Assembly: GCF_007741475.1 (NCBI RefSeq)
Contig: NZ_CP036261.1
Span: 5,147,798 to 5,211,797 of the forward strand
DNA from: Rosistilla ulvae
Lineage (GTDB): Bacteria; Planctomycetota; Planctomycetia; Pirellulales; Pirellulaceae
Direction: 5' to 3'
Length of the DNA: 64,000 nt
Position numbers and translations under genes: made by a program. Shown here piece after piece: positions 1-64,000 of this stretch. The notes beneath the pieces were generated by a model that saw nothing but the letters and a program-made list of their open reading frames with translations, was not told the DNA's origin and made no database searches. How positions within the stretch are numbered: position 1 is the stretch's first letter; the number at the start of each line of letters is the position of its first letter.

Positions 1-1976
1 CCGACTGCCGCGTCGGTTGCGATCGTCTGGCTTGCAACCTTCAATCGCCGGATCGCCAAACTCACCGATTCCTCGGCCGCCAGCGCAGCGGATGATTCCA
101 CCAACGACGTCTCCAATTGGCGAGTGACTTCGACTTCGGATGTCATGCCTGGATTCCAAGCCAACCGTTGGGCCAACACAAACTGTTCGGTCGCTTTGTC
201 GATTCGAGGACTCAAGATCGCGATCGCCGATGGATCCGAACCCAACCGACCGTGGATGCGGAACAAACGCACGGCTTCAGCGATCCGTTGATCGGATGCA
301 TTGGACGCCAACAACCTGTCGATCGCTTGCGTGATCGGAAAGGTCGGCGGGTTCTTCCAAGACTTCCGAACCGCGACGATCAATTCCAACGATTCGCGAT
401 CGACGCGTACGCTGCGATCGAATTGCCGGATCAGCGCTGCGAGCGACAACGTGGCTTGGTCTTCCGAAAACGCACTTACGTATTTGGCAACCGCCTTGCC
501 GATCAATGCGGGGCGATCCCCCGGAGCCGACTTGGCCAAGATCTCTTGTTGCGCGGCCAACAACTGTTTCGCGAGTTCGTCGACGTCGATGCCATCTTGG
601 TCGCGGATCATCCGCGCCGCGGCCATCCGCAGCGAATCGGGACGCTGCTGGGCCCAACGAGCCAGCTCGGCATCGATCGCCGCTAAACATGTTGCTTCCA
701 ATTGAGCGACCTCCGCTTCCACAGTGGCATCGGTATCGCCGCGACGCCACCCCGATTCGATCCGGCTGAGCCCTTCCGCCCAACCGCGAGCGGTCTTGGG
801 GAGCCAAGGGATCTGTGTGTCGGCGAGGTAGATTTCGCGTTGCCGCCATCCGGCGACAAGCGCCGTTGGATAGCTTCGTTTCGCTGCCGTCGCTGGTTGT
901 TCGATGGGACCGAAGAAGATTTCGGCGCCGCCGCGAATCCATTGGATCCGCTGTTCGGGCCCGATCTGCCCCGAGACCTCTTCGATCCGCGGCCCCGACC
1001 AGGTTATAGCTTCTTTCAACGAGACCCGGCCGTCGTGGTCGCGGTCAGCCGCTGCATCGCACAGCCCTTGAGTCAGCCAATAACACATCAAGCTCTGCGG
1101 CGTCGCTCGCATCCCGCGAGCCGGCCCTTGGTCCGAAGCGGACAACAGCAGATCGATTTTGGATAACTCGTTCAGCTTATATTGTTCTTTGATCGCAACA
1201 TTCAACTGCTTCAACCGCTCCGCCGAATCGCCATCATCGGCGACGGTCGGCCAATGCACCTCCAAGACCAGCAGCTTGTTTTCCGCGGGGGCTTTGTTCA
1301 GTTGACCAAGAAGATCGGCCAGCGAAATCGCCGTCTTGCGACGACTGGTCGGATCGTAGCCATAGAAGTAAACCTGCCCCTGATCGATGCGAGCCATCGT
1401 GCTGACGTGCAACACGATCTGTTGTCGCGAAGTGGTTTTAAGGAGTGCGTCGTGCCACGACGTTGCGGACGGCGTGGAGCTCGTTTCGACTTCAGCTGCG
1501 CCCTTTGCAGAAGCCGCGTTGGCATTTTTCGCCGCCGAGTCAGACGTCGCCGTCGCAGCAGCATCCGGCTTCGCAGCGGGCTTCGATTCCGCAGGCGAGT
1601 TCGTCGTTTTCGATTTTGATTTTGCAGTATCCGACTTGGCAGTGGATTCCGCCGCAGGAGTGACAAGCTGCGGCTGGGTATTCGCGGGGACCAGCCCCAA
1701 AAAAGGAGCGGCCAATGGCGGATGTGGCGCATCGACGCCTAAGGCTTCTTCGCCAGGTTGCAGATACACCGAGACCAGGACGGTGCGATGATTCGCCGAC
1801 GGCAGCGCGGCAAACGCCAGTATCGTGCCAGCTAGCGTCGCCAACAGACAGCTACCGATGGCCAGCTTGCGATAGCGAGACGGCCCCGCGTGCGGCATCC
1901 CGTTTCGCCAACGCGCACCGGTCGCCGTATCTTCGGTCGATGTGGGGTCGCTTGCTGTGGGTGACGTTTCGCTCAT
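1..1976 (-). CDS. Membrane-anchored pseudocaspase-like EF-hand protein (partial, C-terminus off the window)
   Basis: An uninterrupted frame runs from an ATG at 1976 past the left edge, giving about 658 residues without a stop. A short cytoplasmic N-terminus is followed by one hydrophobic helix (about residues 32-56), an Ala/Lys/Ser-rich linker, a domain at about 180-250 and a canonical EF-hand loop, DRDHDGRVSLKE (about 305-320). The middle domain has the same beta-strand spacing as the caspase-fold domain of the upstream gene, but the histidine position reads STMA instead of SAHG and the cysteine strand reads LVLEVHW instead of LLLDC, so both dyad residues are missing. The ATG overlaps the upstream stop codon (ATGA), which implies translational coupling with the active-looking paralogue. 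I infer a catalytically dead partner or regulator. The remainder is helical and unrecognised. Confidence 0.75.
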   Translation of the reverse strand, partial: MSETSPTASDPTSTEDTATGARWRNGMPHAGPSRYRKLAIGSCLLATLAGTILAFAALPSANHRTVLVSVYLQPGEEALGVDAPHPPLAAPFLGLVPANTQPQLVTPAAESTAKSDTAKSKSKTTNSPAESKPAAKPDAAATATSDSAAKNANAASAKGAAEVETSSTPSATSWHDALLKTTSRQQIVLHVSTMARIDQGQVYFYGYDPTSRRKTAISLADLLGQLNKAPAENKLLVLEVHWPTVADDGDSAERLKQLNVAIKEQYKLNELSKIDLLLSASDQGPARGMRATPQSLMCYWLTQGLCDAAADRDHDGRVSLKEAITWSGPRIEEVSGQIGPEQRIQWIRGGAEIFFGPIEQPATAAKRSYPTALVAGWRQREIYLADTQIPWLPKTARGWAEGLSRIESGWRRGDTDATVEAEVAQLEATCLAAIDAELARWAQQRPDSLRMAAARMIRDQDGIDVDELAKQLLAAQQEILAKSAPGDRPALIGKAVAKYVSAFSEDQATLSLAALIRQFDRSVRVDRESLELIVAVRKSWKNPPTFPITQAIDRLLASNASDQRIAEAVRLFRIHGRLGSDPSAIAILSPRIDKATEQFVLAQRLAWNPGMTSEVEVTRQLETSLVESSAALAAEESVSLAIRRLKVASQTIATDAAV

Positions 1977-4900
1977 CGGTCCACTCCAGAAAACGCGACG
2001 CGGGCGGCGTCGGGCGATGGATGTTGCGTGACGCTGTCGGGCGTTGGTTTGTCGTCAAAGATCACCTTGCCGCCGGCCCGTTCGGCGTTGCTGTTCACGC
2101 GATCGATAAGAATCAATTCGATCGATTGCAGAGTCCGCTGGACATCGTCGCTGGTGACCGGCCACTGTCGCAGTGTAAATTGACCCAACTCGGTAAAGCA
2201 CTGTTCGTCTTGTCCTTCGAACGCGAGACCGCTGGTTCGCACTCGGAAGGCCAGGCGACGCGGCCCGCTGCCACGCAGCACCAAACAGGGTTGCGGGCGA
2301 AGTGCACCGCTGCGGTCAGCGACATTGTGCGTTTCGATCGTTGCCGATTTCAGTCGGACTTCCCCTTCGCTCAACTGCCAACTTGCCGGAGCCAAGTCTT
2401 CCAGATGCCAGAAGTCTTTGTTTCGCACCAACGTCCCGACCGAATTTGCGTTGTGGTCGCTGGTCCATACCTGGAACTGCGGCTTGCCAGCGCCGGCGGC
2501 TTGCACCGTGATGTCATAGCTGTCGCAGGAGAGATCGTGGTTTTGTTGCCAGCGAATCGGCAGCTTTTGCTCGCCGTGCCGGGCTTCGATCCAGAGTTCG
2601 CGGGGCCGTTGAATCGCCAACTTGCCGTCGGACGATGGAGCCCACAGCATCAATCGACGCGCGGCGATTCCCGTCGCGGAGATCGGTTGCGGTGACAGCG
2701 CGATCGTCCAGCGACCGCTCTGCCGCTGCGGTGAACCGTGAAATTGTTTGTCGATCGTCGGCCACAGGTGAAGCGTTCCGCTGGCGGTTCGGTCCAACAC
2801 CAATTGGTCACCGTCGGTCAGATCGATCATCGATCCGCTGGAAGAACCATCCGTCGACGCGGTGTATAGACCCGCGTCCAACTGAGGTGTCCAGCTGGCA
2901 GCTGCATGTTCGGGGCTGATCGGTACCGTAGCCAACGGTCCCTTGTCGGCCGAAGGCTCTGCGACGGCGCGTCGAATCGCAATCGGTTCTTCGACGGTCA
3001 ACATCTTCGCCATCGCAGCGGCGAGTTCGGAGGCTTGATCGGCGGTCACAAAGCGTCCGGCAGGAAGCAGTTGTTCGACGGTCGCCAGTTGTTTCTCGGT
3101 CGCCGTTTTTTCCGCGTCGTCGACGCGGAAACCGATCACGTTGACTGTGATTCCGGTCCCGTTAAACTGCTTGCGAATCCATTGTTCGGGAGTCAGTTTC
3201 AAGGGGTTGGCAACCGCATCGTTTGCGATCCGGTTGTCGGCTCCATCGGTCACCACAACCAAACTGCGAACCCCTTGGAGATCGCGAAGGTCATTCGATG
3301 CGGCGAGCATCGCAGCCAGCAACGGCGATTCGTTCCAAGGTTCCACGTGCGGATAACTGATCGCGTCGATAAGGTTCTGTCGCAGCGAACGATCGTGCGG
3401 GTTCCAAACGACGGGTGCTTGAATCCGTTGAATCGAACGTTCGGCCGGGGTGACCGTTTTGGCTGATCCCATCGCGGCTCCGAAAGTCCAAACGCTCAAC
3501 TTGATTCCGCTTGGCAGATCATCCAATAGCGTTTCGATCGCGGTGACGGCGTGCGCGTATTTCGTGTTGGGACCAAACGCTTCGCCGCGAGCCGCTCCCA
3601 TGCTGCCCGAGCAATCCAACACCAGCGATATCGCGCCAGCCGATGTATGATCGGCGTGCGTCGCCGACCGGATTGCAATTCGCCCGCCGAGAGGCTTCGG
3701 ATTTTGCACGACATGGACGTCGGGAGTCGACGCGATCGTGGCGTCGAGAGTTTCCGTCAGCTGTCGGCCTCGGAAGTAACCGTGAACCTGAACCTTGGCG
3801 CCGGGCTCTTTCGAACCTTGCACGCGTTCCAGATGGACGATCAAGCTGTCCGACGCGGCAGTCTTCCCCGCGCCAGTCGACCTGGTCGACTGGATCAGCG
3901 GTCGACAAACCCGTTGTCCGGCGGTCGGTTGCGTCGCTTTCAAGCATCCCTCGGCTTCGACCCAGATCGCGACAAAGCCTTCGGCGCCGCGTTTCATCGT
4001 ACGTACGTCCGCGGTGAATTGATCCTGTCGCTGCGTTGTCCAGATAAGTTCGCTGGGCAGATGAATCGAGACTGCGGATTGCGGATTGTTCACTAGAGGT
4101 GAGCTTGGCACCGTCACACGTGGGCTGAGCGAAGCGATATCACCCGCCAATAATTCGGCGACTCGCGCGAAATAGGCAGGGCCCTCGGCACGCAGCGACC
4201 AATATCCGTCGGCGACAAAGCGGTTCGTCTGCCAAACTAAGAAGTTTGCGAAGAGATTCTTCCGCTGCACCGTGACGAACTGGCGACTGTCGAACGGTGC
4301 GACCGCGGCCATCCGATCTAACAACGCCAACCGGCGGTGCAGTTGTTCCTGTTCGTCGGCGGTTTGGCGTTTGATCGGCGTCGTGATCAGACGCAGGGCT
4401 TCGGTTTCGCGGATCCCGATTTGGTATCCGGCGATCGCCAACGCATCCCACCACTTCGAATCGGTCGCAAAGACTTGCAATCGATGATCCACTTCCGCCC
4501 ACGACTCGGATTCCCCGGCGACCAACGTATTGAACATTTCCGCCGACCAACCGCAGAGAGCCAAGTGGCCTCGACGCGCCGCGGCGGACTGGATCGAAGC
4601 CAGTGAGATCGAAAGATCCTCCGCGACCGGCGTGTTCATCGTCGCATCGGCGCCGGCCGACAAGCGGCACAAACTCTCCCACGCAGACCGCCGCGTGGCG
4701 GCGTCGCTCCCCACGACGTCCAGCGCCGCGAGCATCGGGGGCATCGATTGCGCAGGTTGCGACAAAACGTTGGTTTGCCAAGCGTTGATCCGTTTGCCAA
4801 GCGTATCAAATTGGTCGTGATACTGTTGAGTCAACGCTTGCAGTTTCGACAACATTGCGGTCCGCTGCGTCGCGTTCGCCGGAACCTCTTTTTTGAGAAT

Positions 4901-6898
4901 CGCATCGATTTGATCGACAGTTTGATACAGCGAGGCGACGTCGCGGAGATCGCGACTGTTGTCGCTGTCGATACTGGCGATCAGTTCGCACAGCCGCGCC
5001 AGTTGTTGACTGCCCCGATGGGCTATCGATTGAGCTGAGTTGACCACGCGACCGATTTGATCGACGCGTGCGTATCCCTTTTCGGCGGCGTCCAAAGATC
5101 GCTGGGCGCGTTGCCGCGATTCCTGTTCGCCAACCAACAGATCTCCTGCAAATCGCCGCTGTTGATCGCTCGACGCAATCTCCGCTTCGACCCAGGGGAC
5201 CAATTCGGGCGACCACCACAAGCTGTCGCTGGCGACGCGATCACAGCGGGTGCTCAACTCCAGAAACCTTGCAATCCGCGTCGCGTCGCTCGATCCAAGC
5301 GGTTCGGACGGCAGATCGCGAGCGAGAAACTGCAGCACGCGTCCCAGTTGAGGAATCGGTTGCAGCGGATCGGTGACCGCAGCGACCAGAGCCGATGCAG
5401 ATTGCAAGCGCTTGCGATCGACCGAAACTTCCGCACGGAAGGCGGCGACGGTTTGTTCGGACAAGCGTTGGATAACAGTCCGTCGCAAGAAGGCGACGTC
5501 CGCCGCACTGGGCTGCGCCGCAGCGACGCTCAACCAATGGTCGGTCGCGTCGTCGAGCGACATTCCCGACAACACCGCGGCCAATTGATCAGCGTTCTGT
5601 TGCCGCTCGGACGTGACTTCGAAACCGACCATCTCGGGCGATAACACTCCCGCACGACAGGCGATCGAATCGAACCGCGTTGGTTTTTGCAACGTTTTGG
5701 CGAGATCCGCAAGATGTTCGTTCAGCATTCCAGCCGCACTGCTACACCCCGCGCGTTCGAAGTGCTCGTAGCGTAACAGCGTGCGTTCGAACCGCCGCCA
5801 CGTCGCGGGCGATTTGGCAGCCGGATGCAGTTGTTGCTTGACCAATTGATCGTACCGAGACCACCACTTATCGATCCGATCGTTGTTGGTTGGTGAGACA
5901 AACGCGGGGATGTCGATCGCCGGCGTCTTGTCGGGGAACAGACCGAGGTTGCGCGTGCGGTTCTCTCCCTCTTTCCCCAGCGGTAGCAAAACGGGGTGCT
6001 GCGGTTGTTGGCAGACTTTGGCGGACCAGGCGGTCGCTCGATCGGCGGCGCAACGATGAACTTCCAGCAGATCGATCCAACCATCGCGATCGAGATCTTT
6101 CGCCAAACCGTTCAGCGCATCGACCAGAGCGTCGCCCCAGTTTGTTATCCCGGCGGCGGGATTGATCCAAGATTGTTGATTCGTATCGCTGGACATCACG
6201 ACAACCAGATTGGGAATCGCTTGGATCACAGAATCGAGGTCGCGGATCTGGCGAGCGAAATCGTTCAACAAGATCCCCAGCGACTCGTGCGATTGAAAGT
6301 GAACGCAGTCCAACAGCAGCACTTTCTTTTGGTTCTTGGGAAACTTCGCAATCTGATCCAGCAAGTCTTTCACCGGATAGGCGTCAGCGCTCGATTGAGC
6401 GTCGGCGGCCAACAGCGCAGGCCCCTGCGGCGTATGGATCCCGTGAGCCGACAGATAGATCAGCGAAATAGCGGCATCGCGATCGGTGCTGATTCGATCG
6501 AAGGCGCTGCGATTGGAAAGTTCCAACGGCGGCCGAGCCAGTTGGATATCGCGGCGGAGCCCAACATCGCCTCCGGTCACCCAGGCGGAGAGCCGCCCGA
6601 TCGCACGGTCTCCCATCGCATTGGGAGGCAGATCGAGATTGGCGTGATAATCGGTGCTGGCCAACATCACGCAGACCTGTGGCGCCCGACCGATACTAGT
6701 GGTCGCCCAGGTCAGCACCGCGGTCAGCGCGGTGGCGGCGAAGACACCGCCGATCAACAGATTCCAACGACTGGACCATTGCCAGCCGCGGCGACCGCTG
6801 CGACTGGAGTGCCATGATGCGATCGGATCGATCGGAGCCGTGCGTCGGGTTGGTGGCAACAACGGCGCATCGGATGATCCTTCGGCGCTAGACGACAT
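1973..6898 (-). CDS. Large membrane-anchored caspase-fold, EF-hand and VWA-domain protein
   Basis: About 1641 residues from the ATG at 6898 (a TTG 12 bases upstream is the alternative). A single transmembrane helix lies at about 45-67. A caspase-like (peptidase C14 type) domain follows with the dyad His in LSAHG (about residue 152) and Cys in LLLDC (about 198). An EF-hand loop, DLDRDGWIDLLE, sits at about 265-278. A long helical middle region leads to a von Willebrand A domain at about 1085-1300 with an intact MIDAS motif, DCSGS, and a beta-rich C-terminus. The topology puts most of the protein outside the cytoplasmic membrane. It is the first gene of a two-gene unit with the pseudocaspase gene (4-base overlap), divergent from the VgrG/PAAR operon. 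Bacterial caspase homologues often act in cell-death or proteolytic defence systems; whether this one does is not shown here. Confidence 0.85.
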   Translation of the reverse strand: MSSSAEGSSDAPLLPPTRRTAPIDPIASWHSSRSGRRGWQWSSRWNLLIGGVFAATALTAVLTWATTSIGRAPQVCVMLASTDYHANLDLPPNAMGDRAIGRLSAWVTGGDVGLRRDIQLARPPLELSNRSAFDRISTDRDAAISLIYLSAHGIHTPQGPALLAADAQSSADAYPVKDLLDQIAKFPKNQKKVLLLDCVHFQSHESLGILLNDFARQIRDLDSVIQAIPNLVVVMSSDTNQQSWINPAAGITNWGDALVDALNGLAKDLDRDGWIDLLEVHRCAADRATAWSAKVCQQPQHPVLLPLGKEGENRTRNLGLFPDKTPAIDIPAFVSPTNNDRIDKWWSRYDQLVKQQLHPAAKSPATWRRFERTLLRYEHFERAGCSSAAGMLNEHLADLAKTLQKPTRFDSIACRAGVLSPEMVGFEVTSERQQNADQLAAVLSGMSLDDATDHWLSVAAAQPSAADVAFLRRTVIQRLSEQTVAAFRAEVSVDRKRLQSASALVAAVTDPLQPIPQLGRVLQFLARDLPSEPLGSSDATRIARFLELSTRCDRVASDSLWWSPELVPWVEAEIASSDQQRRFAGDLLVGEQESRQRAQRSLDAAEKGYARVDQIGRVVNSAQSIAHRGSQQLARLCELIASIDSDNSRDLRDVASLYQTVDQIDAILKKEVPANATQRTAMLSKLQALTQQYHDQFDTLGKRINAWQTNVLSQPAQSMPPMLAALDVVGSDAATRRSAWESLCRLSAGADATMNTPVAEDLSISLASIQSAAARRGHLALCGWSAEMFNTLVAGESESWAEVDHRLQVFATDSKWWDALAIAGYQIGIRETEALRLITTPIKRQTADEQEQLHRRLALLDRMAAVAPFDSRQFVTVQRKNLFANFLVWQTNRFVADGYWSLRAEGPAYFARVAELLAGDIASLSPRVTVPSSPLVNNPQSAVSIHLPSELIWTTQRQDQFTADVRTMKRGAEGFVAIWVEAEGCLKATQPTAGQRVCRPLIQSTRSTGAGKTAASDSLIVHLERVQGSKEPGAKVQVHGYFRGRQLTETLDATIASTPDVHVVQNPKPLGGRIAIRSATHADHTSAGAISLVLDCSGSMGAARGEAFGPNTKYAHAVTAIETLLDDLPSGIKLSVWTFGAAMGSAKTVTPAERSIQRIQAPVVWNPHDRSLRQNLIDAISYPHVEPWNESPLLAAMLAASNDLRDLQGVRSLVVVTDGADNRIANDAVANPLKLTPEQWIRKQFNGTGITVNVIGFRVDDAEKTATEKQLATVEQLLPAGRFVTADQASELAAAMAKMLTVEEPIAIRRAVAEPSADKGPLATVPISPEHAAASWTPQLDAGLYTASTDGSSSGSMIDLTDGDQLVLDRTASGTLHLWPTIDKQFHGSPQRQSGRWTIALSPQPISATGIAARRLMLWAPSSDGKLAIQRPRELWIEARHGEQKLPIRWQQNHDLSCDSYDITVQAAGAGKPQFQVWTSDHNANSVGTLVRNKDFWHLEDLAPASWQLSEGEVRLKSATIETHNVADRSGALRPQPCLVLRGSGPRRLAFRVRTSGLAFEGQDEQCFTELGQFTLRQWPVTSDDVQRTLQSIELILIDRVNSNAERAGGKVIFDDKPTPDSVTQHPSPDAARVAFSGVDR

Positions 6899-7269
6899 AC
6901 AAGGCCCCAAGAGTATTTAAGTTGGAAAGACAGGCGAGACGTATCGGTGGGATCGCAAACAGTCGTGCAGCCCGACTCCGTCGCAAAACCTGTTCGCGCA
7001 TCGTGCGGCCACGTTTCATTGCCCACTGGCCATACGATGCCGCACAAACATAACCTCGAAAAACGTGCCATAAAAAATTCTTGCCTGATTCGGCAGCTTT
7101 TCCCAACCGCCGCGCGCCGCACAACCGGCAAGCTTCGCGCAGCAGGAACGGTCGAGTCAAAATCCGCACACAACGATGAGAATCAGCTGACCATCGCAAG
7201 CCCTCGCCGCCGATGCGACCCATCGGGCAATGTATCGACACTGTCCACTTCGGCCTAAGGAGAGGCTGG
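6899..7269. promoter_or_regulatory. Divergent intergenic region between the caspase genes and the VgrG operon
   Basis: About 370 bases lie between the ATG of the caspase-VWA gene and the first plus-strand start. It must hold the promoters for both directions. A strong ribosome binding site, AAGGAGAGG, lies just at its right end (7257-7265). I see no convincing palindromic operator and no extended reading frame that looks coding. Confidence 0.4.
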
Positions 7270-7320
7270 ATGTTTGTGGCAGGGATTGCCGATCGAGCAC
7301 AACAATTCGATCTCAGGTAG
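7270..7320 (+). CDS. Possible 16-residue leader peptide before the VgrG gene
   Basis: The best ribosome binding site in this region (AAGGAGAGG, 7257-7265) is correctly spaced for the ATG at 7270, which opens a frame MFVAGIADRAQQFDLR ending in TAG at 7318-7320. The VgrG-like ATG lies only seven bases after this stop. This arrangement would couple VgrG translation to the leader. The alternative is that the same site serves a TTG at 7274 in the VgrG frame, giving an 18-residue N-terminal extension. Confidence 0.3.
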   Translation: MFVAGIADRAQQFDLR

Positions 7321-7327
7321 CCCAGCA

Positions 7328-10054
7328 ATGCCCTTCGATTCGCCGCTCACTCCAGTGCAGACTCGCATCCATCTGCACTCTAGCCTCGGAGTGGACCGAT
7401 TTCGCTTGACCGAAATTCGCGGTCGCGAGCGGATCAGTGGGCTCTACAGTTTCCGGCTGAAACTGCGTACGCATCGCCACGACCCGGTGACGTTAGACCA
7501 ATTCACCGGACTGGCTGCGATGGCCAGTTTCCAGTTGCCCGATCCTCACTGGTTGTCGGTCGTCGCCGCCGACGGTGCCCCCGCAACGCGCGACTTCTGC
7601 GGGATCCTGTCGCACGTCTCCTACGACCACAGCGACGATCGCGACCGCTACTTCACAGCGATCCTTCGTCCGCGACTGTGGCAACTGGGACTCAACCGTC
7701 GCTTCCGAATGTTCAGCCAACAGACGACTCGCACAATCGTCAGCACGGTCCTGGGCAGCATGAACGTTCAGTGGCGATTGGCGAACGATACCAAGCTGCA
7801 CAATTACTGCGTGCAGTACGGCGAAAGCGATTTTGCTTTCGTCAGCCGCTTGCTCGAAGCGGACGGCCTGTTCTACTTCTTCGAACACCAATACAAAGGT
7901 CAAGCTGTCGATCCCAAAGAGCGTACCGAACGCCTGGTGATCACCGACAGCATCGACGCAGCCAATTCGCCGCCGCCATCCTCCTCTGGCGATTCCGCGA
8001 GCGAAGCATCATCGGACACGTCGGCCCCGGCCACTCCCATCTACCGATTCGACAACGTCGGTGGAGGTGTTCGCGATTCGATGCGGGTGCGGCGTTGGGT
8101 CGCCACGCGTCAGTTGGTTCCCGAGACAAGCCGTTCGTTGGACCGACACTTCCAACGTCCCAGTTCGCTGGCCGACAGCTCTCATACGATCGACGGCGCG
8201 ACGGCGTCGGACGCGAGCACTTGGATGTGTTATCCATCGGGCATCGCCTCTCGGGTCGACAACATCACTCCATCTGGCGACGACCGCGATCAATTAAAGG
8301 ATCTGAACCCGTGGGCCGAATCGGATGCCAAGATTCGTGCGGCGCGACTGCACTACCAGGTCGATCGATTCCGCGGCGCGGGCGATATCGCGACGATGAG
8401 CCCGGGCAAGAAGTTTCAACTAGTACGCGATCGAGTTCCCGATTCGACCGAGTATTACTTGACTCAAGTCGAACATCTGGTGCGGTTGGCGACGGGACAA
8501 CACAGTGGTCCCCACAGTGCCGAATTGACCTACAAGAATCGCTTCCGCTGCAGTTCGGTTGCGGTTCCCTACCGTCCGGCGCTGAAGACCGCTAAACCGA
8601 GGATCGACGGTGTGGTTCCGGCGACGGTTGTCGCTGACAATTCGCAAAAAGACGATCAGGTTTGCGTCGACAAATATGGCCGTGTGAAGGTTGTCTTTCC
8701 GTGGCAAACTGGAACAGATGCTCCTAGTTGTTGGGTGCGTGTCGGCCAGTTCTGGGCTGGACCGCGTTGGGGTGCATTCTTCTGGCCGCGGGTGGGCCAT
8801 GAAGTGATCGTCGCTTTTGAACATGGCGATCCCGATCGGCCGCTCATCGTCGGCAGCACGTACAACGCGACGAACATGCCGCCGTTGACGCTCCCCTCGC
8901 TGAAACTCTCCTGCGGCATTCACTCCTGCACGCACAAGGGGAATCCGGTCAACAACACAAGCACAGTCGTGTTCCATGACAAACAGGGAGCCGAATATTT
9001 GGAACTGCATTCGGAGACCTACCACAGCATCAGCAGCGAGACGACGGAAGTGAAGTGGTCGGCGGGTAAAGAGATCCAATTCAAAGGACACCATTGGTTG
9101 TTCGACGCGATCGGCGGCAGCGGCGGCGGCGGCAACAACATGAGTGGCGACGACGACGGCACCGACGCAATATTCAAGGATCCAGGGGAAGAGTCGGAGT
9201 CGGGCTTCAGCGCTACCGAGATGCTCAAGAGCATTTTCTTGGCCGACGATAAGGGCGAGATCGACTTTACCGTGGGCGATTCGTTTTCGAAGACCTTTGG
9301 CGGATCGTACGCAAGTAAATATGGGTGCAACATTTCGATGGTCTGCGACCCGATGGATTTCTTCGAGTTCCTGACCGACAAGATTGGCGAGCGTGCTCCC
9401 ACCGCAGGCATGCTCCTCAACCCTTTGCTTCCCCTGCTTTTTGGCGCTGGAGGACAGGGGCTGACGACGTTTGGTGGCAAAAGCAATCTGCACTACGGTA
9501 CGGCTGTCGAATCCCATCGCGGCTACAAAATCACCAAGATGCTACCGACTCCGAAGGAACCCGCAGCGAGGTTTTCCAAAGGCAATGAAACGCCCGTCGA
9601 CGCTCCCGCAACGACAGCGTGCGAAATTGCGGTGGCCCTACTGTTGATCATGGACCTGTTGGTGATGTTGTTAACCAAAGCAGCCGTCTCCCACCAGGGA
9701 AGTCACTGGCAAGGGTTCGTCAAGTTCAGCGAGATCTGGACGTTTAACATCCTGCCACGCTTGCAGGGGATCTTGGTCTTTATCGAATCGACCGAGGCGA
9801 AGGTCGACGATGCAGCCGCTGCGGTGGAGGATACCGTCGACGATAGCGAGGCGGCTCTGCAACGCTCCGAACGGGTTCTCGAGTCTACCGATTCGTCGGC
9901 GCCCGAGAGCACCGAGGCCGCGGGGGGTGAAGTCGAAAACGCCGTCTCTTCCGTTGCAGTCAGCGAACGAAAATTGTCGAGGGTTCTTTCCGATGACGAG
10001 GACGAGGACGAGGACGACAAGTCCGATGGCGGTGAATCCGATGGTGCAGAATGA
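7328..10054 (+). CDS. VgrG-like spike protein with unusual C-terminal extension
   Basis: About 908 residues. The N-terminal half (about 1-420) has the gp27-like fold signature of VgrG/Rhs spikes (opening RIHLHSSLGVDRFRLTEIRG, then DFAFVSRLLEADGLFYFFEH). Residues about 449-516 are the gp5-type OB-fold (DKYGRVKVVFPWQ, CWVRVGQFWAGPRWG, VGHEVIVAFEHGDPDRPLIVG). After the OB fold there is no long beta-helix; instead there is a Gly/Asp-rich linker, a hydrophobic segment (about 764-788, LLLIMDLLVMLLTK) and an acidic Glu/Asp-rich tail (about 890-908). The needle is apparently supplied by the next gene. VgrG trimers cap type VI secretion or related contractile tubes; no sheath or tube gene is nearby. 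The ATG at 7328 is chosen because it directly precedes the family N-terminus; a TTG at 7274 is possible. Confidence 0.9.
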   Translation: MPFDSPLTPVQTRIHLHSSLGVDRFRLTEIRGRERISGLYSFRLKLRTHRHDPVTLDQFTGLAAMASFQLPDPHWLSVVAADGAPATRDFCGILSHVSYDHSDDRDRYFTAILRPRLWQLGLNRRFRMFSQQTTRTIVSTVLGSMNVQWRLANDTKLHNYCVQYGESDFAFVSRLLEADGLFYFFEHQYKGQAVDPKERTERLVITDSIDAANSPPPSSSGDSASEASSDTSAPATPIYRFDNVGGGVRDSMRVRRWVATRQLVPETSRSLDRHFQRPSSLADSSHTIDGATASDASTWMCYPSGIASRVDNITPSGDDRDQLKDLNPWAESDAKIRAARLHYQVDRFRGAGDIATMSPGKKFQLVRDRVPDSTEYYLTQVEHLVRLATGQHSGPHSAELTYKNRFRCSSVAVPYRPALKTAKPRIDGVVPATVVADNSQKDDQVCVDKYGRVKVVFPWQTGTDAPSCWVRVGQFWAGPRWGAFFWPRVGHEVIVAFEHGDPDRPLIVGSTYNATNMPPLTLPSLKLSCGIHSCTHKGNPVNNTSTVVFHDKQGAEYLELHSETYHSISSETTEVKWSAGKEIQFKGHHWLFDAIGGSGGGGNNMSGDDDGTDAIFKDPGEESESGFSATEMLKSIFLADDKGEIDFTVGDSFSKTFGGSYASKYGCNISMVCDPMDFFEFLTDKIGERAPTAGMLLNPLLPLLFGAGGQGLTTFGGKSNLHYGTAVESHRGYKITKMLPTPKEPAARFSKGNETPVDAPATTACEIAVALLLIMDLLVMLLTKAAVSHQGSHWQGFVKFSEIWTFNILPRLQGILVFIESTEAKVDDAAAAVEDTVDDSEAALQRSERVLESTDSSAPESTEAAGGEVENAVSSVAVSERKLSRVLSDDEDEDEDDKSDGGESDGAE

Positions 10055-10147
10055 TCGGGTGCCGCTGCAACCTAACAACATTCGAGCGATAGCGAACCTT
10101 CAGAAGCTTCTGATTCAAAACACGCTACAAAACACAAAGGGTTAACG

Positions 10148-10798
10148 TTGGATAACGCAATTCATCTGATGGGCGAACACGCCACGACATGCGCCGATTT
10201 TTCGGTGCGAGCCCAGGTCAAAAGCACGCCGACCAATCCCGCGGATCCCTTGATGGGGCGGGTCAGCCTGACCGCCGAAGGGCCCAATGACGACGGCAAC
10301 GTCAGCCTTCAAGCCAACGGGCGAGTGACTTCGCAAGTCGATCAGTGTCGGATCGATGTCCTTTCCGACGGCATAGTCGTCGACTCGGGCAACACCGGAA
10401 ACATCGGCTTGCGGGCCGGCACCGCACCCTGCATGCAGCAGGTCGACCTCGAAGGCAACGGCGGCAGCATCGTGCTTGAAAACGGTCAGATCGACGGTTC
10501 TCCCAAGATCGAGGTCGGCGCCGATTCGATCACGCTTTCGGTCGGAACCAACAAAATAACGATCAGCGCTACCGGGATCACGATCGAAGGTATCGAAGTC
10601 ACCGTGGAAGGGACCGCATCGGCCGAAATGAAAGCGCCAAGCGTTTCGGTCTCCGCCAGCGCCGACGCCACGATCAAGGGTACCGCATCGACCGAAGTCA
10701 GTTCCTCGGGAACGATGACGGTCAAGGGTACCGCGTCGACCGAAGTCAGCGCATCGGGAACGATGACCGTCAAGGGTGCGATCGTCATGATCAATTAG
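10148..10798 (+). CDS. Beta-helical needle protein, VgrG C-terminal type
   Basis: About 216 residues from a TTG at 10148; an ATG at 10169 is the alternative. The sequence is dominated by short alternating Val/Thr/Ile/Gly strands such as ADSITLSVGTNKITISATG, the pattern of the triple beta-helix (gp5 C-terminal / DUF2345-like) that normally forms the VgrG needle. The last third contains near-identical repeats of KGTASTEVS-(S/A)SGTMTV. In many systems this segment is fused to VgrG; here it is a separate gene between the VgrG body and the PAAR tip, which fits a split spike. The assignment is from composition and position. Confidence 0.65.
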   Translation: MDNAIHLMGEHATTCADFSVRAQVKSTPTNPADPLMGRVSLTAEGPNDDGNVSLQANGRVTSQVDQCRIDVLSDGIVVDSGNTGNIGLRAGTAPCMQQVDLEGNGGSIVLENGQIDGSPKIEVGADSITLSVGTNKITISATGITIEGIEVTVEGTASAEMKAPSVSVSASADATIKGTASTEVSSSGTMTVKGTASTEVSASGTMTVKGAIVMIN

Positions 10799-10850
10799 TC
10801 CCAATCTCCTCGACACCTTTGATTCCAACCTTCAATACGAAAGACCAACG

Positions 10851-11141
10851 ATGCCTCCTGCCGCCCGCGTTACCGACCTCCATGTCTGCCCCATGGTCAC
10901 CGGACTTGTGCCCCACGTCGGCGGCCCGATCTCCGGCCCCGGAGCCCCAACGGTCCTGATCGGCGGCATGCCCGCATCGGTCGTCGGCGACATCTGTGTT
11001 TGTGTCGGACCTCCCGATTCGATTGTGATGGGAAGCGGCACCGTGATGGTCGGCGGTAAACCGGCGGCGCGGCTGGGCGACACGACCGCGCATGGCGGCA
11101 CGATCACCTTGGGCTGCCCGACCGTCATGATCGGCGGTTGA
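10851..11141 (+). CDS. PAAR-domain spike-tip protein
   Basis: 96 residues covering a single PAAR domain, with the start MPPAARVTDLHVCP, repeated Gly-rich turns (GGPISGPGAPTVLIGGMPAS) and the C-terminal metal-site pattern with His and Cys (TAHGGTITLGCPTVMIGG). PAAR proteins sharpen the VgrG spike, bind a metal at the tip and often carry or recruit effectors. This one has no effector extension, so any toxin would have to be a separate protein. It lies 52 bases after the needle gene in the same orientation. Confidence 0.92.
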   Translation: MPPAARVTDLHVCPMVTGLVPHVGGPISGPGAPTVLIGGMPASVVGDICVCVGPPDSIVMGSGTVMVGGKPAARLGDTTAHGGTITLGCPTVMIGG

Positions 11142-11199
11142 AATCATTTGAACCCGCCGGCTCGATCCGCGAACCGTGTTCTATCCAAAGCATTTTATC

Positions 11200-11712
11200 A
11201 TGAACCTCGATCAGTTAGACAAATTTTTGGCGGCCCAAATCGAAGCGCGGACGCCCAACGAAGGGATCGACGCGATGTGCCAGCACGCCCCAGCCAACCG
11301 CCTGATTTGGTGGGGATGCCTGTCGGCCTGGTCGATCTGGCGTCCCACGCCTCCGCCTGTCGAAGACGCCGCGCTAGCGATCGCCGCGCGTTGGGTCTTC
11401 CAACCAAGCGACGACCTGCGCCGCGCCGCGGCGCAGCAATCCAAGTCCGATACCGTTGGGCTGTGCAAGTTGCTGTTGCAAGCTGTGCAATTCAGTGGCG
11501 GCCAGCTGAAGATCGACGACGCGGGAACCGAGGTGCCAACGCCCAACGTTTCAGGCCCCTACACCAAAGGCTTCACCCACAATCTGCTGGCTGTCAGCCC
11601 GCCGGTCGAACGAGCGACCGCAGCCCAAAATCTCTTGCAACTGGCGCGTCAGGCGATCACTCGTCCCATGCCGACGGCCGAGCCAACGCAACCAACACCG
11701 CAACTTGTTTAA
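11200..11712 (+). CDS. DUF6931-like protein of the spike operon
   Basis: About 170 residues from the ATG at 11200; a GTG at 11176 would add eight. It is largely helical, with a conserved-looking Trp/Pro core (RLIWWGCLSAWSIWRPTPP, AARWVFQPSDDLRRAA) and a Pro-rich C-terminus. It resembles the DUF6931 proteins I associate with VgrG/PAAR loci of planctomycetes; that match is from memory and unverified. No catalytic motif is visible. Position directly after PAAR suggests an adaptor or chaperone loading cargo on the spike. Confidence 0.7.
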   Translation: MNLDQLDKFLAAQIEARTPNEGIDAMCQHAPANRLIWWGCLSAWSIWRPTPPPVEDAALAIAARWVFQPSDDLRRAAAQQSKSDTVGLCKLLLQAVQFSGGQLKIDDAGTEVPTPNVSGPYTKGFTHNLLAVSPPVERATAAQNLLQLARQAITRPMPTAEPTQPTPQLV

Positions 11713-11724
11713 CGGAACCCGACG

Positions 11725-12165
11725 ATGAAAACGCCAGACAATGTTGAAGGCCTGTGGGACGATCTGGATAACATTCAGAGCCAGATGCGCATCGGGATCG
11801 ACGCCTTGCCACCGTCGCAAGTCAAAAAGGTGATGAACCGTTTGATGGAGGTCGCCCAGCCGCTGGTTGGCAAAATGCGAACCGCCTATCCCGAAGCGAT
11901 CGATGCGTTTGAAAATCAGATTGCTCATATGGATACGCAAATGGAACAGGCCCGCCAGAACATCACAAAGGCCAAAGAGAATCTCGCGAACGCGCCGCCG
12001 GCCGCTGAGATTCGCAAGAATTTGGTTCCGCTTGCCGGCGCGCTGCCGAGCGGTCTGTCGTTGCAATTCGCCGATGAAATGCGCGACCGCTACGTTCCGC
12101 CAGCTCCCGATCCAGCACTCGACGACGGTCCCGGAGCGGCTTGGCAAGATTGGTCGATCTCCTAA
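11725..12165 (+). CDS. Helical coiled-coil protein of the spike operon, unknown function
   Basis: 146 residues, predicted to be almost entirely helical: a Gln/Met/Glu/Lys-rich stretch at about 45-90 (NQIAHMDTQMEQARQNITK) looks like a coiled coil, followed by a Pro-rich, acidic C-terminus. No enzyme motif or signal peptide is seen. It starts 12 bases after the preceding stop and ends 2 bases before the protease gene, so it is tightly embedded in the operon. A scaffold, chaperone or cargo role is possible, but nothing in the sequence decides. Confidence 0.7.
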   Translation: MKTPDNVEGLWDDLDNIQSQMRIGIDALPPSQVKKVMNRLMEVAQPLVGKMRTAYPEAIDAFENQIAHMDTQMEQARQNITKAKENLANAPPAAEIRKNLVPLAGALPSGLSLQFADEMRDRYVPPAPDPALDDGPGAAWQDWSIS

Positions 12166-12167
12166 TC

Positions 12168-12866
12168 ATGGCGACCGTCACTCAATCCGCAACGTCGCCT
12201 GCCGCCAACTCTCCAGGATTACCTTTGAATAGCGCAGCAGCCTTCACGGAAAACGCTCAACCGCGGTCTTGCGGCCCGATTTCGCTGGTCGCTGCGCTCC
12301 GCCGGTTTGGGATCGAGCGATCGGTCGATGCGATCTGGCCCGCCGTCACCCGAGACGATCCGTTTGGCACTCGCGCCGCGCGATCGTACCTGATCGCCGC
12401 CTTGGCCCGCACGTGTCAGCTGGATGCCGCGGTTTTGCAGTGCCAACCCGAACGAGCGTGGCAGGCGATTCAAATCTGCCACGACGCCGACATAACTGTC
12501 GTCCTGAACCATCGCGCCTACCGCGCCCCCGACGAAGGACATTTCACATTATTGGCCGCGATCGACGACGCAACGATCACAGTCGACGATCCCTTTCTGG
12601 GGAAAAACAAACAGATCGACCGACAAAGCTTCTTGAAACTCTGGCAGCCCAATCGAGAGACGGCGGGACATGTGTTGATCGCCATCGGTAACCCCACGAC
12701 GGACCGAACCGCAGAAGCTTCGGAAGACATCACAACGTGTCCACGCTGCGCCGCGCCGATCGCTCTGACGCCTAGCCGCCTGTTCGATCCGAGCGTCTGG
12801 AATTCCGACGGCCTCTGGCGACGGTTCTTCTGCCTCGGGTGCGATGCGTCGTTTTCACCGCGTTAG
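12168..12866 (+). CDS. C39/papain-like cysteine protease with C-terminal zinc ribbon
   Basis: 232 residues from the ATG at 12168, two bases after the previous stop. The pattern RSCGPISLVAAL (Cys about 35) matches the catalytic Cys helix of C39-type peptidases, and DEGHFTLLAAID...DDPF supplies the His (about 125) and Asp (about 140). The C-terminus has two CxxC pairs (CPRC and CLGC), a likely zinc ribbon. There is no signal peptide. In C39 systems the domain cleaves double-glycine leaders; here there is no ABC transporter, so it could be an effector delivered by the spike or a processing enzyme for the operon products. It is the last gene of the plus-strand operon. Confidence 0.75.
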   Translation: MATVTQSATSPAANSPGLPLNSAAAFTENAQPRSCGPISLVAALRRFGIERSVDAIWPAVTRDDPFGTRAARSYLIAALARTCQLDAAVLQCQPERAWQAIQICHDADITVVLNHRAYRAPDEGHFTLLAAIDDATITVDDPFLGKNKQIDRQSFLKLWQPNRETAGHVLIAIGNPTTDRTAEASEDITTCPRCAAPIALTPSRLFDPSVWNSDGLWRRFFCLGCDASFSPR

Positions 12867-12912
12867 AATTTTGGGGATTCGGCGTGTCGATCCCGATTTG
12901 CGAACAACGCGG

Positions 12913-13716
12913 CTACGACGCCCGCGCCAACGGTTTCAATCGCTCCAACGGAACATAAAACCGTTTGTAACGCTGCCCATCGTCGAACATCTGCCCTTTG
13001 CCATCGGGGACCAAGACGGTCGCGCGTCGCGTGATTCGATTCACTTTGCCCCGCAACACTTTTCCTTCGTATTGGAATTCGACGGGGCTGCCGACACTGA
13101 CCTGAAAGCGTTTGGCGGCGCGTTCGTCTTGGGTGATCAATTGGTGTTGGTAATCGGTGTGGCCAAAAAACCGACGGGTGATCCCGTGGAATTGCCGCTT
13201 GGCACAATTGCTGTCGTTGAAGCAGAGCATCTCGACCAAGTGAACAAGTTCGTGTTCGCAGACGCGCTGAGCGGCTTGCAGGCGGTTGTTGCAAACACAT
13301 CCGCTGACGATCACTTGCCGATCGAGATCGTGAAACGTTTGGAACAACAGCGTCGTCGAAAGGATCACCTCAAACGTACGCTTCCTACCGCCGGGAACCT
13401 GCGGATCGCGGACTCTCGAATCGTAGGTGGTGACTGTTTTGCCAGCCGCCCGCGTCATCCGGCTGGAGAGATTAAAATCGATCCCCTCGCGGCGAGCCAA
13501 CCACAACAAACGACCTTCAAAGAAGTGGTCGTCGTAGAGCATGCACATCCGTCGCAGATCGGCAGCTGCCATCCGCGTGAAGTTCACACCATCGAGCGTC
13601 GACGACAAAGCGAGCGTCGTCCGCAAGATTTCTTGTTGCTTGGTTGCGATTTGTTGGGGCGTCCAGCGTCGCTCTAACGCATACCGCCCCATTCGTTGGA
13701 AGTCCGTCTCTTTCAT
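12913..13716 (-). CDS. SprT-like zinc metalloprotein
   Basis: About 267 residues from the ATG at 13716; a start at 13743 would add nine. The core resembles SprT-like peptidases: an Asp-containing segment MLYDDHFFEGRL, the strand of basic residues TYDSRVR, and the HExxH metal site in CEHELVHLVEML, followed by a further conserved His segment (FHGITRRFFGH). A small beta domain with GKVNRITRRATVLV makes up the C-terminus. SprT/Spartan relatives degrade DNA-crosslinked proteins; several bacterial members are uncharacterised. It ends 46 bases from the end of the C39 protease gene, convergently, and is probably independent of that operon. Confidence 0.8.
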   Translation of the reverse strand: MKETDFQRMGRYALERRWTPQQIATKQQEILRTTLALSSTLDGVNFTRMAAADLRRMCMLYDDHFFEGRLLWLARREGIDFNLSSRMTRAAGKTVTTYDSRVRDPQVPGGRKRTFEVILSTTLLFQTFHDLDRQVIVSGCVCNNRLQAAQRVCEHELVHLVEMLCFNDSNCAKRQFHGITRRFFGHTDYQHQLITQDERAAKRFQVSVGSPVEFQYEGKVLRGKVNRITRRATVLVPDGKGQMFDDGQRYKRFYVPLERLKPLARAS

Positions 13717-13813
13717 GGACGATATTGTGACGACTTCGGGCAACCGCTGCCAGAGCGGAAAGAGCTGGCAGCGGGTTTGCTAGCAATGGAATCGCCGCTC
13801 ACGCGTCGCTCCC

Positions 13814-14800
13814 CTACGGACGCGAAGCGATTCGCGTTTCGTTAGCAAAATACAACATTGGATCGTCGACGATCACACCGGTGCTCCAGGTTCGAGCGTC
13901 GTCGCGACTCATCGTATTGAAGAAAAAGCTTCGCAGACGCTCGGTCTTGTAGCCGTAAGGAAACTGCGACGTGACGTAGTCGTCTTGGGTCAGGTCGTCG
14001 ACACCTTCTGAAATGTAATAGTGAACCATCCCGTCAGTCGTGCACGACATCCCCAACGTCCACCACCCCGTGGACGTGATCGCTGGTCCCTGGAAGTCTC
14101 GCCCGCGGGAATCAGAACGGATTCGCCAATAGGCGTAGTCGTAGTTCTGCTTCGTATTCTCTTTGCACTTCAGTTCGACGAACATCCCAGGCCAATAGAC
14201 CTCGTTCTCGGGGCCCTTGCTCTTGAACATCAAGAATCCCCCTTCGGACTCCTTGATCGCCGTCGTCTCGAGTGCCAACCGGAAGCCAAAATGGGGGCCG
14301 GTTCGGCGTTCCCAGTCTTTGACTTTTGGCAGCCAGACGCGTGTCACCACGTTGGGTTGACTCTCGACCGGCACACGTCCGTTCAAGCGGTATTGGACGT
14401 TGCAGATAAAGTCGTCTTGATTGTGCGGTTCGCTGCTGCCCCGTCCAGGAATCCCCGTGTACATCGACTTCAACAGCAGAGAGCCCTCGCTTCCCGACAA
14501 TCCGTTCGGGGGAGTCGGAACGCGGCGAACGATATCGGGATGGCCCCGCTTGATCCCCTCGTACCAGCGTCCATTGACCGATTTCCCCGTCGGACCGCGT
14601 TGATTTTCGTCGATGTCCTCGGTGCTCTTGGGATTCCGAGGGACGTATCGCCAGTTGGGATCCTCGAAGTCGTCACCGACTGCCGTGATCAGCTTTCCGG
14701 TGCCGGGAACGATCGGTCGTGGCCGCTGAGCGGTGGCTGTGGTTACAACCAAGATGCCAGCAAACGCCATGACGTGGGCAAGCCGGATGCGCACGTTCAT
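13814..14800 (-). CDS. Secreted protein of unknown function, possibly lectin/LamG-like
   Basis: 328 residues from the ATG at 14800, which has a good ribosome binding site (AGGAAGGAA) and begins a signal peptide (MNVRIRLAHVMAFAGILVVT, cleavage near TATAQ). The mature protein is beta-rich with many aromatic residues (GWWTLGMSCTTDGMVHYYIS, FGFRLALET), reminiscent of concanavalin-like domains seen in planctomycete exported polysaccharide-related proteins. I do not recognise a defined family and see no clear catalytic motif. Confidence 0.75.
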   Translation of the reverse strand: MNVRIRLAHVMAFAGILVVTTATAQRPRPIVPGTGKLITAVGDDFEDPNWRYVPRNPKSTEDIDENQRGPTGKSVNGRWYEGIKRGHPDIVRRVPTPPNGLSGSEGSLLLKSMYTGIPGRGSSEPHNQDDFICNVQYRLNGRVPVESQPNVVTRVWLPKVKDWERRTGPHFGFRLALETTAIKESEGGFLMFKSKGPENEVYWPGMFVELKCKENTKQNYDYAYWRIRSDSRGRDFQGPAITSTGWWTLGMSCTTDGMVHYYISEGVDDLTQDDYVTSQFPYGYKTERLRSFFFNTMSRDDARTWSTGVIVDDPMLYFANETRIASRP

Positions 14801-15076
14801 ATTATTTTCCTTCCTGTTACCTACAAAGAACCCCTGGGACATAAATTCGCAACTTGCGTGCGAACCGCCACATTCGGATTTATCGGCATATATTTCCAGC
14901 GACTTTGCCCTATCGCTGCCAGCTGGTTTCTTTTTGCCGATCCCCATCGGGCAACCTGCATCGGAACAGTTTGCTAGCCAAGGCTGATCTGGACAGCGAT
15001 ACGATGCGGCGACTATCTTTGCGGAGCCGTTTCCGGCGTATCGTGGATTCCGAACGATCCGAGGGCAGGGAGCCCC
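14801..15076. promoter_or_regulatory. Divergent intergenic region upstream of the ketosynthase pair
   Basis: This 276-base gap separates the minus-strand secreted-protein gene from the plus-strand ketosynthase operon and so should carry promoters for both. It holds the ribosome binding sites AGGAAGGAA (for 14800) and GGGAG (for 15077). No reading frame or palindrome that I would defend is present. Confidence 0.4.
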
Positions 15077-16213
15077 ATGCACCATCTTTCCTCCAAACAC
15101 GACAGCGTGGTGATCACAGGCGTAGGCGTCTTGAGTCCTTGGGGCTCGGGCTTTGACTCGCTGCGGTCAGCCTTCGACCATGCCCACGCGTCCCCTCCGT
15201 CCGCCCCCACTACCGGCTTGCTCGACAGCTATTCGGGTTCGATCGACGACTTTGGCACGCTGCCGCTCGACCGCAAACGCAGCCTGCGAAAATCGATGAA
15301 GCTGATGAATCGCGAAACGCAACTTGGCGTGGCGGCAGCCTTTCAAGCGATCCAGGATTCCGATCTCGATGCCGCGGCCTACGATCCCGATCGCGTTGGC
15401 GTTTGTTTTGGAGCGGGCAATGTCGAAGTCCGCCCCGAGGATTTTGTTGCCGGCGTGCAAGCCTGTGGCGAATCGTCCCCCGAAATGATCGAAGCCGCCT
15501 GGGGTTCGCTGGGCATCCCCCACGTGGATCCACTGTGGGTGCTGCGAGTCTTGCCGAACATGCCAGCCTGCCACATCGCAATCAGCTGCGATTACCGCGG
15601 CCCCAACAACACGATCACCCAAGCAGAGGCGTCGGCGAACCTAGCCATCCAAGAAGCCAAGTACCATTTATTGGACGACGAAGCCGATGCGATGATCGTC
15701 GGCAGCACGGGGACCACGATCCGCATCGACGGGGCTAGCGAAACCGACGGTTCCGAAGGGGCCGCGGCTTTTGTGATCGAACGACTCGAAAGAGCTCAAC
15801 AGCGGGGAGCGACGATCTATGGTGAGGTGTTGGGGATCGGCAGCAGTTGTGTGATCGACGCGACGATGGTCCCCAAGCCAGACGAGGCGGCTAACAACGC
15901 GATTCGCGCATCGTTAGCCCAGTCGCACCTATCGGACAACGGCGGCGTTCAGTTTACTGTCATCAACGACCAACGCGGTTCCGCCGCGATCGATCGCGTA
16001 CTCGAATCGCGGCCGACCGATTCGCTGAACCTGGCCGATTGGATCGGCCAGGTCGACGCTGGAAGCGGCGCGATCGGCCTCGCCGTCGCGCTACAGCGAC
16101 TGGCCGCATCGGACGCCTCCGCCACGCGATCGGCGATCAACATTGGCATTACTCACAACGGTCTGGCAAGCTGCTTGACCATCCGCAATCTTCAATCGTC
16201 GCGAGCCGCATGA
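15077..16213 (+). CDS. Ketosynthase-fold protein lacking catalytic residues (KS-beta / chain-length-factor-like)
   Basis: 378 residues with the thiolase-fold ketosynthase start VVITGVGVLSPWG. At the nucleophile elbow the sequence is GPNNTITQAEASAN, so the catalytic Cys is replaced by Glu (about residue 184). The first His motif (NAHGTGT in active enzymes) reads VINDQRGSA, and the second (GHxxxxxG) begins GQ. All three catalytic positions are therefore lost. The downstream gene is an intact ketosynthase starting inside this gene's stop codon (ATGA), the arrangement of KS-alpha/KS-beta heterodimers of type II polyketide, aryl-polyene and related pathways, where the inactive partner shapes chain length. 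Glu in place of the usual Gln is unusual. No acyl carrier protein or ketoreductase gene is adjacent. Confidence 0.85.
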   Translation: MHHLSSKHDSVVITGVGVLSPWGSGFDSLRSAFDHAHASPPSAPTTGLLDSYSGSIDDFGTLPLDRKRSLRKSMKLMNRETQLGVAAAFQAIQDSDLDAAAYDPDRVGVCFGAGNVEVRPEDFVAGVQACGESSPEMIEAAWGSLGIPHVDPLWVLRVLPNMPACHIAISCDYRGPNNTITQAEASANLAIQEAKYHLLDDEADAMIVGSTGTTIRIDGASETDGSEGAAAFVIERLERAQQRGATIYGEVLGIGSSCVIDATMVPKPDEAANNAIRASLAQSHLSDNGGVQFTVINDQRGSAAIDRVLESRPTDSLNLADWIGQVDAGSGAIGLAVALQRLAASDASATRSAINIGITHNGLASCLTIRNLQSSRAA

Positions 16214-17526
16214 TGCACCGCCGTGTAGTGATCACAGGAATGGGCGTCGTCACGCCGCTGGGCCATCGACTCGATACCTTCTGGCAGAACCTGACGTCGG
16301 GTCGTTCGGGAGTCGGCCCGATTTCGACGTTTGATGCCTCCAACTTTCCCGTTCGCATCGCGGCGGAAGTGCCGGCGTCGTGGTCGTTGGAGAGTGTTGG
16401 CGAAAACCCGCGACAATGGGCTGGCGCGCCGCGTCAGTCGAGTTTTGCGCTGGCGGCCGGGATTTCCGCAGTTCGTGATTCAGGGATCGAACTCGACCGC
16501 TTCGATCCGTTGCTGTCGGGAGTCTATCTCGGCTGCGGCGAGCCGTTTACGCCGTTCGCTCCACTTGTCGGTTCGATCTCGCAATCGATCGCCGACCAGA
16601 AGTTCAACTCCGCAACATTCACCGACACCGCACTGCGGCTGTTCGATCCTCAATCGCAGCGTCAATTCGATCCCAAGATGCCGGCGATCTCGCTCGCCGC
16701 ACGATTCAATCTGCAAGGTCCCAGCGTTAACTGCATCGCGGCATGTGTCTCGTCGTCGCAGGCGATCGGACAAGCGGTTCGAATGATCCGGCGTGGCGAG
16801 GTCAACACGATGTTGTGCGGCGGAGCCCACAGCTGCATCAACGAATTGGGCGTGACGGGGTTCAGCCGTCTTTCGGCCCTCAGTCAACACAACGATTCAC
16901 CGACGCAAGCATCGCGACCATTTGATCGCAACCGCGATGGGTTTGTGATCGGCGAGGGAGGCGCCGTCTTTGTCGCCGAAGAATACGAACAAGCGCGCCG
17001 CCGCGGAGCTCACATCTACGCCGAGGTCACCGGGTACGGATCGGCGCAAGATGCATTTCGCGTGACTGACACGCATCCCCAAGGACGGGGCAGCGTTCAA
17101 GCGATTCGGCGAGCGTTAAAAGATGCCGGCATCGACGGCCAAGAACTCAGCTATATCAACGCTCACGGCACCGGAACCGTCTTAAACGACAAGGTCGAAA
17201 CTCATTCGATCAAGACCGCCCTGGGATCGGCTGCCTATGACGTGCCGGTCTCCAGCAGCAAGAGCATGTTAGGGCATGCGACCACCGCGTGCGGAGCGAT
17301 CGAATTGGCTGTCGCGCTGCTGGCGATGCAGTCCAACACGTTGCCACCGACGATCAATTTTGACGATCCCGATCCGGCGTGCGATCTGGACTACGTGCCC
17401 AACGTGGCTCGCGACGTCCAATGTCAACATATCCTCAGCAACAACATTGGCTTTGGTGGACAAAACGCGGCGTTGATCGTGTCGCGAGTAAGCGAACCGC
17501 GAACGTGTTGCCAGCACGCCGCCTGA
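16210..17526 (+). CDS. Beta-ketoacyl-ACP synthase, FabF-like (KS-alpha)
   Basis: 438 residues with the start MMHRRVVITGMGVVTPLG. The catalytic Cys is in IAACVSSS (about 179), the two His are in NAHGTGT (about 319) and GHATTACG (about 356), so it should condense malonyl- and acyl-thioesters. A start at 16210 is chosen because it overlaps the stop of the inactive partner gene (ATGA) and begins the family N-terminus; upstream in-frame codons lie within the partner. Length is normal for FabF (about 410-440). As no other fatty-acid or polyketide gene adjoins, the acyl carrier protein and product are unknown. Confidence 0.92.
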   Translation: MMHRRVVITGMGVVTPLGHRLDTFWQNLTSGRSGVGPISTFDASNFPVRIAAEVPASWSLESVGENPRQWAGAPRQSSFALAAGISAVRDSGIELDRFDPLLSGVYLGCGEPFTPFAPLVGSISQSIADQKFNSATFTDTALRLFDPQSQRQFDPKMPAISLAARFNLQGPSVNCIAACVSSSQAIGQAVRMIRRGEVNTMLCGGAHSCINELGVTGFSRLSALSQHNDSPTQASRPFDRNRDGFVIGEGGAVFVAEEYEQARRRGAHIYAEVTGYGSAQDAFRVTDTHPQGRGSVQAIRRALKDAGIDGQELSYINAHGTGTVLNDKVETHSIKTALGSAAYDVPVSSSKSMLGHATTACGAIELAVALLAMQSNTLPPTINFDDPDPACDLDYVPNVARDVQCQHILSNNIGFGGQNAALIVSRVSEPRTCCQHAA

Positions 17527-17553
17527 AGGGATTGATGGCGGCAAACGGTGCGT

Positions 17554-18474
17554 CTATCCGACAGGTTCTACGCTCCGCCACGCTTCCCAAGCCTGTTCCA
17601 AGCGATTGGTGAACTTCTTCGACGAAGTGGCGAACAGCCGCTTGCCCAGTTTGCGAGCCTGTTTCTGCAATTTCGCACGGCGTCGATCGATCGACCGCAT
17701 CAGTTTTTCAAACGCGTTGGCCCCGCGCAGCTTTTCGAAATCGGGATGTTGCGCGAGCAATTGGTGCAAGACAACCAGGTCGTGGTCGTCCCCCAATAGA
17801 TCGGTCAAGCGTTTTAACTGTTTCGCACGGATGCTCAACTTCGATTTACTGAGATCGCGCAACATCAAGACTTGATACCACTGATACTTGGCATGCTTTC
17901 GCCAATCGTGTAGATGCTCGTCGGTCGGCTGCTTGCGAGCCGCCAGCATCGCCCTCGCGCCGCGACGATAAGTCTTGGCGAACCCTGGTCCGATCGCTGC
18001 AAAACCCTCGTCCGCACAAGTCCATTGGGGCACTCGGTCGAGAGCAGCTTGCATGTCTTGAATCGCTTCGACGAAGAACGGCTGCCAATCCAACGGCCCC
18101 GTGCTGGCGACTTCGCTTCGTTTCGATAACACCTTGTTCACGCGGTCCATGAACTTCCGCGGCAGCGATTGAGCTCCGTGCTGGCGCAGCAGGTCGAACG
18201 CCTCGAGCGTCGCGTCGGCATCGCGCAGGCCCGACAGCTTGCGTGACGCATCGCGAAACCAAGCGTTCTCGCGATCGTACACGTCCCCGATCCCTGGCCT
18301 GACCATCCGCAACATCCCGCGAATCATCTTGCATCGCTTGCGGACATCGTGAACGACTTCGGCGCGATCGAGCTGTGGATCGGACAAGTCGTCGATCGAA
18401 CGTTGGAGATAGGTCCGGGCGATCCGCTGAATTCCCTCTTGCACCGACTCGTCGACACGCAACCGAATCTTCAT
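17554..18474 (-). CDS. CHAD-domain protein
   Basis: 306 residues from the ATG at 18474 (MKIRLRVDESVQEG); a start at 18495 would add seven. The helical CHAD pattern is clear: VVHDVRKRCKMIRGMLRMVR, the conserved RDASRKLSGLRDADATLEAF, HDWRKHAKYQWYQVLML and LGDDHDLVVLHQLL, all rich in His and basic residues. CHAD domains bind polyphosphate and are often linked to triphosphatase (CYTH) domains, which this protein lacks. It is convergent with the ketosynthase pair, 27 bases apart, and stands alone. Confidence 0.9.
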   Translation of the reverse strand: MKIRLRVDESVQEGIQRIARTYLQRSIDDLSDPQLDRAEVVHDVRKRCKMIRGMLRMVRPGIGDVYDRENAWFRDASRKLSGLRDADATLEAFDLLRQHGAQSLPRKFMDRVNKVLSKRSEVASTGPLDWQPFFVEAIQDMQAALDRVPQWTCADEGFAAIGPGFAKTYRRGARAMLAARKQPTDEHLHDWRKHAKYQWYQVLMLRDLSKSKLSIRAKQLKRLTDLLGDDHDLVVLHQLLAQHPDFEKLRGANAFEKLMRSIDRRRAKLQKQARKLGKRLFATSSKKFTNRLEQAWEAWRSVEPVG

Positions 18475-18945
18475 GTTCCAAATCCTTGAGGTCAAATAGC
18501 GCCGCGAGAGATTCTCGCAAACGTCATGGTTTCATAATACCAACGGCGAGCCGCAAATAACGTCGGTTCAGCCACGAGCAAGGCTAGTTCGCCTACAACA
18601 GCCAGCACGCCCTGTGCCAACCGAAACCTTCAAAATTCCGCCTGACCAACCGATACGAACGCAAATCACCCGCAGCGATAGCGTTTGCGAAAGTGCAGCA
18701 AATTCACTTTTGTGCAAATTTCAAGAAGACATCGCCAAACTACCCACCCCCCCAGTTTACACAGGCACAATATCTGTACAATTGTCCCCGTATTCAGGGT
18801 TGCCAGCTCGTTACGCGGCACCCGGAGTGCGGGGCAAAACCAACCAATCTTACGGAAATACTCTTACATCAAATGGATCAGCCTGCACCGCACTGCACTG
18901 CAGTTCGTACATTTTCACCACGGATTTGAGAGGCACTAGATCATC
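18475..18945. other. Intergenic region without a supported gene
   Basis: About 470 bases, visibly more AT-rich than the neighbouring genes. Several short overlapping frames exist, but none has coding character or a recognisable motif. A run of Cs occurs near 18750. I see no structured RNA that I could name. Confidence 0.5.
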
Positions 18946-19218
18946 ATGGAACAATTCTACTACCACCAGAATTGTAAGGTTTGTGGACGTCCAATGATCG
19001 TTTCGAGCGAATTGCTCAATGCGGCAATCCGCTGCGGTCACTGTGGAGCAATTTGCGATTCGCCGCAGGTCGAACACTCGCAATCCCCCCCGTTGCGGCC
19101 ACGACTGAACAGCGGAAGCGTCGCCAGGTCGAACTCCCGCGAACAGGTCGGCCGCGTCGCCGCATTGTTGCGATCGATCGCGCCGTTGCGATCATTCGAG
19201 GCTCCGCTAATTCTTTAG
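18946..19218 (+). CDS. Small zinc-ribbon protein, unknown function
   Basis: 90 residues. The first 35 residues hold two CxxC pairs (CKVCGRP and CGHCGAI), a typical zinc ribbon; the remainder is Arg/Ser-rich with no motif. No ribosome binding site is evident, which is common in this genome. The cysteine spacing is the only positive evidence that it is a gene. Confidence 0.45.
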   Translation: MEQFYYHQNCKVCGRPMIVSSELLNAAIRCGHCGAICDSPQVEHSQSPPLRPRLNSGSVARSNSREQVGRVAALLRSIAPLRSFEAPLIL

Positions 19219-19268
19219 CGGCCGCGGAAATGCCGGTAGATTCCGCCGGTTGTTGGTGTTCCAGCTAA

Positions 19269-19308
19269 CGCAAGCCACTGGCTTGCGATCGTGTCGCTTC
19301 GAAAGCGA
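19269..19308. repeat. Two consecutive perfect 7-bp hairpins
   Basis: GCAAGCC-act-GGCTTGC at 19269-19285 is followed by GTCGCTT-cga-AAGCGAC at 19292-19308. They lie in the 280-base non-coding stretch before the cytochrome gene. They are not followed by a T-run, so a terminator role is unlikely; they look like intergenic palindromic elements. Confidence 0.5.
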
Positions 19309-19499
19309 CTAGCAGTTATCCGGATTGAGGGCTGGTGGGAAGTCGCTGAAGCATTTGGTCGGCTCTCAAACGCTGGCGAGAAATCGATGTCGGTGTATAA
19401 TTTGGACTGCCCACCCGATGTCTGAGAGCGTAAAAATGGACGCCTTCACAATGTCCGAAGGCAACTTACGCCCCCGCCAACTTGCTCGCCCAGCACTTC

Positions 19500-22130
19500 A
19501 TGCATACACGCCCCCCAATACAGTTTCAGATCGCACTTTTGGTAGCGTTTTTGGCCACCAACGCAGCTCGTGGCGAGGATACTGCCGCCGCCGAGACCTT
19601 CTTCGAAAGCAAGGTCCGGCCGCTGTTGATCGAACGCTGCTATGAGTGCCATTCGCGCGAGTTCGATGAGGCGCAGGGCGGCTTGCGAGTCGATTCGGCT
19701 GCGGCGTTGGCCAAGGGGGGTTCGCGAGGGGCCGCGATCGTTGCCGGCGATTCGGCGAAAAGCCTGCTGGTCAAAGCCGTTCTGTACGACGATGGGTCGA
19801 TGCAGATGCCTCCCGAAGGCAAGTTGAAGGACGAAGAAATCGAGATCCTTCGCAAATGGGTCGCCAACGGCGCCTACGATCCACGGGTCGACGACACGCC
19901 CGACGCAGAAGAACCACAGATCGATTGGCGTCAGCACTGGGCTTTCCAACCACCGCAACAAGCTGCCGCGGTCGACAAGATCGATCCTCGCAGCGACGAT
20001 CCGATCGATGCGGTCGCCCTCGACAGGATGGCTCGCGAAGGAATCGAATCGAGCGGACCAACCGATCGCGAAACCTGGCTGCGACGCGTCTATTTCGATC
20101 TCATCGGTCTGCCACCGACGCGCGACGAGATCGACAGCTTTCTTGCCTCGGAACGTCCCGACGCCGCGCGCCGCGTCGTCGATAACCTTTTGGCCCGTCC
20201 CGAATATGGCGAGCGTTGGGGGCGGCACTGGATGGACGTCGCCCGTTATGCCGACACCGTTGGCTACGCTCCGGCGAAGCGGGAACCGCGATTGTTGGAG
20301 AGCGAGAATTATCGCGACTGGCTGATCCGCGTTTACAACGACGATATGCCGTTCGATCGCCAGGTCACGTTGCAACTGGCCGCCGATACGATCGACCCCA
20401 AAAACGAACAGGGCGATCTCGACGCGATGGGCTTCCTGACGATCGGTCGCCGCTTTTTGAGCAACGAAGACATCGTCGACGACCGCATCGATGTCGTCAC
20501 CCGCGGCTTACTGGGCCTGACGGTTCAGTGCGCTCGTTGCCACGACCATAAATTCGATCCGATTCCAACGATGGATTACTACTCGTTGGTGGGCGTGATG
20601 AAAAGCAGCGAGTATCGCGACGACCTGCCATCGAAACTGGCGTTGTTCGATAAAGAGAAGACGACCGACCATCCGGTCTGGGTTCGCGGCCAGCGTGGAA
20701 ATCGCGGCCCGATCGCGCCGCGGCGTTTCCTGACCGCGCTGCATGGCGACGAACCTCCCAAGTTTACGCACGGCAGCGGCCGCTTGGATCTCGCTCAAGC
20801 GATCGTCGACCACAACAATCCGCTCACACGACGCGTACTCGTCAATCGTGTCTGGATGCATCTGATGGGTAAGCCGATCGTCGGCACGCCCAGCGACTAC
20901 GGCGTCCGAACCGAACTGCCAGTGCAGGCGGCGGTCTTGGATGATCTGGCCGTCGATTTTGCTGAGCAGGGCGACAGCATCAAACACTTGGTCCGGCGGA
21001 TTGCGAACTCGTATCTGTACCGACAATCGAGCCAAGTCGCTCCGGAGGTCGTCCAACGCGATCCCGACAACTGGTACTTCGCTCGCGGTATCGCACGACG
21101 TCGCGATTTCGAATCGCTCCGCGACACAATCCTCGCCTCCGCCGGTCAACTTGATTTACAAAAGGGGGGCGCACCGGTCGTAATCAGCGATGGCTCACCT
21201 CAATCGCGACGAACGGTTTACGCCTTCATCGATCGACAGAAATTGCCCGCCTTGTTCCGCGTCTTCGATGTCGCCAGCCCCGATGCGCACGAACCACAGC
21301 GGTACTACACCACGGTTCCTCAACAATCGCTGTATCTGATGAACAGCCCGTTCATCCTGGATGCCAGCATCAAAGTCGCCAACGTGGCGACGCGGGGACT
21401 GCCGGCCGAATCGCTCGACCAAAAAATTAACGCCTTGTTCCTGCGAGTGCTGAAACGCCAACCGACGGCCGAAGAGCTGCGGTATGCGATCGAGTTCTGC
21501 CAATCTCCGATCGATCCAGCCACCGTCCCCGTCTCGCCTGCCTCGGCGTGGGACTACGGATACGGCAACTTTGACGAAACCCGAACGCACATCCCCGATT
21601 TCAAACGCCTGCCCCACTTCCAAAAGGGACGCTGGGCCGGTGGACCGAAGATTCCGGACGAGCACCTTCAATACACATCGTTGACGCCGACCGGAGGCCA
21701 TCCCGGCGACGTACTCGCTTCGGTCCGGCGGTGGACCGCGCCGCAAACCGGCGAGGTCACAATTTCATGTGAGATGAAGCATCCCAGCGACAAAGGGGAT
21801 GGCGTGCGGATGTCGATCGCCTCCGCTGGCAAGGTGCTGTTCGAAGAGCTGTTGATGAATTCCGAACAATCGGTGCGGGAGCTTGTCGTCCAAGTAAAGG
21901 AAGGGCAAGTGATCGACTTCGTCGCCGAAGACAACATCTCGACGGCGTTTGATTCGTATCAATGGACCATTCAAATCCGCTTCCAAAGCGATCGCGGCGT
22001 GATCGCGGATTTCGATTCGAAAACCGACTTCAGCGGCAACCCCGATGGCAAGCAGCCGCGTCTGCTGACTCGCTTCGAACAACTCGCCCACGCCTTGCTG
22101 ATTAGCAACGAACTAACTTTTATTGACTGA
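19500..22130 (+). CDS. Planctomycete cytochrome (PSCyt1) DUF1549/DUF1553 protein
   Basis: 876 residues from the ATG at 19500 (a TTG at 19482 is possible). A signal peptide is followed by a PSCyt1-type domain with one c-type haem motif, CYECH (about 47-51), then DUF1549 (LDRMAREGIESSGPTDRETW, RWGRHWMDVARYADT) and DUF1553 (LVNRVWMHLMGKPIVGTPSDYG, QSLYLMNSPF). Near the C-terminus (about 720-830) is a beta-rich insert resembling a carbohydrate-binding or jelly-roll module. These proteins are exported and almost exclusive to Planctomycetota, often linked to glycan or sulfatase loci; their reaction is unknown. The next gene is the usual DUF1501 partner. Confidence 0.93.
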   Translation: MHTRPPIQFQIALLVAFLATNAARGEDTAAAETFFESKVRPLLIERCYECHSREFDEAQGGLRVDSAAALAKGGSRGAAIVAGDSAKSLLVKAVLYDDGSMQMPPEGKLKDEEIEILRKWVANGAYDPRVDDTPDAEEPQIDWRQHWAFQPPQQAAAVDKIDPRSDDPIDAVALDRMAREGIESSGPTDRETWLRRVYFDLIGLPPTRDEIDSFLASERPDAARRVVDNLLARPEYGERWGRHWMDVARYADTVGYAPAKREPRLLESENYRDWLIRVYNDDMPFDRQVTLQLAADTIDPKNEQGDLDAMGFLTIGRRFLSNEDIVDDRIDVVTRGLLGLTVQCARCHDHKFDPIPTMDYYSLVGVMKSSEYRDDLPSKLALFDKEKTTDHPVWVRGQRGNRGPIAPRRFLTALHGDEPPKFTHGSGRLDLAQAIVDHNNPLTRRVLVNRVWMHLMGKPIVGTPSDYGVRTELPVQAAVLDDLAVDFAEQGDSIKHLVRRIANSYLYRQSSQVAPEVVQRDPDNWYFARGIARRRDFESLRDTILASAGQLDLQKGGAPVVISDGSPQSRRTVYAFIDRQKLPALFRVFDVASPDAHEPQRYYTTVPQQSLYLMNSPFILDASIKVANVATRGLPAESLDQKINALFLRVLKRQPTAEELRYAIEFCQSPIDPATVPVSPASAWDYGYGNFDETRTHIPDFKRLPHFQKGRWAGGPKIPDEHLQYTSLTPTGGHPGDVLASVRRWTAPQTGEVTISCEMKHPSDKGDGVRMSIASAGKVLFEELLMNSEQSVRELVVQVKEGQVIDFVAEDNISTAFDSYQWTIQIRFQSDRGVIADFDSKTDFSGNPDGKQPRLLTRFEQLAHALLISNELTFID

Positions 22131-22142
22131 GTGATCGCAACG

Positions 22143-23567
22143 ATGAATGCATTTAACAACTGTGGACTCTCGCGTCGCGAACTGCTTTGCCGCAGCGGAA
22201 TGGGCTTCGCATCGTTGGCACTAGCCGACCTGATGCATGGCGAAGCGGTCGCTGATTCGGTTGCCAATCCGCTGCTCCCCAAGCCGCCTCAGTTTCCGGC
22301 GAAGGCGAAACGGGTGATCCATCTGTTCATGAACGGTGGGCCCAGCCATGTCGATACGTTCGACCCGAAACCCGAACTGCAAAAGCGCTCCGGCCAACCG
22401 TTGGACGGCGGCAACCTGAAGACCGAACGCCCGACCGGTGCCTTGTTGGGATCACCCTTCAAATTCCAGCGGTATGGCGAGAGCGGGATCGAGGTCAGCG
22501 AGCTGTTCAAGGAGACCGCGAAATCGATCGACGACATCGCCGTCATCCGCTCGATGCACGCCAACGTCCCGAACCATGAACCGTCGTTGATGCTGATGAA
22601 CACAGGCGAATCGCGTTTGATTCGCCCCAGCGTCGGATCGTGGATGACCTACGGATTGGGCACGGAAAACCAGAACCTGCCAGCCTTTGTTTCGATGTGC
22701 CCCGGCGGCTATCCGATCAAAGGGGCCCAGAACTGGCAGTCGGGCTTCCTGCCCGGCATCTACCAAGGAACCTACGTCGATTCGAACAATACACGAATCG
22801 AGAAGTTGATCGAAAACATTAACAACTTCCGCGTCTCTCGAGACGACCAACGACAACAACTCGATCTACTGAACCAGCTTAACGGGCTCCACCGATCGAC
22901 GCGGACCAGCGAACCGAAGTTGGAGAGCCGAATCCAGTCGTTCGAACTCGCCTATCGAATGCAGTCCGACGCGGCGGAAGCGTTCGACATCAATCGCGAA
23001 CCGAAGCATATCCTGGACATGTACGGTAAAGGCGTCCACGCGCGGCAGACATTGATCGCCCGGCGGCTTGTCGAACGCGGAGTTCGCTATGTTCAACTGT
23101 GGCATGGCGCGGGGCAACCATGGGACAATCACGACGATTTGGAAACGCGACACCGCGTTTTGGCGGGCCAATGCGATCAAGCCATCGGCGCGTTGTTGCG
23201 CGATCTGAAACAACGTGACATGCTCAAGGATACTCTTGTCATCTGGGGTGGTGAATTTGGGCGGACTCCCGTCGTCGAGATGCCCAAGGAAGGAACCAAC
23301 CAAGGCAAGATGAACGGCCGCGATCACAACCACCACGGCTTTACCGTCTGGATGGCGGGCGGCGGCGTCAAAGGCGGCTACGTGCACGGCAGCACCGATG
23401 AATTTGGCTTCAAAGCCGTGGAAGATCGTGTCCACGTACACGACCTGCACGCCACCATGTTGCATCTGTTAGGGTTCGATCACAAAAAGCTGACCTATCG
23501 CTACGCCGGCCGCGATTTCCGGCTGACCGATGTGCACGGCCGCGTCGTCGACGAACTGATCGCATAA
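22143..23567 (+). CDS. DUF1501 (sulfatase-like fold) exported protein
   Basis: 474 residues from the ATG at 22143, 12 bases after the preceding stop. The N-terminus has a twin-arginine-like export signal (LSRRELLCRSGMGFASLALADL). Characteristic DUF1501 segments include RVIHLFMNGGPSHVDTFDPKPEL, LVIWGGEFGRTP and GRDHNHHGFTVWMAGGGVKGG, the last contributing His/Asp residues of the alkaline-phosphatase-like fold. Together with the PSCyt1 gene it forms the standard two-gene planctomycete unit. Biochemical function is not known. Confidence 0.95.
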   Translation: MNAFNNCGLSRRELLCRSGMGFASLALADLMHGEAVADSVANPLLPKPPQFPAKAKRVIHLFMNGGPSHVDTFDPKPELQKRSGQPLDGGNLKTERPTGALLGSPFKFQRYGESGIEVSELFKETAKSIDDIAVIRSMHANVPNHEPSLMLMNTGESRLIRPSVGSWMTYGLGTENQNLPAFVSMCPGGYPIKGAQNWQSGFLPGIYQGTYVDSNNTRIEKLIENINNFRVSRDDQRQQLDLLNQLNGLHRSTRTSEPKLESRIQSFELAYRMQSDAAEAFDINREPKHILDMYGKGVHARQTLIARRLVERGVRYVQLWHGAGQPWDNHDDLETRHRVLAGQCDQAIGALLRDLKQRDMLKDTLVIWGGEFGRTPVVEMPKEGTNQGKMNGRDHNHHGFTVWMAGGGVKGGYVHGSTDEFGFKAVEDRVHVHDLHATMLHLLGFDHKKLTYRYAGRDFRLTDVHGRVVDELIA

Positions 23568-23735
23568 CGGAGGGTGTTCACGCCACCTTCACCACTCAAG
23601 CGAAGATGGTTTGAATCAACTTTTGATCGTAGAATGTAGGCTCGGTCGAAAACACGCCGAAGATGCCCCCGAACGGGCTTCGCACAAAAAGCATGTTGTC
23701 GGTCGTGAACCATCACTGAGAAAGCGAGAGTTGCG

Positions 23736-23978
23736 ATGTCCAGCATCCCTGTTGAATTGCCAGAGCACTTAGTTTCGTTTGTCTCCCAAGAAGCGGAGCG
23801 AGCCGGTTATTCTACGGCTGGTGAATACATCGCGGCGTTAGTTGCAGCAGCAAGTGAGAAGCAAGGCGAAACCGAACAAGCACTGATGGCAGGAATATCG
23901 AGCGGTGATCCCAAACCATGGACCGATGCCGAGTGGAACGCAATCAAAGAACGGGTGATCGCTAGAAGCGTCAAATGA
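23736..23978 (+). CDS. ParD-like antitoxin
   Basis: 80 residues. The N-terminal ribbon-helix-helix (SIPVELPEHLVSFVSQEAERAGYSTAGEYIAALV) would dimerise and bind the operator of its own promoter; the acidic C-terminal half would wrap the toxin. The stop at 23976-23978 is followed directly by the GTG of the toxin gene. This is the first of three ParDE-like modules within 7.5 kb. Confidence 0.88.
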   Translation: MSSIPVELPEHLVSFVSQEAERAGYSTAGEYIAALVAAASEKQGETEQALMAGISSGDPKPWTDAEWNAIKERVIARSVK

Positions 23979-24302
23979 GTGGCGAAGTTGAAACCAATCA
24001 TCCGGCGTCCCAAAGCCAGCGAGGATGTCGAATCGCACGCGATGTATGTTGCGGATGGCAGCATGGATGCTGCGTTGCGATTTGTTGAGAGAGCTGAGCA
24101 AACCATTAAAGGCTTGGCGTTATTTCCCCAAAGCGGAGCACCGTTCGTAAACAGCGTTCCCGATCTGGCAGGGATGAGAACGAAGTTGGTAAAGGATTTC
24201 CCCAACCACGTTGTGTTCTACGTGGAGCGAGAAGATTCAATCGAGGTAGTTAGAGTTCTCCGCGGTGGGCAGGACATGAATGCAGAAGCAACGAAAACCT
24301 AG
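23979..24302 (+). CDS. ParE/RelE-family toxin
   Basis: 107 residues starting at a GTG immediately after the antitoxin stop. The ParE fold is indicated by IIRRPKASEDVESHAMYVAD, LALFPQSGAPF and the C-terminal strands HVVFYVEREDSIEVVRVLRGGQDM. ParE toxins inhibit gyrase, RelE relatives cleave mRNA; the sequence alone does not separate the two, but the partner type favours ParE. It appears intact. Confidence 0.88.
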   Translation: MAKLKPIIRRPKASEDVESHAMYVADGSMDAALRFVERAEQTIKGLALFPQSGAPFVNSVPDLAGMRTKLVKDFPNHVVFYVEREDSIEVVRVLRGGQDMNAEATKT

Positions 24303-24344
24303 CGACCGACAATACGACAGACCACGACAGCGTACGGAGACTCG

Positions 24345-24947
24345 ATGAACGATCCACTCCCTTGGCCGCAGCCCGTGACGCTTCGCGGTCCGCTCGCGAC
24401 GTTGGAACCGCTGTCGCGTGAGCACCACGCTCCGCTAGCCGACGCTGTCGAGGATGGCCAGCTCTGGAAGCTGTGGTACACCAGCGTCCCCACGCCCGAC
24501 GCAATGATGGCCGAGATCGATCGGCGTCTGAATCTGCAGGCGTCCGGATCGATGTTGCCCTTCGTCGTCCGCGATGCAAACAACACCATCGTCGGCATGA
24601 CGACTTTCATGCACATCGACGCCGCAAATAGGCGTCTCGAAATCGGGTCGACTTGGTATGCCCAGCGGGTCCAGCGGACGGGGCTCAACACGCAGTGCAA
24701 GCTGCTGCTGATGAGCCATGCGTTTGAGACGCTGCAGTGTATTGCTGTCGAGTATCGCACCTCCAGTCTGAACCTTGCCAGCCGTCGAGCGATCGAGCGG
24801 TTGGGAGCCAAGCTAGACGGCGTTCTTCGCAGCCATCAACGTCACCGCGACGGCACGCTCCGCGACACCTGTGTCTATTCGATCCTGCAGCACGAATGGC
24901 CCGCGGTGAAGAGTCACTTGGAATTCAAGCTGCAAGCCGGCGGTTAA
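24345..24947 (+). CDS. GNAT-family N-acetyltransferase
   Basis: 200 residues with a well-spaced GGAG before the ATG. The pattern follows RimJ/RimL-type acetyltransferases: LRGPLATLEPLSREHHAPLADAV at the start, then PFVVRDANNTIVGMTTFMHID, EIGSTWYAQRVQRTGLNTQCKLLLMSHAF (acetyl-CoA-binding region) and NLASRRAIERLGAKLDGVLR. The substrate (a protein N-terminus or a small molecule) cannot be told. It stands alone downstream of the toxin-antitoxin pair. Confidence 0.88.
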   Translation: MNDPLPWPQPVTLRGPLATLEPLSREHHAPLADAVEDGQLWKLWYTSVPTPDAMMAEIDRRLNLQASGSMLPFVVRDANNTIVGMTTFMHIDAANRRLEIGSTWYAQRVQRTGLNTQCKLLLMSHAFETLQCIAVEYRTSSLNLASRRAIERLGAKLDGVLRSHQRHRDGTLRDTCVYSILQHEWPAVKSHLEFKLQAGG

Positions 24948-25032
24948 CTCACCTCCGAGATACGCTCTATAATCTCGCCACCGCGATCGCCAATGCCACT
25001 TCTTTTCGCTCCCCACCGTCCGATGGATTCCG

Positions 25033-25872
25033 ATGAAATCTCACGCCCTCATGCTCCTGCTCGCTTGCAGCCTGTTCGCCTGCGATCTGGCAGGCGAAGA
25101 AGCACAAGAACCCAAACATTGGGATAAGGTCGTCGCGATTCAGACCAAACAGAAGACGACCAACAAGCATGCGACGGCCTTTTTCATTCGCAAAGGCGAT
25201 TCCTATTTTATGGTAACCGCCAATCATGCCGCGGACGAAACCAAAGGGGACACGCGTATCCTGTACGTCCGCGAGGATGGCGACTCGCGATGGATGCAGC
25301 TGCGCGGAATCGTCCCCGCCGACACCAACCCTTGGACTCAGTTCAAGAACAACGATCTGGCGGTCGCGCGGCTTCAGTTCCCGCGAGCGTCGAAGTCCGA
25401 CATCGCCGATTTCAACTACCTCGCCCTTCCCTACGCGGCGCTGCTGACCTCAACGCCACCGCGAGCCAGCGAAATTGTCTTCGCCGGCTTTCCGATGGCC
25501 TATGGCGCCACGCCGCCGATCAGTTCTTTAATTGTTCGCGGGCACATCGCTTCGCGCGAGCTTAAATCCAAAGGTGACTGGGGCGTCGTTCCGATCATCT
25601 ATGCCACTCCGACCGTCGCTTCGGGAACCAGCGGCAGCCCCGTCTTCAGCTTCATGCAGTCGCCCGACGAGATCGCGATCGTTGGTATGTACATCGCCGT
25701 TGCCGTCGATGAGACGGGAGCGAAGTTGGCGAAGCTGGTGCCGGCTCGGCTGATCCGCGAAGCGATCGATGCGGCGTCGAAAGCTCCAGCCGGGCAGGAC
25801 GCTGAAAAAGAATCCGACGAAGAGTCGTCCGAAGCCGCCGAACCGCAGGAAGCAGCACTCCAAGCGGAATAG
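25033..25872 (+). CDS. Exported trypsin-like serine protease
   Basis: 279 residues. The N-terminus is a signal peptide; Cys17 in SLFACDL could be a lipobox, though Phe at -2 is atypical. The S1 triad is visible as His65 (VTANHAA), Asp108 (KNNDLAVARL) and Ser200 (SGTSGSPVF). There is no PDZ domain, unlike DegP/HtrA; a Glu/Ala-rich C-terminal tail follows the domain. It probably acts in the periplasm or at a membrane. No partner gene is evident. Confidence 0.88.
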   Translation: MKSHALMLLLACSLFACDLAGEEAQEPKHWDKVVAIQTKQKTTNKHATAFFIRKGDSYFMVTANHAADETKGDTRILYVREDGDSRWMQLRGIVPADTNPWTQFKNNDLAVARLQFPRASKSDIADFNYLALPYAALLTSTPPRASEIVFAGFPMAYGATPPISSLIVRGHIASRELKSKGDWGVVPIIYATPTVASGTSGSPVFSFMQSPDEIAIVGMYIAVAVDETGAKLAKLVPARLIREAIDAASKAPAGQDAEKESDEESSEAAEPQEAALQAE

Positions 25873-25875
25873 CCG

Positions 25876-26730
25876 CTAACCGACTGCGTGCCCAACAACC
25901 TGTCCTTCGGCGGACCGCGTTAACCGGACGGCTGGAGTGACCGGGTCGTGCGAAAACAACAGCAATCGATCGTGCTGGATGACGTTATCGAACAAGCTCG
26001 CTTTCAGCCGCCGAACCGTCAACGGAAACTGATCGTACGAAAGTGTCCAAAAGGTCGGCAGATGAGCCGCCGTCGGACAGATATCTCCCGCGAAGATCGC
26101 CGACGCTTCTCCCGATTGCAGCGCGATCGATTGATGCCCGCGCGTATGACCTCCGGTCAGCGTGACCGTCACGCCGGGAACGATCTCCGCCGTGCCGTCG
26201 ACCCGTTCGACCAACCCAGCATCGGCTAAAGGGATAGTGTCGTCGGCGAAATACGAACCAACCAATTCGGGAATGTCCCCCGTCGCGTCGGCCCATTCGG
26301 TCTGCTGGACGATATGTCGGGCGCGGCGAAAGACTGGCTCCAATCGACCGCTGGCATCGCGAGCGACACAGCCGCCGACATGATCGAAATGCAGGTGCGA
26401 GAGGATCACCCAATCGATTTGGTCGGGCACGATGCCATGTTCGGCGAGATTCCGCACCAGCGGCATCCCATCCTCCATGCTCATCCGCTGACGAATCTTC
26501 GCCGCCGCCTTGCCCCCATATCCGCTTTCGATGATACCCAGCGAAGTCGGCGTCCGCACGACGAAGCAGTTCGTTTCCACCAGCACCCGGTGTTGCGAGT
26601 CGGGCTCGGCAAACCGCTGCCACATCATCCGCGGCACCATGCCAAACATGCTTCCACCATCGATCCACAATCGCCCGCCGCTGACCGGCAATAATTGTAG
26701 CTCTCCAACGGGAATCCACGAACGTTTCAT
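25876..26730 (-). CDS. MBL-fold metallo-hydrolase
   Basis: 284 residues with AGGTGA spaced well before the ATG. The metal motif is HLHFDHVGG, followed by His in GGHTRGHQS, Asp in AGDICP and a final His in FSHDP. This is the quorum-quenching lactonase / glyoxalase II superfamily; nothing specifies the substrate. It lies next to the thiolase gene in the same orientation (64-base gap), so an ester or thioester hydrolase serving the acyl-CoA island is possible. Confidence 0.88.
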   Translation of the reverse strand: MKRSWIPVGELQLLPVSGGRLWIDGGSMFGMVPRMMWQRFAEPDSQHRVLVETNCFVVRTPTSLGIIESGYGGKAAAKIRQRMSMEDGMPLVRNLAEHGIVPDQIDWVILSHLHFDHVGGCVARDASGRLEPVFRRARHIVQQTEWADATGDIPELVGSYFADDTIPLADAGLVERVDGTAEIVPGVTVTLTGGHTRGHQSIALQSGEASAIFAGDICPTAAHLPTFWTLSYDQFPLTVRRLKASLFDNVIQHDRLLLFSHDPVTPAVRLTRSAEGQVVGHAVG

Positions 26731-26794
26731 TCAGTTCACCTTAGCCGACGAACCCTATTCAGACGGTCCGCTCGAAATCACAAATTGCTTCATT

Positions 26795-27970
26795 TCAAAT
26801 CTCTCGGTCGACAAGCATCGCCACCGCGTTGCCCCCTCCCAAGCAGAGCGCTGCAACGCCCAGTCGTTTCCCGTGACGCTGCATCGCCCCCAACAATGTC
26901 ACAAGCACCCGCGTGCCGCTTGCACCGATCGGATGCCCCAACGCGATCGCTCCGCCGTGAATGTTGACACGGCAGGAAGGAATGTCAAGCTGATCGATAC
27001 AGGCAATCATCTGCACGGCAAAAGCTTCATTGATCTCGAACAGATCGATGTCCTGTAGCGAATGTCCCGCCTTGCGAACAACTTCCCGAATCGCAGCGAC
27101 CGGCGCGGTAAAGAGATCTTCGGGAGCACCTCCAGAAGTCGCTGTCGCCACGATCCGGCACAACGGTCGAATGCCGCTGCGCCGCACGACCGAGGAATCT
27201 GCCAGCACAACCACCGCTGCGCCGTCGCTGATCATCGAAGCGTTCCCGGCAGTCACGGTTCCGCTGTTGCCGAACACCGGCCTCAGTTCCGCCAGCTGCT
27301 CCAACGTCGTCTCGCGCCGCGGACCGGAGTCGCATGAAATTTCTGCCGTGCCCGATTTGGACGTCACCGCAACCGGAACGATCTCCTCTGCAAAGGCACC
27401 ATCATCGATCGCCTCGATCGCGCGACGATGACTCTGCAAAGCAAAGCGGTCTTGCGCCTCGCGGGAGACGTTGGCGAGAGTGGCCAAATGGTCGGCGATC
27501 GTCCCCATCGAATCGCCTGTCATAGCGCACGTCAAACCATCGTGCTGCATCCCGTCGGTCAACTGTTGATCTCCCAACACCCGCTGCCCACGTTGCAACA
27601 GCCAACCGCTGCGACTCATGTTCTCCATCCCTCCCGCGACGACGAGCTTCGCATCGCCGGCCCGGATCGCTTGGTCGGCCAGCATCACCGCTTTAAGGCC
27701 CGACCCGCAGACTTTATTAACAGTGCAAGCGGCAACCGTCGTGGGCAGCCCCACTCGCAGCGCCGCCTGACGCGCCGGTGCTTGCCCAACGCCCGCCGAC
27801 AAAACGTGTCCGAGAATCACTTCGTCGAACTCTGTGGCCAACAATCCCGTTCGCCGGATCGCTTCGCGAATCGCGACCGCTGCCAACTCGGGAGCCGCGA
27901 TCGAAGCAAAGTCTCCTTGAAAACGACCAATTGGCGTGCGACACGCCGACAAAATGTAAGCTGTCGACAT
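26795..27970 (-). CDS. Acetyl-CoA acetyltransferase (thiolase)
   Basis: 391 residues from the ATG at 27970 (MSTAYILSACRTPIGRF). All thiolase signatures are present: nucleophilic Cys in NKVCGSGLKAVMLA (about 89), GHPIGASGTR with the His, and the C-terminal base in CLGGGNAVAM. Length is the usual 390-400. It would cleave acetoacetyl-CoA or longer 3-ketoacyl-CoA, or condense acetyl-CoA. A 149-base gap separates it from the divergent acyl-CoA ligase, suggesting co-regulation. Confidence 0.95.
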   Translation of the reverse strand: MSTAYILSACRTPIGRFQGDFASIAAPELAAVAIREAIRRTGLLATEFDEVILGHVLSAGVGQAPARQAALRVGLPTTVAACTVNKVCGSGLKAVMLADQAIRAGDAKLVVAGGMENMSRSGWLLQRGQRVLGDQQLTDGMQHDGLTCAMTGDSMGTIADHLATLANVSREAQDRFALQSHRRAIEAIDDGAFAEEIVPVAVTSKSGTAEISCDSGPRRETTLEQLAELRPVFGNSGTVTAGNASMISDGAAVVVLADSSVVRRSGIRPLCRIVATATSGGAPEDLFTAPVAAIREVVRKAGHSLQDIDLFEINEAFAVQMIACIDQLDIPSCRVNIHGGAIALGHPIGASGTRVLVTLLGAMQRHGKRLGVAALCLGGGNAVAMLVDREI

Positions 27971-28119
27971 CGAATGACCTTTCGCAAGAACGTCCCAGGT
28001 TTCATTGTATTTTAGGCGATTTCGAGATCTCCCCGGAGGAATATTCCCGAAGATTTTCATCGCACCGTCCCCATCACATTCCCTAGAATGAAGAAGTACA
28101 CGCGGACGGGAGTTCACAA

Positions 28120-29820
<1,701 letters not shown>

Positions 29821-29863
29821 TCGCCCAGAAAATTCGCGTGGCACGCGGGCGATAGCGGGCGAC

Positions 29864-30137
29864 CTAGAGATTCGTCATGTCGCGGCTTCCGTGAATCACC
29901 CGCGAGACCTCGATGCCATCCTCCCTCGCACGGAAGAACACAACATACTGCCCAACGCTATAAGACCGGCACCCTGCAACACCGAAACCTTGGCGATCCT
30001 CTCCTACACCCGGTTGGTTCGCAAGCATTTCACACGTCTTAAGAATCTCCAACAGCCATCGGTTTGTCCCGTGCAATGTAGTCCACAATTGCTTCGAGAT
30101 CGTCATCCGCTTCAGGTGCGAAAATGACTTGGGGCAC
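29864..30137 (-). pseudogene. Frameshifted ParE-family toxin
   Basis: The gene begins with a GTG at 30137 sharing its G with the antitoxin stop (TAGTG) and encodes PQVIFAPEADDDLEAIVDYI, a proper ParE N-terminus, but this frame stops soon after KPMAVGDS. The rest of the toxin (RWLLEILKTCEMLANQPGVG, then SYSVGQYVVFFRAREDGIEV and RVIHGSRDM) continues in another frame; the switch lies near 30060-30080. The span of 274 bases is one more than a multiple of three, matching a one-base insertion or two-base loss. The toxin is probably inactive unless this is a sequencing error or a programmed shift. Confidence 0.75.
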
Positions 30138-30379
30138 TAGCGCTCTCCGCGTTCGATTTCCGCGATTCGTTTCTCAGCTCTTGTATACACTTGATCCGCT
30201 GGCACCCCTTCGCCCGCATCAAGACTTGCAAACCCCTTGGCAACTTCGTCACGAAGGGTCTCGCGAGCCTGAAGCAGACGCAAGCCTTCGGCAACCACAT
30301 CTTGTTCACTCAAAAACCGACGCCCAGCAACCATCCGCTGAACGAATGGCACCATGTCTTGTGGAATGCCTGTACTCAT
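30137..30379 (-). CDS. ParD-family antitoxin (partner of the broken toxin)
   Basis: 80 residues, intact. STGIPQDMVPFVQRMVAGRRFLSEQDVVAEGLRLL is the ribbon-helix-helix DNA-binding part, followed by the toxin-binding tail with Arg/Glu-rich helices. Its stop overlaps the GTG of the frameshifted toxin. Survival of the antitoxin after loss of the toxin would be compatible with an anti-addiction role or early decay. Confidence 0.85.
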   Translation of the reverse strand: MSTGIPQDMVPFVQRMVAGRRFLSEQDVVAEGLRLLQARETLRDEVAKGFASLDAGEGVPADQVYTRAEKRIAEIERGER

Positions 30380-30552
30380 CTCGTTGTTCCCGCTCGATTC
30401 CGGATTGTCGTCGGTCGCCCAACATGGTTTTATCGCTAGACGCAGGTTTCACAATGGAAACTCTACCCCAATATACTTCGCTTGCTTCCCTGGCGTCCAC
30501 TGACAACTCAATCCCGCCAGGGTGATTCAGTGTGTCAATTTGAGGTATCAGC

Positions 30553-30605
30553 CGGCACGCGCTAGCGTCCGGTTCTCCTGTGAAACCGGACGCTAGCGCG
30601 TGCCG
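30553..30605. repeat. Perfect 22-bp inverted repeat (REP-like hairpin)
   Basis: The arm CGGCACGCGCTAGCGTCCGG plus TT at 30553-30574 and its exact reverse complement at 30584-30605 are separated by a nine-base loop. It lies between two toxin-antitoxin modules. There is no T-run, so it is not a classical intrinsic terminator; it resembles the CTAGCG-type palindromes dispersed in planctomycete intergenic regions, an impression from memory. Confidence 0.8.
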
Positions 30606-30710
30606 ACTAATTTGCCTAAGCACAAACACTAAATAGCCCTGGAGTCTCAGCTTCTTCTCATCGGCAATCAATATGCAATCTGGTAGACTAGTGGAACCGG
30701 AGGACAGTCC

Positions 30711-30938
30711 ATGACCGTAGAACAAGTGATCAACGACCTAGCAGCTTTGCCGCCAAGCGACCAACTTCGAATCGTACAGGCGATTTGGGACCAATTGCCC
30801 CGCGATGTGGGGACGGAATTATCCGAAGCCCAACAAGCGGAGCTAAATCGTCGCTGGTCGGAATACCAAACAGATCCTTCGTCCGCTTTGACAGAAGACG
30901 AATTTCGCGAGCAAATTCGCGAGGCACGCGGGCGATGA
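30711..30938 (+). CDS. Addiction-module antitoxin (PF09720-like)
   Basis: 75 residues with a strong GGAGGA site before the ATG. TVEQVINDLAALPPSDQLRIVQAIWDQL and the later LTEDEFREQIREARGR match the short unstable antitoxins that pair with RelE/ParE-type toxins; these are not ribbon-helix-helix proteins. The last four bases (ATGA at 30935-30938) overlap the toxin start. Confidence 0.85.
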   Translation: MTVEQVINDLAALPPSDQLRIVQAIWDQLPRDVGTELSEAQQAELNRRWSEYQTDPSSALTEDEFREQIREARGR

Positions 30939-31225
30939 ACGCGAAGCTCACCCGCGACACGCTGGCGGATTTGCTGCGAGGCATTGAATGGTTCGACAAG
31001 ATATCGCTCGGATTGGGGGATCAATTTGAATTGGAGTTCTTCCGAGCACTTGAGCGCGTCAAGAAAGCTCCAAACTTGTTCCCACCGAATCAAACCGGTT
31101 ACCGACCTTGTCGGCTGAAGCGATTTACCGCGGTACTTTACTTTCGAATTGCCGACAATCTGATCGTCGTCGTTGGGCTGTTTACGAGTGGCGAAAACGA
31201 ATCCGTCCTTCAGCATCGCGGATAA
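30935..31225 (+). CDS. RelE/ParE-family toxin
   Basis: 96 residues starting at the ATG inside the antitoxin stop. TLADLLRGIEWFDKISLGLGDQFELEFFRALERVKKAP and the C-terminal strands RFTAVLYFRIADNLIVVVGLF are the RelE/ParE alpha-beta core. The reading frame is complete. This third module differs in antitoxin type from the first two. Confidence 0.85.
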   Translation: MNAKLTRDTLADLLRGIEWFDKISLGLGDQFELEFFRALERVKKAPNLFPPNQTGYRPCRLKRFTAVLYFRIADNLIVVVGLFTSGENESVLQHRG

Positions 31226-31346
31226 TGCAAGCAGACTAACTGACGCTGATTTCATCGGTAGCTTCAAGAGCGATGATCAACCTGGCGTGCCGTTGTTGCA
31301 AGCGATGGCAGCCAGTGCCGAATCGATGTCGCCGTTGGTCCGTGGT

Positions 31347-33110
31347 CTACCCATTCGCCGCAAGCTTCAGCAGGTCGTCGTCATTGCAACGCATCGCTCG
31401 CTGCAATCCTTCGATGCGGCGATGTGAATCAGCGAAACACCATCGTGCGACGGCGTCGTGCGTGTGATCGTTGGCGACAAGATCGCTGTCCCATCGGCTC
31501 AGCGTCGACGCCGCGGCGAACAACTCCATCGCCATCCATGCGATTCGCTCCAACACCAACTGGCGTTCGAGCACCTCTTCGCGATGCGTGACCAACGTCT
31601 TTTGCACCGTCGCCCCAAAGCGGCGGATCTGTTTTCCCAGCTGCTTTCCGTACCGTCGCAGTTCCGGCGATCGCAGCGGGACCACGGGAGAACAACACCG
31701 CAAGCGAGCTCCATCGGTTGCAAACCGGCACACCAACCCGGCGTGGCGCAACGGATGTTTCCACGCCGACGCGACAGCTTGCATCTGCAAGCCCGGTCCT
31801 CGCATTCCCGTCAACGCGATAAACGACATCAGCACTTCGTTAGCTCCTTCGCCGATCTGATTGATGCGATGGTCGCGGAGCATCCGTTCCAGAGGCTGAT
31901 CGGTGAAGTAGGCAGCCCCGCCGTGAATTTGAAACGCGTCGTTGACGATCGTCCACAACCGCTCGGTGCTCCAGACTTTCAAAATCGCCGTCTCCAGCAT
32001 GTAGTCTTCCAAACCGCGATCGATCAGCCCCGCCGTGACCGTGGTCATCGCTTCCATCGCATAGGTCCACGCCGCCATCCGGACCAGCTTCTGTTGCATC
32101 AGTTCGAACTCCGCCAGCGAGCGGCCAAACTGCCGGCGACTATGGGCGTGGTCGGTCGCAAGTTGCAAGCAAGTCTTCGCCGCTCCGGTGCAACAAGCTC
32201 CAAAAGTCGTCCGGCCAAAATCGAGTACCGTCAGCGCGACCTTCAGTCCCTTGCCGATCGGACCCAAGATGTTTTCTCGCGGCACGTGCATGTTGTCGAA
32301 GGCCAGCCGAGACGTCGCGGTCCCACGGATCCCCAGCTTTTCCATCCGCGCTTCGGTCACCTGGAACCCCGGCATATCGGGCGTAACGAGAAACGCAGTG
32401 ATCGCAGTCTTATCGCTCTCGGCGACCGGCGTTCGCGCCATCACCGTCAAGACATCCGCGATCGCTCCGTTGGTGATGTATCGCTTCTGTCCATTGAGCA
32501 CAAAATGTTGGCCGTCCGCCGTGGGCACCGCCATCGTTTGCACGTTCGCTGCATCGGAACCGGCTTCGGGTTCGGTCAACGCAAACGCAGCCAGCTTCTT
32601 TCCGCTGACTAAATCGGGCAACCAACGTTGCCGCTGCGATTCGCTGCCAAACAGCAACAGCCCCCGCATCCCTATCGAATGATGCGCGTTGACGAAGATC
32701 GCCGTCGAACTACAACGGCTGCCGATCACTTCCAACAACCGGCAATAGGCCATTTGTGAATACCCGCGGCCACCAAATTCCGCGGGAGCTGTCATCCCCA
32801 ACAATCCAAACTGCCCCAATCCATCGATCAATTCGCACGGGATGTCCGCTTCGCGATCGATCCGCACCGGATCGAGATTCCGATCGCAGAACGCCTCCAA
32901 TTCGGCAACCGCCGCGTCGGTGTCCGCTTTCTGATTGGTCGACAGTTGTGGATAGGGAAAGACCCAATCGGCGATCAACTGGCCGGCAAACAATCCCTTG
33001 GCCAATCCGATCGTTTGCGGCAGCGAGCCCAGTAGTTCTTCGGCTTGGCGGATCTGTTCGGCTCGCTGTTCCAGGCGTTCCGCCGACGCTTCGGTTACAT
33101 GGCTTCCCAT
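31347..33110 (-). CDS. Acyl-CoA dehydrogenase
   Basis: 587 residues, longer than the usual 380-400 because of a C-terminal helical extension of about 170 residues, as in VLCAD/ACAD9-type enzymes. FAD-binding and core motifs include FALTEPEAGSDAANVQT, YITNGAIADV, FGRSLAEFELMQQ and YMLETAILKVWSTE; QIHGGAAYF and INQIGEGANEVL mark the usual region of the catalytic base. It introduces the 2,3 double bond in an acyl-CoA, passing electrons to ETF. Its start lies inside the crotonase gene (overlap about 16 bases). It is the last gene of the AtuA-crotonase-dehydrogenase unit. Confidence 0.93.
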   Translation of the reverse strand: MGSHVTEASAERLEQRAEQIRQAEELLGSLPQTIGLAKGLFAGQLIADWVFPYPQLSTNQKADTDAAVAELEAFCDRNLDPVRIDREADIPCELIDGLGQFGLLGMTAPAEFGGRGYSQMAYCRLLEVIGSRCSSTAIFVNAHHSIGMRGLLLFGSESQRQRWLPDLVSGKKLAAFALTEPEAGSDAANVQTMAVPTADGQHFVLNGQKRYITNGAIADVLTVMARTPVAESDKTAITAFLVTPDMPGFQVTEARMEKLGIRGTATSRLAFDNMHVPRENILGPIGKGLKVALTVLDFGRTTFGACCTGAAKTCLQLATDHAHSRRQFGRSLAEFELMQQKLVRMAAWTYAMEAMTTVTAGLIDRGLEDYMLETAILKVWSTERLWTIVNDAFQIHGGAAYFTDQPLERMLRDHRINQIGEGANEVLMSFIALTGMRGPGLQMQAVASAWKHPLRHAGLVCRFATDGARLRCCSPVVPLRSPELRRYGKQLGKQIRRFGATVQKTLVTHREEVLERQLVLERIAWMAMELFAAASTLSRWDSDLVANDHTHDAVARWCFADSHRRIEGLQRAMRCNDDDLLKLAANG

Positions 33111-33877
33111 TTTGGATCTCGCTTCTCAATAAACGCGGCTAGCCCTTCATGCGCCTCGGCGCTGTGACGAGCTGCCAGATGTTTTTTGATGCTGTCCTCC
33201 GAAGCATTCGTTTTCGGAACGGCAAAGGTCTCGTTGATCAGCAGCTTGGTCTGGCGAATCGTCTCGGGACCGCCAGCGATCACGGCGTGAGCGGCCTCTA
33301 CCGCAGCGGCACGCAACTGAGCAGCCGCAACGATCCGCTGCACCAACCCAACCTGCTGCGCCCGCGCGGCATCGATCGGTTCGCCCAATAGAAACAATTC
33401 CCGCAAGTCACCCTCGCGCACTTTGTGGCGCAGCACATCGCAGATCAATGCGGGCAACAGACCACGTCGCGCTTCCGGGAATCCAAACTTGGCATCCTCC
33501 GCGGCGATCACCAGATCGCATGCTGCCATCAATCCCGCTCCGCCGGCAAACGCGCCACCTTGAACCGCCGCGATCACGATCAACGATGTCTCGCGCAGCT
33601 GTCGCAGCGCTCCTTCCACCGCCGCCGCCGATCGTTCAACAAGCGCGAGATCGGCAGCTTCGCGAAGATCGAGCCCAGCGGAGAAGACCGGACCGGCAGC
33701 TCGCAAGATCACCACGCGGTTGGCGCGATCCGATTCGATCCGTTGCAATGCGGCAGACAATTGATCCAACAGTTTGATGCTGAGCGCATTGCGGCGGCTG
33801 GGGCGGTTCAGCACGATCGATTCGATTCCTGGTTCGATCGATTCGACAAGGATCCATTCTTCCATCACGGTTCTCAC
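33095..33877 (-). CDS. Enoyl-CoA hydratase/isomerase (LiuC/AtuE-like crotonase)
   Basis: 260 residues. The GTG at 33877 overlaps the preceding stop (GTGA), favouring it over the ATG at 33865. Crotonase signatures: LNRPSRRNALSIKLLDQL, oxyanion-hole regions SAGLDLREA and QGGAFAGGAGLMAACDLVIA, and FGFPEARRGLLPALICDVL. The last stretch resembles methylglutaconyl-CoA or isohexenylglutaconyl-CoA hydratases of the leucine (Liu) and acyclic terpene (Atu) pathways more than fatty-acid hydratases. Together with AtuA and the carboxyltransferase this supports a branched-acyl pathway; the substrate is an inference. Confidence 0.88.
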   Translation of the reverse strand: MRTVMEEWILVESIEPGIESIVLNRPSRRNALSIKLLDQLSAALQRIESDRANRVVILRAAGPVFSAGLDLREAADLALVERSAAAVEGALRQLRETSLIVIAAVQGGAFAGGAGLMAACDLVIAAEDAKFGFPEARRGLLPALICDVLRHKVREGDLRELFLLGEPIDAARAQQVGLVQRIVAAAQLRAAAVEAAHAVIAGGPETIRQTKLLINETFAVPKTNASEDSIKKHLAARHSAEAHEGLAAFIEKRDPKWEAM

Positions 33878-35724
33878 TTTTGTTCAGTTTCTATTGTACG
33901 TCCACGTTCCGCGGGAAACGGTATTTCAAGCAGCAATTGCCCCAGCGTTTTCCCTTGTGCGTCGCTACGCAGCCGATTCTGTAAGATACCACGGATGACA
34001 AAATTCAGTGCGCCGAGATTCTTCAGTTCGTAGCGCTCAACTGATTGGACACCTAGCGGTTGCAAGAACGTTGCCACGCGATCAGCCGTCAACCAAGCTT
34101 GCAGAAATCCCCAATCGTCATCGGATCGCAACAAGACTCCGATATTGGCCGATGTCCCCTTGTCGCCGCTGCGTGCAAACGCGATCGATCCCAACCGCGA
34201 TGCGTATGTTGTTAGTGCGTCCATGCCGGTTGTCATTTCCGATTTCGATTCACCTTCGCAGTATTGACTGGCGATCCCCCCTTGTACCAACATCGTCTTC
34301 GCCTGCGTTGCGGAAGCACTCGGCGGTCGGTCGTCCGAAAAGGTGTCCTCGGTTTGGATCGTGTCGACACATGGCGTGACGCGGTTGCGACAGATCAAAC
34401 AGGGCCAATATCGGATCACCGGTCGAACGCGAGGACGTCCTTCGGCGTACCCCGTTGTCCCTTGTGGTCCAGCGGTAATCAATGGCATCAATTCGCGAGC
34501 GAACCGCTCGGCCGCAGCTTGCGTTTCCGATTCGATTGCGATCCGCAGAACGACTTCGCCAAAGACATCCGGATCGCCATCGCTGTCTTGGCATAAAACG
34601 CTTCCGGAACAAGCACCGCTCCCCAGACATTCGATCACGCTGTCGCGGATTTGGAATCCCGCTTCGCAGACGCGTTGCAAAACCATCTCGCCACATCGAT
34701 TCGCTTTGCGGACCGCATCGCGACCGACGATCACCAGTGTCCCCGCCGCGCGATAGCCGTCGCGGAGCGTTGCACTGACCTTATATTGTTCGGGTCGCGG
34801 ATGACCAACCGCACCGGAGACTCGCACCCGATTGGATCCCAAGTCTTCGACGCGAAGCGAATCAAACGAAACACAAACGTCGGGACTTCGGTACTCGCGT
34901 GGATCGCCGATTTCGTAGACCAATTGCTCGCGAACCGTCGCCGCCGTCACGCACCCTCCCGTGCCGTGCGGTTTGCTGACGATACAGTTTCCCGAGTCAT
35001 CGACCTCAACAATCGGGAAGCCGATGTTGGCTGGGTCGGGAACATTTAGCCAATCGGTGCTGATCCCACCGGTCACTTGAGTTCCGCATTCAATCAGATG
35101 GCCAGCGACTGTCGCGCCGGCCAATCGATCCAGTTCGCTCTCTTGCCAGCCAAAATGATGCAGACAAGCCGCCACAACTAACGAAGGATCCGCCACGCGG
35201 CCAGTGATCACAATCTGTGCTCCTTCGGCCAATGCTCGGGCGATCGGAGCGGCTCCAAGATAGGCGTTGGCCGTTACGATCCGATCGACGTTTCCGGCCA
35301 GCGATTCGCCGTCGTCAAGGTTTTTGAATTCCGCCGCGGCAGCTGCCGATCGCAGTTCGTCGACGACATCGTCGCCGCTGACGATCCCGATCCGCAGCGA
35401 TGGACACCCCGCCGCCTCTAACGCCTGGCGACAGGCATTCGCACAGGCCGCCGGATTTAGTCCGCCCGCATTGGCAAGCACTCGGCAACTGCCTCCCGCC
35501 GCCCAATAGGGAGCCAACGAACGGATGACATCCACAAAATCGCGAGCGTATCCCAGTTCAGGGTCCAGCTGTCGCTGCATCGCCAGGATCGACATCGAGA
35601 CCTCGGCAAGATAGTCGAACGTCAGGTAATCCAGCTCGGGTTCCAGGTTCAACATTTCAGCAGCCGCAGCCGTACGATCACCCCAAAACGCTTGAGCATT
35701 TCCGATTCGAATCGAACACGACAT
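33874..35724 (-). CDS. AtuA-family (acyclic terpene utilisation, DUF1446) protein
   Basis: 616 residues. The N-terminal DUF1446 part (SIRIGNAQAFWGDRTAAAAEML, DYLTFDYLAEVSMSILA, LANAGGLNPAACANACR, ITGRVADPSLVVAACLHHFGW) is followed from about 505 by the ferredoxin-fold AtuA-like C-terminal domain (FARSGDKGTSANIGVLL). In other bacteria the two parts may be separate. AtuA is essential for citronellol/geraniol use in Pseudomonas but its reaction is not established. Overlap with the crotonase gene indicates one transcript. Confidence 0.93.
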   Translation of the reverse strand: MSCSIRIGNAQAFWGDRTAAAAEMLNLEPELDYLTFDYLAEVSMSILAMQRQLDPELGYARDFVDVIRSLAPYWAAGGSCRVLANAGGLNPAACANACRQALEAAGCPSLRIGIVSGDDVVDELRSAAAAAEFKNLDDGESLAGNVDRIVTANAYLGAAPIARALAEGAQIVITGRVADPSLVVAACLHHFGWQESELDRLAGATVAGHLIECGTQVTGGISTDWLNVPDPANIGFPIVEVDDSGNCIVSKPHGTGGCVTAATVREQLVYEIGDPREYRSPDVCVSFDSLRVEDLGSNRVRVSGAVGHPRPEQYKVSATLRDGYRAAGTLVIVGRDAVRKANRCGEMVLQRVCEAGFQIRDSVIECLGSGACSGSVLCQDSDGDPDVFGEVVLRIAIESETQAAAERFARELMPLITAGPQGTTGYAEGRPRVRPVIRYWPCLICRNRVTPCVDTIQTEDTFSDDRPPSASATQAKTMLVQGGIASQYCEGESKSEMTTGMDALTTYASRLGSIAFARSGDKGTSANIGVLLRSDDDWGFLQAWLTADRVATFLQPLGVQSVERYELKNLGALNFVIRGILQNRLRSDAQGKTLGQLLLEIPFPAERGRTIETEQK

Positions 35725-35770
35725 GATGGGTTATTGCCTCGTGGTTGTCTTCCGGTTTGCCGCTCGTCTC

Positions 35771-35932
35771 GGGGCCTTACGACCCCGGCAGTTGTTGTGT
35801 CGGCCTACCGGCCTGGTGTGCAGTTGACTGATTTCCCCACTTTCTTCAGCCCGGTAGGGCGACAAATCTAATGCCGGTGGTGTGAACCACCGGGAACTGG
35901 CAGTGCCCTACGCGGCAAAGCCCGGAGGGCGG
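35771..35932. repeat. 162-bp direct repeat, copy 1
   Basis: Starts GGGGCCTTACGACCCCGGCA and ends CCCGGAGGGCGG; near-identical to 35993-36154. It contains small palindromes such as CCGGTGGTgtgaACCACCGG (8-bp stem) and GGGG-N6-CCCC. Such nested stems suggest that the unit folds as RNA or single-stranded DNA. Confidence 0.85.
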
Positions 35933-35992
35933 TATAGGGCTCGAGCCTTGTGTCGGCCTATCGGCCTTGCCGCTCTGTTGCTCTTTCTTTCC

Positions 35993-36154
35993 GGGGCCTC
36001 ACGACCCCGGCAGTTGTTGTGTCGGCCTATCGGCCTGGTTTGCAAACAACCTCCTTCCCATCTCTCTTCAGCCCGGTAGGGCGACAAATCTAATGCCGGT
36101 GGTGTAAACCACCGGGAACTGGCAGCGTCCTATGCCCCAAAGCCCGGAGGGCGG
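35993..36154. repeat. 162-bp direct repeat, copy 2
   Basis: Same 162-base length and order as copy 1, offset by 222 bases, with scattered substitutions (for instance GTGTAAACCACC for GTGTGAACCACC) and more divergence in the AT-richer middle. The 60-base spacer also holds a part copy of the TGTCGGCCTATCGGCCT motif. Confidence 0.85.
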
Positions 36155-36188
36155 AACATTCTTCTTTGGTTCACACAAAGTTCAAGCT

Positions 36189-37784
36189 CTAAACCTGCAA
36201 CACTCCCGTTCTGAAATTTTGTTGATCGGTGCCCGGCAACAGATCGAGCGCCGTCTGCAACCAGAGTCGCGTTTCGTGCGGCGGGATGATCGCGTCGACC
36301 CAACCGCGCGCTGCGCCGTAGCGGATGTCGGTCTGTTCTTGATATCGCTGGCGGATCGAATCTCGCAGCGCGTCAACTTCCCCTTCGGCAAGCGATCGAC
36401 CGCTGCGTTGGGCTTCGCGCAATTGCAGTTGCAGCAGCGTATCGGCCGCTTGGTTGCCTCCCATCACTGCGTACTTTGCCGAAGGCCAGGCTAGGATCAG
36501 CGCCGGGTCGTACGCTTTTCCACACATCGCATAATGCCCCGCACCAAACGATCCGCCGATGATCACTGTCAACTTGGGAACGATCGAATTGCTGATCACA
36601 TTGACCAGCTTGGCCCCGGCGCGGATGATCCCCGCCTGCTCTGCCTGTTTGCCAACCATGAAGCCTTGCACGTCTTGAACGAAGACGATCGGAACTCGCA
36701 TCTGATTGCAGTCCATCACGAACCGAGCGGCCTTATCGGCGGCGTCGGGATAGATCACGCCCCCGACTTGAAGTTCACCTCCGGCCGCCCGGCACCTCTT
36801 TTTTTGATTGGCAACGATTCCGATCGGATGCCCGCCGATCCGAGCGAACGCCGCCACAATCGTCTGCCCAAATTCGGCTTTGTATTCTTGCAGCGAATCG
36901 CCGTCGACAATGCATCGCAACACGTCGCGGACGTCGTACTCTTGCCGCCCGTCGGCCGAAACAATGTCGTAGACCGAATCGCAGTTTCGCTCCGGCTCCA
37001 CGTCACAAATGTCACTTGAGCGCGACCGACCGATCGGCAGCAGATCGACAAGCGACCGCAAGCGGTTCAAACAAGCGGGATCGTCCGGTTCGTGAAAGTC
37101 GACGGTGCCGCTGATCGCAGCATGCATCGACGCGCCGCCGAGTTGCTCGGGATCGGCGGTTTGACCGATCGCCGCTTTCACAAGCGCAGGGCCCGCCAGA
37201 CACATCTGGCTGCCATCGGTCATCAACAGCTTGTCGCACAGAACGGGAAGATACGCTCCGCCGGCGACGCAGTTTCCCATCACCGCCGCGTATTGAATCA
37301 CTCCCGCCGCCGAGAGGACTGCGTTGTTGCGGAAGATCCGTCCGAAGTCATCTTCGTCGGGAAAGATCTCATCCTGCAGCGGCAAGAAGACGCCGGCTGA
37401 ATCGACAAGATAGATCACCGGCATGCGGAATTGATAGGCGATCTTCTGAGCTCGCAACAGCTTCTTAACCGATTGCGGAAACATCGCTCCCGCTTTGACC
37501 GTTGCGTCGTTGGCGGCGATCAGACAACCGCGTCCTTGAACGAAACCAATACCCGTGACGATGCCCGCTGCCGGAACGCCGCCCCATTCCGAGTACATAC
37601 CGTGCGCCGCCCAGAGTCCCAGCTCCAGGAAAGGACGACCAGGATCCAACAACAATTCCAACCGCTGACGGACCGGCAATCGACCGTGCCGCAACTGTCG
37701 CTGCTGTCCCTCGGCACCGCCGCCTTCGCGGAGCGTCAGCTCTTGGCAAGCGATGCGTTCGGTGAGTTCTCTCAAGCTTGTCAT
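36189..37784 (-). CDS. Biotin-dependent carboxyltransferase, methylcrotonyl-CoA carboxylase beta type
   Basis: 531 residues from the ATG at 37784 (MTSLRELTERIACQEL), 10 bases after the preceding stop; a longer upstream frame runs through the fusion gene and is not real. Segments such as SEWGGVPAAGIVTGIG, ANDATVKAGAMFPQSVKKLLRAQKIA, IYLVDSAGVFLPLQDEIFP, FGRIFRNNAVLSAAGV and GNCVAGGAYLPVLCD follow methylcrotonyl-CoA (LiuB) and geranyl-CoA (AtuC) carboxylase beta subunits. It needs a biotin carboxylase/carrier subunit, which is not in this window. Confidence 0.93.
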   Translation of the reverse strand: MTSLRELTERIACQELTLREGGGAEGQQRQLRHGRLPVRQRLELLLDPGRPFLELGLWAAHGMYSEWGGVPAAGIVTGIGFVQGRGCLIAANDATVKAGAMFPQSVKKLLRAQKIAYQFRMPVIYLVDSAGVFLPLQDEIFPDEDDFGRIFRNNAVLSAAGVIQYAAVMGNCVAGGAYLPVLCDKLLMTDGSQMCLAGPALVKAAIGQTADPEQLGGASMHAAISGTVDFHEPDDPACLNRLRSLVDLLPIGRSRSSDICDVEPERNCDSVYDIVSADGRQEYDVRDVLRCIVDGDSLQEYKAEFGQTIVAAFARIGGHPIGIVANQKKRCRAAGGELQVGGVIYPDAADKAARFVMDCNQMRVPIVFVQDVQGFMVGKQAEQAGIIRAGAKLVNVISNSIVPKLTVIIGGSFGAGHYAMCGKAYDPALILAWPSAKYAVMGGNQAADTLLQLQLREAQRSGRSLAEGEVDALRDSIRQRYQEQTDIRYGAARGWVDAIIPPHETRLWLQTALDLLPGTDQQNFRTGVLQV

Positions 37785-37794
37785 CCGAGGTCTC

Positions 37795-40029
37795 TCACAA
37801 GGTTTCCACAAAACGATCGATGAATTGATCGATCGACAATGCGTCCAGTCCGGCATCGTCAAAACAATGCTGCAATAACTCGACGCGCTGCGGGCTGAAA
37901 CGCGATGCCGCGTTGCGGATAAACTTTTCTCGCAGCAGCGGTTTCGCTTCGTCGCGGCGGCGGCGATGCCCCAACGGATATTCGACGGCAACGCGCTGGC
38001 TGGCCGAACCGTCGGCATAAAACAACTGGACCGCATTGGCGATCGAACGCTTGTCGGGATCCAGGTAGTCGCGCGAGTACTGCCGATCTTCGACAACTTC
38101 CATCCGCAAGCGCAGGCGATCGATCCGCGGATCCGATGCGGATTCCGATTCGTAGTCCTCCGCCGTCAAACTTCCTTTCAGAAGCGCGACCGCCACGATG
38201 TACTGCAAACAATGATCGCGATCGGCCGGATTATGCAGCGGGCCAACCTTATCGATGATCCGGATCGCCGATTCCTGCGTCTCGATCCGGATCCGCTGGA
38301 TCGAATCCGCTCGCGATCCGAGTTGTCGCGACAATGCGATCGCCGCTTCGGCAGCCGTCTGCGCATGGAACTCCGCCGGAAACGCGACTTTAAACAACAC
38401 GTTCTCCATCACGTAACATCCCAGCGGTCGCGCCAACCCGATCGATTGTCCGCCGAACAAGACGTCTTCAAATCCCCACTGCGGCGCCGACAGTGCGGTG
38501 GCATAACCTCGCTCACCGGCGACGCTCCAAAGCGCTAACTGCACGCCACGCCGCGTCGCATCCCCCGCCGCCCAACTCTTCCGCGAACCGGTATTGGGTG
38601 CGTGGCGGTAGCATCGCAGCGCCCCGCCATCGACCCAGGCGTTGCTGACAGCATCGATCACCTGCTGCCGCGTGCCGCCCAACAATTGAGTCGCCACGGC
38701 GGCGGTCGCGATCCGAACCAACAGCACATGATCCAAGCCGACTCGATTGAACGAGTTCTCCAGCGCCAAGATCCCCTGAATTTCATAGGCCTTGATCGCA
38801 GCAGCCATGACGTCGCGGACCGTCAGCGGATTGCCTTGCCGAGCTTGGTAGTCCGCGACCGCCAAGATGCCGCCCAAATTGTCGGAGGGATGGCCCCATT
38901 CGGCCGCCAGCCAGGTGTCGTTGAAATCGAGCCAGCGGATCATGCATCCGATGTTCCAAGCCGCCGCGACCGGATCCAAACGATAGTCGGTTCCGGGAAC
39001 ACGCGTTCCGTTTTCGAGCGTCGCTCCGGGAACGACGGGGCCCAACAAACGGGTGCACTGCGGATGGTTGAGTGCTAACAATCCGCAACCGAGGCTATCG
39101 AAGAGACACAGCCGCGCCGTCGCCCAAGCTTCGTCGCTGAAGTTCGCCGGGGCGCAGACATAATCGGCGATCTGTTCCAACAACGGATCGGTCTGCGGTG
39201 AATTGCCCGATGCGATCGAAAGCGGTTTCGCAGTGGGTGCGTTCTTAGAGCGAGCGTCGCGACGCGATCGCAACGCGGTGTCGATCGCTGCGGCAAGTGT
39301 TTCGATCCCGGTCCGATCCACGACCGACGTCTGCACGATCGCGACCGATTCCGCTTCGGCGTTCGTCAATTGCTGTCGCAGATCGGCGACGGTCGCATCG
39401 GCCCCAGGCAGGTCCGATTTGTTGACAACCACGACGTCGGCGACTTCCAACAATCCCGCCTTCTCCCACTGCAAATCGTCGCCGGTCTGCGGTTGCAGCG
39501 TCAGGACGACGACGTCGACAAGATCGCGGATCGCAACATCCCCTTGCCCGACGCCAACGGTCTCCACAAAGATTCGATCGAATCCGAAGGCCTTCATGAT
39601 TCGCAGCGACAGCGCGACCGAAGGGGCAACCCCTTGCTGCCCCGACATCGTGGAAAGGCTGCGAACGAACAACCGCTCGGTCGCCGATCCAGTCGCGATC
39701 CGGCAACGGTCTCCCAACACCGCGCCGCCGCTGATCGGACTCTCTGGATCGCAAGCCAACACGCCGACTATGGCTCCACGATCGACATAATCGCCGACCA
39801 ACAATCCCAGCAGACTGCTCTTCCCCACCCCGCCACTGCCGGTCAACGCGATCACCTCCGCATCGCGCGGCGACGCATGCGCATCCTGCTGGCGTATCGC
39901 CGCCGCAATCGTCGATCGATGCTCCTGCTTGCAGGCCAAAGACAACAGCCGCGCAAGTGCCGATCGATCGCCGCGGCCCAATCGTTGGGCGAGTGAAGGA
40001 ATCTCATTGCGAAGACTATCGTGCGGCAT
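37795..40029 (-). CDS. MeaB-PrpD fusion: mutase-chaperone GTPase joined to 2-methylcitrate dehydratase
   Basis: 744 residues in one frame. Residues 1 to about 260 are a MeaB/ArgK-type G-protein: P-loop GSGGVGKS (64-71), [18 protein letters not shown], switch [11 protein letters not shown] (about 154-162) and NKSD (203-206). A Ser/Pro linker (about 258-282) leads to a full MmgE/PrpD domain ([60 protein letters not shown]). MeaB protects and loads B12-dependent mutases; PrpD dehydrates 2-methylcitrate. The gene follows both mutase subunits and faces prpB-prpC, so each half matches a neighbour. Normally these are separate proteins from alternative propionate routes. Confidence 0.9.
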
Positions 40030-40038
40030 TGCGGAATC

Positions 40039-40431
40039 TCAGCGGTTGCAAAATTCGACGATCGATGGAAGGGGCGTGCCGGGGCCGAAACAGCCGCGAA
40101 CTCCGAGTTCGATCAGTTTCGCCTGGTCGGCTGGCGGAATGATTCCGCCGACGATCACGCCGATTTGGTTGAGTTCACGCTGTCGGAGCGATTCCAACAG
40201 CGCGGGGACTAGCGTCATGTGAGCCCCATTGAGAATGCTGACGCCCAGCCAGTCGACGTCTTCGTCAGCTGCGGCTTGCACGACGGCATCGATCGATTGC
40301 CACAATCCGCTGTAGATCACGTGGAATCCCGCGTCGCGCAATCCGCGGGCGACGACCTTGATCCCGCGGTCATGACCGTCGAGGCCAACTTTGGCTAACA
40401 AAATTCGCTGAGCAATTACATGTTGATTCAT
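40039..40431 (-). CDS. B12-binding subunit of acyl-CoA mutase
   Basis: 130 residues from the ATG at 40431, one base after the large-subunit stop (TGATATG). The cobalamin signature is intact: DGHDRG with the axial His (about 20), the SILNGAH segment, and VGGIIP. It would bind adenosylcobalamin base-off and pair with the large subunit, like IcmB of isobutyryl-CoA mutase and HcmB of 2-hydroxyisobutyryl-CoA mutase. Confidence 0.93.
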   Translation of the reverse strand: MNQHVIAQRILLAKVGLDGHDRGIKVVARGLRDAGFHVIYSGLWQSIDAVVQAAADEDVDWLGVSILNGAHMTLVPALLESLRQRELNQIGVIVGGIIPPADQAKLIELGVRGCFGPGTPLPSIVEFCNR

Positions 40432-40432
40432 A

Positions 40433-42040
40433 TCACCACGCCGCCGCAGGTCGGAACCGGCCATAAACATCGGCCAACGCATCGACACATTCCTGCACCG
40501 TCGCGCGATCGTCAGCCGCTTGCAGCAAGCTGGGCATCACATTGTCCCGGTGCTCGGCTGCGTGTCGCAGCGCGTCGAGCGAACGCGTCACATCGGCGCG
40601 ACTACGAGACTGTCGGATCAATTGCAGCGAGGCGATTTGATCGGGTTCGGTCGACGGATCGATCTCCATCACCGCGATCGGATCGCGATCGGGCTGTTGA
40701 AATGAGTTAACGCCAACAATCAGCTTCTCCTTCCGATCGACAGCGGTTTGATATTCGAAAGCTGCATCGGCGATCTGGCGGCGGAAGTAGCCATTCTCAA
40801 CCGCCGCGATCATTCCGCCCTGATCGGCGATCGCTCGAAAACAAGCGTCTGCATCCTGTTTCATCTTGTGCGTGAAGCTCTCCACAAAATAGCTGCCTCC
40901 CAGCGGATCCACCGTATTCGTGACGCCCGTCTCATGCGCCAGAACCTGCTGCGTTCGCAATGCCAACGCGACAGCTTGTTCGCTGGGCAAGGCAAACGTT
41001 TCGTCCATCGAATTGGTATGCAACGACTGGCATCCGCCAAGCACAGCGGCCATCGCTTGATAGGCGACTCGCACAACATTCACTTCCGGCTGCGCCGCCT
41101 GCAGCGAACACCCAGCCGTCTGCGCATGAAACCGCAGCTTCCACGAAGCTTCCGATTTCGCACCATAGTCGTCGCGGATCATCTCCGCCCACAACGCTCG
41201 CGCCGCCCGGTATTTGGCAACCTCCTCAAACAGATCGTTGTGCGCGTTGAAGAAGAAGCTGAGCCGCGGCGCGAAAGCATCGATGCTAAGTCCACGCTCG
41301 AGACACTTTTGCACATAATGCTGGCCATCGGCCAGCGTAAACGCCAGCTCCTGCTGCGCCGTCGAACCAGCTTCGCGGATGTGATATCCGCTGATCGATA
41401 CCGGATTCCAAAGCGGGACATAGCGGGTGCAAAACGCGATCAGATCGACGACCAACCGCACCGAAGGCTCCGGCGGAAAGACAAATTCGTTCTGCGCATG
41501 GAACTCTTTTAAGATGTCGTTCTGAATCGTGCCTCTCAGCTGACGCCAATCGCAGCCGCGCTGCCGAGCTGCTGCCAGATAGAAGGCCATCACTACGATC
41601 GCCGGAGCGTTGATCGTCATCGAGACGGAAACCTTCTGCAGATCGACGCCATCGAAAAGTGCCAAGATATCGTCGATAGTGTCGACAGCGACGCCCAAGC
41701 GGCCGACTTCGCCAACCGATCGCGGGTCGTCGCTGTCCAATCCCATCAACGTTGGCAGATCAAAGGCGGTGCTGAGGCCCGTCTGCCCCTGATCCAAGAG
41801 AAAGCGGAAGCGGCGATTTGTATCGCGAGGTCGCCCAAAGCCGGCGAACTGGCGGATCGTCCACAACCGTCCGCAATACATCGATTCGTGGATGCCACGG
41901 GTGTAGGGGAACTGTCCAGGCCGACCAATCTCCCCCTGCGCCGAAAAGTCCGCCAGGTCGGCGGGACCGTACAACGGCTTTATCGGAACGCCGCTGAGCG
42001 ATGTTCGGAAAGCGGGTGATTCGGCGGCAACGAAATTCAT
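40433..42040 (-). CDS. B12-dependent acyl-CoA mutase large subunit (isobutyryl-CoA-mutase-like)
   Basis: 535 residues from the ATG at 42040, preceded by GAGGGAG. The TIM-barrel mutase is clear: FPYTRGIHESMY, TIRQFAGFG, FDLPTLMGLDSDDPRS, GTIQNDILKEF, ISGYHIREAG, FAPRLSFFFNAHND, GGCQSLHTNSMDE, DPLGGSYFVE. Where methylmalonyl-CoA mutases have the carboxylate-binding Arg (KEF-VRN in the human enzyme), this protein has Gln (KEFHAQNEF, about residue 183), and the Tyr of RGPYATMY is His51 here. These changes and the separate B12 subunit fit enzymes acting on isobutyryl-, 2-hydroxyisobutyryl- or other branched acyl-CoAs. The B12 domain is absent from this chain. Confidence 0.92.
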   Translation of the reverse strand: MNFVAAESPAFRTSLSGVPIKPLYGPADLADFSAQGEIGRPGQFPYTRGIHESMYCGRLWTIRQFAGFGRPRDTNRRFRFLLDQGQTGLSTAFDLPTLMGLDSDDPRSVGEVGRLGVAVDTIDDILALFDGVDLQKVSVSMTINAPAIVVMAFYLAAARQRGCDWRQLRGTIQNDILKEFHAQNEFVFPPEPSVRLVVDLIAFCTRYVPLWNPVSISGYHIREAGSTAQQELAFTLADGQHYVQKCLERGLSIDAFAPRLSFFFNAHNDLFEEVAKYRAARALWAEMIRDDYGAKSEASWKLRFHAQTAGCSLQAAQPEVNVVRVAYQAMAAVLGGCQSLHTNSMDETFALPSEQAVALALRTQQVLAHETGVTNTVDPLGGSYFVESFTHKMKQDADACFRAIADQGGMIAAVENGYFRRQIADAAFEYQTAVDRKEKLIVGVNSFQQPDRDPIAVMEIDPSTEPDQIASLQLIRQSRSRADVTRSLDALRHAAEHRDNVMPSLLQAADDRATVQECVDALADVYGRFRPAAAW

Positions 42041-42058
42041 CGCGACACTCCCTCGAGA

Positions 42059-42084
42059 TTGGTACAATGCATTATATGCACCAA
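42059..42084. promoter_or_regulatory. Candidate operator between mutase and prpB promoters
   Basis: TTGGTACA and TGCACCAA form 8-base inverted half sites with one mismatch, separated by ten AT-rich bases, in the 227-base gap between the divergent mutase and prpB genes, about 20 bases upstream of the mutase ATG. The layout suits a dimeric repressor of the TetR or GntR type. No regulator gene is adjacent. Confidence 0.35.
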
Positions 42085-42267
42085 CGCCCTCAACAAATCA
42101 AAACTCGCGTCGCCCCGATTCGCGCCTGCCGTGAGGTTTCGCCACCATTGGCGGCAGGGTTTAGGTAGTTTTGGCAACGCCCAACGGAACGCTAATCCGG
42201 GGCCAGTCGAATCGGACACTCGGTTGCGAATCGATCGTTGGGCATTTGTCGTTTCCCAAAAACCATC

Positions 42268-43131
42268 ATGTCGCCTTCGCAAACCGTCACCGCCGGTGAA
42301 CGCTTGTGGTCCGCCGTCGACCACGAGCGACCGTTGCAGATCGCGGGAGCTGTCAACGCGATGTCGGCCCTGATCGCCGAACAGGCCGGTTTTCGAGCAC
42401 TCTATCTGTCCGGCTCCGGCGTCGCCAGCGCGTCGCACGGGTTGCCCGATTTAGGCGTGACGACGTTGCACGATGTCTTAGAGGATGCGCGACGCATCAC
42501 TTCGGCGACCGAATTGCCGCTGTTAGTCGATGCCGATACGGGTTGGGGCGATTCACGGATGATCGGCCGCGCGACACGTGAACTGATCCGCTCTGGTGCA
42601 GCCGGGCTGCACTTAGAAGATCAGATCGCGGAGAAACGCTGCGGCCATCGCCCCGGCAAACGACTGGTCTCGGCAATCGAGATGCAAGATCGATTGAAAG
42701 CCGCCTTGGACAGCCGAACCGATGACAGGTTCGCGATCATGGCTCGAACGGATGCTGTCGACGTCGAAGGGGTCGATGCGGCGATCGATCGAGCGGCGCG
42801 ATACGTCGAGACCGGGGCGGAGATGATTTTTGCGGAAGCGGTTGCGTCGCTGGACGATTACAAACGCTTCACCGCCGCGTTCGGAGTGCCCGTGTTGGCG
42901 AACATCACCGAATTCGGAAAGACGCCGCTGTTCACGGTCGAGCAATTGAGCTCTGCCGGAGTGCGGTTGGTCTTATATCCGTTGACTGCGTTTCGCGCGA
43001 TGAATGCTGCCGCGCGGAACGCTTACGAAACTTTACGCCGCGACGGAACGCAGGCCGAATTGATCGCCGCGATGCAAACTCGCGAGGAATTGTACGACGT
43101 GTTGGATTATCACGCCCAAGAACCGGATTAA
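42268..43131 (+). CDS. prpB: 2-Methylisocitrate lyase
   Basis: 287 residues from the ATG at 42268 (MSPSQTVTAGERL); the longer frame upstream is not needed. It is a member of the isocitrate lyase/PEP mutase family with metal-site residues in LVDADTGWGD and HLEDQ, and the catalytic Cys in the exact lyase motif KRCGHRPGK. PrpB cleaves 2-methylisocitrate to pyruvate and succinate. It is divergent from the mutase operon and followed 36 bases later by the citrate synthase-like gene. Confidence 0.92.
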   Translation: MSPSQTVTAGERLWSAVDHERPLQIAGAVNAMSALIAEQAGFRALYLSGSGVASASHGLPDLGVTTLHDVLEDARRITSATELPLLVDADTGWGDSRMIGRATRELIRSGAAGLHLEDQIAEKRCGHRPGKRLVSAIEMQDRLKAALDSRTDDRFAIMARTDAVDVEGVDAAIDRAARYVETGAEMIFAEAVASLDDYKRFTAAFGVPVLANITEFGKTPLFTVEQLSSAGVRLVLYPLTAFRAMNAAARNAYETLRRDGTQAELIAAMQTREELYDVLDYHAQEPD

Positions 43132-43167
43132 GGATAACGCAACGCAAATCAACCGTAGAGGACTGTC

Positions 43168-44289
43168 ATGATTCTCACGAATTCAACGGGCTTGGCAGGC
43201 GTGGTCGCTGGCGAGACGGCGATCAGCACCGTGGGCAAGCAAGGCGTCGGTCTAACCTATCGCGGATACACCATCGAAGACCTGGCGGAACATTCGACGT
43301 TTGAAGAGGTGGCTTGGTTGCTGATGCACGGCGAACTGCCAACTCCGTCGCAACGCGATCAATTCCTCGCCAAACGGATCGCCCAGCAACGGATATCGGA
43401 CGAGATGATGTCGTTTTTGGAACAGTTGCCTGACACCTCGCATCCAATGGACGTGTTGCGATCGGGGACGTCGCTGCTAGGTTGTTGGGAACCAGAACAT
43501 TCGATCGATCAACAACAACGCATCGCCGCGCGGTTGCTGGCTGTCTTCCCATCGATGATCTGTTATTGGTACCGGTTCGTAAACGATCGGTTCCGGATCG
43601 AAATTGAATCGGAACAAACAACCGTGGCAGGGCACTTTCTGCAGCTATTGCACAGCGGTGCGCCATCGGAAGTCGATCGCCGGGCGTTGGATGTGGCGTT
43701 GATCCTGTACGCCGAACATGAATTCAACGCGTCGACCTTCGCCGCTCGCGTGACAGCTTCGACCGGATCGGACCTCTATTCGGCAATTTGCACAGGAATC
43801 GGCACGCTGCGTGGTCCGTTGCACGGGGGTGCCAACGAAGCGTCGATGAAGATGATCTCTAACTTTACCGATCCCGAACAAGCGGAGCAGGGAGTTCTAC
43901 GCAGGCTCGCCCGGCACGAGAAGATCATGGGATTTGGACACCGCGTTTACAAGTCGACCGATCCGAGGTCGGAGATCATGAAACGCTGGGCACTGACGCT
44001 GTGCAAACAGACGCGTCAATTGAAGACGTATGCGGTTGCCGAACGGATCGAAACGGTGATGCAACGCGAGAAGGGATTGTTCCCCAACCTCGACTTCTAC
44101 AGCGCGGTGGCATTCCATTGTTTGGGAATCCCCACCGCGCTGTTCACTCCGTTGTTCGTGATGGCTCGAACCGCGGGCTGGTCTGCTCATGTCTTTGAAC
44201 AACGATCCAACAACCGCTTGATTCGCCCGACCGCAAACTACATCGGCCCCAGCCAACGACCGCTTGTGCGGCCGCATCAACGTACGTAA
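43168..44289 (+). CDS. prpC: 2-Methylcitrate synthase / citrate synthase-like
   Basis: 373 residues with GAGGA well spaced before the ATG. Short bacterial type I/PrpC-like citrate synthase: GLTYRGYTIEDLAEHSTFEEVAWLL at the start, catalytic His in LRGPLHGGANEAS and GFGHRVYKSTDPR, and substrate residues in FYSAVAFHCLGIP. Next to prpB it most likely condenses propionyl-CoA with oxaloacetate, closing the methylcitrate cycle whose dehydratase is part of the fusion protein. Confidence 0.92.
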   Translation: MILTNSTGLAGVVAGETAISTVGKQGVGLTYRGYTIEDLAEHSTFEEVAWLLMHGELPTPSQRDQFLAKRIAQQRISDEMMSFLEQLPDTSHPMDVLRSGTSLLGCWEPEHSIDQQQRIAARLLAVFPSMICYWYRFVNDRFRIEIESEQTTVAGHFLQLLHSGAPSEVDRRALDVALILYAEHEFNASTFAARVTASTGSDLYSAICTGIGTLRGPLHGGANEASMKMISNFTDPEQAEQGVLRRLARHEKIMGFGHRVYKSTDPRSEIMKRWALTLCKQTRQLKTYAVAERIETVMQREKGLFPNLDFYSAVAFHCLGIPTALFTPLFVMARTAGWSAHVFEQRSNNRLIRPTANYIGPSQRPLVRPHQRT

Positions 44290-44308
44290 GCCGACGTGAA
44301 CGGGACGC

Positions 44309-45283
44309 CTAAAAGACGAACTCAAGCGATCCGTTGAAGATATAGGCGCTGTCGGTCACCAATGTCGTCGGCGAGTTGCCGGGCCGTTGAGGGTGAACGA
44401 TCTGAGCCATATCGTCGAAGTACTTAAACCCAATCGACGGTCGAACCCACCAACCGGCAACGCAGACATCGGTCCGAACCGCCAGGTCGACAGTGGTCGT
44501 CGTTTGTTTCAACCCCGCACTGACCTGCGATTCAATGGCCAAGGCCCCCGTCCCAGCGTAAATCCTGCTGGTGCCGAAGTAATCGGCATCCATTTCGTAG
44601 ATGCCGTAACGGGCGTCGAAGTAGCAGATCTGACCAAAGATCGACTGTCGCAATGTGCCGCGAAATTCACCGCCAAGATAGTTCGTGTCGAGATCTTCGA
44701 TATATTGCCCACGAGAGCCAACATCGATCCGGGCGTCGGTTTGAAAGTCTTGATCGAACGACATCCAACTGAATCCGCAACCGATCGTAATGTCGCCCAA
44801 ACCGATCCAATCAAGGCTAAAGCGATCGCGTAGACCAACATATTTATGCAGATGAAAAACATCGCTGGCGACGTTGACCGCCATCGAGTTAGATGAACCG
44901 GCAACGATGAAACCGAGGCCATCTAAGGTAGGGAGCCCGTAGTTTTCGCCCGGCGCGGCGTCCGAGAATGTCTGACTCGAACCAATCGATCCGGCTCCCG
45001 CAATCTGCAAGTCGGATTCGAACATCGTTCGCGTTTCGCCGAAGCGATAAAAGCCGCCGAGGGTCAACTGGGCTCCAACACCGGTCTGGTCATCGACAAA
45101 GACGTCGTTGACTGGCGTGGCGGAGTTTTTAAAAACTGCTTTGTATTCGGGCAGAACAGGAACCCAAGCACCTGTTGAAAGGAACCACTGAGCTTCAGCT
45201 TTGGCTTCTCGATTCGTCGAGGCGCTGGCCAATGCGATCGTTAAGGAAAATACCCAACATGTGTAGGAATGCCATCTACGCAC
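44309..45283 (-). CDS. Outer-membrane beta-barrel protein, copy A
   Basis: 324 residues from a GTG at 45283, chosen because the tandem paralogue starts at an equivalent GTG after the same GAGGTC site and then has equal length. A signal peptide ends near AEAQ. The mature part is amphipathic beta-strands (STGAWVPVLPEYKA, AQLTLGGFYRFGETRTMFESDLQ, GCGFSWMSFDQDFQTDARI), ending with an aromatic residue (SLEFVF), as outer-membrane barrels do. Family name uncertain. Confidence 0.8.
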   Translation of the reverse strand: MRRWHSYTCWVFSLTIALASASTNREAKAEAQWFLSTGAWVPVLPEYKAVFKNSATPVNDVFVDDQTGVGAQLTLGGFYRFGETRTMFESDLQIAGAGSIGSSQTFSDAAPGENYGLPTLDGLGFIVAGSSNSMAVNVASDVFHLHKYVGLRDRFSLDWIGLGDITIGCGFSWMSFDQDFQTDARIDVGSRGQYIEDLDTNYLGGEFRGTLRQSIFGQICYFDARYGIYEMDADYFGTSRIYAGTGALAIESQVSAGLKQTTTTVDLAVRTDVCVAGWWVRPSIGFKYFDDMAQIVHPQRPGNSPTTLVTDSAYIFNGSLEFVF

Positions 45284-45724
45284 AGGTAAGACCTCGCGGG
45301 TTGGAGAAACAGATTTGTGTACGTTTCTGTTTCGGGCCGCATGAGACCACCTGGCTATCGATACCCCCCCACAGTCATAGAGAACAGGCGACCGATGTCC
45401 GCTTGGTTGCTCCAGCCAAACCTGCCCGGCTTGGCAAAGATTTCGGGTCGCATCGATTTTGAAGCTTGGCAAGCCTTGCAGCTGCGAAGCACGTCCAAAT
45501 GAACTATTCGGTTAAACCGCGAACCGCTCGGGACGTGCTGGCATAGAAAGCGCGGGGCGACGCCCAAGCGGTTAAACGAAAAAGTCGACTTAATGGTTGT
45601 ATGGCGACAAATCCGCGGGCACGTCCAATGGAGCTTGCCATTGGAAAGAAAAGTCGTCGCCCGGGGATGGGCCACGCGCGTCGAGATACGTTCAACGCAC
45701 GTGAGCCCTGCATTGCGGAGAGTT
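45284..45724. other. Intergenic region between the barrel paralogues
   Basis: 441 bases with no supported gene. The upstream part resembles the sequence upstream of copy B (shared CTCCAGCCAAACC and GGCTTGGCAAAG), so the duplication included regulatory DNA. It also holds a divergent copy of the GTTTAACC palindromic family (45509-45578). Confidence 0.6.
45509..45578. repeat. Divergent member of the GTTTAACC palindromic repeat family
   Basis: It is bounded by CGGTTAAACC and GCGGTTAAACG and contains GCGGGGCGACGCCC. Its reverse complement resembles the left part of the 154-base units at 49197-49619 (CGTTTAACCGCG-GGGCAACGCCCCGCGCG), so the element occurs in both orientations. Confidence 0.55.
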
Positions 45725-46699
45725 CTAGAAGGAGAACTCGATCGATCCGTTGAAGACATAGGCGCTGTCGGTCGTCAGCGTCGTGGGCCCACCAAGAAAC
45801 TCGAGCGGGTGGTTGATCTGGGCCATGTCGTCGAAGTACTTCACTCCAATCATTGGTCGAACCAACCAGCCGCCGATGCAGATATCGGTTCGCATCGCCA
45901 GTTCGGCCGTCGTCGTCGTCTGTTTCAGCCCCGTGCTCAGGTCCCCTTGCGCGGCCAACCCACCACCGTTGAAATGGAGCGTGCTGGTACCGAAGTACTC
46001 GGCGTCCATCTCATAGATACCGTAGCGGGCGTCGAAGTAGCAGATCTGGCCAAAGATCGACTGTCGCAGCGTGCCGCGAAACTCACCGCCGAGGTAGTTG
46101 GTGTCGAGATCTTCGATGGATTGTCCGCGGCGGCCGTCGCCAAACCGTGCATCGGTCTGGAAATCTTGATCGAACAACATCCAACTGAAACCACAACCGA
46201 TTGTGATGTCGCCCAGGCCGATCCAATCGAGACTGAAGCGGTCGCGCAAACCTACGTATTTGTGCAGATGAAAGACATCGCTGTCCACATCCATCGTCAA
46301 CGATTCGCCGCCGACTGTCGCCATTCGCCCTTTCCCGTCGAGAGTCACGAATCCGTAGCTGGCAGTCGGATCGTTGTCGGTGAACGTTCCGCTCGACCCC
46401 ATCGATCCGATTCCGGCAATCTGCAGGTCGGATTCAAACAGCGTTCGCGTGGGGGCAAAGTGGTAGAATCCACCAAGGGTCAATTGGGCTCCGACATCGG
46501 TCTGATCGTCGGAGAACAGATCGGTACTCGATCCGCCGTCCGAAATCGAACCGGCTTTATATTCGGGTAAAACAGGCACCCAAGCACCTGCCGAAAGGAA
46601 CAAATCTGCCTGCGCACTAGCTTCTCGATCGATCGCAGCGGTTGCCAAAGCGATCGCCAATGAGAATGCCAAACGCGCGGAGGAGTGCTTTTTATGCAC
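45725..46699 (-). CDS. Outer-membrane beta-barrel protein, copy B
   Basis: 324 residues from a GTG at 46699 (MHKKHSSARLAFSL), preceded by GGAGGTCCT. It is strongly similar to copy A along its whole length (LSAGAWVPVLPEYKAG; VFHLHKYVGLRDRFSLDWIGLGD is shared in both) and ends SIEFSF. The two arose by tandem duplication. Differences cluster in likely loops, for example SGTFTDNDPTASYG versus SQTFSDAAPGENYG, as expected of surface-exposed regions. Confidence 0.82.
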   Translation of the reverse strand: MHKKHSSARLAFSLAIALATAAIDREASAQADLFLSAGAWVPVLPEYKAGSISDGGSSTDLFSDDQTDVGAQLTLGGFYHFAPTRTLFESDLQIAGIGSMGSSGTFTDNDPTASYGFVTLDGKGRMATVGGESLTMDVDSDVFHLHKYVGLRDRFSLDWIGLGDITIGCGFSWMLFDQDFQTDARFGDGRRGQSIEDLDTNYLGGEFRGTLRQSIFGQICYFDARYGIYEMDAEYFGTSTLHFNGGGLAAQGDLSTGLKQTTTTAELAMRTDICIGGWLVRPMIGVKYFDDMAQINHPLEFLGGPTTLTTDSAYVFNGSIEFSF

Positions 46700-47006
46700 G
46701 GGGAGGACCTCCTAGTTTAGGAAATAGAGTCGTGTAAGAAGTTCTTTCGACCCCGGCTTCAACGCGACGCTAGCATTTCCAAACGGAGGCCGTGGAGATT
46801 CTCGAACCGCGGGCCGCTTGAACGCTCCAGCCAAACCTAAGCGGCTTGGCAAAGCAGACACGTTGGATTGATTCTGCCAGCGGCAATGTCTAGGCTGAGC
46901 AGCCGATGCGACTGGAATCTCAATGATCTTGGTTCTAGGCTTAACCTAATGTCATTTGTTCCCAAACCGTTCGCGCCGCTGTCGCGGACTTTGCTGGAGA
47001 TATCCG
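46700..47006. other. Intergenic region between barrel copy B and the peptidase
   Basis: 307 bases. The left part shares blocks with the region upstream of copy A. The right end carries the GGAG ribosome binding site of the peptidase gene. No further gene is supported. Confidence 0.5.
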
Positions 47007-49148
47007 ATGCGTGGTTTTCATAAATTTCAACGCCCGCTCTTGATCGCCGCCGCTTGCGTCGCCGCGATCCAGAGCGTCAATGCAGTAGACAACGGAGTCG
47101 AACAACCGATGAGTGCAATGCTGGAACCATGGACTGGCCCCTTTGGCGGCGTCCCCCCTTGGAACTTGGTCCGCCAAGAAGAGTTTGTCGCCGCCTTCGA
47201 TCAAGCGATCGCCCAGGCGCAACAAGAGATCGATACAATCGCTAACAATCCCGAACCGCCAACCTTCGAGAATACGATCGTCGCTTTGGAGCAGGCCGGT
47301 CGCACGTTGGAACGGCTCGATACGCTCTTCAGCGTCCACTCGTCGAATCTGAATCTCGGTCCGGTCCCCGATATCGAACGGGCGGTCTCGCCCAAGCTGG
47401 CCGAACATGCGGACAAGGTCACGCAAAACGAGAATTTGTTCGCGAGGATCGAAGCCGTTTTCCAAAGCGATGAGAAATCGAAACTGACGCTCGCCCAACA
47501 ACGTCTGCTGGACGACCGCTACCGAAACTTTGTTCGCAAAGGGGCGAAACTGGAACCCGAAGCGAAGAAGAAGCTGTCGCAGATCAACATGCGGCTGGCC
47601 AGCCTGTTCACCGACTTCAGCCAAAACGTGTTGCACGATGAACAGAGCTACGTCACCTGGATCGACGACGAAGCGCGATTAGCCGGGCTTCCCGATTCCG
47701 TCGTCGCCGCGATGGCGTCGGCCGCTGAAGAGCGCGGCAAGCCGGGGCAATGGGCCGTCACCAACACGCGTTCGTCGATGGATCCGGTTTTGACCTACGC
47801 CGACGACCGTCCGCTGCGTGAAGAGGTGTGGCGCACCTATTACAACCGTGGCGACAACGGCGACGCACACGACAACAACACGCTGATCGCGGAGATTCTG
47901 AAGCTGCGTCGGACGCGAGCGAACATGCTGGGCTATCCGACGCATGCCCACTGGCGGCTGGAAGGCACAATGGCCAAGACGCCGCAAGCGACGATGGATC
48001 TGATGATGCAGGTCTGGCCAAAGGCGGTCGCGCGGGTTCAAGAAGAAGTTGCCGACATGCAGCAGATCGCTGACCAATCGGGAGCGAAGATCAAGATCGA
48101 GCCATGGGATTATCGCTATTACGCCGAGAAGGTGCGAAAGGCGAAATACGATCTCGATTTCAACGAAGTCAAACCGTACCTGCAACTGGAGAAACTGCGG
48201 GAAGGGATGATGTGGGCCGCGGGCGAACTGTTTGGCCTGCAGTTCAAAGAGACAACCGATCTGCCCGTCTTCCATCCCGATGTCCGCGTCTGGGAAGTGA
48301 GCGATGCCGATGGCAACCATGTCGGTCTTTGGTACTTCGACCCGTACGCTCGCGAAGGCAAGCGGAGCGGAGCGTGGATGAGTGCCTATCGTGCTCAAGA
48401 GAATATCGACAAACCGATCACGACGATCGTTTCGAACAACTCCAACTTTGTCAAAGGTGCTCCCGGCGAACCGGTTCTGATTTCGTGGGACGATGCGGTG
48501 ACGCTGTTCCACGAATTTGGACACGCACTACACGGGCTGTGCAGCAACGTCCAATACCCTTCGCAATCGGGAACCTCCGTCGCCCGCGACTACGTCGAAT
48601 TCCCAAGCCAATTGTTGGAACACTGGTTGGACACGCCCGAGGTGCTCAGCCGTTACTGCGTTCATTACGAGACCGGCCAGCCGATGCCTCAGGAACTGGC
48701 CGACAAGATCGCCAACGCGGCGACATTCAACCAAGGCTTTGGAACCGTTGAATACCTTGCCAGCGCGTTGATCGATATGAAGCTACACACGTCGGATCGC
48801 GACGAGATCGATCCCGATGCGTTCGAGCGCGAAACGCTGAAGGAGATCGGAATGCCGGAGGAGTTGCCGATGCGACACCGCACGCCGCACTTCCAGCATA
48901 TCTTTGCCAGCGACAGCTATTCGGCCGGCTATTACAGCTATCTGTGGAGCGACGCGTTGACGGCGGATGCGGCGGAGGTGTTCGACGAAGCGGGCAGCTA
49001 TTATGACCCTGCGACAGCGAAACGGTTGTACGATTCGGTGCTAAGCGTCGGCGACACGATCGATCCGGCCGACGGATTCCGTGCGTTCCGCGGACGCGAT
49101 GTCGACACCAGCGCCCTGCTCCGCAAACGCGGCTTCCCGACGAAGTAG
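47007..49148 (+). CDS. Exported M3-family peptidyl-dipeptidase (Dcp-type)
   Basis: 713 residues from the ATG at 47007 with GGAG upstream and a signal peptide (LLIAAACVAAIQSVNA). The M3 metallopeptidase motif is TLFHEFGHALHGL, and the following SGTSVARDYVEFPSQLLEHW matches Dcp more than oligopeptidase A. The C-terminal RTPHFQHIFASDSYSAGYYSYLWSDAL contains the substrate-binding Tyr/His region. It removes C-terminal dipeptides from peptides; export places it in the periplasm. Confidence 0.93.
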   Translation: MRGFHKFQRPLLIAAACVAAIQSVNAVDNGVEQPMSAMLEPWTGPFGGVPPWNLVRQEEFVAAFDQAIAQAQQEIDTIANNPEPPTFENTIVALEQAGRTLERLDTLFSVHSSNLNLGPVPDIERAVSPKLAEHADKVTQNENLFARIEAVFQSDEKSKLTLAQQRLLDDRYRNFVRKGAKLEPEAKKKLSQINMRLASLFTDFSQNVLHDEQSYVTWIDDEARLAGLPDSVVAAMASAAEERGKPGQWAVTNTRSSMDPVLTYADDRPLREEVWRTYYNRGDNGDAHDNNTLIAEILKLRRTRANMLGYPTHAHWRLEGTMAKTPQATMDLMMQVWPKAVARVQEEVADMQQIADQSGAKIKIEPWDYRYYAEKVRKAKYDLDFNEVKPYLQLEKLREGMMWAAGELFGLQFKETTDLPVFHPDVRVWEVSDADGNHVGLWYFDPYAREGKRSGAWMSAYRAQENIDKPITTIVSNNSNFVKGAPGEPVLISWDDAVTLFHEFGHALHGLCSNVQYPSQSGTSVARDYVEFPSQLLEHWLDTPEVLSRYCVHYETGQPMPQELADKIANAATFNQGFGTVEYLASALIDMKLHTSDRDEIDPDAFERETLKEIGMPEELPMRHRTPHFQHIFASDSYSAGYYSYLWSDALTADAAEVFDEAGSYYDPATAKRLYDSVLSVGDTIDPADGFRAFRGRDVDTSALLRKRGFPTK

Positions 49149-49196
49149 TCGCGGAGGCTCCAAGTCGCCATGTTCGATCGTCTCGCTGGACGATCT

Positions 49197-49350
49197 CGTT
49201 TAACCGCGTGGGCAACGCCCCGCGCGTTCCCACTGCGGCACAAACGAACAGGCACGCGCCCAACCACCTCGCTACGGAGCGCGGCCCGATGGGCACGCGG
49301 TTAAACGACTGAGCCAACCGACCTCATTGTGCGCTCGCTCCAGCCCCTCT
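49197..49350. repeat. 154-bp tandem repeat, unit 1
   Basis: Begins CGTTTAACCGCG and contains, about 105-119 bases on, the reverse complement CGCGGTTAAACG, so each unit has an inverted-repeat-bounded core of about 115 bases plus a 40-base tail ending in CAGCCCCTCT. Confidence 0.9.
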
Positions 49351-49504
49351 CGTTTAACCGCGCGGGCAACGCCCCGCGCGTCCTCACTGCGGCACAAACG
49401 AACAGGCACGCGCCGAACCACCTCGCTACGGAGCGCGGCCCGATGGGCACGCGGTTAAACGACTGAGCCAACCGACCTCATTGTGCGCTCGCTCCAGCCC
49501 CTCT
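49351..49504. repeat. 154-bp tandem repeat, unit 2
   Basis: Nearly identical to unit 1, with a few substitutions (GCGCGGGC for GCGTGGGC, GCGTCCTCAC for GCGTTCCCAC, CGCGCCGAAC for CGCGCCCAAC). The exact 154-base period shows tandem duplication rather than independent insertions. Confidence 0.9.
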
Positions 49505-49619
49505 CGTTTAACCGCGCGGGCAACGCCCCGCGCGTTCCCACTGCGGCACAAACGAACAGGCACGCGCCCAACCACCTCGCTACGGAGCGCGGCCCGATGG
49601 GCACGCGGTTAAACGACTG
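49505..49619. repeat. 154-bp tandem repeat, unit 3 (core only)
   Basis: Contains the inverted-repeat-bounded core (CGTTTAACCGCG to CGCGGTTAAACG) but lacks the 40-base tail. The array ends here. This suggests that the core is the original element and the tail was flanking DNA caught up in the duplication. Confidence 0.85.
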
Positions 49620-49855
49620 GGGCAACGCCGCTCGGGGCTTGCGAGATGATTGATCCCATCTCTCTGATCCGACCTGGATCCAGGCAAATTCAGTTCTCCG
49701 AGGTGTTCCCAGCGGAATACTCCGAACCGGGCGTCGTGCCTGAGGCGACAAATGCCGCGAAAAGAGTGGCTGCAATTTTGCTTTCGCAATCGCGTATCCT
49801 ACGTTTGAATCGCACAGGACTCCCCTCTCGATTCGAATTTAGGCTACAAACGACG

Positions 49856-50743
49856 ATGACAACTGCGACCGCAACGACCAAGTTAAGCGAAGTTTTAACC
49901 GCCGCTCAACTGCCGGCGTTGCCGCAAAGTGCCATTACGTTGTTGCAGCTTTCGCAAGATCCCAACAACGGTCCCGCCGAATTCGCCCGCCCGATCGAAG
50001 CCGATCCCGGGCTGCTGGGGCAGGTTCTGAAGTTCGTCAACTCCGCCTACTTCGGCTTCTCCCGCGAGATCGCCAGCGTCCAACAAGCACTGACGCTTGT
50101 CGGTGTCCGCGCGATCACGAACTTTGCGCTCTGGAGTGCTGTCTTCAGTTTGGTGCCGAATCCAAAGTTTGGTGCTTTCGATCTGAAGGGGCTTTGGCAA
50201 GATTCGCTGCGTCGCGGGCTGTTTGCACGCCTGTTGGGCCGCCAATTGAAACTGCGTGAAGCGGAAGATCTGTTTGCCGGAGCGTTGCTGCAAGACATGG
50301 CGATCCCGTTGCTGTTGAAGGAATTGCCCGAACAATACGCTCCGCTGCTGGAGCGTCGCATAAACGAAAACGCTCGCCTCAGCAGCCTCGAAAAAGAATG
50401 CTTCGGCTGGGATCATGCCGAAGCCGCCGGCCTACTGGCTCGCAAGTGGAACCTGCCCGAAGAATTTGCCGGGCTGATGGAAAACCACACTCAACTGGAT
50501 CATCTGCTCGCTGGCGGGGAATCGCTTCGCGGCCGTGCGTGCGTCGCCCTGGCCTCTTTGCTGCCCAGCTGCAACGACGCTCAATGGAGTGAAAAGGACC
50601 TCTTCGTCGCTGGCTATCAACAGCTGGTTGGATCGACAAAGGACCTCAAATCGCTGTTGCAAGACGTCGATGAAAGCGCCGAAAAATTCGCTCCGCTCCT
50701 AAAGCTGCCCGTGCCACAGATCGGACTGGCCGAACTTGTCTAG
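49856..50743 (+). CDS. HDOD-domain protein
   Basis: 295 residues from the ATG at 49856 (MTTATATTKLSEVL); the longer upstream frame runs back into repeat DNA. An HDOD domain fills most of it: LPALPQSAITLLQLSQDP, EADPGLLGQVLKFVNSAYFG, SVQQALTLVGVRAITNFAL, LFAGALLQDMAIPLLLKEL and FGWDHAEAAGLLARKWNLPE. HDOD proteins lack the metal-binding residues of HD phosphohydrolases and act as signalling adaptors. No partner domain is fused or adjacent. Confidence 0.9.
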   Translation: MTTATATTKLSEVLTAAQLPALPQSAITLLQLSQDPNNGPAEFARPIEADPGLLGQVLKFVNSAYFGFSREIASVQQALTLVGVRAITNFALWSAVFSLVPNPKFGAFDLKGLWQDSLRRGLFARLLGRQLKLREAEDLFAGALLQDMAIPLLLKELPEQYAPLLERRINENARLSSLEKECFGWDHAEAAGLLARKWNLPEEFAGLMENHTQLDHLLAGGESLRGRACVALASLLPSCNDAQWSEKDLFVAGYQQLVGSTKDLKSLLQDVDESAEKFAPLLKLPVPQIGLAELV

Positions 50744-50768
50744 TTCCGCCCGCTCGGAAAGCGATGGC

Positions 50769-52760
50769 TTAAGCACCTAGAAAATAGCGACTCGCTTGAT
50801 AGGTGATTAACGCGCCGACGTAGGCGACCAGCGTCATATAGACAAGCTGGAACGCGGGCCACTTCCAACCCTTCAGCTCGCGTTTCACGACGACCAACGT
50901 CGGGAAGCACTGCATCGCAAAGATGTAGAAGATCAGCAAGCTCAGGCAGGTCGGCGTCGTAAAGACCAGGCTGCCACCGGAGTCACGAGCCTGTCGCAGC
51001 GACCCGAGCAAGCCCTCCTCCTCGTCTCCCGCACCGTACAAAACGGCCAAGGTCGAGACCATCACTTCGCGGGCGGCAAACGAATTGATAACTCCCACGC
51101 TCAATCGCCAATCGTAGCCCAGAGGCGCAAAGACCGGCTGAATGAATTTGCCCATTCGGCCCGCGATCGAATATTCGCTCTGCGCCTGAGCCAACATCGT
51201 GTCGTAGGCCTCGGTATCGCCGCTCGCCTCGACTTGGCTCAGCTGATCCTGCATGCTGGTCGGCAGCATTTCAGGAGTCGCTTTGGGATAGGTGGCCAAC
51301 ACCCACAGCACCAACGAAAAGACCAGGATCGTCGTTCCCGCCTTGCGAACAAACAGACGCGATTGATCCAGGCTGGTCGTCAAAGCATTCCGCAGCGACG
51401 GCAGGCGATAGGGAGGCAGTTCGATCACCAACGGTTTCGTTTTGCCCGGCAAAATCGTGCGTCGGAAGACGAAACTGATCGCCAACGCACCGATGATGGC
51501 GATCGCATACGCCGCTGCAAATGTCAGCCCCGCCAGCATGGCATTGTCGGGAAACATAAGCGCCACGACCATCGCAAAGACGGGTAACCGCGCCGAACAG
51601 GTCATCAGCGGAATGATCAGGATCGTGTTCAAACGGTCGCGGCGATCGTCGATCACGCGGCTGGACATGATCGCCGGGATCGCACACGCATGCGCGGCCA
51701 GGAAGGGAACAAACGCTTTGCCCGGCAGACCGACACGGTGCATCAAGCGATCCATCACAAACGCCGCTCGCGCCAGGTAACCCGAATCTTCCAACAGCGT
51801 GATCATAAAGAACAGGATGAAGATCTGCGGCAGGAAGACCAACATGCCTCCCACACCACCGATCAATCCCTCGGTGATCAGGTCGCGGAAATCGCCTTCG
51901 GGCAGAAACCCGCCGACCAGTTCCGACGTGTAGGCGAACATGCCGTCCAACCAATCCATCGGGAAAGAGGCTAACCAGAAGATCAACATGAACACGACGG
52001 CCATCAACGTGGCAAAGCAGGCCAAGCCCACCCAGCGATGCGTGACGATCCGGTCGATCTTTTCATTTGTATAGGTCCGCCCCGTCTGTTCCCCTTGCAC
52101 GCTGCGGCGCGTCAGGTCGGTTGCCCAGCGGAAGCGACTCGAATATTGGCATCCGCTGCATCCAGCGCACGCAGCCGAACTGCCGCACGTGCCGGTGACC
52201 GGCTGTTTCACCAACGCGGTCAACTTGTTTAAAAGTTCGTCCAGGTTGCGACCATGCCGGGCCGCGATCGGGACGACTTCGCATCCCAGTTCTTCGCTCA
52301 ATTGGTCGACGCTGATCTCCAGCCCATTGGCTTCGGCTTCGTCGATCATATTGAGCGCGACGATCGTCGGTCGTCCCAATTCGAGAATCTGACTACCGAA
52401 GACGAGGTTGCGAGTCAGCTGCGTCGCATCCAAAACCAACACAATCACATCGGGGATCGCTTTGTCCCCCAATTTCCCCATCAACGCGTCGCGCGTCACC
52501 TCTTCTTCGGGACTGATCCCTTCGAGACTGTAAGCCCCGGGCAGATCGACCAATTGGTGAACTTGGCCATCCAGCACGATCGTCGCTTGACGATGATCGA
52601 CCGTCGTGCCAGGGAAGTTGGCTGTCTTGGCGCGCAGGCCCGTCAGCGCATTAAAAAGCGTGGTCTTCCCCGCGTTGGGGTTTCCGACCAATGCGATCGA
52701 CATGGCCGCTTGGGATGTCTGGCCCAAGACGGGCAACGGAATCGAAGTCGCTTCAGACAC
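50769..52760 (-). CDS. feoB: Ferrous iron transporter B
   Basis: About 663 residues from a GTG at 52760; TTG 52772 or ATG 52703 are alternatives. The N-terminal G domain has G1 GNPNAGKTT, G3 DLPGAYSLEG and G4 NMIDEAEA. Then come the GDI-like helical linker with a CGSSAACAGCSGCQ cluster and eight or so membrane helices with two gate motifs (LEDSGYLARAAFVMDRLMHRVGLPGKAFVP and FAAREVMVSTLAVLYG). It imports Fe(II). FeoA lies just upstream. The CxxC-rich loop may be redox- or metal-sensitive. Confidence 0.95.
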   Translation of the reverse strand: MSEATSIPLPVLGQTSQAAMSIALVGNPNAGKTTLFNALTGLRAKTANFPGTTVDHRQATIVLDGQVHQLVDLPGAYSLEGISPEEEVTRDALMGKLGDKAIPDVIVLVLDATQLTRNLVFGSQILELGRPTIVALNMIDEAEANGLEISVDQLSEELGCEVVPIAARHGRNLDELLNKLTALVKQPVTGTCGSSAACAGCSGCQYSSRFRWATDLTRRSVQGEQTGRTYTNEKIDRIVTHRWVGLACFATLMAVVFMLIFWLASFPMDWLDGMFAYTSELVGGFLPEGDFRDLITEGLIGGVGGMLVFLPQIFILFFMITLLEDSGYLARAAFVMDRLMHRVGLPGKAFVPFLAAHACAIPAIMSSRVIDDRRDRLNTILIIPLMTCSARLPVFAMVVALMFPDNAMLAGLTFAAAYAIAIIGALAISFVFRRTILPGKTKPLVIELPPYRLPSLRNALTTSLDQSRLFVRKAGTTILVFSLVLWVLATYPKATPEMLPTSMQDQLSQVEASGDTEAYDTMLAQAQSEYSIAGRMGKFIQPVFAPLGYDWRLSVGVINSFAAREVMVSTLAVLYGAGDEEEGLLGSLRQARDSGGSLVFTTPTCLSLLIFYIFAMQCFPTLVVVKRELKGWKWPAFQLVYMTLVAYVGALITYQASRYFLGA

Positions 52761-52831
52761 GTGGCAGTCCAAATCGAAGGGTATTTATTATTGTTTAGCG
52801 TTCGTAAGTTTCAGGACGCAACGAGATTCGG

Positions 52832-53077
52832 TTACGAAGCGACCGCTGGCATCGGTTCGTCTTCGATCATCACTTGCGCAGCGATCCGTCGCGAGATACC
52901 GATCCGCGTTCCGGCGGAGGCCAAAATCAGCGGGTCGCCATTTTGGACGACTTCAACGGTCATCCCCGGGCAGATCCCCAGCGTTCGAATCCGAATCGAA
53001 TCCTCATCCGATAGATTGAATCGCAGAACCATCCCCGATGAATTGGCTGGTAAATCAGCCAGCGAACGTGCATGCAT
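52832..53077 (-). CDS. feoA: Ferrous iron transport protein A
   Basis: 81 residues from the ATG at 53077 (MHARSLADLPANSSG). An SH3-like FeoA domain is visible: LSDEDSIRIRTLGICPGMTVEVVQNGDPLILASAGTRIGISRRIAAQVMI. FeoA is thought to aid FeoB. The two genes are co-directional with a 71-base gap and form a standard feoAB operon. Confidence 0.93.
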   Translation of the reverse strand: MHARSLADLPANSSGMVLRFNLSDEDSIRIRTLGICPGMTVEVVQNGDPLILASAGTRIGISRRIAAQVMIEDEPMPAVAS

Positions 53078-53700
53078 TGCGTATCTCAACGAAAGAAGGA
53101 GGGTGAAACTCTGCGAACCATTGCTCGCCGCCAAAGCTTCTCAATGTAGTAGGCAGGCTGTCCAATTACCGAACGTTGCCCCAAACGAATTTGGCGTTTC
53201 AGCGATCTTAAATGGAGCGTCCGATCCTCAACACCGCACGGGGTGATTCGACCACTTGGCTAGATGAGAATCGATATCAACATGCTACCCAGCGTTGAGG
53301 ATCAATTCAAGGGCTCAAGGCTTGGGGGCAGAACGTGCCACAACTCTCCAGATAGCGATCGAACAATTGTCAAAAGCGATCGACGCTGCGGCTTATTTCG
53401 TTCCTATACCGGACGATCGCAATTGCGAGTTAGAGCCCAAAACCTGGCCCAGCAGGCCGCAAAGTCACGCCAAACACCCCATCTTCACGGGCGGAGAATT
53501 TACCGTTGGCTTTGCTTGCAAAAGCCCTTTGCCCATAGTGGAATCGACCGATTCCCGGTAGGATTAATCGTCACATTGCTTTTAATCGGCGGACTTAAAC
53601 GCTGCGGAATCGCAAGCGATTGAGTTTGGCAGGTGTGGAAAGACTGCAAAGTCGCAATGGATTCAATTTTGCCAATAACACGCACGCCCCCTAAATCCCC
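53078..53700. other. Intergenic region without a supported gene
   Basis: 623 bases between feoA and malQ, divergently transcribed. It should contain both promoters. Two overlapping frames of about 90-120 codons exist near 53264-53623, but they have no recognised motif or ribosome binding site. A Fur-like palindrome was not evident. Confidence 0.5.
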
Positions 53701-55197
53701 ATGCAATTACCTCGATCCTCTGGCATCCTGCTGCACATCACCAGCCTGGACAACGAATTCGGTATCGGCGATCTCGGCGAAGGGGCTTTCCGCTTCATCG
53801 ATTTCCTGCAGCGGTCCGGCCAAACCTTGTGGCAGTTGCTGCCGCTAGGCCCTTCGGCGGCGGAGAACTCTCCCTACAGCTGTTACTCCGCCTTCGCTGC
53901 CAATCCGTTGCTGATCAGCCCTACCGATCTGGAGCGGCGGGGACTGATAACGTCCGACGAGGTCCGATCGCTCCCCAAGGCCGCCGGCCCGGTCGATTAT
54001 GGCGAAGTGAACAACAAGCGATTCGCGATGTTGCGATCTTCGTTCGAACGATTTCAATCCCCCGTGGGCGATTCGCTCCGCGAGGGCTTTGCCTCGTTCT
54101 GTGCGGTGAACCAAACCTGGCTGAACGACTTTGCACGTTACAAAGCACTGACCGATCATTTCGGAATCGGCGATTGGAGCCAGTGGCCCGACCGAGAATT
54201 GATCGCCCGACGCGATGGCGCGTTGGAGCATTGGGACCGCGAACTCGCTCAGCCGATGGAATTCGCGAAGTACTTGCAGTTCATGTTCATGCTGCAATGG
54301 CAAGCGTTGAAGAGTTATGCTGGCGAGCGAGGCGTCCGGATCTTCGGGGATATGCCAATTTTTGTGGCCTACGATAGCGCCGATGTTTGGGCCAACCAAG
54401 ATCTTTTCCATTTGGATGAAGCCGGAAAACGTACCGTCGTCGCTGGCGTCCCGCCCGACTATTTTTCGGAGACGGGACAACTGTGGGGCAATCCGCTGTA
54501 CCGCTGGGATGCGATGAAGGACCGCGGTTATGAATGGTGGATCGATCGGCTGCAGTCGGCGTTCTGCTACTTCGACTTGTTAAGGATCGATCACTTCCGT
54601 GGCTTCGAGGCGTATTGGGAAGTCCCAGCCGATGCTGAAACGGCAATCAACGGCCGCTGGGCTCCTGGCCCCGAAGAAGGCCCGTTCCGCGCCGCCCGTT
54701 CCGCTCTGGGACCGCTGCCGATCATCGCCGAAGACCTCGGCTTGATCACCGACGCGGTCCATCACTTGCGTGAAAAACTGGAGTTCCCCGGAATGCGCGT
54801 GCTGCAATTCGGCTTCGATAGTTACGACGATCCGTACCATCGGCCGGTCGCCTACCCCGAGCGCAGTGTTGCCTACACCGGCACCCACGACAACGACACC
54901 GTGTTGGGCTGGTACCAACAACGGCGACAAGAGCGTCACGAAGATCCTCTGTTGGACGAAATCGTCCATCGCGACGATCCCCAACCGCACCGCACATTGA
55001 TCCGTGCTGTGCTGGAATCGAAAGCGGAAACCGCGGTCCTTCCGATGCAAGATGTCCTTGGCCTTGGCAGCGACTCCCGCATGAACATTCCCGGCGAAGC
55101 GGCTGGCAATTGGACCTGGCGTTGCCCACCCGATGGCTTGAACCAAGTGATCAGCGATTGGCTGCGACAAGTGACCGAAGCAACCGGCCGGATCTAG
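53701..55197 (+). CDS. malQ: 4-alpha-glucanotransferase (amylomaltase, GH77)
   Basis: 498 residues, the usual length. GH77 motifs: SSGILLHITSLDNEFGIGDLG at the start, LWQLLPLGPSAAENSPYSCYSAFA, GVPPDYFSETGQLWGNPLY, catalytic Asp in LRIDHFRGFEAYWEVPA, acid/base Glu in IIAEDLGLIT and stabilising Asp in YTGTHDNDTVLGW. It transfers alpha-1,4-glucan segments in glycogen/maltodextrin metabolism. It stands alone here. Confidence 0.96.
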   Translation: MQLPRSSGILLHITSLDNEFGIGDLGEGAFRFIDFLQRSGQTLWQLLPLGPSAAENSPYSCYSAFAANPLLISPTDLERRGLITSDEVRSLPKAAGPVDYGEVNNKRFAMLRSSFERFQSPVGDSLREGFASFCAVNQTWLNDFARYKALTDHFGIGDWSQWPDRELIARRDGALEHWDRELAQPMEFAKYLQFMFMLQWQALKSYAGERGVRIFGDMPIFVAYDSADVWANQDLFHLDEAGKRTVVAGVPPDYFSETGQLWGNPLYRWDAMKDRGYEWWIDRLQSAFCYFDLLRIDHFRGFEAYWEVPADAETAINGRWAPGPEEGPFRAARSALGPLPIIAEDLGLITDAVHHLREKLEFPGMRVLQFGFDSYDDPYHRPVAYPERSVAYTGTHDNDTVLGWYQQRRQERHEDPLLDEIVHRDDPQPHRTLIRAVLESKAETAVLPMQDVLGLGSDSRMNIPGEAAGNWTWRCPPDGLNQVISDWLRQVTEATGRI

Positions 55198-55312
55198 GTA
55201 TCGTTGGCGGTCACCCGGTGGCCGCGAGTGACGCTCCATTTCAAACACCCAGACTCGGCCACTCGGGTGCACCGTCGTTGTTATGCCCTCGGGTACGTGC
55301 ATCAATAAGCCG

Positions 55313-55645
55313 TTAGTGCACGAGATTGTAGGATACCGCACCGACGCAAACAGACGAGGCAATGGAAATGCAGGCCGAGACAACGACGACAATTACTGGC
55401 AGCAGTTTCCGAGACTCTCGGCGACAAACTTGAAAAAGTGGTCCATTCGCAACACTTGCAGCAACTACCGCAGCAACTGCAAGCAATGCAAGAACGACGT
55501 ATACCGATGGCAACAGAAACAAAGTGCCGCTCAACACCGCGAAAGTATATGCACCAGTAACACAGACGCACGCGATGAGGTTGCGAAAACCTAGCCCAGT
55601 GATCGGTGGTTTTGCGGACGGTATCGAAGGGTGCACAGTGGACAT
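55313..55645 (-). CDS. Small integral membrane protein, unknown function
   Basis: 110 residues from the ATG at 55645, which has a well-placed GGAGAG. About three hydrophobic helices are predicted (NLIACVCVTGAYTFAVL; VYVVLALLAVAAVVAA; LLPVIVVVVSACISIASSV). No family was recognised. The ribosome binding site and consistent membrane pattern argue that it is real. Confidence 0.6.
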   Translation of the reverse strand: MSTVHPSIPSAKPPITGLGFRNLIACVCVTGAYTFAVLSGTLFLLPSVYVVLALLAVAAVVAASVANGPLFQVCRRESRKLLPVIVVVVSACISIASSVCVGAVSYNLVH

Positions 55646-55731
55646 GATTCTCTCCAATTAGGGTTCCCTAGCAGGCGACAAGCCAAAGCTCATAGCATAA
55701 CTAGTTTATTAGCGTACGACGCGGCGGGACT

Positions 55732-57051
55732 TTATGCCGTTTCAGCTGACCGCCCCACCACGCCTCTGGCGATGGCAAGCTGTTGAATTGCATCGACGCT
55801 TTGCCGGACGGTTTCGTTGGTCGTCATGCGACTGCGAATCTCGCCGCAGCGCGAACGTATCGATTCGCCGTCCAGCAAATCCGTCAATTTTTGTGTCAGC
55901 CGTCGACGCGATAGCTGTCGATGCAACAACGATCGCCCACATCCCAAGCGTTCGACCCGACGAGCATTGTCGAACTGGTCGAACGCCATCGGCACCACCA
56001 ACTGAGGAATTCCAGCGGCCAACGCCTGGGAGGTTGTTCCGATTCCACCGTGATGAACGATGGCGCGACAATGCGGCAGCAGCGACCGGAACGGCAAATA
56101 CGATTGATGAACGACCTTCGGCGGCAACCGAGCAGGCAATTGCTGGGGAAATTCCGTCTGCAAGATCGCCGGAATATCGAGCTCCCCACACGCATCGGCA
56201 GCGATCTGAAAATAATCGGCCGCCTGGCGGTTGGCGGTTCCCGGCGCAAAGACCACCGGCGGCTGATCGTGCTGATCTCGAATCGCTTGAACCGCAGCGA
56301 TGTTTGCCGCGTCCATCTCACCGGCCGCATCTTCCAATGGAAAACCGGTGCATTGCAATTGCGACGGCCATTGATCGGGGCGTGGCGCAAACCACTCGGG
56401 AAACAACCCCAAGACAAGGTCTGGCGACAGATACCACGACTTCAGCACGCGGTCGATCGGTGGCAGACCAAGCTGTCGGCGAAAACGATTGACCGGCCGC
56501 CCCAACCATTTGGAAATGAAGATCCAATCGGCCGCCATGTACGATACTTCGACCAGCCACGCTGGTCGGCTGATCTCCAACGGCCAGTCGGTCAGTTTTG
56601 CGGGGTCTCCTGGCGTGCGAATCGCCATCGGTGCTAACACGGTACCGACCAACGGCACCTCGGGATGCAGATCGCGATAGATTCGCGAAGCGAAGTCCAA
56701 TGGATGAGTCACCAGGATCGTGTTGCCTGGTTCGACGCGGCGTTCCAACAGATCAAACGTCGGCTGCAACAACATCGTAGCGGTCTCGCCGAGCACGACG
56801 CGCAAGCCCTGAACTGGATGCCAAAGGCCCGGGACCGCGATAAATTTGTCGAATTCTTCCTGCGATACAAGTGCTTGGGAATCGAAGCCAGCCGCTTCGG
56901 CCATCGCTTGATACGGCGCACTGGTGAGAAACAAGATCCGCCAGCCACGGCGGCTCAACTCACGGGCAAGAGCCAACATCGGATTGACGTCGCCACGGCT
57001 GCCGAAAGCAGAGACGATCGCCAGCGGTTGCGTGGAGTTAACCATGGACAT
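55732..57051 (-). CDS. GT1/GT28-type glycosyltransferase (UDP-glucuronosyl/sterol-glucosyltransferase-like)
   Basis: 439 residues with GAGGGAAG before the ATG. The Rossmann N-terminus AIVSAFGSRGDVNPMLALARELSRRGW is typical of sterol/macrolide glycosyltransferases, and the donor-binding signature is IVHHGGIGTTSQALAAGIPQLVVPMAFDQFDNARRVERLG. It would transfer a sugar from a nucleotide donor to a lipid or secondary metabolite. The acceptor is unknown. Confidence 0.92.
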   Translation of the reverse strand: MSMVNSTQPLAIVSAFGSRGDVNPMLALARELSRRGWRILFLTSAPYQAMAEAAGFDSQALVSQEEFDKFIAVPGLWHPVQGLRVVLGETATMLLQPTFDLLERRVEPGNTILVTHPLDFASRIYRDLHPEVPLVGTVLAPMAIRTPGDPAKLTDWPLEISRPAWLVEVSYMAADWIFISKWLGRPVNRFRRQLGLPPIDRVLKSWYLSPDLVLGLFPEWFAPRPDQWPSQLQCTGFPLEDAAGEMDAANIAAVQAIRDQHDQPPVVFAPGTANRQAADYFQIAADACGELDIPAILQTEFPQQLPARLPPKVVHQSYLPFRSLLPHCRAIVHHGGIGTTSQALAAGIPQLVVPMAFDQFDNARRVERLGCGRSLLHRQLSRRRLTQKLTDLLDGESIRSRCGEIRSRMTTNETVRQSVDAIQQLAIARGVVGRSAETA

Positions 57052-57106
57052 GCTTCCCTCGGGCTAACCGGCTGAGAATCCGTCGGGCGAAAACGATGGC
57101 CGACGA

Positions 57107-58051
57107 TCAAGCCTCTGGAGTCGGGGCGGGCGGTTCGTAATTGAACTCCTGCCACTTGACCGCTTTGTCCATCGGTTCGATCCGCATCACCAGTTCGCCA
57201 TTTTGATACAACCGAACGGTGCCGGTCGACTGGCTGACCACAACGGCGACGGCCTTGGTTTTGGCGGAGATTGCCGCAGCGGCCCAGTGCCTAGCCCCGA
57301 GTCCCTTGGACATCGTGAGGTCTTGGTGGGCGACTTCCAACATCTGACGCGAACGTTCGATGTTGCCGTCGGAGTTGACGACAAAGGCCCCGTCCATCTG
57401 CGCGATCTCTTTGACATCCTCTTGGACGCGGCGGTCGTACAGATTGCGGGCCTTGCGGTTAGCTCCGCGGAACGGATCCAGACCGCCATCGTTGCAGTGC
57501 TCCATCACGCGGCGGGAATGCCCCACGACAAACAGCGTTCCGACAGCTTTGCCCTCGCGTCCCTCGCGGCCGATCTGAACCGCCAGATCGACGACAGCTT
57601 TGATCGTTTTCAAAGGGACGCTGCTTTCCAAACGCTGCAGATCGCGAACGGTCAGCCGTCGCATTCGTTCATCCAATTGCAGATGACTGATCGAATCCAT
57701 CCGTCCCTGTTGAAAACCGCTGTAGATTGCGATCACATCGCCGTTGGTGCGGATCAATTCGTCGGTCGCCGCTTCCAGCAAGGCGTGCTGCAAACGTTCC
57801 AACAGCGGCGCTTTTTCCTTGTTCAGGACGAGCGGAATGAGCCCAAATTCGCTGGCTCCTTCCAGGTCTTCCGGCGTATCGGCCGCGACCAGAATCGGCA
57901 TCTTGGTCTCTTTGGTTTCCGACCGCAACCGTTTCCAATCGGTCGAACCATCCAACAGAATCAAGATCGCATCGGCCGACAAAACCTCGGCCATCGTAAC
58001 GGCTACGCCAAGTACAGCGCCGGAGTGTTTCGTGAACCGTTGGGTTGCCAT
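57107..58051 (-). CDS. DacZ-like diadenylate cyclase
   Basis: 314 residues. The first ~100 residues resemble a pyruvate-kinase C-terminal alpha/beta domain (VAVTMAEVLSADAILILLDG), as in archaeal DacZ. The C-terminal half has the DisA_N fold: VVGHSRRVMEH, DGA at 220-222 (MDGAFVVNSDGNIERS) and a third motif reading LGARHWAAAA (254-256), where canonical enzymes have RHR. It should make cyclic di-AMP from ATP if the RHW variant is active. It is a single gene; no c-di-AMP phosphodiesterase is in the window. Confidence 0.85.
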   Translation of the reverse strand: MATQRFTKHSGAVLGVAVTMAEVLSADAILILLDGSTDWKRLRSETKETKMPILVAADTPEDLEGASEFGLIPLVLNKEKAPLLERLQHALLEAATDELIRTNGDVIAIYSGFQQGRMDSISHLQLDERMRRLTVRDLQRLESSVPLKTIKAVVDLAVQIGREGREGKAVGTLFVVGHSRRVMEHCNDGGLDPFRGANRKARNLYDRRVQEDVKEIAQMDGAFVVNSDGNIERSRQMLEVAHQDLTMSKGLGARHWAAAAISAKTKAVAVVVSQSTGTVRLYQNGELVMRIEPMDKAVKWQEFNYEPPAPTPEA

Positions 58052-58248
58052 GCTGTGGCGTTCCGAAAGAAGCGAGCGTCAGGGAAGTAGAATTGCTGAC
58101 AGGTTGCAATAACAACACGTCAAACTCTAACGCGCATAATGCATCGCGGCAAGTTGCGATTGCATCGAGAACCTACAACTAGCAAACAATTTGCCGCCGA
58201 CAGCATGCGCGGTCGCACTTCTTCATCGAATCGGTTTCCCGTTCGACC

Positions 58249-59484
58249 TTAGCTCTTCGTGCCACTGATCAAAAACGATGGATTGACCGCTTCGAATCGC
58301 AACCGATCCAATTGGTAATTCCCTCGCGCGACGTTCACCATCCGCACGCTCGGTTCAACGTTGCGACGTTGGAACGCGGCCTGAACTCCCACCAAGTTTT
58401 CGGGACTGGCAACGTTGACGACAAACCGCCCCGCGGGTCGCAGCCGATCGAAGATCTGGTCGACCAAATCGGCCACGGCGCGACCGGTGCCACCGACAAA
58501 GATCACGTCGGGATCGGGAAGCGCTGCCAGCGCTTCGGGAGCCTGACCGTGGACGGGGATCAGGGTGTCGCAGCCATAGCGTTGGGCGTTATCGGTCATC
58601 AAGCCAAAATCTTCGGCGTCCATTTCGATCGCGTAGACCTGACCGCCACTGACGATCTGACTCGCTTCGATCGCCAGCGATCCGCTTCCGGCGCCGACAT
58701 CCCAAACGATGCTGGTCGGTCCCAGATCCATCACCGCCAACGCGATGCAGCGCACTTCCATCGGCGTCAACAGTCCACGCTTCGGTTTGGATTGCAAGAA
58801 CTGGTCGTCCGGATTTCCGAACAGACGCTTCCCTTCCATCTGTTGCGGACGATCGGCGACGCCCTCACGACGGACCAAAACCATCACGTTCAACGGACCA
58901 AAGGTCTGCCCCTGCAGCGAGCTGAGATCGCCTTGGGTCACGCGCTCATCGGGAGATCCAAGATTCTCGCAGACGTAGACATTGAAGTAATCGATGCGGC
59001 GATCCAACAGCGCCGCCGCCAGCGCCGACGGTGTGATCTCTTCGGTGGTGAACAGCCCGACGCGGTCGGCGGTTCGGATTCGTTCGACCACGCGATCCAA
59101 CGGCTGCGTCGCCAAGTTGGTCAGATAGGCATCGTCCCAGCTCTCTTTGACCCGCGCGAATGCCAACTGCATGCTGCTGACATGTGGCACGACTTCGAAA
59201 CGGTCCTTGCCCAGCGAATCACATAAAAAGCGAGCTGTTCCGTAGAACAAAGGATCGCCGCCAGCCAACAACACGACATTCCGAGAGGCCAGCCCCTCCA
59301 GTATTTCGCTCAACCGCTGCAGATCGCTTCCCGATTCCATCCGCTCGCTGGGACCGATCGCAACCTTGGGCAACAAGTTCGCCGGGCCGACCAAAACGTC
59401 TGCCGCTTCGATCAACGCCCGAGCGTGATTGGTCAAGCCTTCGACGCCATCGTCACCAACACCAACAATCTGGATCTTATTCAT
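58249..59484 (-). CDS. cobL: Precorrin-6Y C5,15-methyltransferase (CbiE-CbiT fusion)
   Basis: 411 residues from the ATG at 59484, preceded by AGGTGG. The N-terminal CbiE tetrapyrrole methylase (KIQIVGVGDDGVEGLTNHAR, VLLAGGDPLFYG) is fused to a CbiT SAM-dependent methyltransferase/decarboxylase (IVWDVGAGSGSLAIEASQI, DVIFVGGTGRAVADLVDQI). The fusion is the CobL type of the cobalamin pathway. No other cobalamin gene lies next to it, yet it supports endogenous B12 supply for the mutase at 40-42 kb. Confidence 0.93.
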   Translation of the reverse strand: MNKIQIVGVGDDGVEGLTNHARALIEAADVLVGPANLLPKVAIGPSERMESGSDLQRLSEILEGLASRNVVLLAGGDPLFYGTARFLCDSLGKDRFEVVPHVSSMQLAFARVKESWDDAYLTNLATQPLDRVVERIRTADRVGLFTTEEITPSALAAALLDRRIDYFNVYVCENLGSPDERVTQGDLSSLQGQTFGPLNVMVLVRREGVADRPQQMEGKRLFGNPDDQFLQSKPKRGLLTPMEVRCIALAVMDLGPTSIVWDVGAGSGSLAIEASQIVSGGQVYAIEMDAEDFGLMTDNAQRYGCDTLIPVHGQAPEALAALPDPDVIFVGGTGRAVADLVDQIFDRLRPAGRFVVNVASPENLVGVQAAFQRRNVEPSVRMVNVARGNYQLDRLRFEAVNPSFLISGTKS

Positions 59485-59607
59485 TGTCCACCTACGAAAA
59501 AACCGCGTCACACATCAACGATGCAGGACGCGGATCATAAACGTTCAAATCACATCTGGACAGCCACCCGCATCGATCCAACGGGATCGTGTGGGAGCCA
59601 AAGCGAA

Positions 59608-59940
59608 CTAGGCTTGGAAGGAGCTGCCGCAACCGCACGACTTGGTCGCGTTGGGGTTCTCGAAAGTAAAACCTTGCTTTTCGAGACTCTCGAACCAATC
59701 GACGGTGGTTCCGTCCAGGTACAAAGCACTCTTCTTGTCGACGACGACGTCAACGCCGTGCGACTCGTACTTCGAATCGGCCTTGGAGTCAAAGTTATCG
59801 TCAAAGTTCAACGTATAGTTAAATCCGCTGCATCCGCCGCCGGCAACGCCGATACGCAGAAACATCGCGTCTTCAAAGTTATGCTCTGTACGAAAGCGCT
59901 TTACTTCCTCCGCAGCTCGTTCAGATAATTGAATAGGCAT
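59608..59940 (-). CDS. erpA: A-type iron-sulfur carrier (ErpA/IscA family)
   Basis: 110 residues from the ATG at 59940 with GAGG upstream. The three cluster-binding Cys are in GGGCSGFNY and the C-terminal CGCGSSF. Segments LSERAAEEVKRF and KKSALYLDGTTVDW match the family. It passes Fe-S clusters to apo-proteins. ErpA, IscA and SufA cannot be separated by motif alone. Confidence 0.9.
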   Translation of the reverse strand: MPIQLSERAAEEVKRFRTEHNFEDAMFLRIGVAGGGCSGFNYTLNFDDNFDSKADSKYESHGVDVVVDKKSALYLDGTTVDWFESLEKQGFTFENPNATKSCGCGSSFQA

Positions 59941-60071
59941 CAAGAACCTCTAGTTGGAAAGGGAAGTGGTTAATTTGTCAGGCGTTTGCATTGTATTCCC
60001 CTGGCAAGCAGTGCGGCAAGTCGAAACGGACTGAATTTTGCTTGCTTTCCCGTGACAAGGGGCATTCCAGC

Positions 60072-60719
60072 CTAGGCGGGCTTCTCAAAATGAACGCGAT
60101 AGACCGGAATCTCGTTCTTTCGGCTACGGCGTTCAAAGTGCGTTCGATAATCGAGATCGTGTTCCGCCTGGGCCGCGACATCTGGCAGCGGCGGCCCAAG
60201 CTCGGGAACGACAACCGCCATCAATTCGAGTGTCGATTCAAAGTAGTCCAGGACATCGGTCCAGAAATAAAACCGTCCCCCGGGAGCCAACGTGCGACTC
60301 GCGTTTCGCAAAAACGGCTCGTTCAAAACTCGCCGCTTCTTGTGTTTCTTCTTCCACCAGGGATCGGGAAAGTAGACATGCACGGCGGATAACGATGCGT
60401 CGGCGATCTGTTTTTGAAAGATCGGCAGGGCGTCCCCCGAAGCCATGATCGCGTTGGTGCGCCCGGCATTCTTCAGTTTGGTCGCGGCATGCTTGGCATA
60501 TTTGTGAGCGATCTCGATTCCCAGAAAATTTTGCTCGGGCTGTTGGCCCGAAGCGTTCAACAGGAACAAACCTTTGCCCGAACCGACCTCGATCTGCAAT
60601 CCCGCATCGTTCTGGAATAGCGTTTGGCTGGAAACCTGTTCGGGCAACGCATCGACCATCCGAAAGTGCTGCGACAAATCGATCGAGGTACTGGGCGTGC
60701 GAAGCTGTTGACGGGGCAC
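60072..60719 (-). CDS. trmB: tRNA (guanine-N7-)-methyltransferase
   Basis: 215 residues from a GTG at 60719 that has AGGAAA at good spacing; the longer frame to 60794 has no site. SAM-binding motif LQIEVGSGKGLFLLNAS, then FLGIEIAHKYAKHAATKL and the TrmB signature VHVYFPDPWWKKKHKKRRVL. It methylates G46 in the variable loop of tRNA. Confidence 0.94.
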   Translation of the reverse strand: MPRQQLRTPSTSIDLSQHFRMVDALPEQVSSQTLFQNDAGLQIEVGSGKGLFLLNASGQQPEQNFLGIEIAHKYAKHAATKLKNAGRTNAIMASGDALPIFQKQIADASLSAVHVYFPDPWWKKKHKKRRVLNEPFLRNASRTLAPGGRFYFWTDVLDYFESTLELMAVVVPELGPPLPDVAAQAEHDLDYRTHFERRSRKNEIPVYRVHFEKPA

Positions 60720-60845
60720 CGGCGAATTTCCTGAATGCAATGCGATGGTTAATAGAGTCGACTTTGCCGACCATTGTTCGCCGATTTGCCCCATCCAGCA
60801 AGGCGGCTGCCAATTCGCGAGCGATCAAAATCGGGAACGTTCCCA

Positions 60846-61739
60846 CTAAGCAACATTTTTCCACATTCCGTGCAGCATCGCTTGGGCCGCTTTTCGACCT
60901 TCACCGATCAACACTTCCGAATCGGTGAAATCGAACCAAGGAACCCGCGCGACATCCGGGCGGATCATGATGTCGGCCGATTCGTGCGCCGTGTGCCGCA
61001 TCAACCCCTGAGCGATCTCGTTCATCCGAATAAACGTTTCGAAGGCGTTCTTGATCTTCGGCTTATGTTTGATCGCCGCGCACACATCGATGGCAATCGT
61101 CAGATCGCTGGCGAACCGTTGGGCCACGCGTGAAGGGACCGGATCGAGCACACCGATGTCGCACAACAACATATCGTCCCACGGGACCGCCGGAAAGATT
61201 CCCGGTATCGCCGTCGATGCCATCACCGCTTCGCGGAGCGGGCCGCGATCCAGAACGACCGGATTGCCAGTTCGCAAATCGACCGTCACGATGTTCAACG
61301 GTTGATCCAGGTCTTCGATATTTGCATCGGGTAGCAACCCTTCGACCACATGCTGCATGACATCGCGAGCCAGCAACGACGGACGGCTGAGGATGTGGAT
61401 CAACTTGCGACGGGTTCCGACGAACTGTTTGACCGTCTCATACCAGGAGAAGATGCCCGAACTCGAACTCGCTTCGGATTTGGGTGCGACCGCGAACAGC
61501 TTGGCTTGCATCTGAAGAAAGCCTTCGGATTGCAGATAGGTGTTTACTTTGGCATGCAGTTTTTCGCTGTCCGGTTCAATCGCACACAGCGCCCCGACCA
61601 ACGATCCGATGCTCACACCAACATATCGCTCGATTCGTAGGTCCATCGAACGGAGTACCTCGATCGCACCGATGTGAGCTAGCCCTCGAGCGCCGCCGCC
61701 GCCAAGTGCCAAAACCGCTGTTCGTTTTCTTAACTGCAT
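60846..61739 (-). CDS. Patatin-like phospholipase (RssA family)
   Basis: 297 residues from the ATG at 61739 (MQLRKRTAVLALGGGGARG). The oxyanion loop GGGGARGLAHIGAIEVL, nucleophile Ser in GVSIGSLVG and the catalytic Asp in CDIGVLDPVP give the Ser-Asp dyad, though the usual DGG/DGA is DIG. It is likely a cytoplasmic or membrane-associated acyl hydrolase. The cluster GSSSS-like SEASSSSGIFSW at about 110 is a flexible insert. Confidence 0.9.
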   Translation of the reverse strand: MQLRKRTAVLALGGGGARGLAHIGAIEVLRSMDLRIERYVGVSIGSLVGALCAIEPDSEKLHAKVNTYLQSEGFLQMQAKLFAVAPKSEASSSSGIFSWYETVKQFVGTRRKLIHILSRPSLLARDVMQHVVEGLLPDANIEDLDQPLNIVTVDLRTGNPVVLDRGPLREAVMASTAIPGIFPAVPWDDMLLCDIGVLDPVPSRVAQRFASDLTIAIDVCAAIKHKPKIKNAFETFIRMNEIAQGLMRHTAHESADIMIRPDVARVPWFDFTDSEVLIGEGRKAAQAMLHGMWKNVA

Positions 61740-61990
61740 GGTCTGTCCTCGCTCTAAATACTTCCTCTGCTCGGTCAAGTTCCTTTCTAATGTTCGGTAC
61801 GCGGGGATTGCCGCCTTCCAGTTTTTCACGAACCAACCGGTCGTGACGGCGACGAATTGATATCAAACGGTTCTTATGGGACGGCGAAACAACGCCCAGA
61901 AGAGCCCCAACAGCGTCTACGTTAACGCGCACAGAGGCAGTGTTTTCCAACGTTTCGGAGAGGCTGAACGCGTCTCTGGTGCTGGCAGCG
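61740..61990. other. Short intergenic stretch
   Basis: 251 bases between the second acyl-CoA dehydrogenase and the patatin-like gene, both on the minus strand. A short overlapping frame extending upstream of the patatin start is Arg-rich and looks non-coding. Confidence 0.4.
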
Positions 61991-64000
61991 CTAATAACGC
62001 ATCAAGATTGGATCCGCGGCAATGCTATCGATCTCCGACCAGCCTTCATCGGCGATCGCTTCGCCTAGTTCGGCCACTCGGCGGAAGTCTCCCAGACCGG
62101 CCCGCGTGCCCAGCAAACGATGCCGTAAATGCCAGCAAAGCACATCGATCGCAGCACGTGTTGTCGGATCGGACTGCTGTGCCCCATACATACTGGTACA
62201 CAGCATCACGACGGCATCTTGGAGACGCTGTGAGATTCCGGCCATCGCACACTGTCGATCCGCCAGCTTCAACTGGAACTGCCGCATCGTTGCGGAGATT
62301 TCAAAACAGACGCCACTCAGATAGTGCTGAGCAAACTGGGCATGTGTCCGTAATTCCTGCGGCATCAGGTCCAACGAATCGAGGGTTCGCCCTCTCCATC
62401 GCTGCCCCATGTACCAACCCGCGTACTGCGTCAACGGCCCCTTCAAACGCCAGGCGTGCAGCGGATTGACGGGGTTGGGATGCGTGATTCCAGCCGCTTG
62501 GACGGCTCGACCAATCGGTTCGAAGAAATCTTTGCCATGCTGTTTGACTAACGATTTGAAAAATGCCATCCCCAACATCTCTCCTTCCCCTTCGTAGATA
62601 CAAGGGGCCAGAAATTCGTGCACGTTGTCGCCAAACGTGTGTCCATGCAGGAACGATCGCCCGCCATGAGTCTTCATATAGAGTTCGATCGCCGCTTCCT
62701 TCAGCGCTTCGCTGCCGAAGATCTTAGCGATGATACATTCCATCTCGCCGCGATAGCCCATATCGATCAAGCCACCACACCAATGCACCAACGCATCGCA
62801 ACCCACGATCAGGCCAGCCATGTGGCCGATCCGTCGTTGCACCAATTCACGGCGATCGATCGATTGGCCATATGTGTGACGATACGAAGCCCAAGGGAGC
62901 ATGCTGGCCAACATCGAACGCATCGTTCCGGCCGCGTTGGCACACAAGGAAACGCGTCCAAGGTTCAGCCCGTGATATGCAATCGTCAGCCCGTCGCCCG
63001 CAACGGGACGCAGTAAATTTGCGGCCGGAACGCGGAAGTCGCGGAAGACCAAACCATTGTTGTGCGCACGACGAAGCGCATACAAACCGTAGCGTTTCAT
63101 TTGAAAGTGCTCATCCTCTTGCTGCGGCAATTCCGCAATCAAGACAGCTGGTTGTTCATCGATCCGACAAACCAACCCGATTGTCCGTCCGGGAACGGCA
63201 TTGGTGATAAACAGCTTCTCGCCATTGACCACATATTCGTCGCCATCCAAAAACGCTGTCGTTCGCAGCGCCGTCAGATCGCTTCCCGCCCCCGGTTCGG
63301 TCAACGCAAACGCCGACAAACGGGAACCATCCGCCAAGCCCGGCAGAAAGCGTGCCTTCTGCTGTGGGGTGCCAAAGGTCCGCAACGGATCGACGGCACC
63401 GATACAACCGTGGACCGACGCCAACCCCGCGACGGTTGGTTCGATCGTCGCCATTTCGATCAAAAACTTGGCGAAGTGTTGAAATCGCAGCCCACTGCCG
63501 CCATGCTCCCCACCGACCAACATCCCCCAATACCCGGCCTCCCCAAGGCTAGTCAGAACGGAATCGGAGATCTTATTCTGATCGTCGTAGATCGTTCCAT
63601 CCGCGATCGCGTCGCGAACCACCTTGAGACATCGGTCCATCATTCGACGCGTCCCTTGGGGAACTTCGCTTTCGGGCAGCGAGAACAACTCCGACACCAC
63701 ATGCCGTTGCCAAACGCTACGATGTATCGGGCTGTTGGCGGTTTGATATTGAGCGGCGAACAACGCTTCGACTTGGTCGTCCGCCGTGTCGAGCACGCCG
63801 GTTCGACGCGCCTCATCATCGCTCTTGCCCCCCAACCGCAAAGCCGTCTCCGCAAACGATCCCCCCGCGGCAACTCGATTCGCCGAACCGTTATTCGCCG
63901 CCCCATCCCTCCTCTTCGAGGCTTCCGACGGCTGTTGCGGTGCTGTTTCGGAACGAACCTCCGCGGCAAGTTTCGATAAAGATTCGCCTCGTTCCTGCTC
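61991..64000 (-). CDS. Acyl-CoA dehydrogenase, long form (start probably beyond the window)
   Basis: At least 616 residues from the TTG at 63841, and the frame stays open to the right edge (about 669 codons), so the true start may be outside. ACAD core: FALTEPGAGSDLTALRTTAF, YVVNGEKLFITNAVPGRT, HTYGQSIDRRELVQRRIG, MKTHGGRSF and IYEGEGEMLGMAFF. The N-terminal extension is Ser/Glu/Ala-rich and the C-terminus carries about 200 extra helical residues. It may serve fatty-acid rather than branched-chain oxidation. It does not adjoin the island near 31 kb. Confidence 0.88.
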   Translation of the reverse strand, partial: EQERGESLSKLAAEVRSETAPQQPSEASKRRDGAANNGSANRVAAGGSFAETALRLGGKSDDEARRTGVLDTADDQVEALFAAQYQTANSPIHRSVWQRHVVSELFSLPESEVPQGTRRMMDRCLKVVRDAIADGTIYDDQNKISDSVLTSLGEAGYWGMLVGGEHGGSGLRFQHFAKFLIEMATIEPTVAGLASVHGCIGAVDPLRTFGTPQQKARFLPGLADGSRLSAFALTEPGAGSDLTALRTTAFLDGDEYVVNGEKLFITNAVPGRTIGLVCRIDEQPAVLIAELPQQEDEHFQMKRYGLYALRRAHNNGLVFRDFRVPAANLLRPVAGDGLTIAYHGLNLGRVSLCANAAGTMRSMLASMLPWASYRHTYGQSIDRRELVQRRIGHMAGLIVGCDALVHWCGGLIDMGYRGEMECIIAKIFGSEALKEAAIELYMKTHGGRSFLHGHTFGDNVHEFLAPCIYEGEGEMLGMAFFKSLVKQHGKDFFEPIGRAVQAAGITHPNPVNPLHAWRLKGPLTQYAGWYMGQRWRGRTLDSLDLMPQELRTHAQFAQHYLSGVCFEISATMRQFQLKLADRQCAMAGISQRLQDAVVMLCTSMYGAQQSDPTTRAAIDVLCWHLRHRLLGTRAGLGDFRRVAELGEAIADEGWSEIDSIAADPILMRY

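Follow-up and report, generated by a model that had tools for sequence, protein, structure and literature searches.

The Rosistilla ulvae locus analysed here, in which two giant caspase-fold genes (casp1 and casp2) stand divergently to a spike operon, reads on balance as a spike cassette combined with two lineage-specific components of the only T6SS of this genome, the casp pair probably forming a periplasmic part of its membrane complex. The two genes are linked to the presence of a T6SS, and usually to T6SS loci, in the examined Planctomycetia genomes, and compared with a canonical TssJLM complex, TssL was found in R. ulvae but neither the periplasmic part of TssM nor TssJ.

The window (the whole stretch of DNA analysed, 64,000 nt) contains two divergent operons separated by an intergenic stretch (6911..7273), and all eight genes that the original prediction had described for the caspase/spike locus are present where it placed them. 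On the minus strand, casp1 (1973..6910) encodes a protein of 1645 aa from a TTG start, with an in-frame ATG at 6898. Its neighbour casp2 (3..1976, minus strand), a second paralogue encoding a pseudocaspase, contributes 658 aa to the window, and its full-length product in the genome has 1498 aa (G000:C1:5145277-5149773). The plus-strand operon begins with the VgrG (TssI) body (7274..10054; likely ATG start at 7328), which gives the sole Phage_GPD match, and is the sole VgrG, found in the genome. Next come a separate spike needle (10148..10798, plus strand) weakly similar to the Francisella-type VgrG needle, a PAAR tip (10851..11141, plus strand; PAAR match E 2.9e-24), a protein matching the DUF6931 family (11176..11712, plus strand), a 146-aa helical protein (11725..12165, plus strand) and a C39-like cysteine protease with a C-terminal zinc ribbon (12141..12866, plus strand; PF03412 at 23.4 bits, cut-off 22). 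The DUF6931 family was detected in 16 of the 60 relatives sampled (26 with a T6SS and 34 without), and all 16 are T6SS-positive; its member in this cassette is probably a spike or cargo adaptor, and the helical protein probably an adaptor or chaperone. Cys44, His134 and the four zinc-ribbon cysteines of the C39-like protein are invariant in 9/9 homologues aligned. With its profile match, Cys and His, this protein has the features of a C39-like peptidase, and peptidase activity is predicted.

The R. ulvae genome is a single contig of 7.48 Mb and carries one T6SS in three places: the core at 2.05 Mb, TssK at 4.54 Mb and the VgrG/caspase locus at 5.15 Mb. Outside the locus it encodes TssA, B, C, E, F, G, K and L, a short TssM, Hcp and ClpV. 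TssC (PF05943, E 1.6e-130), TssK (E 4e-75) and TssL/DotU (PF09850, E 3.1e-16) were recognized; Pfam assigns TssA, TssB, a TssE-like gp25 protein, TssF, TssG and a ClpB-type AAA protein, identified as ClpV by context, and Hcp was assigned via a homologue (L071; PF05638, E 2.8e-40) and a local profile. The IcmF N-terminal domain (PF14331) and TssL adjoin ClpV, TssA, TssB, TssC, Hcp, TssE, TssF and TssG. Sheath, Hcp, baseplate, ClpV and VgrG/PAAR spike genes of a T6SS are thereby all represented, and the system is predicted to fire. The spike had originally been proposed to operate without a sheath, a claim contradicted by the sheath and baseplate genes at other loci of the same genome; with the T6SS core elsewhere in the genome, a sheath-less or extracellular injection system is rejected.

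Eight casp1 candidates were scored in each of the 60 relatives; the cut-offs, 75 bits and 1400 aa, were set after the list of relatives had been viewed. With these cut-offs, a casp1 profile match of at least 75 bits is found in 24/26 T6SS genomes and 0/34 genomes without a T6SS (Fisher p 9e-15, genomes taken as independent), and a matching ORF of at least 1400 aa in 25/26 and 0/34, respectively. In 19 of the 26 T6SS genomes, TssC or VgrG has a large casp ORF no more than 35 kb away. Seven have no large casp match near a T6SS gene, some of them having short contigs; in the one-contig genome G020, casp is more than 1 Mb from the T6SS genes. In a phylum-wide search (three candidates scored per genome), ordinary caspases of 600 aa carry one genome without a T6SS, G156, past the 75-bit limit, and six genomes contain long ORFs that reach at most 70 bits, with a weak match in a single domain. 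A contig search of named genomes revealed at least 23 loci. Nine among the matches listed contain a full-length casp1, with VgrG in 9/9 and Tss genes too in 7/9; all nine are from Planctomycetota, and one is a contig of the relative G039. The other 14 of the 23 listed loci show a partial casp1 match, in proteins of 417-660 aa outside planctomycetes, and local profiles gave no T6SS match among them.

The TssM of R. ulvae ends 6 residues past its last predicted transmembrane helix. All 13 intact C-termini of Planctomycetia TssM proteins end 0-17 residues past it, while four long TssM proteins of other classes continue for 700-982 residues, and a long TssM is kept in many genomes of those classes. 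In the TssM alignment the Walker A motif GK[ST] is found in 0/10 short rows versus 4/4 long rows. Profile PF06761 was not found in the R. ulvae genome and matches in 1/26 T6SS relatives, namely G021, which is also the 1/26 with TssJ (PF12790); it is present as well in G054, a relative without TssC, and lies above cut-off in 18/34 T6SS genomes of other classes. The absence of this profile alone is no proof, because it misses four long TssM proteins of other classes that the Pfam IcmF N-terminal model recognizes; the gene ends themselves are the proof. No TssJ (PF12790) was detected in R. ulvae, and one in the 60 relatives, by a search that was positive for the E. coli control but that a very divergent TssJ could escape. 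Nor does the lack of PF06761 alone call for casp1, because in other classes some T6SS-bearing genomes lack both this profile and a convincing casp (three candidates scored per genome).

Both casp proteins share one order of parts: an N-terminal membrane helix, a caspase fold and a helical region. In casp1 the predicted transmembrane helix spans aa 51-69 (6704..6760, minus strand) and the caspase-fold domain aa 74-328 (5927..6691, minus strand); the C-terminal part holds a VWA domain (aa 1090-1307; 2990..3643, minus strand) with an intact MIDAS motif, DCSGS, and beta domains. Casp2 of R. ulvae has a degenerate caspase fold and ends, outside the window, in a CarboxypepD_reg (transthyretin-like) domain, for which two of the five casp2-type proteins scanned gave no match. 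An N-terminal transmembrane-like helix occurs in 26/26 casp proteins, and its N side is the more positive in 24/26. Judged by hydropathy and charge only, the Arg-rich N-terminal flank of the casp1 helix suggests an N-in orientation with the remainder of the protein in the periplasm. In PDB sequence searches, the best hit of the casp1 profile was a short VWA match (E 0.0095), and the window caspase domain retrieved no caspase, with E 0.17 at best. Foldseek gave no match at E ≤0.001 for the first casp model, and a second look at the same model with VIA-align found caspases. No T6SS membrane-complex structure appears in the fold-match lists, which excludes nothing, a single domain having filled most of each VIA list. 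When the casp1 and casp2 profiles were compared by hhalign with the periplasmic part of TssM, no similarity was found (probability 0.3 and 0.1 percent). The casp proteins as a detached periplasmic half of TssM are thus rejected, and the arrangement would therefore be a replacement of the TssM part, not a split TssM.

The VWA domain bears on a different function, that of a contact sensor or gatekeeper in which the VWA tip binds a surface ligand and the caspase fold signals to TssM/TssL. The MIDAS motif (DxSxS) is invariant in 13/13 casp1 proteins, the VWA fold matches include, among many other VWA proteins, the pilus proteins PilB, SpaC, PitA and Mfa5, and VWA MIDAS motifs bind extended peptides according to the passages cited from PMC7159879. 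Association and topology fit such a role equally, and a sensor or regulator that is always present would give the same association. However, a sensor does not explain what took the place of TssJ and of the periplasmic domain that TssM has lost, and large proteins in 25/26 T6SS genomes look more like a machine part than an optional regulator. We consider a sensory role unlikely, though the best of the alternatives to a periplasmic membrane-complex part.

Within the caspase domain, the catalytic Cys (D+2) is lost in 12/13 casp1 proteins, that of the window included, and in 13/13 casp2 proteins. Window casp1 has Val203 at this position and retains the catalytic His (His156); it thus combines the caspase fold and His of an active C14-like caspase with loss of the Cys. 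The suggestion that the effectors or sensors of the locus are proteases survives for the C39 protein, with its Cys and His, and not for the caspases, and an active protease cascade is rejected, as the Cys is mostly lost. The wider idea in the original prediction, a caspase cascade or death module that either exploits or protects the T6SS, draws on the caspase fold, the His present in 12/13 casp1 proteins, a Cys at D+1 in 5/13 (the window among them) and a full His/Cys pair in G019 and in Blastopirellula L084; nevertheless, with the HG motif, and so the catalytic His, in only 1/13 casp2 proteins, Cys at the catalytic position in 1/13 casp1 and 0/13 casp2, and a caspase domain predicted to be periplasmic, we regard it as improbable.

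The gene neighbourhoods are varied. Casp1 and casp2 occur within one fetched region in 17 genomes, and casp1 divergently adjoins VgrG in 11. This proximity favours casp1 and casp2 as large effectors of the T6SS, or as toxins associated with the spike, that bring an anchor of their own, but the N-terminal transmembrane-like helix, the low dN/dS of the casp genes (0.10-0.25), the absence of toxin domains from the Pfam scan results and the position of casp beside TssM/TssK or TssA/TssC rather than VgrG in several genomes make this reading very improbable. Casp adjoins TssM also in G006, G042, L083 and L089, and two genomes of the same class and another order have a casp2-like gene, a short TssM and casp1, in this order, on one strand. 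The original proposal that the caspase pair and the spike belong together and recur in planctomycetes is supported by the synteny test that it named. The opposing scenario named at the outset, an ordinary T6SS split by rearrangement without a recurrent caspase neighbour, was right about the split T6SS, but a caspase-fold neighbour does recur. An orphan VgrG island landed by chance beside a caspase pair, for which only the distance of the locus from the T6SS core and TssK in R. ulvae speaks, is hardly credible given recurrence across several families and orders, as well as the contrast between 24/26 and 0/34 genomes, and chance adjacency is ruled out by this recurrence of synteny.

For the casp pair as a periplasmic membrane-complex part, we hypothesize the following arrangement. 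TssL and the short TssM would form a ring in the inner membrane as the docking site of the TssK baseplate, and casp1 and casp2 would insert next to this ring and provide the missing periplasmic body. The caspase folds may act as a pairing module by the membrane, the helical arrays would cross the periplasm, and the VWA, Ig and transthyretin tips would point to the peptidoglycan or outer membrane. Some casp/T6SS clusters are linked to a protein resembling an outer-membrane barrel and to one with HEAT repeats, and these two may complete the envelope part; no outer-membrane partner was seen in the genome stretches examined from R. ulvae. A screen for conserved ORFs yielded six clusters in at least five genomes, four of which resemble FHA/regulator, ImpE, kinase-like and sigma-like proteins (assigned by eye except for ImpE). 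The sheath would drive the VgrG-needle-PAAR spike through the casp/TssL/TssM assembly, the spike being loaded by the DUF6931 and helical proteins, and the C39 protease may be cargo or a cargo-maturing enzyme. There is an even chance, in our estimate, that Planctomycetia possess a third type of T6SS envelope channel, in which the TssM periplasmic domain and TssJ were lost and a duplicated caspase became two giant, catalytically dead periplasmic scaffolds, each with a caspase fold, a helical stalk and a VWA or transthyretin tip, that, perhaps with an outer-membrane barrel, anchor and gate the T6SS.

A 2009 paper (PMC2660368) already noted a T6SS in Rhodopirellula baltica; see also PMC6461901 and PMC5394234. 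Searches of the open-licence literature listed no paper that links caspase-fold/VWA proteins to planctomycete T6SSs or describes a planctomycete T6SS membrane complex. The membrane complex varies by lineage, and the variants in the papers cited come from Proteobacteria and Bacteroidota. If the proposal is true, a truncated TssM together with death-protease-fold proteins shows a tail rebuilt onto new anchors, and the large planctomycete caspase-like proteins, otherwise readable as cell-death genes, gain a concrete job.

Several known systems resemble the R. ulvae locus in part. The closest caspase-domain profile is that of the EACC1-associated caspases (NF047832), matched by 11/13 casp1 proteins at E ≤0.01; the window casp1, however, scores below its curated cut-off and has lost the Cys, and whereas EACC1 caspases belong to conflict systems (cited passages of PMC7159879), no EACC1 partner family appeared in the casp profile scans. 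Tvp complexes, as the cited passages of PMC13373197 describe them, likewise have accessory genes downstream of vgrG, which help VgrG-PAAR spike assembly. They are defined there by a DUF2169 protein (TvpA) and a DUF4150-type PAAR, whereas the R. ulvae cassette has DUF6931, helical and C39 proteins, and none of the eight locus proteins scanned matches DUF2169. The canonical T6SSi shares TssL (PF09850) and the IcmF N-terminal domain (PF14331) with R. ulvae, but the Planctomycetia TssM ends after its last transmembrane helix, and PF06761 and TssJ are absent in 25/26 T6SS relatives. In the non-canonical T6SS of Acinetobacter (PMC10564176), loss of TssJ is similarly offset by lineage-specific envelope proteins; TsmK and a new TssM domain are described there, and the passages cited name no caspase or VWA protein.

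The T6SSiii of Bacteroidota, with TssNQOPR, offers a further comparison. According to the cited passages of PMC10781749, every gene of this set is required for killing, TssR has a VWA domain, and PKD domains are a feature of TssP. Like R. ulvae, T6SSiii combines sheath, tube and baseplate with the lack of canonical periplasmic TssM/TssJ, and in both the envelope proteins are lineage-specific, one of them bearing a VWA domain (TssR and casp1, respectively). No TssR match was obtained in the Pfam scans made. R. ulvae has a predicted periplasmic VWA protein but, unlike T6SSiii, it is not devoid of TssL and TssM, keeping TssL and the cytoplasmic/transmembrane part of TssM; and unlike TssR, whose domains end at residue 790, casp1 has a caspase fold and roughly double the length. 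By analogy, the casp pair may nonetheless be the planctomycete counterpart of TssNQOPR, the Bacteroidota set that includes a VWA protein.

The window begins at base 5147798 of a 7.48-Mb genome that consists of one contig. This genome probably belongs to the order Pirellulales (class Planctomycetia), since relative G039, placed in the same order, shares a contig with a named Pirellulales bacterium. The window's first genes, both transcribed leftward, encode two large caspase-fold paralogues, each with one predicted N-terminal transmembrane (TM) segment: casp1 (1645 aa; 1973-6910, read from 6910) and casp2 (read from 1976 and truncated at the edge of the window; its complete genomic version has 1498 aa), which overlap by 4 bases. 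From position 7274 a six-gene operon runs rightward, encoding VgrG, a separate needle, a PAAR protein, a DUF6931 protein, a 146-aa helical protein and a C39-like protease. Purifying selection acts on all eight genes: against two congeners, 16 comparisons gave dN/dS values of 0.09-0.31, and against relative G029 the values reached 0.36 (one value undefined).

The original prediction described the spike as sheath-less, a view that has to be abandoned, as TssB/TssC sheath genes and TssK are located elsewhere in the same genome. The only TssC gene lies at 2.05 Mb, in a cluster comprising ClpV, a short TssM and TssL, and TssA, B, C, Hcp, E, F and G; the only TssK gene is at 4.54 Mb, and the only VgrG gene found is that of the window. 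Since each of these is single, the operon is most simply the spike of the genome's own T6SS. VgrG was identified in 26 and TssC in 27 of 60 relatives, in the same genomes except for G033, which carries a weak TssC fragment. Many planctomycete T6SS clusters contain two consecutive TssC genes (L051, L066, L069, L074, L104, L111, L112 and L117).

A profile built from 13 casp1 proteins scored at least 75 bits in 24 of the 26 T6SS-bearing relatives, but in none of the other 34 (best score 70.5). G024 and G026 fall below this threshold, yet each contains an ORF that matches (1689 and 1750 aa long, respectively); casp1-matching ORFs of at least 1400 aa were present in 25/26 T6SS genomes versus 0/34 others, the exception being G046 (811 aa). 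Large caspase-fold matches lie no more than 35 kb from TssC or VgrG in 19 of the 26, and casp1 and casp2 share one fetched region in 17 genomes. A profile scan of 84,980 species genomes revealed at least 23 casp1 loci. Among the matches listed, nine are full-length, all from Planctomycetota and including Singulisphaera, Blastopirellula marina and Gemmataceae (all of the class Planctomycetia), while 14, found elsewhere, are partial. VgrG is encoded at all nine full-length loci listed, and Tss genes too at seven (one of the nine is the same contig as relative G039). This co-occurrence and the distribution among the relatives support the proposal that the caspase pair and the spike belong together.

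The gene order is not fixed across genomes with casp1/casp2. The arrangement of the window, casp1 divergent from VgrG, was found in G000 (the genome of the window), G001, G002, G019, G029, G039 and G042, and at loci L081, L082, L084 and L089. In G042, TssL-TssM meets casp2-casp1 with VgrG after them, and casp1 is about 10 kb from TssC. The order in G006 is TssK-TssL-TssM-casp1-TssB-TssC, and at L086-L088 casp1 adjoins TssA or TssC. G151 and G179, which belong to the window's class but to a different taxonomic order, have a casp2-like gene, short TssM and casp1, in that sequence, on a single strand.

Within the spike cassette, DUF6931 was identified in 16 of the 60 relatives, every one T6SS-positive. 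The C39 protein retains Cys44, His134 and a zinc ribbon in all nine aligned sequences, and we infer that it is cargo or a cargo-maturation enzyme. Its Singulisphaera counterpart (L083:7713-8900) is extended at the C-terminus by a long helical segment, which may derive from fusion with the adjacent helical protein. In region 10148-12165, the needle, DUF6931 and helical proteins share 95, 91 and 93% identity with those of G001, and 90, 86 and 82% with those of G002. These three proteins are thus closer to G001, but the caspase pair resembles that of G002 more (casp1 and casp2 with 94 and 90% identity, versus 68 and 62% to G001), which suggests that the cassette has been exchanged between species independently of the pair.

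In the window's class, TssM ends 0-17 residues past its last predicted TM segment (13/13 intact C-termini; in the alignment 10 short rows end at their own stop codons and four long rows were trimmed by hand). The Walker A motif GK[ST] is present in 0/10 short rows versus 4/4 long ones (short examples: L041:13966-16083, L106:10390-12060 and L121:8769-10454). The periplasmic part of TssM (PF06761) and TssJ were each detected in one of the 26 T6SS relatives, in both cases G021. This sole relative with TssJ has four TssC and three VgrG matches, caspase-fold ORFs and 4% contamination; the explanation is either the coexistence of two T6SS types or contamination. A phylum sample of 147 genomes included 10 of the window's class. 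In its five T6SS genomes PF06761 was found in none and a caspase-fold ORF above 1400 aa in all; among the matches listed, such an ORF occurred in none of the five T6SS-negative genomes. Of 34 T6SS genomes from other classes, 18 have PF06761 above cut-off and four more a 1373-1534-aa ORF bearing the IcmF N-terminal domain; the remaining 12 belong to neither group, one having a 729-aa ORF at the TssM place. Intermediate-length ORFs with TssM-like TM spacing adjoin T6SS genes in other planctomycete classes (L116:3370-5559 and L109:2-2644), which suggests that they may be further membrane-complex variants. Profile comparison revealed no similarity between the caspase-fold proteins and the periplasmic TssM region.

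The caspase register was set by aligning three ordinary-looking G041 caspases to the casp1 caspase profile; the HG motifs coincide, and their DAC lines up with DAT in the casp1 consensus. These three proteins (450-671 aa, with HG and DAC) are encoded in tandem at L059:7492-13190. The catalytic-position Cys is present in one of 13 casp1 proteins (G019) and 0/13 casp2 proteins, and also in L084, among 10 in a separate alignment; the catalytic His is found in 12/13 and 1/13, respectively. The window's casp1 reads LLLDCVHF, with its Cys one place early. Judging by these residues, the caspase folds are mostly catalytically dead. None of the 13 casp1 proteins deviates at the metal-site residues of the VWA domain.

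The T6SS tail requires an envelope anchor, as established for TssJLM and TssNQOPR. Given that the canonical periplasmic part is absent and that two large, probably periplasmic proteins accompany the system, in several genomes beside TssM, we consider it the simplest interpretation, and rather probable, that casp1 and casp2 supply the missing part; they would form the periplasmic portion of the T6SS membrane complex. Many of the same data also fit a reading in which the pair senses contact or gates firing, a role that could be held in addition to anchoring. Our confidence in the anchor role was lowered very slightly, because the transthyretin-like tip was found in only three of five casp2-type proteins and because of the 12 T6SS genomes in neither TssM group.

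Two further families occur near T6SS clusters in the window and loci L040-L123: a HEAT-repeat protein (11 of those searched) and an outer-membrane-barrel-like protein (eight). Both have signal-like N-termini, as judged by eye, and neither was seen in the examined stretches of the window's genome. HEAT matches were weak in all five proteins scanned, one being above cut-off; PF13557 matched three of four barrel-like proteins scanned, always below cut-off (best E 0.00028), and seven of eight barrel-like proteins end in RY, RF or FY. The two are adjacent at L081:1899-4251, L082:1657-3987, L045:849-3369, L048:17501-19890 and L086:19517-22021, where the barrel-like protein has an aromatic residue at its C-terminus. 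Both are candidate components of the outer-membrane portion.

The T6SS as such is not new, its presence in Rhodopirellula having been reported in an earlier paper (PMC2660368). The open-licence literature searched yielded no description of a T6SS type that combines a truncated TssM with a pseudocaspase-VWA pair. According to a study of Bacteroidota, their complex contains a VWA domain in TssR and PKD domains in TssP, and deleting any one of the five genes abolished the competitive advantage (PMC10781749). TssNQOPR would be a close functional parallel to casp1/casp2 rather than an established homologue.
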